DNA from: Actinotalea alkalitolerans
GTDB lineage: Bacteria > Actinomycetota > Actinomycetes > Actinomycetales > Cellulomonadaceae
DNA length: 64,000 bases
Direction of reading: 5' to 3'
NCBI RefSeq assembly: GCF_023369855.1
Contig: NZ_JAMBPP010000007.1
Span: 111,486-175,485, forward strand
Both the position numbers and the translations under genes were made by a program. Shown in pieces: positions 1 to 64,000 of the stretch; positions within the stretch are counted from its first letter, which is position 1, and every line of letters starts with the position of its first letter. The notes under the pieces are model-generated. The model was not told the DNA's origin. It did not search any database and was given only the letters and a program-made list of their open reading frames with translations.

Positions 1-112
<112 letters not shown>

Positions 113-159
113 GGGTCGGACGGGTGCGCTGCGACCAGTGCGCAGGCCGCCGGCCCCGA

Positions 160-405
160 TCAGATGTTGAGGAAGCTCGCGGGGTCGTCGTCGCTGCCCT
201 CGGCCTGCGAGACCTGGGACTGCAGGCCGTAGGCGCTCTCCACGTCGGTGACGTCCTGCGGCTCGTCGCTCGAGCCGCGGACCTCGTCGACCTCGGTGTC
301 GGTCAGGGCGTCGGGGGTGCTGTCGGGCGGGGAGGGCATCGGGTCGCGGTCGTCGCCGGCTCGCGCGTCGGGAACGCCGGGGGTCTCGTGCGGGTTCTGG
401 CTCAT
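160..405 (-). CDS. Small acidic protein of unknown function (81 aa)
   Basis: The reading frame opens at an ATG preceded by a clear AAGGAGAGG ribosome binding site about 6 bases upstream, which picks this start over the much longer open frame that continues upstream. The product is very rich in Asp, Glu, Ser and Pro, has no membrane segment or signal peptide, and is probably disordered. It ends with a short hydrophobic tail (ASFLNI). It is divergent from the ECF sigma gene across about 160 bases. I recognise no family; the start signal and composition support a real small gene, but no function can be given. Confidence 0.6.
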   Translation of the reverse strand: MSQNPHETPGVPDARAGDDRDPMPSPPDSTPDALTDTEVDEVRGSSDEPQDVTDVESAYGLQSQVSQAEGSDDDPASFLNI

Positions 406-567
406 CGGGCCTCTCCTTCGCTGTGCACCGCCAAGCGTGGGGGTGCCGTCCCAGGCTAGGACTGCGTGCTCGGACCGGCATCTGGGAACTTCCTGCGCGT
501 CGCCTGCAAGAAGTGCCAGGGATGGCACAGAGTTCTGGGAGACAGCCCGTCGACCCTGGGAGCCCTC

Positions 568-1116
568 ATGCGTGACGACGCCTGGTTCGAGGGTCTGTTC
601 CGCGCGCACTCGACCGCCGTGTACCGGTACTTCGCGCGACGGGCGCCGATCGACGACGCCCAGGACCTCGCCGCCGACGTCCTGGCGACCGCCTGGCGCC
701 GCCGCGACGACGTCCCGGACGGGGCCGAGCTGCCCTGGCTGTACCGGACGGCCGGGTTCGTCCTGGCCAACCACCGGCGCAAGATCCGCGCGATCCCCGT
801 CGAGGAGGTTCCCGAGGAGGTCGACGACCTCGACGCCTCGGAGCTGACCCTGGCCGACGACGAGGTGCGAGCGGTGCTCGCCGCCCTCGGCCCGCGTGAC
901 CGGCGGATCCTCCTGCTCCACGCCTGGGAGGGTCTGGACGGGGACCAGCTCGCGGTCGCGCTGGGGATCACCCGTGGAGGGGCCGACGCTGCGCTGTCGC
1001 GGGCGCGGTCGCGGCTGCGAGCGGCCTGGAGCGCTCACGACGCGGACCCGCCGCAGGCCACCGCCCGGCCCGGCACCGGTGCAAGCCGGACCTCCGAGCA
1101 GACACAGACACGGTGA
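568..1116 (+). CDS. ECF-family RNA polymerase sigma factor (182 aa)
   Basis: Directs RNA polymerase to a small set of promoters. Region 2 covers about residues 8-75 (WFEGLFRAHSTAVYRYFARR, then the DAQDLAADVLATAWRR segment of region 2.2), and region 4 about 105-160 (LGPRDRRILLLHAWEGL followed by a helix-turn-helix with ALSRARSRLRAAW). There is no sigma 1.1 or region 3, and the length is usual for the family. I chose the ATG giving MRDDAWFEGL; the frame is open further upstream but homology starts here. The next gene begins 37 bases downstream and encodes a membrane protein that may act as its regulator. Promoter specificity cannot be read from the sequence. Confidence 0.9.
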   Translation: MRDDAWFEGLFRAHSTAVYRYFARRAPIDDAQDLAADVLATAWRRRDDVPDGAELPWLYRTAGFVLANHRRKIRAIPVEEVPEEVDDLDASELTLADDEVRAVLAALGPRDRRILLLHAWEGLDGDQLAVALGITRGGADAALSRARSRLRAAWSAHDADPPQATARPGTGASRTSEQTQTR

Positions 1117-1153
1117 GGACCTGCACCGCGGGTCGGGACCTGTGGAGGTCGAC

Positions 1154-2650
1154 GTGAACGAGAACACCGGAGCGGGTTCGCCCCCCACCGGCGGGGGCGA
1201 CCAGCAGGCGGCCGAGGGCGCCGTCGTGCGGCTGCGGGCCGCCGACCCCGCGGCCGACCTCGCGCCCGACAGCGGTGCCCTGCGGGAGGCGGTCCGTGAC
1301 CGGGTCGAGGCCCCCGACGCGACGTCCGGCGAGACCCTGGTGGTCGAGGTCCCGGGCGTGGCCGACGTGCCCGAGGGGGCGCAGACCACCGACGAGCTCG
1401 CGGCGGCCCGCGAGCGTCGTGACCGACGCTGGACCTCGTGGCCGGCCCGGGTCGCGGGCGTCGCCGCCGCCGCCCTGCTGGTCGGGGCGGGAGGGGGCTA
1501 CGCGGTGGGGGCTGCCGGGAGCTCCGACGCGCCGGTGGCCGACGGGCCGATCCTGCTCGACGGGACGTCGCCGGGCGCCCCTCAGACCGAGATGATGGGC
1601 CCGATGGGCGGTGACGCCGCCGCCATGGAGGACAGGGCGATGTTCTGGCCCGGGTACTTCGGGCGCACGGTCTTCACCGCACAGGGCCTGTCGGACCAGG
1701 GCGGCACCGCTGCGGCCTGGGCCTACGACGCGACAGCGGTCTTCTCGGCCGACACGCTGGTGGCTGCGGCCGCGAGCCTGGGGATCGCTGGCGAACCCCG
1801 GCAGGAGTACGGCAGCTGGACCATCGGACCCATCGACGGGAGCGGCCCGGTCCTTCAGCTCCAGCCCGACGGCATGGGCACGCTGAGCATGTACGACCCC
1901 ACGCGCGACCCGTGGTCCTGCGGGGCCGTGAGCCTGGACACCGAGCAGCAGTCCGGCGCCGCAGGGGACAGCGGCCCGAGCGAGGAGGCGATGAGGCTCG
2001 ATCCCGAGATCGGTGTCATGCCCGTGCCCGAGTGCCAGGAGCGCGACCTGGGACCGGCGCCGACGGGGGAGGCCGCCGAGGCCGTTCTGCGTGACGTGCT
2101 CGCCTCCCTGGGTATCGACGCCGGTGGTCTCGAGCTCGTCGTGGAGGAGCACGGCGACCCGCAGATGACCTTCGTCACGGCGTACCAGGTGCTCGACGGT
2201 CAGCGGACGGGCGCCCAGTGGAGTGCGCAGCTCGTCGCGGACGGCGTGCAGTCCCTCTACGGTTCGCTGGCACCTCTGGTCGAGCTCGGGGATCTCGACG
2301 TGGTGAGCCCGACAGAGGCTGTCGAGCGCCTCGTGGACCCGCGGTTCGGCGGGGGCCAGGGTGGTCCGATCGCCTACGCCGAGGGTTCGGTGCTCGCACG
2401 CGGCACGTCCGAGACGATGCCCGTGCCCGAGGAGCCGACGGTCCCGCCCACCGTGCAGCCCGGGGCGAGCTTCCGGTGGCCGGTCACCGAGGCGGTGATC
2501 ACGCAGGCCCGTCTCGGTGTGGCCGTGCACACCCAGCCCGACGGTGCTGCGGTGCTGCTGCCGACCTATGAGCTGACCAGCTCCGAGGGTGGCATCTGGT
2601 CGGTCGTCGCGGTCACGGACGCACACCTCGACTTCTCCGACGCCCGATGA
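1154..2650 (+). CDS. Single-pass membrane protein downstream of the sigma factor, possible anti-sigma partner (498 aa)
   Basis: The GTG start is set by a GGAGG 5 bases upstream. An N-terminal cytoplasmic part of about 95 residues contains a LRAADPAADL-type segment often seen in actinobacterial proteins beside ECF sigma genes. One transmembrane helix follows (about residues 97-118, AGVAAAALLVGAGGGYAVGA). The remaining ~380 residues are predicted outside and have no domain I recognise. Position behind the sigma gene and topology suggest transmembrane regulation of it, but there is no recognisable anti-sigma zinc motif (HXXXCXXC), so this is inference. Its stop overlaps the ATG of the next small gene. 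Confidence 0.7.
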   Translation: MNENTGAGSPPTGGGDQQAAEGAVVRLRAADPAADLAPDSGALREAVRDRVEAPDATSGETLVVEVPGVADVPEGAQTTDELAAARERRDRRWTSWPARVAGVAAAALLVGAGGGYAVGAAGSSDAPVADGPILLDGTSPGAPQTEMMGPMGGDAAAMEDRAMFWPGYFGRTVFTAQGLSDQGGTAAAWAYDATAVFSADTLVAAAASLGIAGEPRQEYGSWTIGPIDGSGPVLQLQPDGMGTLSMYDPTRDPWSCGAVSLDTEQQSGAAGDSGPSEEAMRLDPEIGVMPVPECQERDLGPAPTGEAAEAVLRDVLASLGIDAGGLELVVEEHGDPQMTFVTAYQVLDGQRTGAQWSAQLVADGVQSLYGSLAPLVELGDLDVVSPTEAVERLVDPRFGGGQGGPIAYAEGSVLARGTSETMPVPEEPTVPPTVQPGASFRWPVTEAVITQARLGVAVHTQPDGAAVLLPTYELTSSEGGIWSVVAVTDAHLDFSDAR

Positions 2651-2829
2651 GCGCCGGAGGAGTCCGTGGGCGCGCCACGGAGGTCCCGGCGCAGCCGGAC
2701 CGGCTCGAGCGTGAGCTGCGGCGGATGGCGCTGCTTCACCGCAGGGCGCTCGCCGCGAGCCTGCCGCGAGTCCCCCTTCGGGCAGCGGTCGAGCGGCCGA
2801 CGGCGGCGCTGCCGGACTCGAGACACTAG
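2647..2829 (+). CDS. Tiny basic protein, paralogue of the one at 8999 (60 aa)
   Basis: Starts inside the stop codon of the membrane-protein gene (ATGA overlap), so it is probably translated by coupling. Its central helix, ERELRRMALLHRRALAAS, closely matches DRELRRLEVIHRRALAAG in a second tiny gene at 8999-9187, which is likewise ATGA-coupled to a membrane-protein gene. That repeated context and sequence is the main support for a real gene. The helix is strongly basic and amphipathic. No family is recognised and no function can be assigned. Confidence 0.55.
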   Translation: MSAGGVRGRATEVPAQPDRLERELRRMALLHRRALAASLPRVPLRAAVERPTAALPDSRH

Positions 2830-2846
2830 GGGCAGGGGCTCGAACC

Positions 2847-2897
2847 GGGCCCGGTGCGGTGCAGGTCGACGGGCTGATCATGCACCGCGCCGGGCCC
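2847..2897. terminator. 17-bp inverted repeat after the sigma-factor operon
   Basis: Arms 2847-2863 and 2881-2897 pair over 17 bases with one G-T wobble, around a 17-base loop. It lies between the small gene ending at 2829 and the ATPase gene at 3013, with no T-tract, as is usual for terminators in high-GC actinobacteria. Confidence 0.6.
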
Positions 2898-3012
2898 CTT
2901 GCCGTGCACGGAGGCGGTGACCGGCGTAGGTTCGGTGCCGCGGGGCGGGTCTCGAGGCCGCCAGCAATCGACACGTGACCGGTGCGGGTCGGATCACCCG
3001 GGAGGTGTGGGC

Positions 3013-4653
3013 GTGGACGAGCAAGAGGTCGGTGGCGTGCCGGACGGCGACGACCCCCCACGTCCGCCGACCCGGCGGGAGCTTCGGCAGCAGCGCGCTG
3101 CCCAGGACGTGGCCGACGCCTACGCCGAGGAGCCGTGGGACCGGACGATCGAGCGCCCCGCACGGATGCGCGTTCCCGTGCCGGACGACGCCACCTCGGA
3201 CCTGACCCCACCGCAGGGCGTCCCGGTCCACGACGACGCGCACGACGACGCCGCGCACGACGAGGCGCACGACGAGGCGCACGAGGACGCCGCGCACGAC
3301 GAGGCGCACGAGGACGCCGCGCACGACGAGGCGCACGAGGACGCCGCGCACGACGACCCGGCGTCCACGTTCCGGCACGACGGTCACGGGCCGCTCCCCG
3401 AGCCGCCGCCGGTCCCCGAGCCGCCACGGGTCCTGCCGGTGGCGCCGGTGTCGGTGCGGGTCGGGGTCGACGGTGCCGCCTCGCCGACCGGGGCCTCCAC
3501 ACCTGTCCCCCCGGTGCTGCCGGCCGAGCCCGACGAGGACGACGTCCCCGAGAGCCCGCCGGTGGTCGCCCGCCCGGTGGCAGGGCCCAGGGCCTCGTCG
3601 ACGCCCTGGGCGCCCACCTCGCGGGCGGGGGCAGGCGAGGGTGCCCCGTACCGGTGGACCGAGCCCGCGTCGCCGTTCCGTGGGCTCGACGCCCGGGTGG
3701 GAGAGCCGACACCGGAGGAGCTGCCCACGCTGACGGACCTGCTCTCCTCACGACCCGAGCCGGCGACCGGTCCGGCCGAGCACGGGTGGCAGGCCACTGT
3801 GCGCAGGCTGACCGGGGGTCTGGTCGCCCCGCCGCCCGGGGCCGCCGAGGTGCGTCGGCGCACGGCTGTCGCCACGGTGCAACGCAGCCTCGACGGACCC
3901 AGGACGATCGTCGTGCTCAACCCCAAGGGCGGGGCCCACAAGACGACCGCCTCGTTGCTCATCGCCGCGACCTTCGGCATCCACCGGGGTGGGTACACCC
4001 TGGCCTGGGACAACAACGAGACCCGGGGGACCCTGGGCTGGCGGTCGCACCAGGCGCGGCACCACAACACCGCGGTGAACCTGCTGCAGGACCTGGACCG
4101 GTTCTCCGACCCGGGGTCGGCCCGCGTCGGAGACCTGGACAACTACGTGCGGGCGCAGGGGTCCGCGCAGTTCGACGTCCTGGCCTCCGACGAGGACGCC
4201 GCCTCGGCGGCGTCGATCGACGCCGAGGCGTTCACCGCGCTGCACGGGACGCTCGCCCGGTTCTACCGCGTGATGGTGATCGACACCGGCAACAACATGC
4301 GTGCCTCGAACTGGCAGGCGGCGGTCGAGGCGGCCGACCAGCTGGTGATCGTGTCGACCGTGCGGGAGGACACCTCGCAGTCTGCGGCCTGGGCGGTCGA
4401 CGCGCTGCGGGCCATGGGGCACGGCGAGGCGGTCAGCCGGGCGGTGACGGTGCTCTCGGCACCTGCTCCCCGGGTCGACCACACGCTGACCGCGAGGCTG
4501 CACGAGCACTTCGGCCGGTTGACCCGCACGGTCCAGGACGTCCCGTACGACCCGGCCCTGGTCGCCGGAGGGCCGCTCGACGTCGAGGCGCTGGCCCCCT
4601 CGACCCGGGAGGCCTGGCTGCACGTGACTGCGGCGGTCGCCGAAGGGCTCTGA
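3013..4653 (+). CDS. ParA/MinD-like P-loop ATPase with acidic disordered N-terminus (546 aa)
   Basis: The C-terminal half is a SIMIBI-class ATPase: the deviant Walker A NPKGGAHKTT lies at about residues 303-312, followed by a switch-like AWDNNETRGT and later VIDTGNNM (Walker B region). ATPases of this group position plasmids, chromosomes, septum or secretion machinery by cycling between membrane or DNA and partner. The first ~250 residues are disordered, rich in Pro, Asp and Glu, and include a His/Asp/Glu/Ala tandem repeat (3271-3351). The GTG at 3013 has GGGAGG 7 bases upstream; another in-frame GTG lies at 3007. There is no parB or parS-like partner nearby, so this is an orphan whose cargo is unknown. 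Confidence 0.8.
   Translation: MDEQEVGGVPDGDDPPRPPTRRELRQQRAAQDVADAYAEEPWDRTIERPARMRVPVPDDATSDLTPPQGVPVHDDAHDDAAHDEAHDEAHEDAAHDEAHEDAAHDEAHEDAAHDDPASTFRHDGHGPLPEPPPVPEPPRVLPVAPVSVRVGVDGAASPTGASTPVPPVLPAEPDEDDVPESPPVVARPVAGPRASSTPWAPTSRAGAGEGAPYRWTEPASPFRGLDARVGEPTPEELPTLTDLLSSRPEPATGPAEHGWQATVRRLTGGLVAPPPGAAEVRRRTAVATVQRSLDGPRTIVVLNPKGGAHKTTASLLIAATFGIHRGGYTLAWDNNETRGTLGWRSHQARHHNTAVNLLQDLDRFSDPGSARVGDLDNYVRAQGSAQFDVLASDEDAASAASIDAEAFTALHGTLARFYRVMVIDTGNNMRASNWQAAVEAADQLVIVSTVREDTSQSAAWAVDALRAMGHGEAVSRAVTVLSAPAPRVDHTLTARLHEHFGRLTRTVQDVPYDPALVAGGPLDVEALAPSTREAWLHVTAAVAEGL
3271..3351 (+). repeat. Three exact 27-bp tandem repeats encoding DEAHEDAAH
   Basis: Units at 3271-3297, 3298-3324 and 3325-3351 are identical. 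Partial copies flank them (3229-3270 and 3352-3360). The unit is 9 codons, so copy-number change keeps the frame of the ATPase gene. Confidence 0.9.
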
Positions 4654-4681
4654 GTCTGCGCGCCCGACACCCCGACGGTCC

Positions 4682-4730
4682 TTGACTCCCTGTGCTTACC
4701 GGGTAACCTCGTCCATGGTTACCCGGTAAC
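4682..4730 (+). promoter_or_regulatory. padR promoter with paired GTTACCGGGTAAC operators
   Basis: A -35-like TTGACT (4682-4687) is followed 16 bases later by TAACCT (4704-4709). Two near-palindromic boxes, CTTACCGGGTAAC (4695-4707) and GTTACCCGGTAAC (4718-4730), are reverse complements of each other at 12 of 13 positions with centres 23 bp apart. The first overlaps the putative -10. The boxes sit just upstream of padR (4748), so autorepression is the natural reading. Confidence 0.65.
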
Positions 4731-4747
4731 AAGCGCAGGGGGCGCGC

Positions 4748-5482
4748 ATGTCGGTACGCAACGGACTGGTGGCGCTGCTCGCCGAGCAGCCGATGCACGG
4801 CTATCAGCTGCGTCAGGAGTTCGAGCGCCGCACCGGGGGGACCTGGCCGCTCAACATCGGTCAGGTCTACACCACGGTCCACCGTCTCGTCCGTGACGGC
4901 CTGGTCGAGCCGGTCCCGCAGGGGGGGACCGGGTCGACCGACGATGCGTCCGAGGACGACGCACCGTTCGAGCGCTTCCGGCTGACCGACGCCGGTCGGG
5001 CGGCCGCGACGTCGTGGTGGGCGACCCCGGTCGAGCGGGGTGCCCCGGCGCGCGACGAGCTCGCGATCAAGCTCGCTCTGGCGGTCACCTCACCGGGGGT
5101 CGACGTGCGAGGGGTGATCCAGCGTCAGCGCACCGAGACGCTGCGCTCGCTGCGCGACTTCACCCGCCTCAAGGTCACCCCCGACCACCGCCGCGCAGCG
5201 CTGGCGGGGGGCGGTCAGGCCGGGGACGTGGGTCCGGTCGACACACCCGTCGCGGACGCCCGCGCGGACCTCGCCTGGTCCCTCGTCCTGGACAGCCTGA
5301 TCTTCGGGGCGGAGGCCGAGATCCGGTGGCTCGACCACGTCGAGGCCCGGTTGGCCCGGGCCTCCCACGAGGCCGCGACGCTCGGCAGCGCTGCGGTACC
5401 GGCCGTACCGCCCACCGACGCCGCGCCCCCGGGTCGGCTGGGCGTACCTGGCGCCGCGAGTGCGTCGGGGGCCGACCGGTGA
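4748..5482 (+). CDS. PadR-family transcriptional repressor (244 aa)
   Basis: The N-terminal winged helix (MSVRNGLVALLAEQPMHGYQ through VYTTVHRLVRDGLVE, about residues 1-55) and the later LTDAGRAA strand are the PadR signature. The C-terminal part (~100-210) fits the helical dimerisation domain. PadR proteins commonly repress efflux or transporter genes and release DNA on binding a small ligand or antibiotic. It overlaps the ABC ATPase gene (stop TGA inside GTGA), so the regulator and transporter form one operon. The paired palindromes directly upstream support autoregulation. The ligand is unknown. Confidence 0.9.
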   Translation: MSVRNGLVALLAEQPMHGYQLRQEFERRTGGTWPLNIGQVYTTVHRLVRDGLVEPVPQGGTGSTDDASEDDAPFERFRLTDAGRAAATSWWATPVERGAPARDELAIKLALAVTSPGVDVRGVIQRQRTETLRSLRDFTRLKVTPDHRRAALAGGGQAGDVGPVDTPVADARADLAWSLVLDSLIFGAEAEIRWLDHVEARLARASHEAATLGSAAVPAVPPTDAAPPGRLGVPGAASASGADR

Positions 5483-6213
5483 CCACGCTCGGACCGGTGC
5501 TCCTGCGGCTCGCCCAGGTCACCCGCACCCACGGCCATGGCGAGCTGACCGTGCATGCGCTGCGCAGCGTCGACCTCGAGGTCCGGGTCGGCGAGCTCGT
5601 CGCCGTGATGGGCCCGTCGGGCTCGGGCAAGTCCACCCTGCTGAACATCGCCGGTGGGCTGGACAGCCCGACCTCGGGGACCGTGAGCCTGGCTGACGCG
5701 CAGCTGTCCGGGCTGGACCTCAAGGCGCGGGCCCGGCTGCGTCGTCGCAGCGTCGGATACGTCTTCCAGGACTTCAACCTGATCCCCGCGCTCACGGCCG
5801 CGGAGAACGTCTCGCTCCCCCGCGAGCTCGACGGGGTCTCGACCCGCCCGGCACGTGTCGAGGCGCTCGCGGCCCTGGCCGACGTGGGGATCGCCGAGCT
5901 CGCCGACCGTTTCCCCGACGAGCTCTCGGGCGGGCAGCAGCAGCGGGTGGCGATCGCCCGGGCGCTGGTCGGGCCTCGTCGGCTGGTCCTTGCCGACGAG
6001 CCCACCGGGGCGCTCGACTCGGTGACCGGGGAGGACGTCATGCGTGTGCTCCGCGCCCGCGTCGACGCCGGCGCTGCCGGGCTGCTGGTCACGCACGAGG
6101 CTCGGTTCGCGGCCTGGGCCGACCGCACGGTGTTCCTGCGTGACGGTGTCGTGGTGGACTCCACCGGTCCGCGGCCCGACGTCGAGGCGCTGCTCACCCT
6201 CGATCCGGCGTGA
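5479..6213 (+). CDS. ABC transporter ATPase, MacB/LolD type (244 aa)
   Basis: Powers the partner permease encoded next. Walker A GPSGSGKST is at residues 45-53, the Q-loop lies in YVFQDFNLIP, the ABC signature LSGGQQQR starts at 149, and Walker B plus D-loop is VLADEPTGALD. This combination is typical of the MacB/LolD/FtsE-like group that works with FtsX-type permeases to extrude antimicrobials, lipoproteins or peptides rather than import. GTG start overlaps the padR stop. The H-loop reads LLVTHEARFAAWADR, so all catalytic motifs are present. Confidence 0.9.
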   Translation: MTTLGPVLLRLAQVTRTHGHGELTVHALRSVDLEVRVGELVAVMGPSGSGKSTLLNIAGGLDSPTSGTVSLADAQLSGLDLKARARLRRRSVGYVFQDFNLIPALTAAENVSLPRELDGVSTRPARVEALAALADVGIAELADRFPDELSGGQQQRVAIARALVGPRRLVLADEPTGALDSVTGEDVMRVLRARVDAGAAGLLVTHEARFAAWADRTVFLRDGVVVDSTGPRPDVEALLTLDPA

Positions 6214-9002
6214 TGAGCCGCGGAGCGGCACCGTGGAGAGCCGTGCTCCGCATCGCACGGCGCGACGCGGCACGGTCCAGGGGGCGGACGGCCCTGATCG
6301 CCGTCATGGTGGGCCTGCCGGTGCTCGCGGCGGTCGTCATCGTGGTGCTGCTTCGTTCTTCGACGCCCGGAGACGCGCTGTTCACCCGGCTCATGGTGGG
6401 GGAGGTTACGCAGGCCCGGCTCAGCTACCACTGCCCGGCCGCGATCGTGCAGGACGTGCGTCAGAGCGTCGGGTGCTCCTACGACGAGTCGCGGGTCCAG
6501 GACCCGACGCTCGCGGAGATCGAGGACGACGTCCGGGCCGTCCTGGGTGACGACGCAGGGCTCGTCCGCCTCGACGGGCGACGGGCCCTTCTCACCACGA
6601 CGGACCGGTCGAGCCGGGCCGGGTACGGCGAGGTCGACCTGCTCGGTCCGGTCGGCGGGGTCTTCGAGCCGGTCGTGGGTGACCTCCCGGCGCGGGCCGG
6701 TGAGGTGCTGATCAGCTCCTGGCTCGCCGAGGACCTCGGTGTCGGAGTGGGTGAGGAGCTCGGGCTGCGGGCGGTTGGTGAGCCCGAGCAGCGGGTCCGG
6801 GTCACCGGGATGCTGCATCCCTTCGTCGAGGGTCCCGATGTGCTCGCGCTGCCCGGCACGCTGCTGCCCACGGCCGCGCAGGACGTCGATCTCGCCCCGC
6901 TGGCTGCCCAGTGGGGTGTCGAGTGGTGGGTGACCGGAACGGATCCCGTCACCTGGGACCACGTGGTCGCCCTGAACGACCTGGGCCTGCTGGTCCGCAG
7001 TCGTGCTGTGCTCGCCGACCCTCCGCCGCGCTCAGCGATGCCGCTGCACACGGACGGCGAGCTCGTGCAGGGAGGCACCTCGGCGCGGACGGCCCTGCTC
7101 GTGGCGGCAGTGGTGGGCGCGGGTCTGCTCGAGGCGGTGCTGATCGTGGGCCCCGCCTTCGCCGTGGGGGCACGGCGCTCCTCGCGCGAGCTCGCACTGC
7201 TCGCGGCGCACGGCGGGGACCGTCGAGACCTGCGGCGACTCGTGCTGTGGAACGGGGTCGTCATCGGGCTGGGCGCGTCGGTCGTGGCCGCCGTCCTGGG
7301 GGTCGGTGCAGGAGCGGCCCTGGTGACGTGGCTCCCGGTCGGCGCGGGCGCGTTCCCCAACCTCGTGGTGCCCTGGCTGGAGATCCTCGGGCTGATCGCC
7401 CTCGGCACCGGGATCGCCGCGGCCGCGGCCTGGCTCCCCGCGCACCGGGCGTGCCGGGTCGACGTCGTCGCGGCGCTCAGCGGACGGCGGGCCGAGGCCG
7501 CACCGCACCACGGGGTCCCCGTCGTGGGCCTCGTGCTGCTCGGCATCGGCACGGCCGCGGCCGTCTCAGGTGCCCTGCGCGCGCAGTCCGGCTTCGCGGT
7601 CGCCGGAGTCCTGCTGCTGCTCGTCGGGATGGTCGCGACCTCGGGTGCCGTGGTCACGCTGCTCGGCCGGGTCGCACGGTGGGCGCCCACCGCCCTGAGG
7701 TTCGCCCTGCGGGACACCGCACGGCAGCGGGGTCGGACAGCACCCGCGGTCGCCGCGGTCATCGCGGCGGTCGCCGGGGCGACCGCCGGCCTGGTGTTCC
7801 TGACCTCGAGCGACCACCACGACCGGCTGACCTGGGCACCGATCGCGGCGGAGGGCACCGTGCACATCGCGGTGCACCCCGATGAGCTCGACGACGTCGA
7901 CCGGGCCGGGCTCGTCGCACGGGCCGGGGCAGCCTTCGAGGACGTCGCGCCGCTCGCCACCTCGGCCGTGGTGCGGATCCTGACCGTCGCCGAGCCCGAT
8001 CCTGCGTCCATGAGCCTCAGCGTGTGGGCCGAGCGCCCGGTCGAGGCCATGTGCCCGGTGTGGCTCCTCGAGCGGCAGGCCACCCAGCAGGAGCTCGCGG
8101 ACGCGCAGGACGACCCGCGCTGCGAGCCCGGTGGGTCGGTGCTCTCCTCCAACCCGTACTCGGTGGGGTTCGGCAGCGTGCTCGTCGACGACGGGACCGT
8201 GGTGCGGACCCTCGGCCTGCCGGAGGCAGGGGAGGCCGCCGCGGCGCTCGCAGGGGGTGCGGTGCTGGTCAACGACGCGGCGGCGCTGTGGGCCGACGGC
8301 ACCGTGCACCTCACCTTCTCGGTCTACGACATGGACGGCTCGGGCGATCCGCACGAGGAGGAGCTGGTCCTGCCCGGTCACGTCGTGGGAGCCCGTGGCT
8401 CGCTCTACGGCGTGGTGCTGCCGATGGGCGCGTGGGAGCGGCTCGAGACCCTCGACCTCGTGCCGGTCGAGGCCGGGGTGGTCGGGACCACCACGGAGCC
8501 GCTGGCCCGGGACACGCTCGAGGCCGCCACCCAGGCGGTGGCTGACGCGATCGGTCCGGTCGCGAGCGGCGTCGAGGTCGAGAGCCCGTGGGTGACCGGT
8601 CAGGACGTCACGATGCTCGTGGTGGTCGCTGTGGCGGTCGTCCTGGGGCTCGCCGCGACCTGGATCGCCGTCGGCCTGGCGGCCGCCGAGTCGAGGGCAG
8701 ACCTCGCGACCCTTGCCGCGGTCGGGGCCTCACCGCGCACCCGGCGGACGGTCGCGGGTGCGCAGGCCGGGGCGATCGCCGGGACCGGGGTGGTCCTCGG
8801 AGCCGTCGCGGGGCTGCTGCTCGGCGCCGTGTTCGTGCTGGTCCGCAGGGGGCAGGGGTTCTCCGCCGACCCGACGTGGCAGGTCGTGCTGCCGTGGGCC
8901 GAGGTCGCATCGGTGGTGATCGGCCTGCCTGCCCTGGCCGTCGGTGCGGCGATGCTGCTGACCCGCTCACGGTTGCCCCTGAGTCTTCGGGGCTCGGCAT
9001 GA
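6213..9002 (+). CDS. FtsX-like ABC transporter permease (929 aa)
   Basis: Membrane partner of the preceding ATPase. An N-terminal transmembrane helix (~25-50, ALIAVMVGLPVLAAVVIVVL) is followed by a ~240-residue external domain. A membrane block with FtsX-like segments follows (around GARRSSRELALLAAHGGDRR), then a second external region (~550-790) and a C-terminal membrane block (LATLAAVGASPRTRR). The two FtsX domains are fused in tandem, as in actinobacterial export permeases. The ATG at 6213 overlaps the ATPase stop by one base; a GTG one codon earlier is also possible. Substrate unknown; the PadR context suggests inducible export or envelope-stress defence. Confidence 0.85.
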   Translation: MSRGAAPWRAVLRIARRDAARSRGRTALIAVMVGLPVLAAVVIVVLLRSSTPGDALFTRLMVGEVTQARLSYHCPAAIVQDVRQSVGCSYDESRVQDPTLAEIEDDVRAVLGDDAGLVRLDGRRALLTTTDRSSRAGYGEVDLLGPVGGVFEPVVGDLPARAGEVLISSWLAEDLGVGVGEELGLRAVGEPEQRVRVTGMLHPFVEGPDVLALPGTLLPTAAQDVDLAPLAAQWGVEWWVTGTDPVTWDHVVALNDLGLLVRSRAVLADPPPRSAMPLHTDGELVQGGTSARTALLVAAVVGAGLLEAVLIVGPAFAVGARRSSRELALLAAHGGDRRDLRRLVLWNGVVIGLGASVVAAVLGVGAGAALVTWLPVGAGAFPNLVVPWLEILGLIALGTGIAAAAAWLPAHRACRVDVVAALSGRRAEAAPHHGVPVVGLVLLGIGTAAAVSGALRAQSGFAVAGVLLLLVGMVATSGAVVTLLGRVARWAPTALRFALRDTARQRGRTAPAVAAVIAAVAGATAGLVFLTSSDHHDRLTWAPIAAEGTVHIAVHPDELDDVDRAGLVARAGAAFEDVAPLATSAVVRILTVAEPDPASMSLSVWAERPVEAMCPVWLLERQATQQELADAQDDPRCEPGGSVLSSNPYSVGFGSVLVDDGTVVRTLGLPEAGEAAAALAGGAVLVNDAAALWADGTVHLTFSVYDMDGSGDPHEEELVLPGHVVGARGSLYGVVLPMGAWERLETLDLVPVEAGVVGTTTEPLARDTLEAATQAVADAIGPVASGVEVESPWVTGQDVTMLVVVAVAVVLGLAATWIAVGLAAAESRADLATLAAVGASPRTRRTVAGAQAGAIAGTGVVLGAVAGLLLGAVFVLVRRGQGFSADPTWQVVLPWAEVASVVIGLPALAVGAAMLLTRSRLPLSLRGSA

Positions 9003-9187
9003 GCGCGGCGTCCGGCACGGCGGTGAGCAGCGTTCCGGCGACGTCGCCGTTGGTCGGCGAGGTCCCGCGCCAGGGCGGACGGGCGCCGCTCGACCCGGAC
9101 CGCGAGCTGCGTCGCCTCGAGGTGATCCATCGCAGGGCGCTCGCGGCGGGCCGACGACGGGTGCGGCGGGCCCGTCCGCAGGTATGA
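8999..9187 (+). CDS. Tiny basic protein, paralogue of the one at 2647 (62 aa)
   Basis: The ATG overlaps the permease stop (ATGA). About residues 30-57 contain DRELRRLEVIHRRALAAG, matching the helix of the 60-aa protein at 2647-2829. Both are last genes of operons behind a membrane protein. No known domain. The basic helix could bind membrane, nucleic acid or the permease; none of this can be decided from sequence. Confidence 0.55.
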   Translation: MSAASGTAVSSVPATSPLVGEVPRQGGRAPLDPDRELRRLEVIHRRALAAGRRRVRRARPQV

Positions 9188-9198
9188 CGCCGTGGCCG

Positions 9199-9225
9199 CC
9201 GTCCGGGGGACGCCCTCCCGGACGG
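9199..9225. terminator. Short GC hairpin ending the PadR-ABC operon
   Basis: CCGTCCGGG (9199-9207) pairs perfectly with CCCGGACGG (9217-9225) over a 9-base loop, 11 bases after the last stop. No T-tract. Confidence 0.5.
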
Positions 9226-9245
9226 GTCGCGGGCACACTGGGGGC

Positions 9246-9797
9246 ATGACGTTGACCGTGCGGATCGCCGCGGACGCTGATGCCGGGGCGGTGGTGGCCC
9301 TGGTCGACTCCGCCTATCGCGGCGAGGAGAGCCGTCAGGGATGGACCACCGAGGCGGACCTGCTGGGCGGGCAGCGTACTGACGTGGAGATGGTGCGTGA
9401 CCTGGTCCGCGATCCGGCCGGGGTGGTGCTGCTCGCCGAGGACGGGCCGCCGTCTGCGGGTCTGGTCGCGTGCTGCCACCTCGAGCGGCGCGCACGGACA
9501 GCCCGTCTCGGGATGTTCGCCGTCCGACCCGGTCGGCAGGGCGGGGGTGTGGGGCGGTGGATGCTGGGCGCAGCGACGGACCACGCCACCGAGGTCTGGG
9601 GCGCCGAACGGGTCGAGATCACGGTGCTCGCGCAGCGCACCGAGCTGATCGCGTGGTACGAGCGATGCGGCTTCACGCTCACCGGTGAGCGGCACCCCTT
9701 CCCCTACGGTGACCCCCGGTACGGGCTGCCGCACCGCGACGACCTCGAGCTGCTCGCGATGGCGCGGCCGGTGGGGTCGAACATCGCACCGGGGTGA
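9246..9797 (+). CDS. GNAT-family N-acetyltransferase (183 aa)
   Basis: Transfers an acetyl group from acetyl-CoA to an amine. The fold is recognisable: N-terminal TVRIAADADAGAVVALVDSA, motif A with acetyl-CoA loop FAVRPGRQGGGVGRWML (about residues 95-112), and motif B IAWYERCGFTLTGER. The C-terminus ends with LELLAMARPV, usual for the family. Substrate cannot be predicted. The start ATG follows the hairpin that ends the upstream operon; the next gene (SDR) begins 14 bases after its stop, so the two are probably co-transcribed. Confidence 0.85.
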   Translation: MTLTVRIAADADAGAVVALVDSAYRGEESRQGWTTEADLLGGQRTDVEMVRDLVRDPAGVVLLAEDGPPSAGLVACCHLERRARTARLGMFAVRPGRQGGGVGRWMLGAATDHATEVWGAERVEITVLAQRTELIAWYERCGFTLTGERHPFPYGDPRYGLPHRDDLELLAMARPVGSNIAPG

Positions 9798-9811
9798 GTC
9801 AGGATGGCCCG

Positions 9812-10672
9812 ATGGACACCGTGAGCACCCTCCCGAGCAACCCTGCCCAGGCGCCCAGGACGGCCGTGGTCACGGGTGCCGGTCGAGGTATCGGACGCGC
9901 TCTGGCCCTGGGTCTGGCCGGCGCCGGGTACGACCTCGGTCTGGTGGGTCGCACCCTCGAGCACCTCGAGGTGGTCGCGGGCGAGGTCGTCGACCAGGCG
10001 CGCGACGCGGGGGTCGAGCCGCCCAGGGTCGTCGTCGTGCCGGTCGACGTGACCGACGCCGAGCTCGTCGTCGCAGCGGTGCGCCGGCTCGAGCAGGACC
10101 TGGGTGGCATCGGTCTGCTGGTCAACAACGCCGGGGTGATCGAGCAGCGCGAGGTCCCGTTCGCGCAGGACGACGTGCAGGACGTGTGGCGCGTGGTCGA
10201 GACCAACGTGCGCGGGCCGGTGCAGGTCACCCATGCGGTGCTCCCGGCGATGATCTCCCGTGGTTCGGGCCGGGTCGTCAACATCAACAGCGGTGCGGGT
10301 CACCGGCCGTCGCCCGCGTACACGGGGTACGGCATCAGCAAGGGTGCGCTGGCACGGCTCACGACCCTGGTGCACGCCCAGCACGGTGACCAGGGGGTGC
10401 GCATCTTCGACCTGGCGCCGGGGGTCGTGGCCACCGACATGACCGGCGGCATGCCGGCCCACGAGGAACGCACCGACTGGACGCCCCCGCAGGTCGTGGT
10501 GGACCTGCTGCTCGCCCTGGCCTCAGGGCGTCTGGATGCCCTCTCGGGGAGGTTCGTGCGGGCCGGTGCCGACTCGGTCGAGGACCTCCTGGCCCACGCC
10601 GAGGAGATCGTCCGCACCGACGCGCGCACGCTGCGGCTCACCCCCTACGGACCCGGCGACCCGCTGGGCTGA
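9812..10672 (+). CDS. Short-chain dehydrogenase/reductase (286 aa)
   Basis: NAD(P)-dependent oxidoreductase of the SDR superfamily. The cofactor motif TGAGRGIG is at residues 21-28, the structural NNAG follows LGGIGLLV, and the catalytic Ser, Tyr and Lys are in NINSGAG and YTGYGISKG. DLAPGVVATDM follows the active site as in classical SDRs. I chose the ATG at 9812 because it puts the usual ~15 residues ahead of the Rossmann fold; a GTG at 9794 that overlaps the previous stop is the alternative. Substrate unknown. Confidence 0.85.
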   Translation: MDTVSTLPSNPAQAPRTAVVTGAGRGIGRALALGLAGAGYDLGLVGRTLEHLEVVAGEVVDQARDAGVEPPRVVVVPVDVTDAELVVAAVRRLEQDLGGIGLLVNNAGVIEQREVPFAQDDVQDVWRVVETNVRGPVQVTHAVLPAMISRGSGRVVNINSGAGHRPSPAYTGYGISKGALARLTTLVHAQHGDQGVRIFDLAPGVVATDMTGGMPAHEERTDWTPPQVVVDLLLALASGRLDALSGRFVRAGADSVEDLLAHAEEIVRTDARTLRLTPYGPGDPLG

Positions 10673-10724
10673 CCGGTCCGCACCGAGCCCCGACCGAGCC
10701 CCGACCGGGTCCGGTCCGGTCAGC
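10668..10724. repeat. Inverted repeat spanning two convergent stop codons
   Basis: GCTGACCGG (10668-10676) and CCGGTCAGC (10716-10724) are a perfect 9-bp inverted repeat and each contains a stop codon, of the SDR and of the glycosyltransferase. The 39-base loop holds a short direct repeat (ACCGAGCCCCG twice). It may act as a bidirectional terminator. Confidence 0.35.
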
Positions 10725-11765
10725 TGCCGAACCACTGCGCGACGCGTGCGGTGATCGCCGTCGCGAACTGGTCGTCGTCGTGGCGCGCGCGCAGCCACTC
10801 GGCGAAGCTGCCCCCTGCGGCCCGGTCGATCTCGGCCCGGCAGGCAGCGGTGTCGGTCACCGCACGCAGCAGCATCTCCTCGGCCTCGGCGGGGGTGCGG
10901 TACACGAACGGGTAGCCGGACGGCAGGATCGCGTGCACCCACGGGCGGTCGGGGAACACCCCCACCGCACCTGCGACGAGCGCCTCGATGTACTCCAGCC
11001 CGTAGGACTCCTCGGTCGCCGTGGCCAGGAACGCCGTGGTGCGCGCCAGGGCGTGCCAGTAGTCGTCCCGGCTGGCCGTGAGGGGTCCCACCCAGGCCCA
11101 GTCCCGGCGGGACAGCCGCATGGCCTGCTCGGAGATCAGGTGCGACTCGTGGAGCCGTGCCTCGACCATGATCGGGGTGCGCTTGGCGACGCGCTCCACG
11201 ACGTCGAGGAAGACCTGCGGCTGCTTGCGCTCGGAGAGGTAGATCGCCGGGTAGAGCACCACCGGGACGGACGGCTCCTGGCGGGGCTGGAGGTGCTCGA
11301 GGCGGATGCCCAGGTTCACCCAGGCGATCTTGGCCGCCTCGGCGAGCGGCGGGATGGTCCCCGCCGAGACGATCTCCCGTACCTCGTTGGCGGTGCGCTC
11401 GGAGTTCGCGAAAGTGGGGAACAGGGCGCAGGACAGCGCGAGCGCGCTGCGCTGCACCTTGTGGGTGTACTGCGACGTGCTCCACCAGACGAAGTTCATC
11501 ACCTGCGGCTCGTCGCAGGTCGCCCGGAGCGTCTGCCACACGCTCACCGAGTCCAGGACGTCCATGGTGATGACCACGGTGTCGGTCCCGTCGAGGAACT
11601 CCAGCGGGATGACCTCGAGGTCGGGGTATCGACGCGGTCCCGGCCCGATCAACCGGGACCCGGGGAAGATCCGCAGCAGCCGGCGCACCAGGGTGGCACC
11701 CGCGTCATGACCTGCGACGTGCCCGTCCGGGTCGACGAGCGCGTCGGAGTAGCTGATCGCGACCT

Positions 11766-11769
<4 letters not shown>
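10720..11769 (-). CDS. Glycosyltransferase, GT4-like (349 aa)
   Basis: The C-terminal half has the GT-B nucleotide-sugar region: ATATEESYGLEYIEALVAGAVGVF, where E...E spacing in ESYGLEYIEAL resembles the EX7E-type motif of GT4 enzymes. The N-terminal half is less typical. No signal peptide, so cytosolic or peripheral. Its ATG overlaps the stop of the H+-pyrophosphatase gene (ATGA), meaning both are translated from one mRNA. Acceptor and donor are unknown; there is no cell-wall cluster nearby to guide a call. Confidence 0.7.
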
Positions 11770-14489
<2,720 letters not shown>

Positions 14490-14708
14490 GTCGTACCTCT
14501 CGCAGAAGTCCCGACGGGCCAACCATGGGTCCCGGTCCACCGACCCGTCGGTGTCGCACATTGACCACGCTATGACCGCTACCAGAGGCGAAGATGGGAC
14601 TTCCGGCGCAGGGTCCTAGGTCCCCCGTGCCCTCTTGACTGCTGGAGCACAGTGGAAGCACCCGACGGCCTGCAACGGGGCAGGCGTCCCGCGCAGAGAG
14701 GCGCGCTC

Positions 14709-17459
14709 ATGGCTCGCTACGTCCGCGACTTCAGCGAAGGCAACAAGGACCAGAAGGACCTGCTCGGTGGCAAGGGTGCGAACCTGGCCGAGATGACCCG
14801 GCTGGGTCTACCGGTGCCACCGGGCTTCATCATCACCACGGAGGCCTGCCGGGCCTACATGGCGAACGGTGAGCTGCCGCCTGAGCTGCGTGTCGAGGTG
14901 ACGATGGCCGTGCGCCGTCTGGAGGACTCCCTGGGCCGCAGCCTCGGTGACTTCCACGACCCGCTGCTAGTCTCGGTGCGGTCGGGGGCGAAGTTCTCGA
15001 TGCCCGGCATGATGGAGACGGTCCTGAACATCGGGCTCAACGACGCCTCGGTGCTCGGCCTGGCCAAGTTCTCCGACGACGAGCGCTTCGCGTGGGACTC
15101 CTACCGGCGGCTCATCCAGATGTTCGGCAAGACCGTCCTGGACATCGACGGCGACCGCTTCGCGCACGCGCTCGACGCGATGAAGACCGACCGCGGCGTC
15201 GCCGCCGACACCGAGCTCTCGGCCTCCGACCTGCAGGAGCTGGTCACCCAGTTCAAGGCGATCGTGCGCGAGCAGTCCGGGCGTGACTTCCCCCAACACC
15301 CGCGCGAGCAGCTCGACCTGGCGATCACCGCGGTCTTCAACTCCTGGAACACCGACCGCGCCAGGCTCTACCGCCGGCGCGAGCGCATCCCGCACGACCT
15401 GGGCACCGCGGTCAACGTGGTCACCATGGTGTTCGGCAACCTCGGCCCGACGTCCGGCACCGGCGTGTGCTTCACCCGCGACCCGTCCACCGGGCGTACC
15501 GGCGACTACGGCGACTACCTGCCCAACGCGCAGGGCGAGGACGTCGTCGCGGGGATCCGCAACACCCTGACCCTGGCCGACTTCGAGCAGCTCGACCCGA
15601 CCTCCTACGCCGAGCTGCGTCAGGCGATGCGCCGGCTCGAGACGCACTACCGGGACCTGTGCGACATCGAGTTCACGGTCGAGCGGGGCAAGCTGTGGAT
15701 GCTGCAGACCCGGGTGGGCAAGCGCACCGCCGGGGCGGCCTTCCGGATCGCGACCCAGCTGGTTGACGAGCACCTGATCACCCTGGACGAGGCCCTCGAC
15801 CGGGTGACCGGCGCACAGCTCAGCAAGCTGATGTTCCCCCAGTTCGACAGCGAGGCCGAGCGCACCCTGCTGGCCACGGGCATGTCCGCGTCGCCCGGCG
15901 CGGCCGTGGGGCAGGCCGTCTTCGACTCGGCGACCGCCCAGGAGTGGGCCGCGCAGGGCAAGGACGTGATCCTGGTCCGCCGCGAGACCAACCCCGACGA
16001 CCTGGGCGGCATGATCGCGGCGGTCGGCGTGCTGACCTCGCGCGGTGGCAAGACCTCGCACGCCGCCGTCGTGGCGCGCGGCATGGGGACCACGTGCGTG
16101 GTCGGGGCCGACGCCCTCGTGGTCGACTCGGTGGCCCGCACGATGACCGTCGGGACCCGCGTGGTCCACGAGGGTGAGGTCATCGCGATCGACGGCTCGA
16201 GCGGGGAGATCTTCCTCGGCTCGGTGCCCGTGGTGCCCTCGCCCGTCGTGGACTACCTCGAGGAGGGCCTCGAGGCGGCGCTCGCCCACCTTCCGCAGGA
16301 GGACGGCGAGACCGCCGAGCTGGTCAGCGCGGTCGACCGGATCCTCACCCATGCGGACAGCGTGCGCCGTCTGCACGTGCACGCCAACGCCGACACTGCC
16401 CCCGACGCGCGGCGCGCCCGCACGTGGGGCGCACAGGGCATCGGGCTGTGCCGCACCGAGCACATGTTCCTCGGTGAGCGTCGGGTGCTCATCGAGCGGC
16501 TGATCCTGGCCACGCAGGACGCCGAGCGTCAGGCGGCGCTGGACGCCCTGCTGCCGCTGCAACGGGCCGACTTCACCGACATCCTCGAGCAGATGGACGG
16601 GCTGCCGTGCACGATCCGGCTGATCGACCCGCCCCTGCACGAGTTCCTGCCGGACCTCACCGAGCTCTCGGTCAAGGTCGCCCTCGCGGCCGAGCAGGCT
16701 GAGCGCGAGGGACTGCCCGACGACGACGACGCCGCGGCCGAACGGGCACGGGACGTCGCGCTGCTCGCCGCGGTGCGCCGCATGCACGAGTCCAACCCGA
16801 TGCTGGGCCTGCGGGGGGTGCGCCTGGGGCTCGTGGTCCCGGGCCTGTTCGCCCTGCAGATCCGGGCGATCGCCGAGGCCGCGGCGCAGCGGGTGCAGGA
16901 CGGCGCCGACCCCCGCCCCGAGATCATGGTGCCGCTCGTGGCCTCGGTCATGGAGCTGCACCTGGTGCGCGACGAGGCCGAGCGGATCCTCGCCGAGGTC
17001 GCCCGCGCGCAGGACGTGGCGCTGCACATCCCGATCGGCGCGATGATCGAGCTGCCCCGGGCGGCGCTGACCGCCGACCGGATCGCAGGGGCCGCGGAGT
17101 TCTTCTCCTTCGGCACCAACGACCTGACCCAGACCACGTGGGGCTTCTCGCGGGACGACGTCGAGAGCGCGTTCTTCCCCGAGTACACCGAACGGGGCGT
17201 GCTCAACGTCTCCCCGTTCGAGACGATCGACACCAACGGTGTGGGCCGGCTGGTGCGCATCGCGGTCGAGGAGGGTCGCAGTGCGCGACCCGACCTGACC
17301 ATCGGGGTGTGCGGCGAGCACGGTGGTGACCCCGAGTCGGTGCACTTCTTCGACGCGGTGGGCCTGGACTACGTGTCCTGCTCGCCGTTCCGGGTCCCGA
17401 TCGCCCGCCTCGAAGCAGGGCGGGCGGCGGTCGCCGCGGGAGCCAGCGACTCCCGCTGA
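14709..17459 (+). CDS. ppdK: Pyruvate, phosphate dikinase (916 aa)
   Basis: Interconverts pyruvate + ATP + Pi and phosphoenolpyruvate + AMP + PPi in the cytosol. The N-terminal nucleotide-binding domain begins GGKGANLAEMTRLGLPVPPG. The phospho-carrier His is His451 in GGKTSHAAVVARGMG (His455 in the Clostridium symbiosum enzyme). The C-terminal TIM barrel has LMFPQF..., GLCRTEHMF and the catalytic CGEHGGD. Length is usual (~880-920). The start follows AGAGAGG. It diverges from the H+-pyrophosphatase gene, so PPi made or used here may be linked to the proton gradient. A strong hairpin follows the stop. Confidence 0.95.
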   Translation: MARYVRDFSEGNKDQKDLLGGKGANLAEMTRLGLPVPPGFIITTEACRAYMANGELPPELRVEVTMAVRRLEDSLGRSLGDFHDPLLVSVRSGAKFSMPGMMETVLNIGLNDASVLGLAKFSDDERFAWDSYRRLIQMFGKTVLDIDGDRFAHALDAMKTDRGVAADTELSASDLQELVTQFKAIVREQSGRDFPQHPREQLDLAITAVFNSWNTDRARLYRRRERIPHDLGTAVNVVTMVFGNLGPTSGTGVCFTRDPSTGRTGDYGDYLPNAQGEDVVAGIRNTLTLADFEQLDPTSYAELRQAMRRLETHYRDLCDIEFTVERGKLWMLQTRVGKRTAGAAFRIATQLVDEHLITLDEALDRVTGAQLSKLMFPQFDSEAERTLLATGMSASPGAAVGQAVFDSATAQEWAAQGKDVILVRRETNPDDLGGMIAAVGVLTSRGGKTSHAAVVARGMGTTCVVGADALVVDSVARTMTVGTRVVHEGEVIAIDGSSGEIFLGSVPVVPSPVVDYLEEGLEAALAHLPQEDGETAELVSAVDRILTHADSVRRLHVHANADTAPDARRARTWGAQGIGLCRTEHMFLGERRVLIERLILATQDAERQAALDALLPLQRADFTDILEQMDGLPCTIRLIDPPLHEFLPDLTELSVKVALAAEQAEREGLPDDDDAAAERARDVALLAAVRRMHESNPMLGLRGVRLGLVVPGLFALQIRAIAEAAAQRVQDGADPRPEIMVPLVASVMELHLVRDEAERILAEVARAQDVALHIPIGAMIELPRAALTADRIAGAAEFFSFGTNDLTQTTWGFSRDDVESAFFPEYTERGVLNVSPFETIDTNGVGRLVRIAVEEGRSARPDLTIGVCGEHGGDPESVHFFDAVGLDYVSCSPFRVPIARLEAGRAAVAAGASDSR

Positions 17460-17479
17460 CCCTTCCCGGCACAGGGCCT

Positions 17480-17520
17480 GCGGCCCGGACCGGCGCGTCA
17501 CCCGCGCCGGCCCGGGCCGC
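17480..17520 (+). terminator. 18-bp hairpin after ppdK
   Basis: Arms 17480-17497 and 17503-17520 pair with a single A-C mismatch around the 5-base loop TCACC, 20 bases after the ppdK stop and 36 bases before the next start. Confidence 0.75.
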
Positions 17521-17555
17521 GGTCGCGCAGGGCCGGCCGCGGGTACGCTCGGCCC

Positions 17556-18572
17556 GTGCCAGAGCAGACCCCTCCCGAGCAGTCCGGTCCGACCCAGGGC
17601 GCCAGCCCCGTGGTGAGCGTGCACCACGCCCCCGACCGCACCTGGGGCGAGCGCCTCGGGCTGGTCGTCCGCGGTGCGCTGATCGGTGCGGCGGAGGTCG
17701 TCCCCGGCGTCAGCGGGGGGACCATCGCGCTGATCGTCGGCGTCTACGAGACCATCATCCGCTCGGCCGGGCACCTGGTGCGCGGCGTCGTCGGCGGGGT
17801 CGCCGACCTGCTGCGACGCCGGGGCGGGGCCCGGTCGGCCCACCACCTGCGCCAGGTGCGCTGGGGTGCGCTGATCCCCATCCTGCTGGGCATGTTCACC
17901 GCGGTGATCGTGGGCGCCTCCCTCCTGGAGCCGTTGCTCGAGGAGTACCCGGTCCAGTCCCGCGCGCTGTTCGCCGGGCTGATCGTCGCCTCGCTCGTGG
18001 TCCCCGCTCGGATGGTCGGCGGGCGCTGGCGGGGCAGCGAGGTCCTGGTCGGTCTCGCGGCCGCGGCACTGGCGTTCTTCCTCACCGGGATCCCCCCGGC
18101 CGCCGACCAGGAGCCGACCCTGCCGGTGGTCGCGCTCGCGGCGGCCTTCGCGGTGTGCGCGCTGGTGCTGCCCGGTGTCTCGGGCTCGTTCCTGCTGCTC
18201 ACCTTCGGGCTCTACGAGCCGACGCTCGCCGCGGTCAACGACCGTGACCTGGTCTACCTCGGGGTCTTCGTCCTGGGGGCGATCGTCGGTCTGGGGGCGT
18301 TCGTGACCGGACTCCAGTGGCTCCTCGAGCACCGGCACCGCATCACCCTGGTCGTCATGACCGGCCTGATGGCCGGCTCGTTGCGCGCGCTGTGGCCCTG
18401 GCAGGGGGACGACCGTGAGCTGCTCGCCCCGGGCGGGGCCCTGCCGTCGGTGCTGGTGCTGTTCGTCGTCGGGCTCGTCGTCGTGCTGGGTCTGGTGTGG
18501 GCCGAGGGACGGGTCGCCCGGCGTCACGAGACCCGGGCCGCTCACGTCGCGGACGTGCTGGACGTGGACTGA
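17556..18572 (+). CDS. DUF368 membrane protein, polyprenyl-phosphate translocase (338 aa)
   Basis: Polytopic membrane protein with the DUF368 signature GAAEVVPGVSGGTIALIVGVYE near residues 47-68 and its internal repeat LPGVSGSFLLLTFGLYE near 205-221. Members of this family have been shown to recycle undecaprenyl phosphate, the cell-wall lipid carrier, to the cytoplasmic face (DUF368 alongside DedA proteins). About eight hydrophobic segments are visible. GTG start. It stands alone between the ppdK terminator and a convergent gene. Confidence 0.85.
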   Translation: MPEQTPPEQSGPTQGASPVVSVHHAPDRTWGERLGLVVRGALIGAAEVVPGVSGGTIALIVGVYETIIRSAGHLVRGVVGGVADLLRRRGGARSAHHLRQVRWGALIPILLGMFTAVIVGASLLEPLLEEYPVQSRALFAGLIVASLVVPARMVGGRWRGSEVLVGLAAAALAFFLTGIPPAADQEPTLPVVALAAAFAVCALVLPGVSGSFLLLTFGLYEPTLAAVNDRDLVYLGVFVLGAIVGLGAFVTGLQWLLEHRHRITLVVMTGLMAGSLRALWPWQGDDRELLAPGGALPSVLVLFVVGLVVVLGLVWAEGRVARRHETRAAHVADVLDVD

Positions 18573-18605
18573 GGCCCGTCCGGGCACCGGCACCCGTCGC
18601 GCAGG

Positions 18606-19181
18606 TCAGCGGAGCGGCACGAAGCGGTACGACCCGTGCCCGGTGACGCGCAGGTCGTCATCGGCTGGTCCGGTGCGCTCGACGAGCAGCATCTCGCGTC
18701 GCACCGGGATCACCATGCGCCCCACCGGGGTGAGCTGGCGGACCAGGGCCTGCGGCAGCTCGCGAGCCTCCGCCGAGACGAGCACCCGGTCGAAGGGCGC
18801 CTCGTCGGGCCGACCGAGGACGCCGGGCTCGGCCGGCAGCAGGCTCGTCCAGGGCTGACCTGCGGCCGAGACGTTCAGCGCTCCCCAGGCGGCGAGGTCA
18901 GGATCGAGCTCGACACCGACGACGACACCCTGTGGTCCGACGAGGTGCCCCAGCAGCGCCGTCGTCCAGCCCGAGCCGGCGCCCACGTCGAGCACCCGCG
19001 CCCCGGGCGGCACCTCGAGCAGGCGGAGCATGGCGGCGACGGTGCGCGGCTGCGAGCTGGTCTGCCCGCCGCCGATCGGCAACGGTCGGTCGGCGCCGGC
19101 CTCGGCCCGCAGCGCCGCGGGCAGGAAGCCGGTCCGGGGGTGCGCCTCGAACGCCTGGTCGACACGATCGTTGCGTCTCAT
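18606..19181 (-). CDS. Protein-L-isoaspartate O-methyltransferase-like protein (191 aa)
   Basis: Methylates isoaspartyl residues formed in ageing proteins, using SAM, so that they can revert to aspartate. Evidence: substrate loop PIGGGQTSSQPRTVAAML, SAM motif I VLDVGAGSGWTTALL, then VVGVELDPDLA. The C-terminal PVGRMVIPV also fits the Pcm family. Length is a little below the usual ~210. The start used gives MRRNDRVDQAF; an upstream GTG is possible. It diverges from osmC. Confidence 0.8.
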   Translation of the reverse strand: MRRNDRVDQAFEAHPRTGFLPAALRAEAGADRPLPIGGGQTSSQPRTVAAMLRLLEVPPGARVLDVGAGSGWTTALLGHLVGPQGVVVGVELDPDLAAWGALNVSAAGQPWTSLLPAEPGVLGRPDEAPFDRVLVSAEARELPQALVRQLTPVGRMVIPVRREMLLVERTGPADDDLRVTGHGSYRFVPLR

Positions 19182-19291
19182 CGGGACCACCACCCGGATG
19201 CCTGCGGGACGGCTCCGGGATAGCGTCGACGACGGCGTCGCGGCACCCGCCGCCGCGCACGACGTGACACCCGAGCACACGGAGGCACCTC

Positions 19292-19732
19292 ATGCCCACG
19301 CGCACCGCACGCACCGCCTGGAACGGCACCCTGGAGCAGGGTGGCGGGCAGGTCGAGCTGAGCAGCTCCCAGGTCGGCACGTTCGACGTCTCCTTCCCCA
19401 AGCGGGCCGCCGACGACGCCGACGGCACCACGAGCCCCGAGGAGCTCATCGCGGCGGCGCACTCCTCGTGCTACGCGATGCAGCTCTCGGCGTTGATCGG
19501 TCAGGCCGGTGGCAACCCGCTCAGCCTCGAGGTCGGGGCCGACGTCTCCCTTGCCCCCGACCCGGCGGGCGGCTTCCACATCACCGAGATCGTGCTGACC
19601 GTGCGGGCCGAGGTCGAGGGGCTGGACGCGGCCGCCTTCGAGCAGGTCGCGCAGGACGCCAAGGCGACCTGCCCGGTGAGCAAGGCGCTGACCGGCACCT
19701 CGATCTCCGTCGAGGCCACGCTGCTCGGCTGA
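19292..19732 (+). CDS. osmC: OsmC-family hydroperoxide reductase (146 aa)
   Basis: Thiol-dependent peroxidase that reduces organic hydroperoxides. The two redox cysteines are Cys60 in AAAHSSCYAM and Cys127 in AKATCPVSKAL. The N-terminal strand block and GTTSPEELIAAAHS motif place it in the OsmC rather than Ohr branch. RBS GGAGG lies upstream of the ATG. In actinobacteria the reducing partner is usually a lipoylated or mycothiol system. A hairpin follows the stop and is shared with the convergent dehydrogenase gene. Confidence 0.9.
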   Translation: MPTRTARTAWNGTLEQGGGQVELSSSQVGTFDVSFPKRAADDADGTTSPEELIAAAHSSCYAMQLSALIGQAGGNPLSLEVGADVSLAPDPAGGFHITEIVLTVRAEVEGLDAAAFEQVAQDAKATCPVSKALTGTSISVEATLLG

Positions 19733-19765
19733 GCGCACGGCGGCCGGCGCACCCCGGCCCCGCCC

Positions 19766-19799
19766 CGGCCCGGCCGGTCCACCAGGACCAGCCGGGCCG
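19766..19799. terminator. Bidirectional terminator between osmC and the zinc dehydrogenase
   Basis: A 15-bp stem (19766-19780 with 19785-19799, one C-A mismatch) and 4-base loop lie 33 bases after osmC and 35 bases beyond the convergent stop. Confidence 0.7.
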
Positions 19800-19834
19800 T
19801 TCGCCGTCCTGCGGCGGGGGCGCACCGTCGGTCC

Positions 19835-21034
19835 CTAGGCGACCGGCGTCGGGTCCAGGACGACCTTGATGCAGCCGTCCTGCTTCTTCTGGAACGTCTC
19901 GTACAGGGCAGGCCCGTCCTCGAGCGACGCCCGGTGGGTGCGCAGGTCCAGCACACCCAACGGGTCGTCGTCGCGCTCGACCAGGGGCTGGATCTGCGGG
20001 ACCCAGTGCTGCACGTTCGCCTGTCCCATCCGGACCGTCACCTGCTTGTCGAAGAGCGCCATCATGGGCATCGGGTCGGCCGAGCCGCCGTACACCCCGG
20101 ACAGCGAGACGGTGCCACCCCGCCCGACGATCTCGATCGCGCTGTGCAGGGCCGCGAGCCGGTCGATGCCGGCCCGGTCCATCATCGCGCGTGCCGCGCC
20201 GTCGGGCAGGAACGACGTGAGCGTGTGCACGACCTTCCCCACGGGCGAGCCGTGCGCCTCCATCCCGACGGCGTCGATCACCGAGTCCGGCCCCCGGCCG
20301 TCGGTCAGGTCGCGGATCGAGGCCGCGAGGTCGTCGTGGTCGTTCAGGTCCAGGGTCTCGACGCCGTGGCGACGTGCCATCGCGAGGCGCTCGGTGACCA
20401 GGTCCACGCCGATCACCCGACCGGCCCCGCGGTGGGCGGCGACCCGGGCGCACATCTGGCCGACCGGTCCGAGCCCGAGCACGACGACCGTGCCGTCGGG
20501 GGGCACCTGCGCGTACTCGACGCCCTGCCAGGCCGTGGGCAGCACGTCCGAGAGGTAGAGGTAGCGCTCGTCGGGGGAGCCGTCGTCGGGCACCACGACC
20601 AGTCCGTACTGGGCGTGCGGCACCCGCAGGTACTGGGCCTGGCCACCGGGGACCTGGCCGTAGAGCTTGGTGTAGCCGAACAGGCTCGCCCCCTTGTGGT
20701 GCTCACGGACCTGGGTGGTCTCGCACTGGGTGGGCAGCCCCCGGGTGCACTGGTAGCACGCGCCGCAGGCGATGACGAAGGGGACGACCACGCGGTCACC
20801 GGGCCTGACCCGCGTCACCTCCGAACCCACCGCCTCGACGTAGCCCATGGCCTCGTGACCCAGCACGTCGCCCCGGTCGAGGAACATCCCCAGGGTCGAG
20901 TACAGGTGCAGGTCCGAGCCGCACACGGCGGTCGAGGTCACCCGGACCACGGCGTCCGTCGGGTGCTGGATCCGGGGGTCCGGGACGGTCTCGACGCTCA
21001 ACGACTCGTTGCCCTGCCAGGTCAGTGCACGCAT
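19835..21034 (-). CDS. Zinc-dependent alcohol/formaldehyde-dehydrogenase-like protein (399 aa)
   Basis: Medium-chain dehydrogenase with both zinc sites: catalytic Cys38 (AVCGSDLHLY), His60-Glu61 (GHE), and the structural cluster Cys90, Cys93, Cys96, Cys104. The NAD-binding motif is VVVLGLGPVGQMCA. The long insertion and overall order resemble the glutathione-independent formaldehyde dehydrogenase/FdhA-like branch, so small-aldehyde oxidation is plausible. RBS AAGGAGAG directly precedes the ATG. It is monocistronic by position: a convergent terminator follows and a divergent gene precedes. Confidence 0.85.
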   Translation of the reverse strand: MRALTWQGNESLSVETVPDPRIQHPTDAVVRVTSTAVCGSDLHLYSTLGMFLDRGDVLGHEAMGYVEAVGSEVTRVRPGDRVVVPFVIACGACYQCTRGLPTQCETTQVREHHKGASLFGYTKLYGQVPGGQAQYLRVPHAQYGLVVVPDDGSPDERYLYLSDVLPTAWQGVEYAQVPPDGTVVVLGLGPVGQMCARVAAHRGAGRVIGVDLVTERLAMARRHGVETLDLNDHDDLAASIRDLTDGRGPDSVIDAVGMEAHGSPVGKVVHTLTSFLPDGAARAMMDRAGIDRLAALHSAIEIVGRGGTVSLSGVYGGSADPMPMMALFDKQVTVRMGQANVQHWVPQIQPLVERDDDPLGVLDLRTHRASLEDGPALYETFQKKQDGCIKVVLDPTPVA

Positions 21035-21243
21035 GCTCTCTCCTTCTCGGTCGCGCCCACAGGTGAGCGCAGGGTGCCTCCCGCCCGGTGCGCGGGCCTG
21101 CTCCCAGGCTCACCCCGAAGCCGCTGCCACGCACCCTGGGCGGCGGGAGCGGTGCCTGCCGGGAGCAGGGGTGCAGCCCTCGGCTCGCGCTGTGAGGCGG
21201 ACGTCCTCCTCGCGCCGGGGTGCTGCGTGGCAGGATCGACGCC

Positions 21244-24198
21244 GTGTCGACCCCCCCGCTCCCGCACGCCACGACCGGCAGCACGGCGACCCGCCCGGAC
21301 GTGACGGCCGCCGACCTGCTCCACCTGCTGCGGGCTGCCGTGGGCGGCGAGGTCGACGCCTCGACGCGGCGGCGTGCCGAGTACACGACGGATGCCTCCA
21401 ACTACCGCGTGGTGCCCCAGGTGGTGGTCTTCCCGCGGGACCTCGAGGACGTCCTCGCGGTGGTCGACGTGGCCCGCGCGACGAGCACACCGCTGACGAT
21501 GCGCGGTGGCGGCACCTCGGTGGCCGGCAACGCCGTCGGGCCGGGCATCGTGGTCGACACCTCGGTGCACCTGCGGGCGATCGGGGAGATCGACCCCGAG
21601 GCGCGCAGCGCCGTGGTCCAGCCCGGTGTGGTGATGAGCGACCTCCAGGCCGCGGCCCGGCCGTACGGGCTGCGTTTCGGCCCCGACCCCTCGACCCAGA
21701 ACCGGGCGACCCTGGGCGGGATGATCGGCAACAACGCCTGCGGGCCGCACGCCGTCGCCTACGGGCGCACCTCGGACAACGTTCTCGCCCTGGACGTCGT
21801 GGACGGTCTCGGCCGTCGCTTCACCGCAGGGCGCGGGCCGGGGTCGCTGGACGCCGTGCCGGGCCTGGAGGAGCTGGTGGCGGCGAACCTGGGGACGCTG
21901 CGCACCGACCTGGGCCGGTTCGGTCGCCAGGTCTCGGGCTACTCGCTGGAGCACCTGCTGCCCGAGCGCGAGGGCGACCTGGCCAAGATGCTGGTCGGCA
22001 CCGAGGGCACGCTCGTCACGGTGCTGGGCGCGACGGTCAACCTCGTCCCGATCGCCGACGCCGCGGTGCTCGTGGTGCTCGGGTACCCCGACATGCCGAG
22101 CGCGGCCGACGCCGTGCCGGCGCTGCTGACCCACTCCCCGTTGGCCATCGAGGGGCTGGACGCCCGGCTCGTCGACGTCGTGCGACGCCACCGCGGCGAG
22201 GCACACGTCCCCGAGCTGCCGCCGGGCGCCGGGTGGCTCATGGTCGAGATGGGTGGTGCCACCCGCGAGGAGGCCCTCGAGCGCGCCGCCGCCATGGCCG
22301 CCGACGCCGGGACCTCCTCGGCACGGGTGATCCCGCCCGGCGCCGAGGCCTCGTCCATGTGGCAGATCCGCGCGGACGGTGCGGGGCTCGCCGGTCGCAC
22401 CCCCGACGGCTCGCAGGCCTGGCCCGGGTGGGAGGACGCCGCGGTGCCTCCTGAGCGGCTGGGGGCCTACCTGCGCGACTTCGAGCGGCTGATGCTCGAC
22501 CACGGGGTCGACGGTCTGCCCTACGGGCACTTCGGCGACGGCTGCATCCACGTCCGCATCGGCATCCCGCTCGAGCGGGCCGACGACGTCGCGGGCTTCC
22601 GTCGCTTCATGACCGAGGCCGCCCATCTGGTCGCCTCGCACGGCGGGTCGCTCTCGGGGGAGCACGGCGACGGCCGGGCCCGCAGCGAGCTGCTGTCGAT
22701 CATGTACTCCCCGGAGGTCATCGACCTCTTCGGTGCGGTGAAGGACCTCTTCGACCCGCAGGACGTGCTCAACCCCGGCATCCTGGTGCGGCCACGTCCG
22801 CTGGACGCCGACCTGCGACGTCCGCACGCGCTGCCCCTGGCCCGGTCCACGGGCTTCGCCTTCCCGCACGACGGCGGCGACCTCACGACCGCGGTGCACC
22901 GGTGCGTGGGTGTCGGCAAGTGCCGGGCGGACTCCGGTCCGTCGGGTGGCTTCATGTGCCCCTCCTACCTGGCGACGCGCGACGAGAAGGACTCGACCCG
23001 TGGTCGTGCCCGGGTGCTGCAGGAGATGGCCAACGGCACCCTCGTGCAGGGCGGCTGGCGCTCGGCCGAGGTGCACGAGGTGCTGGACCTGTGCCTGAGC
23101 TGCAAGGCGTGCTCGAGCGACTGCCCGGCGGGTGTGGACATGGCGCAGTACAAGGCCGAGGTGCTGCACCGCACGTACAAGGGCCGGCTGCGTCCGATGA
23201 ACCACTACGCGCTGGGCTGGCTCCCTCGGTGGGCACGTCTGGCCGGGATCGCGCCGCGACTGCTCAACGCCGTGCTCGGCGTGCGTCCGCTGGCCAGACT
23301 CGTCCTGAGCGTGGGGGGGATGGACACCCGGCGGAGCATCCCGGCGTTCGCGACCACACCCTTCCGCACGTGGTGGAAGGGTCAGGGGGAGCGCGGAGCG
23401 ACGCACAGCACGCAGGGGCTGGGTGAGGTCTCGGCGAGGGTCGGCTCGCACGCGACGGGCGGGGTCGACCCGGCTCGGCGGGTCGTGCTGTGGACCGACT
23501 CGTTCAGCGACGCCTTCGACCCTGACGTGCCGCGCGCGATGATCGAGGTGCTGCGCGACGCCGGCTACGAGGTGATCGTCCCGGACGAGCCCGCGTGCTG
23601 CGGCCTGACCTGGATCAGCACCGGGCAGCTCGACGGGGCGCGCAAGCGGCTGACCCAGCTCCTGGGGGTGCTCGGCCCTTACGCGGTCAACGGCATCCCG
23701 ATCATCGGCGTCGAGCCGTCCTGCACCGCCGTGCTGCGCTCGGACCTGCTCGACCTGCTGCCCGACGACCCGCGGGCGGTGGCCGTGTCCCACGCCACGC
23801 GCACCCTCGCGGAGCTGCTGACCGCACCGGCACCGCTGGGTCCCGAGGGGTGGGAGCCGCCGAGCCTGGACGGCGTGACGGTGCTGGCCCAGCCGCACTG
23901 CCACCACCACTCGGTGATGGGTTACCAGGCGGACCTGGAGCTGCTGCGAGCGGCTGGTGCGCAGGTGACCTCGCTCGCGGGGTGCTGCGGTCTCGCGGGC
24001 AACTTCGGCATGGAGAAGGGCCACTACGAGACCTCGGTCGCGGTGGCCGAGCACGCTCTGCTCCCGGCCCTGCGGGAGGCGGCTCCCGGGACCGTGCTGC
24101 TGGCTGACGGCTTCTCGTGCCGGACCCAGGCCGATCAGCTCGCGCAGGAGCCCGGGACGCACCTCGCGCAGCTCCTGGCCGCCCATCTGGAGCCCTGA
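21244..24198 (+). CDS. FAD-binding and (Fe-S) oxidoreductase, D-lactate dehydrogenase/glycolate-oxidase type (984 aa)
   Basis: Fusion enzyme that probably oxidises a D-2-hydroxy acid such as D-lactate at the membrane and passes electrons to quinone. The N-terminal FAD_binding_4 domain has MRGGGTSVAGNAVG and PSTQNRATLGGMIGNNACG. The FAD-oxidase C domain includes GHFGDGCIHVRI and SGEHGDGRARSE. Two 4Fe-4S motifs follow (CVGVGKC...MCPSY and CLSCKACSSDCPAGVD). The C-terminal half carries two CCG domains (PACCGLTW and LAGCCGLAGNFG). GTG start chosen with AGGA upstream; a GTG at 21220 is the alternative. No lldP-type permease is adjacent. Confidence 0.88.
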   Translation: MSTPPLPHATTGSTATRPDVTAADLLHLLRAAVGGEVDASTRRRAEYTTDASNYRVVPQVVVFPRDLEDVLAVVDVARATSTPLTMRGGGTSVAGNAVGPGIVVDTSVHLRAIGEIDPEARSAVVQPGVVMSDLQAAARPYGLRFGPDPSTQNRATLGGMIGNNACGPHAVAYGRTSDNVLALDVVDGLGRRFTAGRGPGSLDAVPGLEELVAANLGTLRTDLGRFGRQVSGYSLEHLLPEREGDLAKMLVGTEGTLVTVLGATVNLVPIADAAVLVVLGYPDMPSAADAVPALLTHSPLAIEGLDARLVDVVRRHRGEAHVPELPPGAGWLMVEMGGATREEALERAAAMAADAGTSSARVIPPGAEASSMWQIRADGAGLAGRTPDGSQAWPGWEDAAVPPERLGAYLRDFERLMLDHGVDGLPYGHFGDGCIHVRIGIPLERADDVAGFRRFMTEAAHLVASHGGSLSGEHGDGRARSELLSIMYSPEVIDLFGAVKDLFDPQDVLNPGILVRPRPLDADLRRPHALPLARSTGFAFPHDGGDLTTAVHRCVGVGKCRADSGPSGGFMCPSYLATRDEKDSTRGRARVLQEMANGTLVQGGWRSAEVHEVLDLCLSCKACSSDCPAGVDMAQYKAEVLHRTYKGRLRPMNHYALGWLPRWARLAGIAPRLLNAVLGVRPLARLVLSVGGMDTRRSIPAFATTPFRTWWKGQGERGATHSTQGLGEVSARVGSHATGGVDPARRVVLWTDSFSDAFDPDVPRAMIEVLRDAGYEVIVPDEPACCGLTWISTGQLDGARKRLTQLLGVLGPYAVNGIPIIGVEPSCTAVLRSDLLDLLPDDPRAVAVSHATRTLAELLTAPAPLGPEGWEPPSLDGVTVLAQPHCHHHSVMGYQADLELLRAAGAQVTSLAGCCGLAGNFGMEKGHYETSVAVAEHALLPALREAAPGTVLLADGFSCRTQADQLAQEPGTHLAQLLAAHLEP

Positions 24199-24257
24199 GC
24201 CGGGGCCCTCGGCGGGCGAGGTGTCGCGTCGGCACGCCGTTCGCTGCTCCATCGGGG

Positions 24258-24273
24258 TGTGATCTTGCTCACA
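24258..24273. promoter_or_regulatory. Perfect Crp/GlxR-type operator TGTGATCTTGCTCACA
   Basis: TGTGA-N6-TCACA matches the Crp-family consensus at all ten conserved bases. It lies 60 bases after the D-lactate-dehydrogenase-type gene and 196 bases before the gene at 24469, so it most likely serves the latter. Confidence 0.55.
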
Positions 24274-24289
24274 TCGCCTCCCGCGGTGG

Positions 24290-24316
24290 GGGAGCGGTTT
24301 CCCCGAAACCGCTCCC
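24290..24316. terminator. Perfect 12-bp hairpin in the 24.2-24.5 kb intergenic region
   Basis: GGGAGCGGTTTC (24290-24301) pairs with GAAACCGCTCCC (24305-24316) across a 3-base loop. It could terminate the upstream dehydrogenase gene; it could also lie in the leader of the downstream gene. Confidence 0.55.
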
Positions 24317-24349
24317 AGCGCGGGCGGGAATCCGGCGCGCGAGCGGTAT

Positions 24350-24365
24350 CGGGTGAATTCACCCG
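24350..24365. promoter_or_regulatory. Perfect 16-bp palindrome CGGGTGAATTCACCCG
   Basis: Uninterrupted dyad with no loop, so better suited to a dimeric DNA-binding protein than to an RNA hairpin. It lies about 100 bases upstream of the nuclease-like/RAMA-like gene in a relatively AT-rich stretch. Confidence 0.4.
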
Positions 24366-24468
24366 TTCGCGGGGGTGACAACTTCCCTCGAATGGGGCAT
24401 ATCGCCGAGGGCGCCGAGCGCCTAGTCTCTGCTGTGGGCCGACCGGGGCGCGCTGGGGAGGGAGACGC

Positions 24469-25620
24469 ATGCTGATGATGTCGGCGACCGACACTCCCGG
24501 GGCGTCCTCCCGGCCCACCCGCCCCGCAGCCCCTCGCCCCGCTGCGTCCGACGACATGGGCCACCACCTCGACTCACTCCTCGGGGAGCAGCTGCTGCCG
24601 CTGCGCGGCCGTCGGGGCACCGAGGACGAGCCGCACCTGCTCGCGGTCGACGCCTCGGGCCAGCCGGTGGTGGTCGAGGTGGTGGGTCTGCTCGACGAGG
24701 CCGCCCTCAGCCGGGCGCTGCGCCATGCCGGTCGTGCTGCTCGTCTCAGCGCCCGCGACCTCGCCCACGCCTACCAGGGTGGTCCCGAGGCCTTCGCCGA
24801 CCACCTGGCGGCCTTCCGCGCAACCGTCCCGGCCTCCTCGCTGCTCTCGCCCGCGGTGCGCGGCGGGTCACGCCTGCTGCTGGTGTGCTCGGGGGTGGCG
24901 TCCTCCGCCCAGGACGCCGTCGAGTTCCTGCTCCAGGCGGGTTGGCAGGTCGAGGTGCTCCAGGTCGCCCTGGTCCCCGGACCCGACGGTGGACGTGTCC
25001 TGGACGTCACACCGCTGACCGCGCACCACCCGGCGCGCGCCGCCGTCGAGCCCTTCAACCTGCGTCTGGTCCACTCGACCCCGCCACCCCCGTCCGCGCC
25101 GCGCCCCACGGCCCGCGCGCCCTGGTCCGACCGCCCCTCGTGGCCGACGCCGACCGCCGACCGCACCGACCTGTCGAACCTGAGCCGGCCCGCGCCCACG
25201 GTCGTCGCCCCGACCTTCGCGGTGCCCGCCCGGCCGTCGACCCCCGAGCGCGGTGTCCCGGCAGCGCGCCCCGCGCCCGAGCGTGCACCCGCGGCGCGCC
25301 CCGCGCCCGAGGAGCGCGTCCCGGCCCGCGAGCAGCCTCGGTCGACGCCCCCGACGGGGCAGGTGCCCGACCCGCTGCTCGCGGTCCTGGCCCGGATGAT
25401 CGGCGAGCCCGCGGTCCTGGTCTGGCAGCGCCGTCGCGGGGAGTGCTTCGAGGCGCTGCTGCACGTGAGCGGTCTGGTCGAGCTGCCCGACGGTTCGGTG
25501 CACACCCACCCCGACGGCGCTGCGGCCGCGGCTTGCGGTGCCCCGGGAATCGACGGGTGGGCCGTGTGGCGGCTCGGGGACATCACCGGTCCGACCCTGG
25601 CCGAGGCCGCGCAGTTCTGA
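24469..25620 (+). CDS. Protein with degenerate nuclease-like N-terminus and RAMA-like C-terminus (383 aa)
   Basis: I recognise no named family. Residues ~30-190 look like an endonuclease (NucS/RecB-like) fold: HLLAVDASGQPVVVEV resembles the D...(D/E)XK core, but Val stands where the catalytic Lys should be. LLLVCSGVASSAQDAVEFLL follows as in such domains. A ~100-residue Pro/Ala/Arg linker comes next. The last ~75 residues (LHVSGLVELPDG ... DGWAVWRLGD) resemble a RAMA domain, found with restriction and methylation enzymes. Two or more DNA elements upstream (Crp-like site, 16-bp palindrome) suggest regulation. Both domain calls are pattern inference and could be wrong. Confidence 0.5.
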   Translation: MLMMSATDTPGASSRPTRPAAPRPAASDDMGHHLDSLLGEQLLPLRGRRGTEDEPHLLAVDASGQPVVVEVVGLLDEAALSRALRHAGRAARLSARDLAHAYQGGPEAFADHLAAFRATVPASSLLSPAVRGGSRLLLVCSGVASSAQDAVEFLLQAGWQVEVLQVALVPGPDGGRVLDVTPLTAHHPARAAVEPFNLRLVHSTPPPPSAPRPTARAPWSDRPSWPTPTADRTDLSNLSRPAPTVVAPTFAVPARPSTPERGVPAARPAPERAPAARPAPEERVPAREQPRSTPPTGQVPDPLLAVLARMIGEPAVLVWQRRRGECFEALLHVSGLVELPDGSVHTHPDGAAAAACGAPGIDGWAVWRLGDITGPTLAEAAQF

Positions 25621-25627
25621 GCGGGCC

Positions 25628-26602
25628 TCAGCCCCACCCGTAGGCCGACGTCCAGCGGGTGAGCTCCGAGAAGTAGGCCGAGCGGATCGGCTCGGGGGAC
25701 AACGTCAGGTCGTGCAGCCCGCCGCGGATCCGGACCACCGTCACCACGGGTCCGAGGAGGACGGCGCGGCGGGCGAGGAGGTCGACGTCCAGGACGACGT
25801 CGGCCTCGCGCATGTCCTCGCGCCAGCGGGGTGAGATGACGCTGCGGGACGAGGCCGCGAAGAGGATCGGCATGGGCAGGTCCATCCCCTTGGCGACCTG
25901 CGCGTGACCCGCCAGGATCGCCTGCAACCACCCGGCACGGATGGGGAAGAACGGGGTGGGCCGCCAGGCCTCGTCGTAGTCCCACTCGCCGCCGTGGCTC
26001 GACAGCAGCGTCCTGGTGTAGAAGCCCGGATCGATCGTCAGCATCGGGTTCTTGGGCTGGAAGCGCGCGAGCTGCTGGACCACCGGGGCGCTCAGCGTGC
26101 GCATCACCGACGAGCCGGTGAGCTCGAGCCACGGGCTGTTGAGCACCAGGCCCGAGGCGACCCCGGGGTTCCGCTGCGCCCACAGGACCGCGACGAGGCC
26201 ACCGGTCGAGTGGGCCATGATCATGATGCGGGCACGGCGACCCAGGTCCCGTCGGATCTGTGCGACCGCGAGACCGATCTCCTCGTCGTAGGTCGCGAGG
26301 TCGTCGATGTAGTTGGGGGTCTGGTGCGGTCGCAGGCTGCGCCCGTACTTGCGCAGGTCCAGCGCGTAGAACGCGGCTCCCTGCCCGTGCCAGTGCTCGG
26401 CGGTGCCGGTCTGGAAGAAGTAGTCGTTCCAGCCGTGCAGGTAGAGCACGGCCCTGGCCGGTCGGATCGGCTCGTCGGTGGGAGGGTGGTGGCGGACCAG
26501 CGTCGCGCAGACCTCACCCTCGTCGTCGTCCCCCAGCGGGAGGGTTCTGGCCTGGTAGTCGGGGCCCAGGACGTCCTCGACCCATCCTGACGAGGAGGCC
26601 AT
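25628..26602 (-). CDS. Alpha/beta hydrolase, serine lysophospholipase-like (324 aa)
   Basis: Hydrolase fold with the oxyanion strand AVLYLHGWNDYFFQTG, nucleophile elbow AHSTGG (Ser near residue 133) and the C-terminal GGLHD carrying the catalytic His. The pattern YALDLRKYGRS before the elbow is typical of monoacylglycerol lipase/lysophospholipase-like enzymes (Hydrolase_4). No signal peptide. It begins 1 base after the stop of the MDR gene, so the two form an operon. Substrate unknown. Confidence 0.8.
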   Translation of the reverse strand: MASSSGWVEDVLGPDYQARTLPLGDDDEGEVCATLVRHHPPTDEPIRPARAVLYLHGWNDYFFQTGTAEHWHGQGAAFYALDLRKYGRSLRPHQTPNYIDDLATYDEEIGLAVAQIRRDLGRRARIMIMAHSTGGLVAVLWAQRNPGVASGLVLNSPWLELTGSSVMRTLSAPVVQQLARFQPKNPMLTIDPGFYTRTLLSSHGGEWDYDEAWRPTPFFPIRAGWLQAILAGHAQVAKGMDLPMPILFAASSRSVISPRWREDMREADVVLDVDLLARRAVLLGPVVTVVRIRGGLHDLTLSPEPIRSAYFSELTRWTSAYGWG

Positions 26603-26603
26603 C

Positions 26604-27608
26604 TCAGACCGTCAGGACGATCTTGCCGAAGTGCTCGCCCGAGACCATCCGGGCGAAGGCCTCGGGTGCCCTCCCGAGCGGGACGACCGTGTCGATCACC
26701 GGTCGGACACCGGTGCGCACCAGCAGGCGGAGCAGCGACTCCAGGTCCTCCTTGCTGCCCATGGTCGCGCCGATCACGGAGATCTCCTGGAAGAAGATGC
26801 GGGTGAGCTCTGCCGCGGGGGCGTCACCCGTGGTCGCGCCGGCGACCACGACCGTCCCCCCGGGACGTACCGAGCGGATCGAGTGGGACCAGGTGGCCGC
26901 GCCGACCGTCTCCAGGACGGCGTCGACCCGGAACGGCAGGCGGGCCCCGGACTCCACGGCGTGGGCGGCCCCCAGGGAGAGCGCACGCTCCCGCTTGCCT
27001 GCGTCACGGCTGGTGACGACGACCTCGAGCCCCGCAGCCGCCCCGATGAGGACGGCAGCGGTGGACACCCCACCGCCCGCGCCCTGGACCAGCACGCGGT
27101 CACCGGGCCGCAGGCGTGCACTGGTGAAGAGCATCCGGTACGCGGTGAGCCACGACGTGGGCAGGCAGGCGGCCTCCTCGAAGGAGATCCCGGGGGGCTT
27201 GGGCACGAGGTTCCACGACGGCACCGCGACCTGCTCGGCGAGCGTGCCGGGGTGCAGCTCGGACAGCAGCGAGCGGTGCTCGGTCGGGCCGACCCCATGA
27301 CCGGTGGCCCCCACCACGGCGTGCACCACGACCTCGTGACCCTCGCCCGTGACCCCGGCCGCATCGGTGCCCAGCACCATCGGCAGCCGGCCCGCGGGCA
27401 GCCCGACCCCGCGCAGCGACCACAGGTCGTGGTGGTTGAGGCTGGCCGCCCGGACGTCGACCACCGACCAGTGGGTGGGCGGGTCGGGACGTGGGGCCCG
27501 ACCGACCTCGAGGGCCGAGAGGGGGTTCGTGGCGTCGGCACCCGTCGCGAGCACCGCGACCATGTCTCCGGTGCCGGGTGCGGTCCTGTCAGCTGCGGTG
27601 TCGACCAT
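26604..27608 (-). CDS. Zinc-less MDR-family oxidoreductase, quinone-reductase-like (334 aa)
   Basis: GroES-like N-terminal domain (RAASLNHHDLWSLRGVG, VLGTDAAGVTGEGHEVVV) followed by a Rossmann domain with VLVQGAGGGVSTAAV. The catalytic and structural cysteines of zinc dehydrogenases are absent, which points to the NADPH:quinone reductase/crotonyl-type branch. ATG start; the gene is followed with a 1-base gap by the alpha/beta hydrolase gene. Substrate unknown. Confidence 0.8.
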   Translation of the reverse strand: MVDTAADRTAPGTGDMVAVLATGADATNPLSALEVGRAPRPDPPTHWSVVDVRAASLNHHDLWSLRGVGLPAGRLPMVLGTDAAGVTGEGHEVVVHAVVGATGHGVGPTEHRSLLSELHPGTLAEQVAVPSWNLVPKPPGISFEEAACLPTSWLTAYRMLFTSARLRPGDRVLVQGAGGGVSTAAVLIGAAAGLEVVVTSRDAGKRERALSLGAAHAVESGARLPFRVDAVLETVGAATWSHSIRSVRPGGTVVVAGATTGDAPAAELTRIFFQEISVIGATMGSKEDLESLLRLLVRTGVRPVIDTVVPLGRAPEAFARMVSGEHFGKIVLTV

Positions 27609-27663
27609 GGTCCCACCGTAGGCGCTCGCCCTGCGGGAGGCGGGTCGGCTGACGCTCGGACCG

Positions 27664-28407
27664 CTACAGGAGCGGCAGGACGGTACCCAGGTCGGGCAGC
27701 GAGTCCGAGGTGTAGCGGGTCTGCAGGGACTGGCTCAGCGTGTCCACCGTGAGCTCGACGCGTCCGCCGGCCAGGCGCACCCAGGCCAGGGGGTCGACGA
27801 CCTCCAGGCTCCACCCGCCGCGGTCCACCACGATCTCGAGCAGCAGGTCGGCGACGAACTGGACCGCTGCGGGGTCGAGCGGGTCCTGGCCCGGGCTGGC
27901 AGGCACCTGGGTGGTGGACCGGGCGAGGTCGTCGGCGTGCAGCACGAGCTCGAGCACCCGTGAGGCGACCATCGTGGAGAGCAGGACCGGTCCCCGGCGG
28001 GCCTGCACCACCGGGTCGGGTGCCAGGCCTCGCAGCACCGCGAGCTGGGCGAGCGCCCGGTCCGCCATCCGGTCGACCGCTTCCAGAGGGTGGTCGGCGA
28101 TCTCCCGGGCGAGGTCACGGGTCAGCTCGGCGACCTCCTGGGACCGACCGGGGTAGGTGCCCAGGTACTCGGCCAGGGTCAGCGGGACGGTCCCGGGCGC
28201 AGTGGGCTGCGCGGCCCCGAGCGTGTCCATCGCACGTCCCACGTGGGCGACGAGGTCGGCGACCGTCCAGCCGCCCAGCACGCTCGGGCTCTGGGTCGCG
28301 TCGTGGTCCAGACCACCGATCCAGGACCGTAGCCGCAGCCACTGAGCCCGCAGGTGGTGCTCGGCGGTGGCGACCTCGTTCATCCCCCCGAGCGCGCTCG
28401 TCGTCAT
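27664..28407 (-). CDS. DinB-like / mycothiol-dependent maleylpyruvate isomerase-family protein (247 aa)
   Basis: The N-terminal four-helix domain is recognisable by GGWTVADLVAHVGRAMDTL (about residues 45-63) and by VLELVLHADDLA (about 152-163). These give the His residues that bind a divalent metal in the mycothiol-dependent isomerase and DinB superfamily. Such proteins are numerous in mycothiol-producing actinobacteria and act as mycothiol S-transferases or isomerases, mostly of unknown substrate. MshA is encoded in this same window, so the cofactor should be available. An in-frame ATG eight codons later is a possible start. Confidence 0.75.
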   Translation of the reverse strand: MTTSALGGMNEVATAEHHLRAQWLRLRSWIGGLDHDATQSPSVLGGWTVADLVAHVGRAMDTLGAAQPTAPGTVPLTLAEYLGTYPGRSQEVAELTRDLAREIADHPLEAVDRMADRALAQLAVLRGLAPDPVVQARRGPVLLSTMVASRVLELVLHADDLARSTTQVPASPGQDPLDPAAVQFVADLLLEIVVDRGGWSLEVVDPLAWVRLAGGRVELTVDTLSQSLQTRYTSDSLPDLGTVLPLL

Positions 28408-28476
28408 GCCTGCATCGTAGGGAACCCGGTCCCGCGCCGCGCTGCGTGCGCCCCGGGGTGGCGCGGAGCCGTGGGA

Positions 28477-29745
28477 TCAGCCCTCGGCGAGGAACGCCCT
28501 GACCAGTGATCCCATCTGCTCGACCTCGATGAGGAAGCCGTCGTGGCCGTGGTCCGAGCGCACGACGTGGGCGCGGTCGGTCCCCGGCAGGGTGGCGGCC
28601 ATCCGCTCGGACTCGACCGGGAGGTAGAGCCGGTCGGTGTCCACCGCGATGACCAGTGCGCGTGCCGTGACCCCGGCCAGCGCGGCCTCGACCCCGCCGC
28701 GGTCCCGACCGACGTCGTGCGAGACGATCGAGTCGGTGAGCACGAGGTAGGAGTTCGCGTCGAAGCGCCGTGCCAGCTTGCCGGCGTGGTGGTCGAGGTA
28801 GGACTGCACCGCGTAGCGACCCCGCCCACCCAGCGGGTCCTCACCCTCCTGGGGCTCGCGACCGAAGCGGAGGTCGAACTCACGGGCCGACCGGTACGTG
28901 GTGTGGGCGATCTGCCGAGCGATCCCCATGCCCAGGTGCGGCCCCTCACCGTCGGGTGCGTCGTAGTAGTCACCACCCCGCCACCGCAGGTCACCGCGGA
29001 TCGCCGCGAGCTGGGTGTGGGCCCAGGCGATCTGGTCGCCGCTGCTCGCGGCCGTCGTGGCGATGGGGACGATCGCCCGGACCCGGTCCGGGGCCATGAC
29101 CCCCCACTCGAGCACGCGCATGCCGCCCATCGAGGCGCCGACGACCAGCGCCCAGCTGTCGATGCCGAGGATGTCGGTCAGTGCGACCTCGGCGGCGACC
29201 TGGTCGCGGACCGTCACGTACGGGAAGCGTCCGCCCCAGGGGCGACCGTCGGGGGCGGTCGACGACGGCCCGGTGCTGCCCTGACAGCCACCCAGCACGT
29301 TGGGGGCCACCACGAACCAGCGGTCGGTGTCGATCGGCCGACCCGGACCCACGAGGGTCTCCCACCACCCGGGTGAGAGGTGCCCGGGACCGGCCGGCCC
29401 GGTGACGTGGGAGTCACCCGTCAGGGCGTGCAGCACGAGCACGGCGTTGTCGCCGGACGGGGAGAGCGTGCCCCACGTCTCGTAGGCGAGGCGGACGCCC
29501 GGCAGGGTGCTGCCGCTCTCGAGCCCGAGGGGCCCGATGTCGGCGAAGATCCGGTCGCCCACGGGGTCGCCCTCCCGCCACGCCGCGCTCGCCGGGACCG
29601 GGGCCCCGGGCGCCGTGGCGCCGACGGGGGACCCGCTCGGGGTCCGCGTCGTGGCGGGCAGGTCGGTCGGCACGATGTGCAAACCTACGGCCCCGCCACG
29701 ACGTCGGCCCGACGTGTCCACCACCAGGCGGGAGGGCGAGCTCAT
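28477..29745 (-). CDS. metX: Homoserine O-acetyltransferase (422 aa)
   Basis: Transfers acetyl from acetyl-CoA to homoserine in methionine synthesis. Alpha/beta hydrolase fold with NAVLVLHALTGDSHV, the nucleophile in VGASMGGMRVLEW, and the C-terminal catalytic His in SDHGHDGFL; NVLGGCQGSTGPSS is a family hallmark. About 45 N-terminal residues precede the conserved core, longer than most homologues. Its ATG overlaps the metY stop (ATGA), so both enzymes of direct sulfhydrylation are made together. Confidence 0.93.
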   Translation of the reverse strand: MSSPSRLVVDTSGRRRGGAVGLHIVPTDLPATTRTPSGSPVGATAPGAPVPASAAWREGDPVGDRIFADIGPLGLESGSTLPGVRLAYETWGTLSPSGDNAVLVLHALTGDSHVTGPAGPGHLSPGWWETLVGPGRPIDTDRWFVVAPNVLGGCQGSTGPSSTAPDGRPWGGRFPYVTVRDQVAAEVALTDILGIDSWALVVGASMGGMRVLEWGVMAPDRVRAIVPIATTAASSGDQIAWAHTQLAAIRGDLRWRGGDYYDAPDGEGPHLGMGIARQIAHTTYRSAREFDLRFGREPQEGEDPLGGRGRYAVQSYLDHHAGKLARRFDANSYLVLTDSIVSHDVGRDRGGVEAALAGVTARALVIAVDTDRLYLPVESERMAATLPGTDRAHVVRSDHGHDGFLIEVEQMGSLVRAFLAEG

Positions 29746-31067
29746 CAGGCCCCCTTCGCCGCGCGGAAGCCTGCGTCGAGGTCGGCGAGGATGTCGTCGA
29801 TGTGCTCGATCCCGACCGCGAGCCGGACCAGGCCCGGGGTCACTCCGGACAGCTCCTGCTCCTGCGCCGTGAGCTGGCTGTGGGTGGTCGAGGCGGGGTG
29901 GATCACCAGCGAGCGCACGTCGCCGATGTTGGCCACGTTGGAGTGCAGCACGAGGCCGTCGACGAACCGCTTGCCGGCCTGGGCGCCGCCCTGGATCTCG
30001 AAGGCGATGACGGCCCCCGGTCCCCGGGGCGTGTACTTCTGGGCGTTGGCGTACCAGGGGCTCGAGGGCAGGCCCGCATAGTGCACGACCCCGACGTCCT
30101 CGCGTGCCTCGAGGAACTCGGCGACCGTCTGCGCGTTCTGCAGGTGGCGCTCCATCCGCAGCGAGAGGGTCTCGATGCCCTGGGCGATGAGGAAGGCGTT
30201 GAACGGCGAGATCGCCGAGCCGAGGTCGCGGAGCAGCTGGACGCGCGCCTTGAGGATGTAGGAGAGGTTGACGCCGAAGGCGCCGCCGACCCCCAGGTCA
30301 CGGGCGTAGACCAGGCCGTGGTAGCTCGGGTCGGGGGCGTTGAAGCCGGGGAAGCGCTCGGGGTGCTGGGCGTAGTCGAAGGTGCCGCCGTCCACGACGA
30401 CCCCACCGATCGAGTTGCCGTGGCCGCCGAGGTACTTGGTGGCTGCGTGCACCACGACGTCCGCTCCGAACTCGAAGGGACGCAGCACGTAGGGCGTCGG
30501 GACGGTGTTGTCGACGATCAGCGGCACCCCGCTGGCGTGGGCGACGTCGGCGACCAGGCTGATGTCCAGGACGTCGGACTGCGGGTTGGGGATGGCCTCG
30601 GCGAAGAACGCCTTGGTGTTGGGCCGGACGGCGTCGCGCCAGGCCTGGGCGTCGTGCGGGTCGCTGACGAAGGTGGTCGTCACGCCGAGCTTGGGCAGGG
30701 TGTGGTGCAGCAGGTTGTACGAGCCGCCGTAGAGGCTCGGGCTCGCCACGACGTGGTCGCCGGCCTCGGCGACGTTGAGGATCGCGAAGGTGCTCGCGGC
30801 CTGGCCCGAGGCGAGCAGCAGCGCCCCGACACCACCCTCGAGGGAGGCGATGCGGTCCTCGACGACCTGCTGGGTGGGGTTGCCGATCCGCGTGTAGATC
30901 GGGCCGAGGTCCTTGAGGGCGAAACGGTCGGCCGCGACGTCGGCGTCGGGGAACACGAACGAGGTGGTCTGGTAGATCGGCAGGGCACGCGCCCCGGTCG
31001 TGGGGTCGGGCTCCTGGCCGGCGTGGATCTGGCGGGTCTCGAAGGACCATGCGGGGGTGGTGCTCAT
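29745..31067 (-). CDS. metY: O-acetylhomoserine sulfhydrylase (440 aa)
   Basis: PLP enzyme that makes homocysteine from O-acetylhomoserine and sulfide. Typical features are the start FETRQIHAGQEPDPTTGAR, the PALP-binding YTRIGNPTQQVVEDRIASLEGG, and the PLP-lysine in HAATKYLGGHGNSIGG. AGGAG lies 8 bases upstream of the chosen ATG; the open frame continues further but without homology. Upstream gene of metX in a two-gene operon. I see no SAM riboswitch in the leader. Because it consumes free sulfide it is linked functionally to the sulfide/persulfide cassette at 49.7-53.1 kb. Confidence 0.93.
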   Translation of the reverse strand: MSTTPAWSFETRQIHAGQEPDPTTGARALPIYQTTSFVFPDADVAADRFALKDLGPIYTRIGNPTQQVVEDRIASLEGGVGALLLASGQAASTFAILNVAEAGDHVVASPSLYGGSYNLLHHTLPKLGVTTTFVSDPHDAQAWRDAVRPNTKAFFAEAIPNPQSDVLDISLVADVAHASGVPLIVDNTVPTPYVLRPFEFGADVVVHAATKYLGGHGNSIGGVVVDGGTFDYAQHPERFPGFNAPDPSYHGLVYARDLGVGGAFGVNLSYILKARVQLLRDLGSAISPFNAFLIAQGIETLSLRMERHLQNAQTVAEFLEAREDVGVVHYAGLPSSPWYANAQKYTPRGPGAVIAFEIQGGAQAGKRFVDGLVLHSNVANIGDVRSLVIHPASTTHSQLTAQEQELSGVTPGLVRLAVGIEHIDDILADLDAGFRAAKGA

Positions 31068-31227
31068 GTGGGGCTCCTGGGGTGAGCCGCGGGTGACCGT
31101 GTCAGCGCACTGACCCTGGCCAGCCTGCGGGGGACTGGGACGGGTGCGTGCACGTGAGGATCGGTGCCGAGCCGGCCGCTCGAGCGCTGCGTCGCGAGGA
31201 GCGACGGACCGGCTGGTGGGCACACCA

Positions 31228-31257
31228 CCGAACGTGCGGGGTCAGCGGCACATTCGG
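31228..31257. promoter_or_regulatory. Inverted repeat CCGAACGTGC...GCACATTCGG upstream of metY
   Basis: Ten-base arms (31228-31237 and 31248-31257), one G-T wobble, 10-base loop. It lies 160-190 bases ahead of the metY start. It could be an operator or a leader hairpin; nothing distinguishes these. Confidence 0.35.
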
Positions 31258-31505
31258 CAGAACATGCGGTGATCGTAGGTGTGTTCGAGGGGATGGACCC
31301 AGACCCGTCTCACCCAGTGGGATCGCTGTCCACCTCCTGGAGCGCTCCTGGTCGCGGGCCGCTCGTCGCGCGATCCCGGCAGGGGCGCTGCTCAAGATCA
31401 CGGGCCACCGTGTCGATGGGACGGACGGGACTGATGTGACCTCTGTGAAAGCTGATGCAGGAGTGACGCATGTTCCTAAGGGCGTCAGGACTGAGTACCG
31501 TCGGC

Positions 31506-31543
31506 TGCGCCGTCGAACCACGAGTGCGCCGTCGAACCACGAG
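31506..31543 (+). repeat. Perfect 19-bp tandem duplication before the NlpC/P60 start
   Basis: TGCGCCGTCGAACCACGAG occurs twice back to back (31506-31524, 31525-31543). Since 19 is not a multiple of three, the duplication argues that this stretch is leader rather than coding, supporting the GTG start at 31557. Confidence 0.85.
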
Positions 31544-31556
31544 GACGAGGACCCAG

Positions 31557-32963
31557 GTGACCAGAGCTGCCCGTACGGTGCTGCACGGCGCACGAGAGGC
31601 GCTCGCAGCCTCCGCCCTCGTCGTCCTCCTCGCCCTGAGCGGGTCGTCCGTCGCTCACGCCACCCCGGACGTCACCGACGAGGACGTCCGCAGCGCCCGG
31701 TCGGCCGTGGTCTCCACCGCCGCCCGCATCGCCGTGCTCGAGCTCGAGCTCGCCGCGCACGGCGCCGCCCTCGAACGGGCCTGGGTCACGGTCGAGGCGG
31801 CGGTCGAGGACTACAACCGCGCCGCCGTCGAGCGGGACGCCGCCGGGGTGCGGTCGGTCGAGGCTGCGGTCCGCCAGGAGGCCGCCGAGGCGGACCTCGA
31901 GGTCGCACGCTCCGAGCTCGGTGCGATCGCGATGCTCGCCTACCGGTCCGGCGGCAGCCTCGACGGGCTCGGCGCGATGCTCTCCTCGGAGGGGTTCGAG
32001 GACCTTGTCGCCCGCAGCTCGGCGATGGACCGGATGGGCACACGGGCGGACCGGGCCGTGCAGCGGTTCGACGCCGCGCAGATGGTCGCGCAGACCCTCG
32101 CGTCGCGTGCGCAGGAGGCCGCCCTCGAGGCCGAGGAGTCGATCGCGGCGGCGCAGGAGGCGCTGCACGCGGCGCAGGAGGCCCAGACGGCGGCCGAGGC
32201 CCAGGTGTCCCAGGCCGCGCAGCGCCGGGACGCGCTCATCGTCCAGCTCGCGGCGGCCCGGGAGACCTCGGTCGAGGTCGAGCGGGCGCGTCAGGCGTCG
32301 GTGGACGCCGCCCGCACAGCCCGGGCAGAGGCCGCCGCGGCAGCCGACCGGGGCGTGGCGCCCGGCGCCCCCGCGGCAGCGGCACCCGCGGCCCCCGCAG
32401 GGCCCGCCGCCCCGGCACCCGGCACCTCCGCACCACCGGCGCCCGGCACCTCCGCGCCTGCACCTGCACCCGCACCCGCACCTGCGCCTGCACCCGCACC
32501 CGCGCCGCCGGCCCCGGCCCCCGCGCCCAGCGCGCCCCCCGCCGCCGCGCCGTCCGACCCCTACGGCCTGGGGACCGGGTCGCAGCGTGGTTCGGCCGGT
32601 CAGGGGCAGGCCGCGGTCGACTGGGCCGTCTCCCAGGTCGGCAAGGCCTACCTGATGGGTGGCACGGGCCCCGACGCCTTCGACTGCTCGGGCCTGACCT
32701 CCAAGGCGTGGGCCGCGGCAGGGGTGGCGATCAACCGGACCTCGAGGGACCAGTTCCGCCAGGTGCGCAAGATCGCCTACTCCGAGATGCGGCCCGGTGA
32801 CCTGATCTTCTACGGCGGCAACACCGCCGACCCGGGCTCGATCACCCACGTCGCGATGTTCATCGGCGGCGGGCAGATGGTCGAGGCCTCACGCCCGGGC
32901 GTCCCGGTACGGGTCACCGGCGTGCGCATGTCGGGGACCATGCTCTACGCGGGCCGTCCCTGA
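31557..32963 (+). CDS. Secreted NlpC/P60 peptidoglycan endopeptidase with coiled coil (468 aa)
   Basis: Probable RipA-like D,L-endopeptidase that cuts peptidoglycan stem peptides during growth or division. A signal peptide spans residues ~1-35 (ALVVLLALSGSSVAHA). A long Ala/Glu-rich coiled coil (~40-275) follows, then an Ala/Pro linker, then the catalytic domain (~350-468) with Cys in DAFDCSGLTSKAW and His in GSITHVAMFIGGGQMVEA. The coiled coil plus NlpC/P60 layout matches actinobacterial RipA/CwlO-type enzymes in which the coil keeps the enzyme inactive until activated by FtsEX. GTG start preferred over the ATG at 31470 because it places the signal peptide properly. Confidence 0.9.
   Translation: MTRAARTVLHGAREALAASALVVLLALSGSSVAHATPDVTDEDVRSARSAVVSTAARIAVLELELAAHGAALERAWVTVEAAVEDYNRAAVERDAAGVRSVEAAVRQEAAEADLEVARSELGAIAMLAYRSGGSLDGLGAMLSSEGFEDLVARSSAMDRMGTRADRAVQRFDAAQMVAQTLASRAQEAALEAEESIAAAQEALHAAQEAQTAAEAQVSQAAQRRDALIVQLAAARETSVEVERARQASVDAARTARAEAAAAADRGVAPGAPAAAAPAAPAGPAAPAPGTSAPPAPGTSAPAPAPAPAPAPAPAPAPPAPAPAPSAPPAAAPSDPYGLGTGSQRGSAGQGQAAVDWAVSQVGKAYLMGGTGPDAFDCSGLTSKAWAAAGVAINRTSRDQFRQVRKIAYSEMRPGDLIFYGGNTADPGSITHVAMFIGGGQMVEASRPGVPVRVTGVRMSGTMLYAGRP
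32455..32515 (+). repeat. Ala-Pro dipeptide repeat linker
   Basis: About ten successive GCM-CCN codon pairs encode an (Ala-Pro)n spacer between coiled coil and catalytic domain. It is low-complexity and probably length-variable. Confidence 0.8.
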
Positions 32964-32985
32964 CCGGGCATCCCCGGGTGCAGCA

Positions 32986-33017
32986 CAGGAGCCGGACCGT
33001 GGACGGCCCGGCTCCTG
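32986..33017. terminator. Strong bidirectional hairpin between NlpC/P60 and ppa
   Basis: CAGGAGCCGG (32986-32995) pairs with CCGGCTCCTG (33008-33017). Inside it, CCGT pairs with ACGG after one mismatch, leaving a GG loop. It lies between two convergent stop codons. Confidence 0.8.
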
Positions 33018-33026
33018 GTGATTCGG

Positions 33027-33527
33027 TCAGTGGGTGTCGTAGTACCCGGTGTCGATGGCTCGCTGCCGGGAGCGCTCGATCTCGGCCTCGGCCGCCACGC
33101 GGTCGACCCAGTGGGCGCCCTCGACGGACTTGCCGGGCTCGAGGTCCTTGTAGACCTCGAAGAAGTGCTGGATCTCGAGCCGGTGGAACTCGCTGACGTC
33201 GTCGATGTCCTGGCGCCACGAGGCGCGCTGGTCGCCTGCGGGGACGCACAGCACCTTGTCGTCGCCGCCGGCCTCGTCGCGCATGCGGAACATGCCCAGC
33301 GCGCGGCACCGGATCAGGCAGCCGGGGAAGGTCGGCTCCTCGAGCAGCACCAGGGCGTCCAGGGGGTCGCCGTCCTCGCCCAGGGTCCCGTCGATGAACC
33401 CGTAGTCGTCGGGGTAGCGCGTGGAGGTGAACAGCATCCGGTCGAGCCGGATGCGTCCGGTGACGTGGTCGACCTCGTACTTGTTGCGTTGCCCCTTCGG
33501 GATCTCGATGGTGACGTCGAACTCCAC
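33027..33527 (-). CDS. ppa: Soluble inorganic pyrophosphatase, family I (166 aa)
   Basis: Hydrolyses cytosolic PPi to drive biosynthetic reactions. Family I signature: [19 protein letters not shown] with substrate Lys, [24 protein letters not shown] with the metal-binding Asp residues (DGDPLD), and the C-terminal [12 protein letters not shown]. Length is typical of bacterial enzymes. GTG start with AAGGAGA upstream. It coexists with the membrane H+-PPase encoded at 11.8-14.5 kb, so the cell has both a dissipating and an energy-conserving route for PPi. Confidence 0.95.
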
Positions 33528-33694
33528 AGGGTCTCCTTCGTGGGCCGGCCGGGCGCCGCCGGTCAGGGCGTGCCGGGCAGGGGCAGCGGGATGCAGATGA
33601 CTAGTGTGACGCACGACCAGCGCTGGAGTCGCCCGCGCAGGAACATCGGCACGGTGAACGGTGCCGCACGGCAGGACGACGGAGGGGACACCCA

Positions 33695-35158
33695 GTGAGC
33701 AGGCAAGGCCCCCAGGCCCCGGTCCGCCCGTCGCGGGCCCGCCGTCGGCTGCGGACCGTCGGCTGGGTCGTGGCCTCGGCGCTCGTGCTGGGCGCGGGCG
33801 GGTACGTCGCGGCGGACGCGTACGACGTCGTGCCCGGCTGGGTGACCGTCGCACCGGTGCCCGACCCTCCCGCACCCTTCCCGACCGCGCCCGGTGCGGT
33901 GCCGGCCGGACCCCTCACGGTGACCCTGGGTCACCTGCCGACCACCGCACCCCTGCCCGCGGCCGACGAGGTCGCAGCCCTGGCCACGGCGCTCGCGGCG
34001 GACCCCCGGATGGGCACCTCGGTGGGGATCCATGTCGTGGACCAGCTCACCGGCGAGGTGCTCGCCGACGTCTCGGGTGCCGCGCCGCGTATCCCGGCCT
34101 CGACCGCGAAGGTCCTCACGGCCGTCGCCGCGGTGGATGCGCTGGGCTCGGACCGGACCCTGGCGACACGGGTGGTCCAGGCCGGCCCCGGACGGATCGT
34201 CCTGGTGGGTGGTGGCGACGTCATGCTCGCCGCGGGGACCGGCGACCCGGACGCGATCAACGGGCGCGCAGGCCTGGCGACCCTCGCTGCCGCGACGGCC
34301 CGCAACCTGGTGCTCGCCGGGACCACCGAGGTCCAGGTCTCCTTCGACGACACGCTCTTCTCAGGTCCGACGGCGAGCCCCGGGTGGGCGCCGACCGACC
34401 TCACCGGCGGGTTCGTGGCCCCCGTCACCGCCCTGGCCGTCAACATCGCCAAGACCCGCGAGGAGCCGTACCCGCCGCGCGTGGCCGACCCGTCCCGGTC
34501 GGCTGCGGACACCTTCGCCGCCGCTCTCGCGGCGGAGGGGGTCACGGTCACGGGCAGCGTGAGCCGTGCCACCGCGCCCGCGGACGCGCTGCTGCTCGGC
34601 ACCGTCGAGTCGGCCACGATCGGCGAGATCGTGCGGTACACGCTGCACACCTCCGACAACACGGTCGCCGAGGTGCTCGGGCGCCTGGTCGCGATCGAGG
34701 CCGGGCTGCCCGGGAGCTTCGAGGGCGCGACCCGTGCGGTGGTCTCACGCATCGGCGGGCTCGGGCTCGACACCTCCCAGACGGTGCTGGGCGACTGCAG
34801 CGGGCTGGCCGACGGCTCGCTGGTCCCGGCCTCGGTGCTGACCGGGCTGATCCGGCTCACCGCGGGCGACCGTGAGCCCGACCTGCGTCCGGTGGCCGTC
34901 GACCTCCCGGTCTCGGGCTGGCAGGGGACGATGGCGGACCGGCTGGGCGGGCTGCCCGCGCACGGCCTGGTCCGGGCCAAGACCGGGAGCCTGCGCGGGG
35001 TCACGTCGCTGGCCGGCACCGTCCTGACCCAGGACGGGCGCCAGCTGGTCTTCGCGGTGCTGGCCGACGCGACACCGCCGGGCGGCCAGGCCGCGCCCCG
35101 CAACGCCATCGACGCCTTCGTGCAGGACCTCGCCGGGTGCGGCTGCCAAGTACCGTGA
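33695..35158 (+). CDS. dacB: D-alanyl-D-alanine carboxypeptidase/endopeptidase, PBP4 type (487 aa)
   Basis: Penicillin-binding protein of the S13 family that trims peptidoglycan cross-links outside the cell. A signal anchor lies at about residues 20-42. The three active-site motifs are Ser136-Thr-Ala-Lys139 (SXXK), Ser320-Asp-Asn322 (SXN) and Lys429-Thr-Gly431 (KTG). GTG start with GGAGGGG 8 bases upstream. It is divergent from ppa and heads a run with the DUF2342, tilS and hpt genes, an order common in actinobacteria. Confidence 0.92.
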
Positions 35159-35162
35159 ACCG

Positions 35163-36260
35163 GTGACCCCTGCCCGACGGCCCGCCCGCCCGTCCTCGAT
35201 CGACGTGGACTGGTCCGCGGCCGCGCGCCTGGCGGGCCGGCTCGCCTCTCCCGGCCCGACGGACGGTCGCGCCGAGCTCGAACGACTGGTGAACGCGCTG
35301 CACGTCGACGCCGACCGCGCGCTCCCGATCGCGCTGACCGCCTCACGCCTCGGCGACGTGATGCCCGTGAGCCCGCCGGCCCGGGTGCTCGTGGTCGACC
35401 GGCCGGGGTGGGCCCGGGCAGCCGCCCGGTCCTTCGCCGGGATGACCGGTGACGGCCCGGACGCGGCGGTCACCGCGCCGAGCCGGGGCCATGCCGGGGC
35501 GGGTCGGGCACCCCACGGGCAGACCCTGCAGACGGGTGCGCTCCTGGCGGTCCTGTCGGGGCGGGTGCTGGGGCAGTTCGACCCGTTCGGCACCGACGAG
35601 CCGGGCGGGCACCTGCTGCTGGTGGCCCCGAACGTGCTGCGCACCCAGCGAGCCCTGGGTGTCGACCCCGAGGACTTCCGGCTCTGGGTGTGCGTGCACG
35701 AGCAGACGCACGCCCTGCAGTTCGCCGCGGCGCCGTGGCTCACCGGCTACCTGCGGGACCAGGTCGCCCAGCTCATGGCCTCGGTCGCGGGGACCACCAC
35801 CACCCAGGACATGGGTGCGTTGCTGGGCGCTGTGGTCCGTGCCCTGCGACCCGGCGGACCGCCGCCGCAGGAGGGTGACTGGCCGCTGCTCGACGCGGTG
35901 CTCGAGGAGCCCGACCTGCGCCGGGTCGAGGCCATCACGGCGGTCATGTCGCTGCTCGAGGGGCACGCCGACGTCACCATGGACTCGGTCGGCCGCAGCG
36001 TCATCCCCTCGCGTCGTCGGCTGCGTTCACGGCTCGACGCCCGCCGGACGAGCGCCGGACGGGTCGACCGGGTGCTGCGCCAGGTGCTCGGCATCGACGC
36101 CAAGCTCGCGCAGTACCGGCGGGGTGCCTCGTTCGTGCGGACGGTGCGTCGCGCGGGCGGGCGCGGCGCCCTGGACGCGGTGTGGTCCGGTCCGCAGGCC
36201 CTGCCGACCGCGCGCGAGATCGCCGACCCGCGGGCCTGGGTGCGTCGGGTCCACGGATGA
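35163..36260 (+). CDS. DUF2342 zincin-like metalloprotease (365 aa)
   Basis: Belongs to the actinobacterial family annotated as zinc-dependent metalloprotease or coenzyme F420 biosynthesis-associated protein. A zinc motif HEQTH lies at residues 179-183, followed by [12 protein letters not shown] about 80 residues on, which supplies the third ligand. There is no signal peptide, so it is cytosolic. Starts 4 bases after dacB (GTG) and its stop overlaps the tilS start. No substrate is established; the position between dacB and tilS is conserved but does not reveal its role. Confidence 0.85.
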
Positions 36261-37310
36261 CCGGTCCGCACCCGGCGGTCGCGGCGCACCGCAGCGCGGT
36301 GCGGTCGGCGCTGGGCGACCTGCCCTCCGGCGCGCTGGTGCTGGTGGCCTGCTCGGGGGGAGCGGACTCCCTGGCGCTGGCCGGGGCGACGGCCTTCGTC
36401 GCCCCGCGCGTCGGGCTGAGGGCCGGGGCCGTGGTCGTGGACCACGGGCTGCAGGAGGGCAGCGCGGGCGTCGCGCAGAGGGCTGCGGACCGGTGCCGTG
36501 AGCTGGGCCTGGATCCCGTCGACGTGGTGCGTGTGGAGGTCGGGACCCTCGGTGGGCCCGAGTCGGCGGCCCGCACCGCCCGGTACGCGGCCCTCGAGTC
36601 GGCCGCGCAGGAGCGCGGGGCCTCAGCGGTGCTCCTCGGGCACACGCTGGACGACCAGGCGGAGACCGTGCTGCTGGGACTCGCCCGTGGTGCCGGTGCG
36701 CGCTCGCTGGCGGGGATGGCTGCCGGTCGGGGGCTGCTGCGCAGGCCGCTCCTCGGGCTGCGGCGGGCGGACAGCGAGCGGGCGTGCGTCGCGCTGGGTC
36801 TCGAGCCCTGGGACGACCCGACGAACGACCCGCGCTCGGGGGCGGGCGTCGTCCCGCTGCGCTCGCGGGTGCGCCACGAGGTGCTCCCGGTGCTCGAGCA
36901 GGTGCTCGGCCCGGGCGTCGCGCAGGCCCTGGCCCGGACGGCGACCCAGCTGGGGCAGGACGCGGACGCCCTCGACGAGGCGGCCCGCGGTCTGCTCGAC
37001 CGGGCGACGTGCCCCGCGCGCGAGGGGGCCGGGCCTACCGCCGGCCGGGCCGACGCCGCGGCGCTCGAGCTCGACGTCGAGGCGATGGCGTCCGCGCCCC
37101 CCGCTGTGCGGCTGCGCGCGCTGCACCAGGCCGCGGTGGCCGTGGGCGTGCCTCCCGGCTCGGTGCTCCGCGCGCACCTCGTCGCAGCTGACGCCCTGGT
37201 GGCCGACTGGCACGGGCAGGGGCCCGTGGCGTTGCCCGGTGGCGTCCGCGCCACGCGTCGGTGTGGCAGGCTGGCACTCCTCAGCAGCGCGACACAGGGA
37301 GCTTCGAGCG

Positions 37311-37324
<14 letters not shown>
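36257..37324 (+). CDS. tilS: tRNA(Ile)-lysidine synthase (355 aa)
   Basis: Converts C34 of tRNA-Ile(CAU) to lysidine with ATP and lysine so that it reads AUA. The PP-loop SGGADS is at residues 33-38, and [21 protein letters not shown] is the family hallmark. The C-terminal part is short, as in actinobacteria, and lacks the long domain of the E. coli enzyme. ATG overlaps the DUF2342 stop (ATGA). Essential housekeeping gene. Confidence 0.93.
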
Positions 37325-37865
<541 letters not shown>

Positions 37866-37905
37866 GGCAGCGAGCGGGGCGGTGCGGGCCGCCGACGGTC
37901 GCGGC

Positions 37906-37947
37906 CGTCCTGCCCCGGGCGAGCAGTCGTCCTGCCCTGGGCGAACA
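37906..37947. repeat. 20-bp imperfect direct repeat upstream of ftsH
   Basis: CGTCCTGCCCCGGGCGAGCA (37906-37925) and CGTCCTGCCCTGGGCGAACA (37928-37947) differ at two positions and have a 22-bp period, about two helical turns. It may be a regulator site or a chance duplication. Confidence 0.5.
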
Positions 37948-38031
37948 ACGGCCGGGATCTGCGGGTCCACGGGGTAACGTGCACGCCAGACTCACCCGCA
38001 ACCAGGAGGGATAGGGCCCGCCCCGTCGCCC

Positions 38032-40094
<2,063 letters not shown>

Positions 40095-40095
<1 letters not shown>

Positions 40096-40709
40096 TGGCC
40101 CACACCGCGGACGACGTCCCGCTGGCCGACCTGCCGTTCCCGGCGGCGTACGACGCCCCGCGGGCCGAGCGCGCGGTGCGTGAGCTGCTCCTCGCGGTGG
40201 GCGAGGACCCGGACCGCGACGGGCTGCGCGAGACCCCGGCCCGGGTTGCCCGGGCCTACGCCGAGACCTTCGCGGGACTGCACCAGAACCCGCGCGACGT
40301 GCTCGCGACGGTCTTCGACCTGGGTCACGAGGAGATGATCCTGGTCAAGGACATCCCCATGTACTCGACCTGCGAGCACCACCTGGTGCCCTTCCACGGG
40401 GTCGCGCACGTGGGGTACATCCCGGGATCGGACGGGCGCATCACCGGGCTGAGCAAGCTCGCCCGGCTCGTCGACGTCTACGCGCTGCGCCCCCAGGTCC
40501 AGGAGCGGCTGACCACGCAGGTGGCCAACGCCATGGTCGAGGTGCTGCGCCCGAACGGTGTGATCGTCGTGATCGAGGCCGAGCACCTGTGCATGTCGAT
40601 GCGCGGCATCCGCAAGGCCGGCTCGCGCACCATCACCTCGGCCGTCCGTGGGCAGATGCGTGACGTCGCGACCCGTGCCGAGGCCATGAGCCTGATCCTC
40701 GGACGCTGA
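40095..40709 (+). CDS. folE: GTP cyclohydrolase I (204 aa)
   Basis: First step of folate synthesis: GTP to dihydroneopterin triphosphate and formate. Zinc ligands Cys93, His96 (STCEHH) and Cys166 (EHLCMSMRG) are present, and GVAHVGYIP and GLSKLARLV are family motifs. The ATG overlaps the ftsH stop (TGATG). First of three consecutive folate genes. Confidence 0.95.
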
Positions 40710-40727
40710 CGGAACCAGCGACGCCCG

Positions 40728-41627
40728 GTGAGACACGTGCACCATCCCGAACCGCTCCCCGCGGCCCTCACCGCGCTGGGTCGCACCCTGGTGATGGGCG
40801 TGGTCAACGTGACCCCCGACTCCTTCAGCGACGGGGGTCGGTGGTTCGACCCGGGCGCTGCGGTGCGGCACGGCCTCGACCTGGTGGCGCAGGGGGCCGA
40901 CGTGGTGGACGTCGGGGGCGAGTCGACCCGGCCGGGTGCTGCCCGGGTGCCGGTCGACGAGGAGCTGCGCCGGGTGCTGCCCGTGGTGCGCGAGCTCGTG
41001 GCGGCCGGTGCGGTGGTCAGCATCGACACCACCCGCGCCGTGGTGGCCCGCGCGGCCGTCGAGGCCGGGGCCCTGATCCTCAACGACGTGTCGGGCGGGC
41101 TCGCCGAGCAGGAGATGGCCGGGGTCGCCGCCGAGTGGGGTGGGGTGTACGTCGCGATGCACTGGCGGGGTCACGGTGACGTGATGGACTCGCTGGCCCA
41201 CTACGACGACGTCGTCACCCAGGTGCGCGACGAGCTGCGGGCCCGGCTCGACGCGCTGGTGGACGCCGGGGTCCGGCTCGAGCAGGTCGTCCTGGACCCG
41301 GGGCTGGGCTTCGCCAAGCCGGGGGCCGACAACTGGCCCCTGCTGGCCCGGCTCGACGTGCTCCAGGAGCTGGGCCGTCCGCTCCTGGTGGGCGCGTCGC
41401 GGAAGCGGTTCCTGGGTCACCTGCTCGCCGGTCCGGACGGCGAACCGGCCCCACCCGTGGGGCGCGACCGTGCCACGGCCGCGGTCAGCGCGCTCGCCGC
41501 CGCCGCCGGGGTCTGGTGCGTGCGGGTCCACGACGTGGCAGGCTCGGCGGACGCGGTCCGGGTGGCGGCAGCATGGTCCTGCGCACGTGAGCCGCAGGGC
41601 ATCGAGGACGGGGAGCATCGTGGGTGA
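40728..41627 (+). CDS. folP: Dihydropteroate synthase (299 aa)
   Basis: Condenses p-aminobenzoate with the pterin pyrophosphate; target of sulfonamides. TIM-barrel signatures: VMGVVNVTPDSFSDGG (about residues 23-38), DVGGESTRPGA, and ILNDVSGG; DPGLGFAKPG and GASRKRFLG lie in the C-terminal half. GTG start; an in-frame GTG three codons later is also possible. Its end overlaps the folB-folK start. Confidence 0.95.
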   Translation: MRHVHHPEPLPAALTALGRTLVMGVVNVTPDSFSDGGRWFDPGAAVRHGLDLVAQGADVVDVGGESTRPGAARVPVDEELRRVLPVVRELVAAGAVVSIDTTRAVVARAAVEAGALILNDVSGGLAEQEMAGVAAEWGGVYVAMHWRGHGDVMDSLAHYDDVVTQVRDELRARLDALVDAGVRLEQVVLDPGLGFAKPGADNWPLLARLDVLQELGRPLLVGASRKRFLGHLLAGPDGEPAPPVGRDRATAAVSALAAAAGVWCVRVHDVAGSADAVRVAAAWSCAREPQGIEDGEHRG

Positions 41628-42957
41628 CGCACGGGACGGCTCGGACGGGCGGGTTCGTACGACGGGGACGGAGGGGTCGCACCGTGACCGGGTCCGGCTC
41701 ACCGGGATCAGCGCGACGGGGCACCACGGGGTCTTCGAGCACGAGCGCCGTGACGGCCAGACCTTCGTGGCCGACGTCGTGCTGCACGTGGACACACGCC
41801 CGGCGGCGGCGCAGGACCGGCTCGACCTGACGGTGCACTACGGCGTGCTGGCCGAGCAGGTGGCCGGGGTGCTCTCGGGAGAGCCCGCCGACCTGATCGA
41901 GACCGTGGCCGAGCGGATCGCTGCCGTCGTGCTGACCCACCGCGCCGTCGAGGCCGTCGAGGTCGTGCTGCACAAGCCGCAGGCTCCGATCACGGTCCCG
42001 TTCCAGGACGTGACCGTCGAGATCCGTCGTGACCGCACGCACCTTCCGGTGGTCGACGCCCCGGGTGTGGTCGTCGGCACCGACCGGTCGCCTGAGTGGT
42101 CCGAGGAGGGACAGGAGCGCCCCGACGCCCAGGACCGGTCCCTGGTCGCCTACCCGCCCCTCTCCGACGAGCAGGGTCCGGCCGTGGCGACGGGCGCACC
42201 GGCCGCGGCAGGGCTGGTCGCGCCCCCGTTGACCGTGCCGGCCCTCGAGCCGATGCCCGGCGCGACGATGGCCCTGGCCGACCTCCTCATGGCCCCTGGC
42301 ACCATCACGCTGCCGCCGGTGACCGGGTCGGGCGAACGTCCCACCAGCCCCCAGGGGCCCGCAGCGCCCGCTCACGCCGAGAGCCGTGCCGAGGCCCCGG
42401 CCCCCCGTGACCGCATGGATGTGGCGCCCGCCGAGCCGGTCGACGTCGTCCTGGCGCTCGGCTCGAACCTGGGACCCAGCCAGGAGATCCTGCGCGAGGC
42501 TGTGCTCGAGCTCGCGGCCGTCCCGGGGCTCGAGGTCACCGCCGTCTCGCCGCTGGCTCGGACGGCGCCCGTCGGCGGGCCCGACCAGCCCGACTTCCTC
42601 AACGCCGTCGTGCTCGGCAGGACGACCCTCGCACCGCGCGCACTGATGCACGTGTGCCAGGAGGTCGAGCAGCTCCACGGCCGCGAGCGTGAGGTCCACT
42701 GGGGGGCACGCACCCTGGACATCGACGTGGTCGTGCACGGGTCGACGGTGGCCTCGGCCGACGACCTCGAGCTGCCGCACCCGCGCGCGCACCAGCGCGC
42801 CTTCGTGCTCCAGCCGTGGGCGCACGTGGACCCTCAGGCCGTGCTGCCCGGCCTGGGCGGGGGACCGGTGGCGGCGCTGGCCGGCACCGCCCCCGACCGC
42901 GAGGGCATCCGGTGGATGGCCCTGGACTGGTGGCAGGCGCCCGAGGCCGGAGCCTGA
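41620..42957 (+). CDS. folBK: Fused dihydroneopterin aldolase and HPPK (445 aa)
   Basis: Residues ~22-130 are FolB (RVRLTGISATGHHGVFEHER, LDLTVHYGVLAEQV, VVLHKPQAPI), which makes 6-hydroxymethyl-dihydropterin. Residues ~273-430 are FolK (DVVLALGSNLGPSQEIL, GPDQPDFLNAV, RTLDIDVVVHG, PHPRAHQRAFVLQPW), which pyrophosphorylates it. A disordered Pro/Ala linker of ~140 residues joins them. Such fusions occur in actinobacteria. GTG start with GGGGAG upstream; the first 8 bases overlap folP and the stop overlaps the next start. Confidence 0.93.
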   Translation: MGDARDGSDGRVRTTGTEGSHRDRVRLTGISATGHHGVFEHERRDGQTFVADVVLHVDTRPAAAQDRLDLTVHYGVLAEQVAGVLSGEPADLIETVAERIAAVVLTHRAVEAVEVVLHKPQAPITVPFQDVTVEIRRDRTHLPVVDAPGVVVGTDRSPEWSEEGQERPDAQDRSLVAYPPLSDEQGPAVATGAPAAAGLVAPPLTVPALEPMPGATMALADLLMAPGTITLPPVTGSGERPTSPQGPAAPAHAESRAEAPAPRDRMDVAPAEPVDVVLALGSNLGPSQEILREAVLELAAVPGLEVTAVSPLARTAPVGGPDQPDFLNAVVLGRTTLAPRALMHVCQEVEQLHGREREVHWGARTLDIDVVVHGSTVASADDLELPHPRAHQRAFVLQPWAHVDPQAVLPGLGGGPVAALAGTAPDREGIRWMALDWWQAPEAGA

Positions 42958-43439
42958 TGCAGCGGACCCGCATCTCGCGGCTCGGGGTGGTCGCGGGGGT
43001 CACGACGGCGGCGTCCTTCGTGGTGCTCCGGCTCATCGAGAGCCGTGGCGGCACGCCACCCCCGGTGCCGTGGCTGTCCTGGTTGGTGGTGCTGCTGATC
43101 GGTGCGGTCGTCGCCGGCCTGGGCTGGTCCGTCCGGCAGTTCACCCGTGGCAAGCGACCCGGGCTGGACCCGTTGCTGGCGGCACGCACGGTCGTCCTCG
43201 CGACCGCGTCGGCGTACACCGGTGCGCTGCTGTCCGGGTGGTACGCGGCTCAGGTGCTCCTGGTGATCGGCGACCTGACGATCGACGTGCGGCGCGAGCG
43301 TGCCCTGGCCGCGGGGGTGGCCCTGGGGTGCACCGTGCTGCTGGGGGTCATCGGTCTGGTGGTCGAGAGGTGGTGCCAGGTGCCACCGCCCGAGGACGAC
43401 GACGGCGCCGGGGCCGCGCCGTCGGGCAGTGCCGTCTGA
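42957..43439 (+). CDS. DUF3180 membrane protein (160 aa)
   Basis: Small polytopic membrane protein with four hydrophobic segments (about residues 9-24, 38-58, 73-99 and 115-136). The LDPLLAARTVVLATASAYTGALLSGWY stretch is characteristic of the actinobacterial DUF3180 family, which regularly follows folK. No function is established. ATG overlaps the folBK stop; the last ~20 residues are acidic and disordered. Confidence 0.85.
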   Translation: MQRTRISRLGVVAGVTTAASFVVLRLIESRGGTPPPVPWLSWLVVLLIGAVVAGLGWSVRQFTRGKRPGLDPLLAARTVVLATASAYTGALLSGWYAAQVLLVIGDLTIDVRRERALAAGVALGCTVLLGVIGLVVERWCQVPPPEDDDGAGAAPSGSAV

Positions 43440-43511
43440 GCGGTCGAGGCCCGCGCCGTCCGATCCCGGGGGTGTCTCGCCGGGGCCGGGGGTGGTGCAA
43501 GGATGGGTGCC

Positions 43512-44012
43512 ATGAGTGCGTCCGCGTCCCCAGGACCGTTCGACCCCGCCGGTGTCCAGTGGCAGCGGGTCTCCCCGCGGCTGGTCACCGTCCGGCTGAT
43601 CACCCTCGGGTTCGTGCTGGTCGTCCCCTTCGCCGGTGGGGTCGTTGCCGCGGTGCTGAGCGGCGTCCCCGGTCTGTGGGCCGTGCCCGCGGTGGTCGCG
43701 GCACTCGCCCTGTGGTGCGTCGTGGTGATCCCCCGGCAGGTCCGTGCGATCGGCTACGCCGAGCGGGACGACGACCTCCTCATCCGCAAGGGCGTGCTGA
43801 TGAGGTCGCTCGTCGTGGTGCCCTACGGGCGGATGCAGTTCGTCGACGTCCAGGCAGGACCGATGGACCGGTGGCTCGGCATCGCGCGGGTCCAGCTGCA
43901 CACGGCATCGCCGAGCAGCGACGCGGCGATCCCCGGACTGGTCCCGGTCGAGGCCGAACGTGTGCGTGACCGCCTGGCCGCACGCGGCGAGGCGCAGCTG
44001 GCCGGGCTGTGA
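43512..44012 (+). CDS. Bacterial PH-domain membrane protein, YdbS-like (166 aa)
   Basis: Two transmembrane helices (about 23-66) precede one bPH2 (DUF304) domain, recognisable by RKGVLMRSLVVVPYGRMQFVDVQAGPMDRWLGIARVQLHTA. The family is widespread, usually as a pair with a larger multi-bPH2 protein encoded next, as here. AAGGA sits 9 bases before this ATG; an ATG at 43503 is too close to the same site. GTG of the partner gene overlaps its stop. Confidence 0.85.
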   Translation: MSASASPGPFDPAGVQWQRVSPRLVTVRLITLGFVLVVPFAGGVVAAVLSGVPGLWAVPAVVAALALWCVVVIPRQVRAIGYAERDDDLLIRKGVLMRSLVVVPYGRMQFVDVQAGPMDRWLGIARVQLHTASPSSDAAIPGLVPVEAERVRDRLAARGEAQLAGL

Positions 44013-45673
44013 ACGGGCCCGACGAGGTCGGTGCGAGGGCGGACGGCCCCGCTGACCCTGCCGCCCCGACCGCCGTCACGACGACCGCCACCGCCGTGGG
44101 CGAGCGGCCCGCGCTGGCCTGGCGGCGCGTCCACCCGGTCACCCCGGCGGTCAAGGGGTGGAAGGTCGTGGTCGTGCTGCTCGCCATCGGCGCGCAGCAG
44201 GCCAGCCAGAACCTGCGCGACGCGCAGGACGTCTACGAGAGCGTGGGGATCCTCCCGGTGGTCGGGGTGCTGCTGGCGGGTGCCCTGATCGGCTTCGGCT
44301 ATGCCGCGATCGCCTGGCGGATGACGCGCTACGCGATCGATGCCGAGTCCGTCTACCTCAAGACGGGGGTGCTCTACCGCCAGCAGCGCACTGCTCGGCT
44401 CGACCGGGTGCAGGCCATCGACGTGACCCAGCCCGTGCTGGCCCGTCTGCTCGGGCTGGCTGAGCTCAAGCTCGAGGTCGCCGGGGGCGCCGACTCCGCG
44501 GTGCGGCTGTCCTTCCTCAAGGAGTCCGACGCGCAGGCCCTGCGCAACGAGCTGCTGGCCCGCGCCGCCGGTGTCGTCCTGGGCACCGACGACGGCAGCG
44601 AGGGCGCGCGGCCCGTGGTCGAGGCCGCACCCGAGCGTGAGGTCCTGGCCGTCACGCCGGGACGACTCGTGGGGTCGCTGATCCGCTCGATCGCGACCGT
44701 CTTCGCGCTGCTCGGGCTGATCGCGATCGTCGTGGTGATCGCGGTGACCAGGGAGTTCGGGGCCGTGATCGCGCTGTTCCCGGTCGCGCTGGGCGCCGCC
44801 GGGTACGTCTGGCAGCGCTTCGCCGGGGAGTTCGGCTTCCGGGCCGCGCAGTCGCCCGACGGCGTGCGGCTGCGGCACGGCCTGCTCGAGTCCCGGGCGC
44901 AGACGGTTCCCCCGGGGCGGGTCCAGGCCGTCCGGCTCTCCCAGGCCCTCCTGTGGCGCCGCAAGGACTGGTGGCGGGTCCAGATCAACGTCGCCGGCTA
45001 CGGCCTCGAGGACCAGATGAAGGAGACGGTCCTGCTCCCGGTGGGCGATCGGGACGAGGCGCTGCTGGCCCTGTGGCTGGTGCTGCCGGACCTGGGCAGC
45101 GAGGACCCGCGCGCCGTGCTCGACGCGGCGCTGAGCGGTGACGGTGACGAGCAGGGTTTCGTGACCAGCCCGCGGCGCGCCCGCTGGCTCGACCCGTGGT
45201 CCTGGCGGCGCAACGGGTACACGTTGACCGACCGCGCGCTGCTGGCACGCTCAGGTCGTTTCGTGCGGCAGCTCGTCGTCGTCCCGCACGAGCGCACCCA
45301 GTCGCTGGGGATCGTGCAGGGTCCGCTGCAGCGCCGGCTCGGGCTGGCGTCCTTCGCGCTGCACTCGACCCCCGGGCCGGTGGTCCCGGCCGTCCAGCAC
45401 CTCGACGCCGACCGTGCGGGTGAGCTGATGGCCGAGCAGGCGCGCCGTGCCCGGACGGCGCGCGCGTCGGCCGGCCCCGAGCAGTGGATGGTCGAGCTGC
45501 GGCGCGTCGAGGAGCAGTCGCCCGTGGCAGCCCCGCTGCCCTCCGAGACATCCCCGCCCTCCGACACGGTCCCGCCCGCGCCCTTGTACGGCGGACCGAC
45601 CCCGCCCCCGCCGCCGCCCGCTGCGCCGTCCGCACCGCCGTTCGTGCCGCCGACCCCTCCTCCGCCCTCGTGA
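44009..45673 (+). CDS. Multi-bPH2-domain membrane protein, YdbT-like (554 aa)
   Basis: Partner of the preceding gene. Three bPH2 domains can be seen: KTGVLYRQQRTARLDRVQAI (~125-200), RHGLLESRAQTVPPGRVQAV (~290-350) and RSGRFVRQLVVVPHERTQSL (~412-480). Each follows a pair of hydrophobic segments. A Pro-rich tail ends the protein. Homologues in Bacillus (YdbT/YdbS) are linked to resistance to linear-peptide antibiotics, but no function is proven here. Start overlaps the previous stop, and the stop overlaps the next GTG. Confidence 0.83.
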   Translation: MNGPDEVGARADGPADPAAPTAVTTTATAVGERPALAWRRVHPVTPAVKGWKVVVVLLAIGAQQASQNLRDAQDVYESVGILPVVGVLLAGALIGFGYAAIAWRMTRYAIDAESVYLKTGVLYRQQRTARLDRVQAIDVTQPVLARLLGLAELKLEVAGGADSAVRLSFLKESDAQALRNELLARAAGVVLGTDDGSEGARPVVEAAPEREVLAVTPGRLVGSLIRSIATVFALLGLIAIVVVIAVTREFGAVIALFPVALGAAGYVWQRFAGEFGFRAAQSPDGVRLRHGLLESRAQTVPPGRVQAVRLSQALLWRRKDWWRVQINVAGYGLEDQMKETVLLPVGDRDEALLALWLVLPDLGSEDPRAVLDAALSGDGDEQGFVTSPRRARWLDPWSWRRNGYTLTDRALLARSGRFVRQLVVVPHERTQSLGIVQGPLQRRLGLASFALHSTPGPVVPAVQHLDADRAGELMAEQARRARTARASAGPEQWMVELRRVEEQSPVAAPLPSETSPPSDTVPPAPLYGGPTPPPPPPAAPSAPPFVPPTPPPPS

Positions 45674-46677
45674 GCGAGGCACAGCCCCTCGACGCACGGA
45701 CCGCTCCCGGACGCCTCGGCGTGGGTGTGGTGGGCGCGGGACGGGTTGGATCGGTGCTGGGCAGCGCGCTGCGGGCCGCGGGCCACGCGGTGGTCGGGGC
45801 GAGCGGAATCTCGGCTGCGAGCCGCGAGCGCATCGACACCCTGCTGCCCGGGGTGCCCGTCCTGGAGGTCACCGACGTCGTCGAGCGGGCCGAGCTCGTG
45901 CTCCTGACCGTGCCGGACGACGCGCTCGCGGACCTCGTCTCGGGCCTGGCCGCGCTCGGCGCGTGGCAGCCCGGCCAGATCGTGGTGCACACCGCGGGGG
46001 CGCTCGGCACCGAGGTGCTCGCGGCCGCCCGTCCGGCCGGGATCATCCCGCTCGCGATCCACCCGGCGATGACCTTCAGCGGGACCTCGCTGGACCTGGC
46101 CCGGCTGGTCGGCTGCACCTTCGCGGTGACCGGGCCGGGGCCGGTGCTGCCGATCGGGCAGGCGCTGGTCGTCGAGGTCGGCGGTGAGCCGGTGGTCGTG
46201 GCCGAGGCGGCCCGCCCGCTCTACCACGCGGCCCTGGCCCACGGGGCGAACCACCTGGGTGTGCTCGTCGCGCAGGCCGCGCAGGCGCTCGCCGCCGCGG
46301 GGGTGGCCGCCCCGGACCGGGTGCTGGGCCCGCTGCTCACCGCAGCGCTGGACAGTGCGGTACGGACCGCGCACCACGCGGGGGACGGGACGGCGGTCGG
46401 AGCGAGCGGCGTGGCGAGCCTGACCGGCCCGGTGGTGCGTGGGGACGCGGGTACGGTGCGTGCGCACCTGGACCAGCTGACGGCGCTGGCCGCGCGGGAC
46501 GTCACCGCATCAGACCTGCCGGCCGCGTACCGGGCGCTGGCGCGCGCGGCCACCGGCCGCGCGCTCGCCGGAGGCAGGATCGGCACCGACCAGGCCGAGC
46601 GTCTCCTGGACGTGCTCGCGCCGCCGTCCGCCCCTGGCACGGCGAGGCCCACCGACCCCCCGCACGGTGAGGGCTGA
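45670..46677 (+). CDS. Rossmann-fold DUF2520 oxidoreductase-like protein (335 aa)
   Basis: N-terminal NAD(P)-binding motif VGVVGAGRVGSVLGSALRAAGH (about residues 16-37) and a helical C-terminal DUF2520 domain with HAALAHGANHLGVLVAQA. It resembles ketopantoate reductase/6-phosphogluconate dehydrogenase folds. It overlaps panC by a single base (TGATG). That coupling makes a role in pantothenate synthesis, such as ketopantoate reduction (PanE function), plausible but unproven. GTG start within the stop of the bPH2 gene. Confidence 0.8.
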   Translation: MSEAQPLDARTAPGRLGVGVVGAGRVGSVLGSALRAAGHAVVGASGISAASRERIDTLLPGVPVLEVTDVVERAELVLLTVPDDALADLVSGLAALGAWQPGQIVVHTAGALGTEVLAAARPAGIIPLAIHPAMTFSGTSLDLARLVGCTFAVTGPGPVLPIGQALVVEVGGEPVVVAEAARPLYHAALAHGANHLGVLVAQAAQALAAAGVAAPDRVLGPLLTAALDSAVRTAHHAGDGTAVGASGVASLTGPVVRGDAGTVRAHLDQLTALAARDVTASDLPAAYRALARAATGRALAGGRIGTDQAERLLDVLAPPSAPGTARPTDPPHGEG

Positions 46678-47591
46678 TGACGACGTCGTCGACGGCCGGA
46701 CGCGGCGCCCCTGCGTTCCCCGCCCCGCGGGTGGTGCGAACCCGCGCCGAGCTGCGCGACGCCCTCGCCGACCGTCGTGCCGGGCGGCGCGCGGTGGTGA
46801 TGACCATGGGGGCCCTGCACGCGGGACACCTGTCGCTGGTGCACGCGGCACGCGAGCTCGCCGACCAGGTCGTGGTGACGATCTTCGTGAACCCGTTGCA
46901 GTTCGGCCCCACGGAGGACCTCGACCAGTACCCGCGGGACCTCCCGCGCGACCTCGAGCTCCTCGCCGGGGCGCGGGTGGACGTCGTCTTCACCCCCGAC
47001 GCGGGCGAGATGTACCCCGACGGCGAGCCCGAGGTGCGGGTGCACGCCGGTCGCACCGGTGAGCTGCTCGAGGGTGCCCTGCGACCTGGGCACTTCGACG
47101 GGATGCTGACCGTGGTGCTCAAGCTGCTGCACCTCACCGAGGCCGATGTGGCGGTCTTCGGTCAGAAGGACGCGCAGCAGCTCATGCTGATCCGGCGCAT
47201 GGTCGCCGACCTGGACCTCGACGTCGAGGTCGTCGGTGCGCCCACGGTGCGCGACGAGGACGGCGTCGCGCTGTCCTCCCGCAACGCCTACCTCGACCCG
47301 GAACAACGTGTGGCGGCCCGGGCGTTGTCCAGGGCACTGGCAGCGGCCGGACGTGCTGCTGCGCAGGGCGGTGGGGCGATGCAGGTGCTCGGGGCGGCGT
47401 CGGAGGTGCTGGCGGTCGAGCCGGGGCTCGTGATGGACTACGTCGCCCTGGTCGACCCGGCCTCGGCGGCCGAGGTCGGCCCCGCGCACCACGGGCCCGC
47501 GCTGCTCGCCGTCGCGGGGCGGTCGGGTCCCACCCGCCTGATCGACAACGTGCTGCTCGACCTCCGCCCCCGGGCCCAGGAAGGACCGTGA
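46677..47591 (+). CDS. panC: Pantothenate synthetase (304 aa)
   Basis: Joins pantoate and beta-alanine with ATP. Family motifs: [14 protein letters not shown] (about residues 42-55, with HXGH), [16 protein letters not shown]-like region, [16 protein letters not shown], and the KMSKS-equivalent region [15 protein letters not shown]. Length typical. Coupled to the DUF2520 gene before it and to panD after it. Confidence 0.95.
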
Positions 47592-47596
47592 TGACG

Positions 47597-48019
47597 ATGC
47601 TGCGGACGATGATGACCGGCAAGATCCACCGGGCCACGGTGACCCACGCCGATCTCGACTACGTCGGGTCGATCACCCTGGACGCCGACCTGATGGCCGC
47701 TGCCGACCTGCTCCCGGGCCAGCAGGTCGACGTCGTGGACATCACGAACGGTGCGAGGCTGACCACCTACGCGATCGCCGGGGAGGCCGGGTCGGGGGTC
47801 GTGGGGATCAACGGCGCCGCCGCCCACCTGGTGCACCCGGGGGACCTCGTGATCGTCATCTCCTACGGTGTCCTGACGGACGCCGAGGCGCGCACCTACG
47901 CCCCGCACGTGGTCCACGTGGACGCTGCGAACGCGATCGTCGAGATCGGCGGCGACCCGGGGGCGGCGCCCGCGGGGCTCCGGTCGGAGGCGACCGACTG
48001 GGCCGCGGGCCCGCGATGA
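47597..48019 (+). CDS. panD: Aspartate 1-decarboxylase proenzyme (140 aa)
   Basis: Makes beta-alanine for pantothenate; cleaves itself between Gly24 and Ser25 (DLDYVGS) to create the pyruvoyl group. The start at 47597 gives [19 protein letters not shown] and puts the cleavage site at exactly the positions of E. coli and Mycobacterium enzymes, which is why I prefer it over the ATG at 47591 or GTG at 47588. [21 protein letters not shown] is the other hallmark. AGGAAGGA lies 11 bases upstream. Confidence 0.93.
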
Positions 48020-49755
48020 GCACGGTGCGGCTCGCCCGTCGCCTCGCGGCGCCCGAGCCGGGATGGACGACCTCGGCCGACGTGGTCGTGGTCGGCTCGG
48101 GCATCGCCGGCCTGACCGCAGCACTGCGGCTGCGCAGCCGCGTGCCCAGGGTGCTGCTGGTGACCAAGGGTGCGCTCGGCTCGGGCTCGACGATGTGGGC
48201 GCAGGGGGGGATCGCCGCGGCGCTGCACCCCGAGGACTCCCCGGCGGCGCACCACGCGGACACGCTGGCGGCCGGTGGAGGGCTGTGCGACCCCGCAGCG
48301 GTCGACGTGCTCGTCACCGAGGGCCCCGGGCGGGTGCGGGAGATGGTCGCGCAGGGTGCGCGCTTCGACACCGACGCCGACGGGACCCTGGCGCTGACCC
48401 GTGAAGGGGGCCACGGGGCGGACAGGATCGTCCACGCGGGGGGTGATGCGACGGGGGCCGAGATCTCCCGGGCGCTGATCGCCCAGCTCGACGCGGTGCG
48501 CACCGATCCCGGGATCGAGGTCATCGAGCACGCGTTGGTGCTCGACCTGCTGACCGGCCCGAGCGATGCCGACGGCCGACCCGGGCCGGTGTGCGGGGTC
48601 ACGCTGCACGTCATCGGCGAGGGCACGCGGGACGGCGTCGGCGCGGTGCTGGGCCGTGCCGTGGTGCTGGCCACCGGAGGCATCGGGCAGGTCTTCCAGT
48701 CGTCGACCAACCCCGCGCAGGCCACCGGGGACGGGCTGGCGGCGGCGCTGCGGGCAGGAGCCCTGGTCGGTGACGTCGAGTTCGTGCAGTTCCACCCGAC
48801 CGTGCTGTGGATGGGTGCCGGGGTCAAGGGGCAGCTGCCGCTGGTCTCGGAGGCGGTGCGGGGGGAGGGGGCGCTGCTGCTCGACACCGACGGCTTCCGC
48901 TTCATGCCCGAGGTGCACCCGCTGGCCGAGCTCGCTCCGCGCGACGTCGTCGCGCACGCGATCGTCCGCCGGATGGCTGCCACCGGCTCCGACCACGTCT
49001 TCCTGGACGCCCGGCACCTGGGCGGGGACTTCCTGGCGCGACGCTTCCCGACCATCGCCGACCGGCTCGGGGCCGAGGGGATCGACCTCGCGACCGACCT
49101 GGTGCCGGTCGCCCCTGCCCAGCACTACCACTCGGGAGGCGTGGTCACCGACCTGCACGGCCGGGCCTCGGTGGACGGCCTGTACGCCGTCGGGGAGGTC
49201 GCGTGCACCGGGGTGCACGGGGCCAACCGGCTGGCCTCCAACTCGTTGCTCGAGGGCCTGGTCTTCGCCCACCGGGCCGCGACGCAGGTGGCCGAGCGGG
49301 TCACCTCGGGTGACCTCCCTCAGCTCGAGCCGCAGCAGCGCGGGGGTGAGCCGACCCTGGTCGCGGCCACGGTGCGCACCCGGGTGCAGCGGATCGCGCA
49401 GAACGGGCCGGGGGTGATCCGCACCGCCGAGGGGCTCGCGGAGGCGGCCCGTGCGCTGGCCGCGGTTCACACCCGGGCGCACGAGGTGCCCGGGGTCGTG
49501 GCCGCCCCGCAGACCGCGGAGTGGGAGACCACCAACGTCCACCAGGTCGCCACGGTGCTGACCGCTCTCGCCGCCGAGCGCACCGAGAGCCGGGGAGGGC
49601 ACTACCGGCAGGACTTCCCCGCCGCGGACGAGGCCTGGCGGTTACGGCTGGTGGCGGGCATCGACCCGGACGGGTCGATGCCGATCACTCACTCGACGGG
49701 GTACCCCGCTGCTCGCCAGGCGCCCGTTCCGCCCGCCACGTTGGCCACGTCGTAG
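48016..49755 (+). CDS. nadB: L-aspartate oxidase (579 aa)
   Basis: FAD enzyme that oxidises aspartate to iminoaspartate for NAD synthesis. FAD motif [18 protein letters not shown] (about residues 23-40), [12 protein letters not shown], and the active-site region [11 protein letters not shown]; later [18 protein letters not shown]. The last ~22 residues (after DGSMPITHS) are encoded antisense to the C-terminus of the rhodanese gene and do not look conserved. nadC, its usual neighbour, lies 3.5 kb away beyond the sulfur cassette. No nadA is present in the window. Confidence 0.93.
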
Positions 49756-50006
49756 CCCTGCTGTCCCAGCCACGCGGTGACCTGCGCCGAGCGTCCACCC
49801 GACTCGCAGATGAGGTAGACCTCGCCGGGCAGGCTGGTGACCTCGGTGACGCGGTCGACGAACTGCGTCAGCGGGATGCTGAGCGCCCCGGGGACGTGAC
49901 CCGCGGCGTACTCGTGGTCCTCGCGGACGTCGATCACGGTGCGGGCGGTCGTCGTCTCGGGGTCCCCGAGCAACCCGTGCAGGGTGGGGGTGTCGATCTC
50001 GCGCAT
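49689..50006 (-). CDS. Single-domain rhodanese (105 aa)
   Basis: Sulfurtransferase that carries a persulfide on Cys67 (YLICESGGRSAQ). The CDC25-like loop and VIDVREDHEYAAGHVPGA show a complete rhodanese domain. ATG with GAGGAAG upstream, 10 bases after the CoA-disulfide-reductase/rhodanese gene. Last gene of the cassette; its 3' end overlaps the nadB 3' end by 67 bases on the other strand. Confidence 0.9.
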   Translation of the reverse strand: MREIDTPTLHGLLGDPETTTARTVIDVREDHEYAAGHVPGALSIPLTQFVDRVTEVTSLPGEVYLICESGGRSAQVTAWLGQQGYDVANVAGGTGAWRAAGYPVE

Positions 50007-50016
50007 CGGTTCTTCC

Positions 50017-51699
50017 TCAGGTGGTCCGGTCGGTGACGAGGGCCAGGTCGGGACGGGCCGCCCGCAGGGTCAGCATGCCACCGGAGAGGTTCGCGGAGTC
50101 GAACCCGGCGTGGTCGAGCACGCGGTGAGCCAGGTAGGAGCGGAACCCGCTCGCGCAGTGGACCCGCACGGGACGGTCCCCGGCGGCGGTCCGCACCTCC
50201 TCGAGGCGCTGACGGAGCTCGGTGTGCGGGATGTTCAGGGCCCCCGGCAGGTGGCCACCGGCGTACTCCGCGGGGGAGCGCACGTCGAGCACCAGCATGG
50301 TGTCCAGCACCTTCTCGAGGTCCTCGGGGTACCAGAGACGCAGGGAGCCGTCGAGCACGTTCTGCGCGACGAAGCCCGCCATGTTGACCGCGTCCTTGGC
50401 CGATCCGTAGGGCGGGGCGTAGGCGAGCTCGAGCTCGGCGACGTCGTCCATGGTGAGCTGCGCGGTCAGCGCGGTGGCGAGGACGTCGATGCGCTTGTCG
50501 ACGCCTTCACGGCCGACCGCCTGGGCACCCAGCAGCCGTCCGTCGAGTGCGAAGGTGACGGTCAGGTGCACCTGCTCGGCGCCGGGGAAGTACCCGGCGT
50601 GGTGGCCGGGGTGCACGTGGACCACGTGGTGGGGGACACCGCTGGTGCGCAGGGTGTGCTGGGAGGCGCCGGTCAGGGCGGCGGTGAGCCCGAAGACCCG
50701 CACCACCGCGGTGCCGAGCACCGGCCGCGCGGCACGGGCCGGGTCGAGCCGCCCGAGCAGGGAGTCGGCCGCGCGTCGGCCCTGGCGGTTGGCCGGCCCG
50801 GCGAGGGGGACGGGGGCGAGGGTCCCGGTCACGCCGCGGACGGCGGTCGCGTCGCCGACGGCCCAGATGTGGGAGTCGGAGGTGCGCTGGGTCGCGTCGA
50901 CGACGATCGCGCCCCCGGGGGTGGTCTCGAGCCCGGCCTGTGTCGCCAGGGAGCTGTCGGGCCGGACCCCGACGGACAGCACGACGACGTCGGCCGGCAG
51001 ACGGGCGCCGTCGGACAGCGCGACCTCGACCGCGTGGTCGGCGCCGGGGGTCGCGACGACCGACTCGGCGGCGACGCCGACGCGGGTCCGTACGCCGTGG
51101 GCGTTGAGCTCGTCGTCCACGAGCTGCGCGAGCTCGCTGTCCAGGGGCGGCAGCACGTGCGGGGCGAGGTCCACCAGGTCGACCTCGAGGCCGCGCAGCC
51201 GCAGCGCCTCGGCGGCCTCGAGCCCGATGAACCCGGCGCCCAGCACGACAGCGCGCCGCGCACCCTGGTCGACCAGTGCGCGCAGGGTGTCGGTGTCGGG
51301 GACGGTCCGCAGGGTGTGGACCTGGGGCAGGTCGAGCCCGGGGACCGGGGGGCGGATCGCGGTCGCACCGGGAGCCAGCACCAGGGCGTCGTAGTCGAGG
51401 TCCTGGGTCCCGGCGGCCGAACGGACGGTCACGATGCGTCGGACGGGGTCGATCGAGGTCGCCTCGTGACCGGTGCGCACGTCGAGGTCGAGGGAGGCAC
51501 GGAGCGACTCGGGGGACTGCAGGAGCAGCGAGGACCGGTCGGTGATCTCCTCGCCCAGGTGGTACGGCAGCCCGCAGTTCGCGAACGACACGTAGGGACC
51601 GCGTTCGAGGACGGTGATCTGCGCGTCCTCGTCGAGCCGCCGGGCGCGGGCGGCCGCGCTCATGCCGCCGGCGACTCCGCCGATGATGACGATCTTCAT
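50017..51699 (-). CDS. CoA-disulfide reductase/persulfide reductase fused to rhodanese (560 aa)
   Basis: N-terminal pyridine nucleotide-disulfide oxidoreductase (~1-450): FAD motif VIIGGVAGGMSAAARARR, the redox Cys42 in SFANCGLPYHLG as in CoA-disulfide reductases, NAD motif VVLGAGFIGLEAAEALRL, and the AYAPPYGSAKDAVNMAG dimer region. The C-terminal rhodanese has active Cys515 in VHCASGFRS. Such fusions reduce CoA persulfides or polysulfide with NAD(P)H to release sulfide, and are hallmarks of cst-type operons. ATG preferred over a GTG four codons earlier. It has its own operator and -10 box at 51746-51764. Confidence 0.92.
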   Translation of the reverse strand: MKIVIIGGVAGGMSAAARARRLDEDAQITVLERGPYVSFANCGLPYHLGEEITDRSSLLLQSPESLRASLDLDVRTGHEATSIDPVRRIVTVRSAAGTQDLDYDALVLAPGATAIRPPVPGLDLPQVHTLRTVPDTDTLRALVDQGARRAVVLGAGFIGLEAAEALRLRGLEVDLVDLAPHVLPPLDSELAQLVDDELNAHGVRTRVGVAAESVVATPGADHAVEVALSDGARLPADVVVLSVGVRPDSSLATQAGLETTPGGAIVVDATQRTSDSHIWAVGDATAVRGVTGTLAPVPLAGPANRQGRRAADSLLGRLDPARAARPVLGTAVVRVFGLTAALTGASQHTLRTSGVPHHVVHVHPGHHAGYFPGAEQVHLTVTFALDGRLLGAQAVGREGVDKRIDVLATALTAQLTMDDVAELELAYAPPYGSAKDAVNMAGFVAQNVLDGSLRLWYPEDLEKVLDTMLVLDVRSPAEYAGGHLPGALNIPHTELRQRLEEVRTAAGDRPVRVHCASGFRSYLAHRVLDHAGFDSANLSGGMLTLRAARPDLALVTDRTT

Positions 51700-51745
51700 G
51701 TGAGTCCTCACGTGTGGCGTGCTGGGTCGGGTTGCTCCGGGCAGA

Positions 51746-51764
51746 ACTATACCCCTGGGGGTAT
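51746..51764 (-). promoter_or_regulatory. CsoR/CstR-type operator overlapping a TATAGT -10 box (site 2)
   Basis: ATACCCCTGGGGGTAT (51749-51764) has perfect 7-base arms around two central bases. Read on the minus strand it continues directly into TATAGT (51746-51751), 47 bases upstream of the CoA-disulfide-reductase/rhodanese ATG. The far side of the operator abuts the stop codon of the methyltransferase gene. Confidence 0.85.
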
Positions 51765-52406
51765 CTATTCCACGCGGGACCTGGGTCCTGGGGCCGTGGC
51801 CACCACGACCGTGTCGAGGGCCGGCCGGGTCGCACCCTCCACGGGCCGGTCGGCGACCTGCGCGAGCGTCACGTCCAGGCCCGCCGTGCTGAGCGCGGCG
51901 ACCACACGGTCCGGGTCGGTCAGCACGGCTGGGTCCTGCGGGCCGCCGACCCCCTCGGCCAGGTTCCGTTCGTCGTGGCCCACCACCACGATGGTCCCGC
52001 CCGGCGCGAGCGCGTCCGCAGCGCGCCCGAGCACCGACCGCAGGGCGGGCTCGGGCAGGTGCAGGTACGCGACCACCACGAGGTCGACGCTCGCGGGGGC
52101 AGGGGTGTGCGTGGTGAGGTCCGCAGCCGTCCAGCGGACCGTGCCCACCGGTCGGCCGTCAGGGCTGCTGGTCGGCAGCGACGAGGCCTCGGCGCGACCG
52201 CGGGCGAGCGCCTCGCGGGAGAAGTCGACGGCCTCGACCTGCCAGCCTCGGGCGGCGAGCCACAGCGCATGGCGGCCGTCCCCCGAGGCGAGGTCCAGCG
52301 CGCGCCCGGGAGGCAGGTCCTGGGTGTGCTGTCGCACCCACCTGTTCGGCTGCTTGCCCCAGGGGGCAGCGGCGGCGTAGCGCTCGTCCCAGTCGGCCGT
52401 GTCCAT
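51765..52406 (-). CDS. Class I SAM-dependent methyltransferase in the sulfur cassette (213 aa)
   Basis: SAM-binding motif I RALDLASGDGRHALWLAARG (about residues 35-54) and VEAVDFSREAL follow a MDTADWDERYAA...WGKQPNRWV N-terminus common to TehB/thiopurine-methyltransferase-like enzymes, which methylate small thiols, selenium or tellurium compounds. It lies 7 bases after the regulator gene and probably shares its mRNA. Substrate is unknown; its setting suggests a sulfide or thiol acceptor (inference). ATG used; the frame opens at a TTG one codon earlier. Confidence 0.82.
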   Translation of the reverse strand: MDTADWDERYAAAAPWGKQPNRWVRQHTQDLPPGRALDLASGDGRHALWLAARGWQVEAVDFSREALARGRAEASSLPTSSPDGRPVGTVRWTAADLTTHTPAPASVDLVVVAYLHLPEPALRSVLGRAADALAPGGTIVVVGHDERNLAEGVGGPQDPAVLTDPDRVVAALSTAGLDVTLAQVADRPVEGATRPALDTVVVATAPGPRSRVE

Positions 52407-52413
52407 CAACGGC

Positions 52414-52677
52414 TCAGGCGAGCGAGAGGAAGAGCTTCTGGAGCTTGGCGCGGTCGATGCCGGCCGCCTCGTCGCCCAGGGTGATGCACTGCTCGAGGCC
52501 CGTGGCGATGATCGCGAACCCTGCCCGGTCCAGCGCCTTGGACGCCGCCGAGAGCTGGGTGACGACGTCGGCGCAGTCGGCGCCCTCCTCGAGCATCCTC
52601 AGGACGCCGCCGATCTGTCCCTGGGCTCGGCGCAGCCGGTTCATGACGGCCGTCAGTTCCTCGGGGTCGAGCTGCAT
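52414..52677 (-). CDS. cstR: CsoR-family regulator, CstR-type persulfide sensor (87 aa)
   Basis: All-helical DUF156 repressor: MNRLRRAQGQIGGVLRMLEE then ADCADVVTQLSAASKAL. CsoR copper sensors use Cys-X24-His-X3-Cys. Here Cys35 and Cys64 keep the 29-residue spacing, but position 60 is Gly instead of His. Loss of the His with both Cys kept is the CstR pattern, in which the cysteines form di- to tetrasulfide links with persulfides and DNA is released. The ATG at 52677 has AGGAGG 6 bases upstream; a longer form starting at 52728 overlaps the rhodanese stop. Operators of this family flank both promoters of the cassette. Confidence 0.88.
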   Translation of the reverse strand: MQLDPEELTAVMNRLRRAQGQIGGVLRMLEEGADCADVVTQLSAASKALDRAGFAIIATGLEQCITLGDEAAGIDRAKLQKLFLSLA

Positions 52678-52724
52678 CGTGGGCCTCCTCGGGCCGCCGG
52701 GGACGGCCGTCTCGTGTGGTGTCG

Positions 52725-53078
52725 TCATCGGGTCACGACGTCTCCGCCCGCGGCGCGCCAGGCGGCGAGCCCACCGGACAGGCTGGTGGCACGGTATCCC
52801 TCTGCGCGCAGCCGTGCTGCGGCGCCACGCGAACGCATGCCCGACGCGCACATCACCACCACGGCACGGTCCTTGGGCAGGCGGCGCGCCTCGGAGTCCA
52901 GACGGCCCAGGGGGATGTGCCTGGCCTGCCTCGCGTGCCCTGAGCGCCACTCCCCGGGCTCGCGCACGTCGACCAGCAGGGCGCCGTCGCCGAGGAGGTC
53001 CAGCGCGCGGTCGACCCGGACGGTCCGTGGCAGGGCGTCGGGGTCGCGACGCAGGATCCGGTCGAGGAGCGAGGGCAT
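52725..53078 (-). CDS. Single-domain rhodanese, first gene of the cassette (117 aa)
   Basis: Rhodanese domain with LLVDVREPGEWRSGHARQA and active-site Cys77 in VMCASGMRSRGAA. About 20 extra N-terminal residues precede the domain (MPSLLDRILRRDPDALPR). The ATG has GGAAGG upstream and is 40 bases from the operator/-10 element at 53115-53133. Probably accepts or delivers persulfide sulfur alongside the fusion enzyme. Confidence 0.9.
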   Translation of the reverse strand: MPSLLDRILRRDPDALPRTVRVDRALDLLGDGALLVDVREPGEWRSGHARQARHIPLGRLDSEARRLPKDRAVVVMCASGMRSRGAAARLRAEGYRATSLSGGLAAWRAAGGDVVTR

Positions 53079-53114
53079 GGGCACGCCTTCCGTCGTGGGG
53101 TCCGATCGGTGCTC

Positions 53115-53133
53115 ACTATACCCCCATGGGTAT
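53115..53133 (-). promoter_or_regulatory. CsoR/CstR-type operator overlapping a TATAGT -10 box (site 1)
   Basis: ATACCCCCATGGGTAT (53118-53133) is an ATACCC-N4-GGGTAT dyad. On the minus strand it runs into TATAGT (53115-53120), the same arrangement as at 51746-51764. It drives the rhodanese-cstR-methyltransferase part. nadC starts 93 bases away on the other strand. Confidence 0.85.
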
Positions 53134-53225
53134 CGGTCCGGCGTGCGGAGGCTCGGCTGGGAGGGCGTCGGGCCCGCGGTGGTCGCGCGCGCGGGACCGG
53201 CCGAGCGCTCGGTAGCGTGGCCCCC

Positions 53226-54134
53226 GTGACCACCGACCTCGCCGGCGTCTGGACCCGGATCATCGCGACCGCCCTCGACGAGGACCTCGGGCCGGCCCCC
53301 GGACGTGATGTCACGACCCAGGCGACCATCTCTGCCCTGGCCACCGGGACCGCGCACCTGGTCGCCCGCCAGGACGGCGTGGTCGCCGGGCTCGTGCTGG
53401 TCGACGAGGTCCTGACCCAGGTCGCCGGGCGGCTCGGCCAGGGCGCCGTCGCGGTCGAGCAGGTCGTCGCAGACGGCGCCGTCGTCCAGGCCCACGACGT
53501 CCTGGCCGTCCTCACCGGCCCGGTGCAGGTGCTGCTCGTGGCCGAGCGGACCCTGCTCAACCTGACCAGCCGGGCCTCGGGTGTCGCGACCCACACCCGA
53601 CGCTGGGCCGATGCGCTGGCCGGTACCGGGGCGAGCGTGCTGGACACCCGCAAGACCACGCCCGGCCTGCGGGCGCTCGAGAAGTACGCGGTGCGCTGCG
53701 GCGGCGGGACCAACAAGCGGATGGGCCTGTACGACGTCGCGATGGTCAAGGACAACCACGTGGTCGCGGCCGGGTCGGTCGCACGAGCGGTGGCCGCGGT
53801 GCACGAGCACTTCCCCGACGTCGAGGTCCAGGTCGAGGCCGACACCCCCGAGCAGGCCATGGAGGCGCTCGACGCGGGCGCCCGTTTCCTGCTGCTGGAC
53901 AACATGACCACGCCGGTCCTGACCGAGGTCGTGGCGGCGGTCCGCGCCCGGGAGGTCGAGACCGGGCACGTCGAGCTCGAGGCCACCGGCAACCTCACCC
54001 TCGACCGTGCGGCCGAGGTCGCGGCGACCGGTGTCGACCACCTCTCGGTGGGCGGTCTCACCCACTCGTCGCCGATCCTGGACCTGGCGCTCGATCTCGT
54101 GGCGAGCGACCTCGCGACCTCGCCGCCTCGGTAA
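53226..54134 (+). CDS. nadC: Nicotinate-nucleotide pyrophosphorylase, carboxylating (302 aa)
   Basis: Converts quinolinate and PRPP to nicotinate mononucleotide, CO2 and PPi. Motifs: GRDVTTQATI near the start, LLNLTSRASGVATHTRR, LDTRKTTPGLRALEKYAVRCGGGTNKR, and MVKDNHV. GTG start; ends in TAA, unusual in this window. Separated from nadB by the minus-strand sulfur cassette. lysS follows after 9 bases. Confidence 0.95.
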   Translation: MTTDLAGVWTRIIATALDEDLGPAPGRDVTTQATISALATGTAHLVARQDGVVAGLVLVDEVLTQVAGRLGQGAVAVEQVVADGAVVQAHDVLAVLTGPVQVLLVAERTLLNLTSRASGVATHTRRWADALAGTGASVLDTRKTTPGLRALEKYAVRCGGGTNKRMGLYDVAMVKDNHVVAAGSVARAVAAVHEHFPDVEVQVEADTPEQAMEALDAGARFLLLDNMTTPVLTEVVAAVRAREVETGHVELEATGNLTLDRAAEVAATGVDHLSVGGLTHSSPILDLALDLVASDLATSPPR

Positions 54135-54143
54135 ACTCGCGCG

Positions 54144-55700
<1,557 letters not shown>

Positions 55701-55710
55701 GATCGGCGCC

Positions 55711-55881
55711 ATGAGCACCGTCCTGCACGCAGTCGGCGCACTGATCCCCTCGATCGGTGTCGGTCTGCTGTTCTGGCTGGCCATGCGATCGGTGATCCAG
55801 GCCGACCGGCGCGAGCGCATCGCCATGGCGCAGCTCGATGCCGCAGAGCGCAAGGAATCCCACGCGGCCGATGCGGAGTAG
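55711..55881 (+). CDS. Small single-pass membrane protein between lysS and lsr2 (56 aa)
   Basis: ATG 10 bases after the lysS stop, with TAGGAT upstream. One hydrophobic segment (residues ~5-27, HAVGALIPSIGVGLLFWLAM) is followed by a charged tail (RRERIAMAQLDAAERKE). The layout and its position between lysS and lsr2 resemble a small conserved actinobacterial protein, but I cannot name a family. Probably co-transcribed with lysS. Confidence 0.65.
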   Translation: MSTVLHAVGALIPSIGVGLLFWLAMRSVIQADRRERIAMAQLDAAERKESHAADAE

Positions 55882-55985
55882 CTGACGCGAGCAATTCACA
55901 TCCCGGAATGCCTGCGCGCGCTTTCCGTGAGGCGGGGGTACGCTTTGTCCGTCAATGATCGGCGACTCGCGGAAGAAGGCATTAC

Positions 55986-56318
55986 ATGGCTCAGAAGGTT
56001 CAGGTCGTCCTGGTGGACGACCTTGATGGTGGCTCCGCCGACGAGACGGTTTCTTTCGCTCTCGACGGTGTTACCTACGAGATCGACCTGAACACGGCCA
56101 ACGCCGCACAGCTGCGTGAGTCCTTCGCCTCGTGGGTCGGGCACGCGCGTCGCGTGGGTGGCCGTTCTCGCACCGGGACCCGCCGTACGTCGGGGACCGG
56201 GCGCGCCTCGAGCGGCGACTCGACCGCGATCCGTGAGTGGGCCCGGCAGAACGGCTTCACGGTGAGCGACCGTGGCCGCATCCCGGCCAACGTCAAGGCC
56301 GCGTACGACGCACGCTGA
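55986..56318 (+). CDS. lsr2: Lsr2, histone-like nucleoid silencer (110 aa)
   Basis: Actinobacterial H-NS analogue that bridges DNA and silences AT-rich, often acquired genes. The N-terminal dimerisation domain starts MAQKVQVVLVDDLDGGSADE. After a basic linker, the C-terminal DNA-binding domain has IREWARQNGFTVSDRGRIP, with the RGR AT-hook-like motif that enters the minor groove. Length typical. The 104 bases upstream (55882-55985) are noticeably richer in A/T than their surroundings, fitting autoregulation. A strong terminator follows. Confidence 0.96.
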   Translation: MAQKVQVVLVDDLDGGSADETVSFALDGVTYEIDLNTANAAQLRESFASWVGHARRVGGRSRTGTRRTSGTGRASSGDSTAIREWARQNGFTVSDRGRIPANVKAAYDAR

Positions 56319-56351
56319 GCGACTGCCCGCGGCCTCCGTGCCGCGACCGTC

Positions 56352-56389
56352 GGACGGCCCGCCTGCTTCCCGGAGCAGGCGGGCCGTCC
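56352..56389. terminator. Perfect 16-bp bidirectional terminator between lsr2 and xylB
   Basis: GGACGGCCCGCCTGCT (56352-56367) pairs fully with AGCAGGCGGGCCGTCC (56374-56389) over a 6-base loop. It is placed between two convergent stops. Confidence 0.9.
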
Positions 56390-56406
56390 TACGTCGTGGG
56401 CAGGGC

Positions 56407-57888
56407 TCAGGCGCCCGGGTGGACGGCGGTCATCTCGCGGACCGCCGCGTACTGCTCACGCACCGCGTGGGCCTCGGACCCTGCCTCGACGGGGTACACC
56501 TGCGTCCCGGCCAGGTCCCACGCAGGTGGACCGTCGACCGGCTGGGTGCTCGCGGCCAGCACCCAGGCGGCCTGACGTGCCGCACCGTCGGCCACGTACT
56601 CGCCGGGGCTGGGCACGGTGACCTCGATCCCCAGCACCGACGGGGCGATCTGCCGGACCGCGGCCGACTGCGCGCCGCCACCGATGAGCTGGACGCGGTC
56701 GACCGGGACACCTTGGGCGCGCAGCGCGTCGAGCCCGTCGGCCAGAGCGCAGAGCATCCCCTCGACGGCTGCCCGGGCGAGGTGCGCCGGGGTGGTGTTG
56801 GCCAGCCGCATCCCGTGCAGCGCACCGGTCGCGTCGGGCCGGTTGGGGGTCCGCTCGCCCTCGAGGTAGGGGACCAGCACGAGACCGTCAGCCCCCGCTG
56901 GCGCTGACAGGGCCAGGTCGCTGAGCCCCGCGTGGTCGACGCCGAGCATGCGGGCCGCGGCGTCGAGCACCCGGGAGGCGTTGAGGGTGCAGGCCAGGGG
57001 CAGGAACGCCCCGGTGGCGTCGGCGAATCCGGTGACCAGGCCGGACGGGTCGGCCGTGGGAGCGGCGGCGATCGCCGAGACCACGCCCGAGGTCCCGATC
57101 GAGACCGCGACGTCCCCGGGCCGCATGCCCAGCCCGAGAGCGGCGGCGGCGTTGTCGCCCGCGCCCGGCCCCAGCAGCAGGGGGTTGCCCTCACGGGTGA
57201 GGGTGTGGGCGACGTCGGCCGGTCCGAGCACCCGGGGGAGCACGGCGTCGTGCCCCAGGGCGAGGGTCAGCAGGTCGCGTCGGTAGTCACCGGTGAACGG
57301 CGACCAGTAGCCGGTGCCCGAGGCGTCGGACCGGTCGGTGGTGAGCTGGTCGAGGCTGTCGGTACCCGGGCCGTGACCGGCCAGTCGCCAGGTCAGCCAG
57401 TCGTGGGGCAGGGCGACAGCGGCGACCCGTGCGGCGTTCTGCGGCTCGGCGTCGCGCAGCCATCGGAGCTTGGTGACGGTCAGCGAGGCGACCGGGACGG
57501 AGCCGATGGCCTGGGCCCAGACCGTGGGTCCGTCGTGCTGGTCGGGGGTGTCCTCCGCGCTGGATCCGCCCAGCTCGGCGATCAGGTCGGTGGCCGCCTG
57601 GGCCGAGCGGGTGTCGTTCCACAGCAGTGCGGGGCGGATGACGGCCCCGTCGGCGTCCAGCGCGACCATGCCGTGCTGCTGGCCCCCGACGGCGACGGCG
57701 GCGACGTCGTCGAGCCCACCGGCCTGGGCGATGGCCTGCTGCAGGGCGTCCCACCAGTGGGCGGGGTCGATCTCGGTGCCCTCGGGGTGCGGTGCGCGAC
57801 CGCTGCGGACCAGGGCGCCGGTGTCGGCGTCGCGGATCACGACCTTGCAGGACTGCGTGGACGAGTCCACGCCGGCGACGAGCGCCAT
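56407..57888 (-). CDS. xylB: Xylulokinase (493 aa)
   Basis: Phosphorylates D-xylulose to enter the pentose-phosphate pathway. FGGY-kinase features: [16 protein letters not shown] at the N-terminus, [19 protein letters not shown], the ATPase-domain [11 protein letters not shown]-type segment ([13 protein letters not shown]), and the C-terminal [32 protein letters not shown] before the ATG. Second gene of the xylose operon, 84 bases after xylA with a long hairpin between them. Confidence 0.94.
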
Positions 57889-57907
57889 GGTGACTTCCTC
57901 TCGTGCG

Positions 57908-57951
57908 CCGTCACCGACCGACGGCCACGGTGGGTCGTCGGTCGGTGACGG
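57908..57951 (-). repeat. Perfect 15-bp intercistronic hairpin between xylA and xylB
   Basis: CCGTCACCGACCGAC (57908-57922) pairs with GTCGGTCGGTGACGG (57937-57951) around a 14-base loop. It starts 21 bases after xylA and ends 20 bases before xylB in transcript order. It could attenuate transcription into xylB or protect the xylA mRNA end. Confidence 0.75.
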
Positions 57952-57972
57952 GCGGTGCGTCGGTGCGGTGGG

Positions 57973-59160
57973 TCAGCGGGCGCCGATGGCGTGCTCGAGG
58001 GCCAGCTGGTTGAGCCGGACGAAGTGGAAGCCGCGCGCGGCGACCTCGTCGATGTCGAGCTCCTCGTAGGAGGTCGGGTCGTCGAGCAGGTCCTGGAGGG
58101 TCTCGCCCTCGGCCAGTGTCGGCTGGGCGAGCTCGAAGACCTTGCTGGCCTCGAGGGCCTCGGTGACCTCGGGGTCGGCGCGGAAGGCCAGCGCCCGCTC
58201 CTTGAGCAGCAGGTAGGTGCTCATGTTGGCCGCGGCCGAGTCCCAGACCCCGGTCATGTCCTCGGTGCGCGAGGGCTTGTAGTCGAAGTGGCGGGGGCCG
58301 TCGTAGCGCGGGCCGCCGCTCGGGAAGCCGTTCTCGACGAGGTCGACGGTCGCGAAGGCCGAGAACAGGTCGCCGTGGCCGAAGACCAGGTCCTGGTCGT
58401 ACTTGATGGACCGCTGGCCGTTGAGGTCGATGTGGAAGAGCTTGTCCGACCACAGCGCCTGGGCGATGCCGCTGGTGTAGTTGAGTCCGGCCATCTGCTC
58501 GTGGCCGGTCTCGGGGTTGAGCCCGACGATGTCGCCGTGCTCGAGCTGGGCGATGAAGCCGAGCGCGTGCCCGACGGTGGGCAGCAGGATGTCACCGCGC
58601 GGCTCGTTGGGCTTGGGCTCGATCGCGATGCGCAGGGAGTAGCCCTTGTCCTTGATGTAGGCGGCGACGGTGTCGATGCCCTCGGCGTAGCGGTCGTGCG
58701 CGGCCTTGAGGTCCTTCGCGGAGTCGTACTCGGCGCCTTCGCGGCCGCCCCACATGACGAAGGTGTCGGCGCCGAGCTCGGCGGCGAGGTCGACGTTGCG
58801 GACGACCTTGCGCAGCCCGTAGCGGCGGACCTGGCGGTCGTTGGAGGTGAAAGCCCCGTCCTTGAAGATCGGGTGGCTGAAGGTGTTGGTGGTGACCATC
58901 TCGACGGTGATGCCGGTCTCGGCCAGGGCGCCCTTGAACCGGGCCAGGATGCGGTCGCGGTCGGCGGCGTTCGAGCCGAACGGGACGACGTCGTCGTCGT
59001 GGAAGGTGACGTGCGCGGCGCCGAGCTCGGCGAGCCGGTGCACCGACTCGACCGGGTCGAGCCAGGGCCGGCTCGCGTCACCGAACTGGTCGCGGGCCTC
59101 CCATCCGACGGTCCACAGACCGAAGGAGAACTTGTCGGCAGGGGTGGGCTTCGGGGACAT
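57973..59160 (-). CDS. xylA: Xylose isomerase, class I (395 aa)
   Basis: Isomerises D-xylose and D-xylulose. Catalytic His54 and Asp57 ([12 protein letters not shown]) have the same numbering as Streptomyces class I enzymes. Metal ligands lie in [14 protein letters not shown] and [16 protein letters not shown], and FHIDLNGQ and [16 protein letters not shown] follow. RBS GAGGAGAG. Divergent from the ROK regulator, with an inverted repeat between the two starts. Confidence 0.96.
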
Positions 59161-59187
59161 GGCGATCTCTCCTCGTCGAGATTTGTT

Positions 59188-59199
59188 GTTCGAATGAAC
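59188..59199. promoter_or_regulatory. Putative XylR operator GTTC-GAAT-GAAC
   Basis: Short inverted repeat inside an AT-rich stretch (59180-59203) in the 68-base gap between divergent xylA and the ROK repressor gene. Both content and position fit a ROK/XylR site; arms are only 4 bases, so confidence is moderate. Confidence 0.45.
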
Positions 59200-59228
59200 T
59201 TATGCGCTCCCGCGGGTAGGGTCAAGCC

Positions 59229-60530
59229 ATGGAGCAGCGCCACCGCGCGGGGGACCGGCCCGCGAGCCCCACGGGAGCACTCTCCCGCGGGCCGGCCGGC
59301 TCTGCACGGGGGACCGGCGGTGGCAGGCGTGTCGACAGCGCCGCGCGGCAGCAGAGCCTGCGCCAGCACAACCTGGGCCTGGTGCTGCGGGAGGTCCTCG
59401 ACGCACCGACCCCCGTCTCGCGTGCGGACATCGCGACCACCACGGGCCTGACCCGCGCGACGGTCTCGGCCCTGGTCGACCGGCTGCTCGCCGCGGGCAT
59501 GGTCTCCGAGCTCGAGCCGGTGGCCTCGCAGAAGGCCGGACGCCCCGCGGTCCCGCTCGCTCCCGCGCGCGGGACGATCGCCGCGGTCGGCATGGAGGTC
59601 AACGTCGACTACCTGGGTGTGCGGGCGGTGGACCTCGCGGGCAGGGTGATCAGCGAGCGGGTCGAGCTCGGCGACTTCCGGGGCAGCGACCCGGCCGTCG
59701 TGCTGGACCGGCTCTCGACCCTCGCCGGCGGCGTGGTCGCACTGCTCTCCGCCGACGGCGTCACCCTGGTCGGGACGGCCCTGGCGCTGCCGGGGCTGGT
59801 CGACCGTGTCACGGGACCGCTGCGGGTGGCTCCCAACCTGGGCTGGCGCGACCTGGACGTCGTCGGCCTGATCACCCGCCACCCGGTGCTCGCGGGCGTG
59901 CCGCCGCGACTGGCCAACGAGGCGAACCTCGCGGCACGCGCCGAGGCGCACGTGCGGCGACGGTCGGGGCCGAGCAGCTTCGTGTACGTCTCGGGCGAGG
60001 TCGGGATCGGCGGCGCGATCGTGCTGGACGGCCGGATCTTCGGTGGCCGCCACGGCTGGAGCGGCGAGATCGGACACACGGTCCTGGGCACCGCCGGTGC
60101 GTTCGACGAGGGCGGGACGCTCGAGCGCTACGCAGGCCAGGACGCGCTGCTCGACGGGGCCGGCCTGGACCGGGCGACCCCGGTGTCCCGGCTGGCCGAG
60201 GTCGCGGAGACAGGCGACGCCGCGGCCCTCGCGGCGCTGCGGCACGGGGGATCGGCCCTGGGGGCGGCCCTGGCCAACGTGGTCAACATCGTCGACGTCG
60301 AGCACGTCGTGCTCGGTGGGATCTACGCCCAGCTCGCGCCGTACCTGCGGGACGCAGTGCTCGAGCAGCTGGACCGCCGGGTGATCTCCTCGCCCTGGTC
60401 GAGCGTCGAGCTGAGCGTGGCGGAGGCGGGCCAGTACCCGGCGATGACCGGCGGCGCCCTGGCCGTGCTGCAGGCCGTGGTCGACGACCCTGGTGTCCTG
60501 GTCGAGGGCGAGCACCGCGTCGTCGGCTGA
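59229..60530 (+). CDS. ROK-family transcriptional regulator, XylR-like (433 aa)
   Basis: N-terminal winged helix (about residues 42-90, RQHNLGLVLREVLDAP then SRADIATTTGLTRATVSALV) followed by a sugar-kinase-like ROK domain with NEANLAARAEA and GEVGIGGAIVLDGRIFGG...GWSGEIGHTV. Likely represses the divergent xylAB operon until xylose binds. The zinc motif CXCGX2GC that normally follows GEIGH is missing: the segment reads GTAGAFDEGGTLERYAG with no cysteine. About 35 disordered residues precede the HTH; an internal start is possible. Confidence 0.88.
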   Translation: MEQRHRAGDRPASPTGALSRGPAGSARGTGGGRRVDSAARQQSLRQHNLGLVLREVLDAPTPVSRADIATTTGLTRATVSALVDRLLAAGMVSELEPVASQKAGRPAVPLAPARGTIAAVGMEVNVDYLGVRAVDLAGRVISERVELGDFRGSDPAVVLDRLSTLAGGVVALLSADGVTLVGTALALPGLVDRVTGPLRVAPNLGWRDLDVVGLITRHPVLAGVPPRLANEANLAARAEAHVRRRSGPSSFVYVSGEVGIGGAIVLDGRIFGGRHGWSGEIGHTVLGTAGAFDEGGTLERYAGQDALLDGAGLDRATPVSRLAEVAETGDAAALAALRHGGSALGAALANVVNIVDVEHVVLGGIYAQLAPYLRDAVLEQLDRRVISSPWSSVELSVAEAGQYPAMTGGALAVLQAVVDDPGVLVEGEHRVVG

Positions 60531-60771
60531 CGTCCGGACGTGGTGCGTGGCCGTGCGAAGGTCGACTGCTTTCCGGGATCACCGCGGGACCTCTCGAAGA
60601 TCCACGGCCTCGTGGGTCCCGGCGCAGGTAAATATGGTCACTGGATCAACAAATTGCCGGGCCGCCCGGGCCCGTCGATGACATCACCACGCGGCGCGCC
60701 GGGACCCGCTGACGGCTGCCGGGTCCGGCTGACGCTGCGGCGGACGCCGGCGCTCGGTAACGTGCCCGCTC
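60531..60771. other. Intergenic region with an AT-rich patch
   Basis: This 241-base gap has no supported gene. Bases 60628-60658 (GTAAATATGG...ACAAATTG) are strikingly AT-rich for this genome and may hold the promoter of the lactonase gene or an Lsr2 target. No clear -35/-10 pair or terminator can be picked out. Confidence 0.5.
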
Positions 60772-61854
60772 ATGGTCATCGGAGTCTGGATCGGCACCTA
60801 CCCACCGGCCGGCGCCGGCACCCCGCCGGGGCAGGGCGAGGGGGTCTGGCGCGGGGAGCTCGACCTGACGGCCGGCACGCTCACGGTGGCGCAGGTGGCG
60901 CAGGTGCCCGCGGCCTCGTTCCTGGCGGTGCACCCCGGCGGCCGGGTGCTCTACGCGGTCGGCGAGACGACGTCGGGCACCGTGAGCGTGCTGGACGTGA
61001 CGCCCGACGGCGGGGTGCGGCCGCGCGACCGGGTCGGCTCGGGCGGTGCGGACCCGTGCCACCTGCTGCTGGCCCCGGACGCGCGCACCCTGTACGTCGC
61101 GAACTACTCGAGCGGGACGGTGGGCGTCCTCCCGCTCGAGCCCGACGGCGGCTTCACGGCCGAGGTCCGGGCTGCCGGGGCGCCGACGCAGGTGCTCGCC
61201 CACGAGGGCTCGGGCCCCGACCGGGAGCGCCAGGAGGGGCCGCACGCGCACTCCACGCTGATCACCCCCGACGGGGCGCACCTGCTGGTGGTGGACCTCG
61301 GCACCGACACGCTGTGGCGGTACCGGCGGGCCGGCGACGGCTCGCTGGTCGCCGACGGGACGGCCGCCGTGCTGCCGGCGGGGACCGGACCGCGTCACGC
61401 GACCTTCGCCGCGGACGGCGGCCACCTCTACCTGACCGGTGAGCTGTCCGCGACCGTCCACGTGCTGGCCTGGGACGCGACGCAGGCCTCGGGCCGGGTC
61501 GTCCAGTCGCTGTCGGTGGGGCGCTCGGGCCCTCCCGACGCCCGACCTCCGGACGGGCAGCGGGACTACCCCGCGCACCTCGCGCTCACCGGCGACCGGC
61601 TCGTGGTCTCGGTGCGGGGGTCCGACCGGGTGCACCACCTCGACGTCGTCGACGGGCTGCTGCGGCCCGCCGGGGACGTCGCGGCCGGCCGGTGGCCGCG
61701 GCATCTCGCGGTCCTGGAGAGCGCCGGCACGGTGCTCGTGGCGGCCGAACGGGGGCACGAGCTCGTGCCGGTGGGCACCGCGGGGACGCCCCACGCCGTC
61801 CCGCTGCCCTCGCCGGCGTGCGTCGTGGCCGCCGTCCCGATCATGACCGGGTGA
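60772..61854 (+). CDS. Lactonase-family beta-propeller protein (360 aa)
   Basis: Seven-bladed propeller of the 6-phosphogluconolactonase (Pgl/YbhE, PF10282) family: IGTYPP at the start, [69 protein letters not shown], and [20 protein letters not shown]. May hydrolyse 6-phosphogluconolactone in the oxidative pentose-phosphate path, which would suit the neighbouring xylose genes, but this family includes other lactonases and non-enzymes. ATG start. Confidence 0.82.
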
Positions 61855-61937
61855 GCTCGGTGCGCCGGGAGGCGCACCGTGCGGGAGAATGGGCCCTTCG
61901 ACCCGTCCCACACCCCCGGCGATCTCAGGAGGAGCCC

Positions 61938-63251
61938 GTGACCCACGAGCACCCCCGTATCGCGATGCTCTCGGTGCACACCTCGCCGCTGGACCAGCCG
62001 GGAACCGGGGACGCCGGCGGCATGAACGTCTACGTGGTCGAGCTCGCCACCGCGCTCGCCGCGCACGGTGCGCAGGTCGAGATCTTCACCCGGTCCACCA
62101 GCTCGACGCAGCCCGACACCGTCCCCCTGACCGACGGAGTGCTCGTGCGGCACGTCCCCGCCGGTCCGTTCGAGGGCCTGGACAAGAACGACCTGCCCGG
62201 ACAGCTCTGCGCCTTCACCGCCGGTGTCCTGCGGACCGAGGCCGGACGCGCCCCGGGGTGGTACGACGTCGTCCACTCCCACTACTGGCTCTCGGGGCAG
62301 GTCGGCTGGCTCGCGGCGGACCGCTGGGACGTCCCGCTGGTGCACACGATGCACACCCTGGCCAAGGTCAAGAACGCCGCCCTGGCCCCCGGCGACAGCC
62401 CCGAGCCGGAGGGCCGGGTGATCGGCGAGGAGCAGGTCGTCGGCGCGTCGGACGCCCTGGTGGCGAGCACCGCGGAGGAGGCGGCCGACCTCGTCGAGCT
62501 CTACGACGCCGACCCCGACGCCGTGCACGTCGTGGCACCGGGTGTCGACCTGGAGCGGTTCGGCCCGGCCGACGGCCGCTCGGCCGCCCGCGCCGGCCTG
62601 GGACTGCCGCAGGACGAGCAGATCGTGCTCTTCGCGGGTCGGGTGCAGCCGCTCAAGGCTCCTGACGTGCTGGTGCATGCCCTGGGGGAGATCGCCGCGA
62701 GCGGCGGACCCGTTCCTCTGCTGGTCGTCCTGGGCGGGCCGAGCGGCCGGCCCGGTGCCGTGACCGAGCTCGCCGACCTGGCCGTGCGGCTGGGTGTCGC
62801 CGACCATGTCCGGCTGCTCCCCCCGGTCGACCGCGACGAGCTCGCCCGCTGGTACCGGGCCGCCGACGTCGTGGCCGTCCCCTCGCGCAGCGAGTCCTAC
62901 GGGCTGGTCGCCGCGGAGGCGCAGGCCTGCGGGACGCCGGTGCTGGCCGCGGCGGTCGGCGGCCTGCGCAGCGTGGTGCAGGACGGTGTCTCGGGCGAGC
63001 TGGTGCGTGGCCACGACCCGCGCAGCTGGGCCCGGGCGATCTCGGGGCTGCTGGCCGACCCGGCCCGCCGCGGCCGGCTCTCGGCCGGGGCGCTGCGCAA
63101 CGCCGAGCACCTCGGGTGGGAGGCGGCGGCCGAGGCGGTGGTCAAGGTCTACCAGCTCGCGCAGGACCGCCGCGGCACCCGGGAGTCCTCGCCGACCCGC
63201 GCCGTCGGCGGGTCGAGCCCGTGGCCCGCCTGGCCGCTCGCGCGGACCTGA
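61938..63251 (+). CDS. mshA: D-inositol-3-phosphate glycosyltransferase MshA (437 aa)
   Basis: First enzyme of mycothiol synthesis: transfers GlcNAc from UDP-GlcNAc to inositol 3-phosphate. GT4 fold with the MshA-type start [27 protein letters not shown] and [46 protein letters not shown], and the donor motif [24 protein letters not shown] (EX7E). GTG start with AGGAGGAG 4 bases upstream. The last ~20 residues are low-complexity. The gpmA gene follows, as in many actinobacteria, but without the YbjN gene often found between them. Confidence 0.95.
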
Positions 63252-63339
63252 CCGAGTCCCCGCGGCCGTCGGCGGGGCGTCGTCTCGCGGCCCGGAGGTC
63301 CTGGGGACGGTCGGGGAGCGATGCGGCAGGATGGGTGCC

Positions 63340-64000
63340 ATGACCTACACCCTTGTGCTGCTCCGCCACGGCGAGAGCGAGTGGAACGCGAAGAACCTGT
63401 TCACCGGCTGGGTGGACGTCCCGCTCTCGGAGAAGGGCATCGAGGAGGCGAAGCGCGGCGGCACCCTGCTGACCGACGCCGGCGTCCTCCCGGACGTCGT
63501 GCACACCTCGCTGCTGCGCCGCGCCATCACCACGGCCAACCTGTCCCTCGACGCCGCCGACCGGCACTGGATCCCGGTCAAGCGCAGCTGGCGGCTCAAC
63601 GAGCGTCACTACGGTGCGCTCCAGGGCAAGGACAAGAAGCAGACCCTCGCGGAGTTCGGCGAGGACCAGTTCATGCTGTGGCGCCGCTCCTACGACACCC
63701 CGCCGCCGCAGATCGAGCTCGGCGCGGAGTACTCCCAGGACGCCGACCCGCGGTACGCCGGCGAGCCGGTCGTGCGGACCGAGTGCCTCAAGGACGTGCT
63801 GGAGCGCACGCTGCCCTACTGGGAGAGCGACGTCGTCCCCGACCTCCAGGCCGGCAAGACGGTGCTCGTCGCCGCGCACGGGAACTCCATCCGCGCGATC
63901 GTCAAGTACCTCGACGACATCGACGACGAGACCATCGCGGGGATCAACATCCCCACGGGCATCCCGCTGCTCTACGAGCTGGACGAGGAGACCCTGAAGC
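63340..64000 (+). CDS. gpmA: 2,3-bisphosphoglycerate-dependent phosphoglycerate mutase, 3' end outside window
   Basis: Interconverts 3- and 2-phosphoglycerate in glycolysis. Phospho-His10 lies in [47 protein letters not shown] and [14 protein letters not shown] complete the active site. The ATG has CAGGATGGG upstream. The open frame runs 220 codons to the window edge without a stop; about 25-30 further residues are expected. Confidence 0.95.

What the first reader, a model, noticed from the sequence alone, without database searches (positions are those of the whole stretch)
49689..53133. CstR-type sulfur cassette inserted between nadB and nadC
nadB and nadC are normally adjacent. Here five minus-strand genes separate them: rhodanese, CsoR-family regulator, SAM methyltransferase, CoA-disulfide-reductase/rhodanese fusion, rhodanese. 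Three rhodanese domains, a persulfide reductase and a CstR-like sensor define a persulfide/sulfide stress system. It lacks the persulfide dioxygenase, sulfide:quinone reductase and TauE exporter of known cst operons and has a methyltransferase instead, so its chemistry may end in reduction or methylation rather than oxidation.
Basis: partly seen in the sequence, partly recalled or inferred. Interest (0 to 1): 0.75.

Follow-up and report, generated by a model that had tools for sequence, protein, structure and literature searches.

The report
Persulfide-sensor operon between nadB and nadC
An actinobacterium related to Actinotalea carries, between two vitamin-synthesis genes, a small gene set that looks built to sense and clear reactive sulfur; it appears to be one branch of a genome-wide sulfur-stress regulon whose oxidation genes sit elsewhere, and its one unusual member is a methyltransferase that may methylate sulfide or persulfides.

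Summary
The regulator is CstR-like: both sensing cysteines, no copper histidine; a second CsoR with Cys-His-Cys lies elsewhere. The key inference fails: a rhodanese, persulfide-dioxygenase-type and TauE operon stands behind the same palindrome on another contig, and an SQR cluster lies beside a further copy. The cassette is thus probably the reductive branch of a dispersed CstR regulon, not a replacement for oxidation. Its core matches the Enterococcus faecalis cst-like operon. In the genus, 14 of 19 genomes have this regulator between nadB and nadC with varying companions, and one metagenome contig has all five genes and both palindromes without nad genes, so the nad position looks incidental. 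The methyltransferase is the interesting part: optional (8 of 14) but also found beside CstR, PDO or TauE genes in other actinomycetes. An MddM1-like role (H2S/methanethiol S-methylation) is plausible but was not tested by sequence. New variant of a known kind.

The parts
48016..49755 (+). nadB (L-aspartate oxidase), left flank, convergent; 67-bp overlap with the first rhodanese gene
   Evidence: NCBIfam NF005867 781 bits, over cut-off 639
49689..50006 (-). single-domain rhodanese (rhdA), last gene of the CDR transcript
   Evidence: PF00581 56.4 bits
50017..51699 (-). CoA-disulfide/CoA-persulfide reductase fused to a C-terminal rhodanese domain
   Evidence: best PDB match 8a56 E. faecalis CoA-persulfide reductase, 507 bits over residues 2-551, both Cys motifs (SFANCGLPY; rhodanese CxSGxRSY) kept in the alignment; PF07992, PF00581
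51749..51764 (.). operator-like palindrome ATACCCCTGGGGGTAT, 49 bp before the CDR start codon, next to the methyltransferase stop
   Evidence: exact match
51765..52406 (-). class I SAM-dependent methyltransferase, 213 aa; candidate H2S/thiol/persulfide S-methyltransferase (no signal-peptide or membrane predictor was run)
   Evidence: PF13649 52.5 bits, PF05724 TPMT 26.7 (cut-off 26); model pLDDT 93.8; best fold Slr1183 3mer
52414..52728 (-). CstR-like CsoR-family repressor; Cys52 and Cys81; Gly77 where copper CsoR has His (true start may be Met18, about 52677)
   Evidence: PF02583 78.4 bits; in the best 80 homologues both Cys kept in 80 of 80, His at that position in 0 of 80
52725..53078 (-). 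single-domain rhodanese (rhdB), first gene of the rhdB-cstR-methyltransferase transcript; stop overlaps the cstR start (ATGA)
   Evidence: PF00581 62 bits
53118..53133 (.). operator-like palindrome ATACCCCCATGGGTAT, 39 bp before rhdB and 92 bp before nadC on the other strand
   Evidence: exact match
53226..54134 (+). nadC (quinolinate phosphoribosyltransferase), right flank, divergent from rhdB
   Evidence: TIGR00078 278.9 bits, over cut-off 198.4

Best explanation
This is the regulator-bearing, reductive branch of a dispersed CstR regulon. CstR represses two transcripts here (rhdB-cstR-methyltransferase and CDR-rhdA) and probably five more elsewhere by binding ATACCC-N4-GGGTAT at their promoters. 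When persulfides or polysulfides modify Cys52 (and/or join Cys52 to Cys81), CstR lets go. The rhodaneses pass sulfane sulfur between carriers; the CDR-rhodanese fusion reduces CoA persulfide to CoA plus H2S, protecting the CoA pool; H2S and persulfide then go to SQR, to the PDO-rhodanese enzyme and out as sulfite through TauE (genes on other contigs, PDO-TauE behind the same palindrome). The methyltransferase most likely S-methylates H2S, a small thiol or a persulfide, an additional outlet. Shown here: gene families, palindromes, cysteine pattern, neighbours of the palindromes, conservation. Inferred: DNA binding, inducer, enzyme substrates, transcripts, methyltransferase activity.
For: Nine exact palindromes in the 4.37-Mb genome against 0 for the reversed control pattern (0.07 expected for independent letters); 7 of the 9 stand at sulfur/thiol genes: the two here, a rhodanese beside DsrE/DsrC/SQR, an 836-aa CDR-rhodanese-TusA-DsrE fusion, a thioredoxin, a thioredoxin-DUF302 pair, and rhodanese-PDO-TauE. 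In congener G009 all five of those other target sets recur with an exact palindrome, in G006, G010 and G002 parts of them. S. coelicolor ScCsoR binds ATACCn6GGTAT, represses PDO, rhodanese, a sulfite transporter and itself, and is modified at Cys37 by sulfane sulfur (PMC7533328, passages). E. faecalis CstR controls RhdA, RhdB and CoAPR (PMC9405070, passages); our reductase's best PDB match is that CoAPR. The genome's other CsoR over the Pfam cut-off has Cys-His-Cys and its best NCBIfam match is RicR (139.7 bits, below that model's cut-off of 175), which would leave copper to it.
Against: No expression or binding data. The palindrome is not exclusive to CstR: in G005, where one search found no close CstR, the only exact site lies 206 bp before a P-type ATPase with a His-rich N-terminus, copper-type by eye; of our nine sites one overlaps the 5' end of tRNA-Gln and one precedes a glutaminase. 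In the window genome SQR itself has only a one-mismatch site 112 bp upstream, and about one site of up to two mismatches is expected by chance in that stretch. 'PDO' rests on domain make-up (metallo-beta-lactamase plus two rhodanese domains); no NCBIfam model reached its cut-off for it. The reductase does not reach the NCBIfam CoA-disulfide reductase cut-off (405.6 against 578.8 bits). One search counted a third, weaker match to the regulator in this genome that I did not examine.
Confidence: 0.82

Rival explanations
1. One reading: a self-contained persulfide system without oxidation, whose chemistry ends in reduction or methylation.
For: No PDO, SQR or TauE in the nadB-nadC interval; a methyltransferase is present; E. 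faecalis has a cst-like operon described as two sulfurtransferases plus CoAPR.
Against: PDO-type, TauE and SQR genes are in the genome, PDO-TauE directly behind the same palindrome; congeners G009 and G006 carry both the methyltransferase cassette and a PDO gene with the palindrome.
Confidence: 0.07
2. Copper-responsive CsoR operon that happens to carry rhodaneses.
For: The regulator belongs to the CsoR family and the ScCsoR palindrome is reported to resemble copper CsoR and RicR sites; in G005 the lone site is before a copper-type ATPase.
Against: The copper His is Gly here and in 78 of 80 homologues, Ser or Asn in the other two; the genome has a separate Cys-His-Cys CsoR; 7 of 9 sites are at sulfur or thiol genes, the other two at a glutaminase and a tRNA.
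Confidence: 0.05
3. The methyltransferase is a bystander with another substrate (for instance a heterocyclic or metabolite methyltransferase) co-transcribed by chance.
For: Present in only 8 of 14 csoR-bearing nad loci of the genus; 18 of the 29 best-matching loci in the class show no sulfur-gene neighbour (several are cut by contig ends); nearest folds are Slr1183 and the M. tuberculosis heterocyclic toxin methyltransferase.
Against: Beside CstR, rhodanese, PDO, TauE or the palindrome in other groups (L087, L104, L105, L157 which is probably the same contig as L255, L242/L271, L245/L274, L248, L250/L278, L251/L279, L262), while 20 lower-identity homologues have no such neighbour within 6 kb.
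Confidence: 0.4

Closest known systems
Enterococcus faecalis cst-like operon (CstR, RhdA, RhdB, CoAPR; PMC9405070, passages)
   Same: CstR-type repressor, two single rhodaneses, CoA-persulfide reductase-rhodanese fusion; no PDO, SQR or TauE named for the operon in the passages seen
   Different: Here two palindrome-bearing transcripts, an added methyltransferase, and a genome that also has PDO-type, TauE and SQR genes
Streptomyces coelicolor ScCsoR circuit (SCO0618 PDO, SCO0620 regulator; PMC7533328, passages)
   Same: Same operator ATACCn6GGTAT, same regulator type, same rhodanese-PDO-TauE target set (here on contig C31)
   Different: Regulator not beside PDO here but in a separate cassette with the persulfide reductase
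Staphylococcus aureus cst operon (cstR, tauE, cstA, cstB, sqr; composition recalled)
   Same: CsoR-like sulfane-sulfur repressor and sulfurtransferases
   Different: Targets here dispersed over several contigs
Bacillus licheniformis YrkD cluster (PMC9918477, passages)
   Same: CstR-type repressor over a gene cluster with SQR and PDO
   Different: One 11-gene cluster with a second, NreBC, control layer
MddM1, H2S/methanethiol S-methyltransferase of Actinomycetota (PMC12904073; abstract, sections 2.2-2.5, 3 and the bioinformatics method)
   Same: Size (210 against 213 aa), class I SAM methyltransferase, common in Actinomycetota; mddM1 transcription is raised by H2S
   Different: Sequence identity not tested; the paper's main text has no occurrence of CsoR, rhodanese or gene cluster

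Membership tests
CstR (CsoR-like sulfurtransferase repressor) | CsoR-family (PF02583) fold | tested here: met
   78.4 bits against cut-off 22.8
CstR (CsoR-like sulfurtransferase repressor) | two conserved cysteines, no copper-ligand His four residues before the second (His position recalled, and seen in the CsoR rows) | tested here: met
   Cys52, Cys81, Gly77; among the best 80 of 254 relatives 80 keep both Cys and 0 have His
CstR (CsoR-like sulfurtransferase repressor) | operator ATACC-N6-GGTAT at its own and target promoters | tested here: met
   sequence only; binding not tested
CstR (CsoR-like sulfurtransferase repressor) | release of DNA by persulfide/polysulfide | not testable with these tools
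   needs EMSA/fluorescence anisotropy
Canonical cst operon with PDO, TauE and SQR in the cluster | PDO, TauE, SQR genes next to cstR | tested here: not met
   absent between nadB and nadC; present on other contigs
E. faecalis-type cst-like operon | cstR with two rhodaneses and a CoAPR | tested here: met
CoA-persulfide reductase (CoAPR) | CDR domain plus rhodanese domain, both catalytic Cys | tested here: met
   near full-length alignment to 8a56
CoA-persulfide reductase (CoAPR) | reduction of CoA persulfide to CoA and H2S | not testable with these tools
   enzyme assay needed
Copper CsoR/RicR | Cys-His-Cys copper site | tested here: not met
   Gly in place of His; RicR model 45.3 bits against cut-off 175
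MddM1 | at least 40% identity over 70% to MddM1 (the paper's criterion) | not tested
   no MddM1 sequence was reachable; PP661493 or F2RA35 would be compared
MddM1 | S-methylation of H2S and methanethiol | not testable with these tools
   enzyme assay needed

The most novel reading that the evidence does not exclude
A CstR-controlled S-methyltransferase is a third, non-oxidative and non-reductive exit for reactive sulfur in actinomycetes: persulfide stress switches on reduction (CoAPR), oxidation (SQR/PDO/TauE) and methylation (to methanethiol/dimethyl sulfide or methyl persulfides) together, which would tie bacterial volatile methyl-sulfide output directly to a persulfide sensor.
Probability: 0.45. 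Interest if true: 0.55.

Novelty: new variant of a known kind. Interest (0 to 1): 0.36.

Why it matters
It shows how an apparently incomplete stress operon can be completed in trans through a shared operator, so that judging chemistry from one locus misleads. It also puts a methyltransferase that may act on sulfide or persulfide behind a persulfide sensor, giving a testable switch for when such bacteria emit methylated sulfur. I found no paper that links a methyltransferase to a CstR operon of this kind, but the search was limited: (CstR, rhodanese, methyltransferase, CsoR together) listed one paper, the Thermus TTHA1953 study, where the sites bound in vitro include one near a methyltransferase gene that is not among the units listed as repressed in the passages seen; one search listed 18 papers of which I opened none for this; one search listed four papers naming MddM1, of which I opened one, whose text has no CsoR or rhodanese.

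Tried and rejected
Rejected: (1) 'No oxidation branch': contradicted by the genome-wide palindrome search. (2) Copper sensing: the His is missing and a separate Cys-His-Cys paralogue exists. (3) A gamma-glutamyltranspeptidase as regulon member: its 'operator' (C30:139360), seen also in G009 and G010, overlaps the 5' end of tRNA-Gln; I first noted it as a target in notebook entry 5 and corrected it in entry 6. (4) A meaning in the nad location: other genera have unrelated genes in the same gap (L219 a decarboxylase-like and a transporter-like gene, L226 a hydantoinase-like gene, named by eye only), and L087 has the five-gene cassette with both palindromes and no nadB or nadC hit in its 12 kb. 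(5) Counting CDR by whole-protein hits: most of those hits are rhodanese-domain matches; the domain-wise recount is PDO metallo-beta-lactamase domain 51 of 80, TauE 51, CDR domain 11, methyltransferase 10. (6) The fold search of the methyltransferase did not discriminate: thiopurine methyltransferase is not among the 50 rows listed. (7) The CsoR tree has only 92 columns and an unsettled bootstrap; the genus's nad-adjacent regulators cluster (with L086, L087, L104), G039's sits on a very long branch, so one or two arrivals at nad cannot be told apart. (8) The promoter/terminator consensus scan of 49500-53400 found nothing.

The methyltransferase association depends on the counting. Loose count (any of CstR, PDO, TauE, rhodanese, palindrome, DUF302, thioredoxin): 11 of 29 best-matching loci against 0 of 20 low-identity controls, two-sided p 0.0014. 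Strict count (without DUF302 and thioredoxin): 7 of 29, p 0.03. Among the 20 fetched with up to 6-kb flanks: 7 of 20 loose (p 0.008), 4 of 20 strict (p 0.11). The 29 had 1.5-kb flanks (6 kb for those 20) and the controls 6 kb; several top loci are cut short by contig ends, one control clearly is. Six of the ten methyltransferase-bearing loci among the 80 are congeners already counted (equal contig lengths), so the two counts are not independent.
Full report
WHAT IS THERE. Five minus-strand genes lie between nadB (48016-49755) and nadC (about 53226-54134): rhodanese 49689-50006, CoA-disulfide reductase fused to rhodanese 50017-51699, class I SAM methyltransferase 51765-52406, CsoR-family regulator 52414-52728, rhodanese 52725-53078. 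Two exact palindromes ATACCC-N4-GGGTAT stand at 51749-51764 and 53118-53133; no other site with up to one mismatch to ATACC-N6-GGTAT is in the window, and shuffles give 0.08 on average. The first lies 49 bp before the reductase start, the second 39 bp before the rhodanese start at 53078, which suggests two transcripts: rhodanese-regulator-methyltransferase and reductase-rhodanese. The second palindrome also lies 92 bp before nadC on the other strand.

THE REGULATOR. Cys52 and Cys81 are 29 residues apart, as are Cys37 and Cys66 of S. coelicolor ScCsoR (PMC7533328, passages). Residue 77, where copper CsoR proteins have His, is Gly. In the best 80 of 254 relatives both cysteines are kept in 80 of 80, and the His position is Gly in 78, Ser in 1, Asn in 1. 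The genome's only other PF02583 match (C34:76940) has Cys-His-Cys and its best NCBIfam model is RicR, below cut-off. ScCsoR binds ATACCn6GGTAT and is modified at Cys37 by sulfane sulfur; that is the palindrome found here.

THE REGULON. Nine exact palindromes occur in 4.37 Mb against none for the reversed control. Their neighbours: the two in the cassette; C2:93707 before a rhodanese with a lipoprotein-like leader (by eye), next to DsrE-like, DsrC and a type III SQR (NF049943, 610.9 bits, cut-off 525); C2:121900 before an 836-aa CDR-rhodanese-TusA-DsrE fusion; C2:140804 before a thioredoxin; C11:314136 before thioredoxin-DUF302; C31:65413 before rhodanese - metallo-beta-lactamase/double-rhodanese protein (PDO-type) - TauE; C2:110822 about 10 bp before the likely start of a glutaminase; C30:139360 overlaps tRNA-Gln and is discarded. 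So 7 of 9 are at sulfur or thiol genes. In congener G009 thioredoxin-DUF302, rhodanese/DsrE/DsrC/SQR, the 836-aa fusion, the thioredoxin and rhodanese-PDO-TauE all recur with a palindrome; G006, G010 and G002 show parts of the set, and G010 has a palindrome before SQR itself (20 stretches from G002, G005, G006, G009 and G010). All 19 genomes of the genus searched have at least one exact site, 111 in all by adding the rows, control 0; an unknown number of these are tRNA-Gln ends. Against exclusivity: in G005, without a close CstR, the single site precedes a copper-type ATPase.

CONSEQUENCE. PDO-type and TauE genes sit behind the same palindrome elsewhere.

THE REDUCTASE. Best solved relative is E. 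faecalis CoA-persulfide reductase 8a56 (507 bits, residues 2-551 of 560), both cysteine motifs kept. In E. faecalis CstR controls RhdA, RhdB and CoAPR, and CoAPR reduces CoA persulfide to CoA and H2S (PMC9405070, passages). The cassette core is that operon.

THE NAD SITE. In 19 genus genomes the nadB-nadC interval carries CsoR in 14, with reductase, rhodaneses and methyltransferase in varying sets (methyltransferase in 8 of 14; G011 has CsoR alone; G017 keeps only a piece of the reductase). Four (G002, G005, G008, G012) have the first rhodanese without CsoR, three of them with one further gene; G015 shows rhodanese plus palindrome at a contig edge. Only the window has all five there, but G003, G004 and G015 are cut by contig ends. 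In 20 other genera one (G039) has reductase-methyltransferase-CsoR there, one (G033) the rhodanese only, 12 have nadB within 250 bp of nadC; the remaining six have other genes, a gap of about 1 kb, nadB and nadC converging, or no nadB in the fetched stretch. A metagenome-assembled Actinomycetales contig (L087) carries palindrome-rhodanese-CsoR-methyltransferase-palindrome-reductase-rhodanese with no nadB or nadC hit in 12 kb. The unit seems portable; nad is where it sits in this genus.

THE METHYLTRANSFERASE. 213 aa, no paralogue of comparable similarity in the genome (next hit E 6.6e-4). Confident model (pLDDT 93.8); closest folds Slr1183, then the M. tuberculosis heterocyclic toxin methyltransferase, TehB further down. 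Relatives at E at most 1e-15 in 212 of 394 genomes of the class. Among the 29 best-matching loci 11 have CstR-regulon type genes or palindromes nearby (7 on a strict count), against 0 of 20 low-identity controls with 6-kb flanks. It lies near CsoR in 10 of the 80 loci, six of them congeners; the others are L087, L104, L105 (Trebonia, with thioredoxin-DUF302 and palindromes) and L157, where it shares a cluster with PDO and TauE; L271 and L278 show CsoR, PDO, rhodanese, TauE and methyltransferase together. PMC12904073 describes MddM1, a 210-aa cytosolic H2S and methanethiol S-methyltransferase predicted in 51% of Actinomycetota genomes, its transcription raised by H2S, without activity on CoA, cysteine or glutathione (sections read). 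Mammalian TPMT methylates hydrosulfide, polysulfides and persulfides (PMC13089183, abstract and outline). This makes S-methylation of H2S, a small thiol or a persulfide the likeliest role, unproven; identity with MddM1 was not tested.

VERDICT. A CstR-type persulfide cassette of E. faecalis kind plus a methyltransferase, part of a dispersed regulon that does include oxidation genes. A sound and useful annotation of moderate interest; the methyltransferase link is the part worth a bench test.

Noticed in passing
window 53118-53133 and nadC 53226-54134: The palindrome lies in the divergent nadC promoter region in genomes that carry the cassette, so nadC may have come under CstR influence.
   Followed up: no
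L012:14314-16824 (genome contig C2:119314-121824): 836-aa fusion of CoA-disulfide reductase, rhodanese, TusA and DsrE-like domains directly behind an exact palindrome; conserved with its palindrome in G009 (L200).
   Followed up: partly
L012 about 5853-6944 (contig C2 about 110.85-111.94 kb): A glutaminase gene seems to start about 10 bp after an exact palindrome; whether relatives share this was not examined.
   Followed up: no
L011:8638-9924: The SQR matches NCBIfam's 'selenoprotein subtype' type III SQR model over its cut-off although the ORF reads through without an in-frame stop.
   Followed up: no
L015:4361-4376; L198; L209: The 5' end of tRNA-Gln plus the preceding bases forms an exact copy of the operator palindrome; a trap for motif scans in this genus.
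   Followed up: yes
L202:2957-3223; L206:3079-3834: In G006 further exact palindromes lie at a YgaP-like membrane protein and before a DsbD/CcdA-like protein, possible extra regulon members.
   Followed up: partly
L155: A contig titled Sporosarcina (Bacillota) carries a CsoR that groups with Arthrobacter/Paeniglutamicibacter sequences: transfer or contamination.
   Followed up: no
window 49689-49755: nadB and the convergent rhodanese gene overlap by 67 bp at their 3' ends.
   Followed up: no
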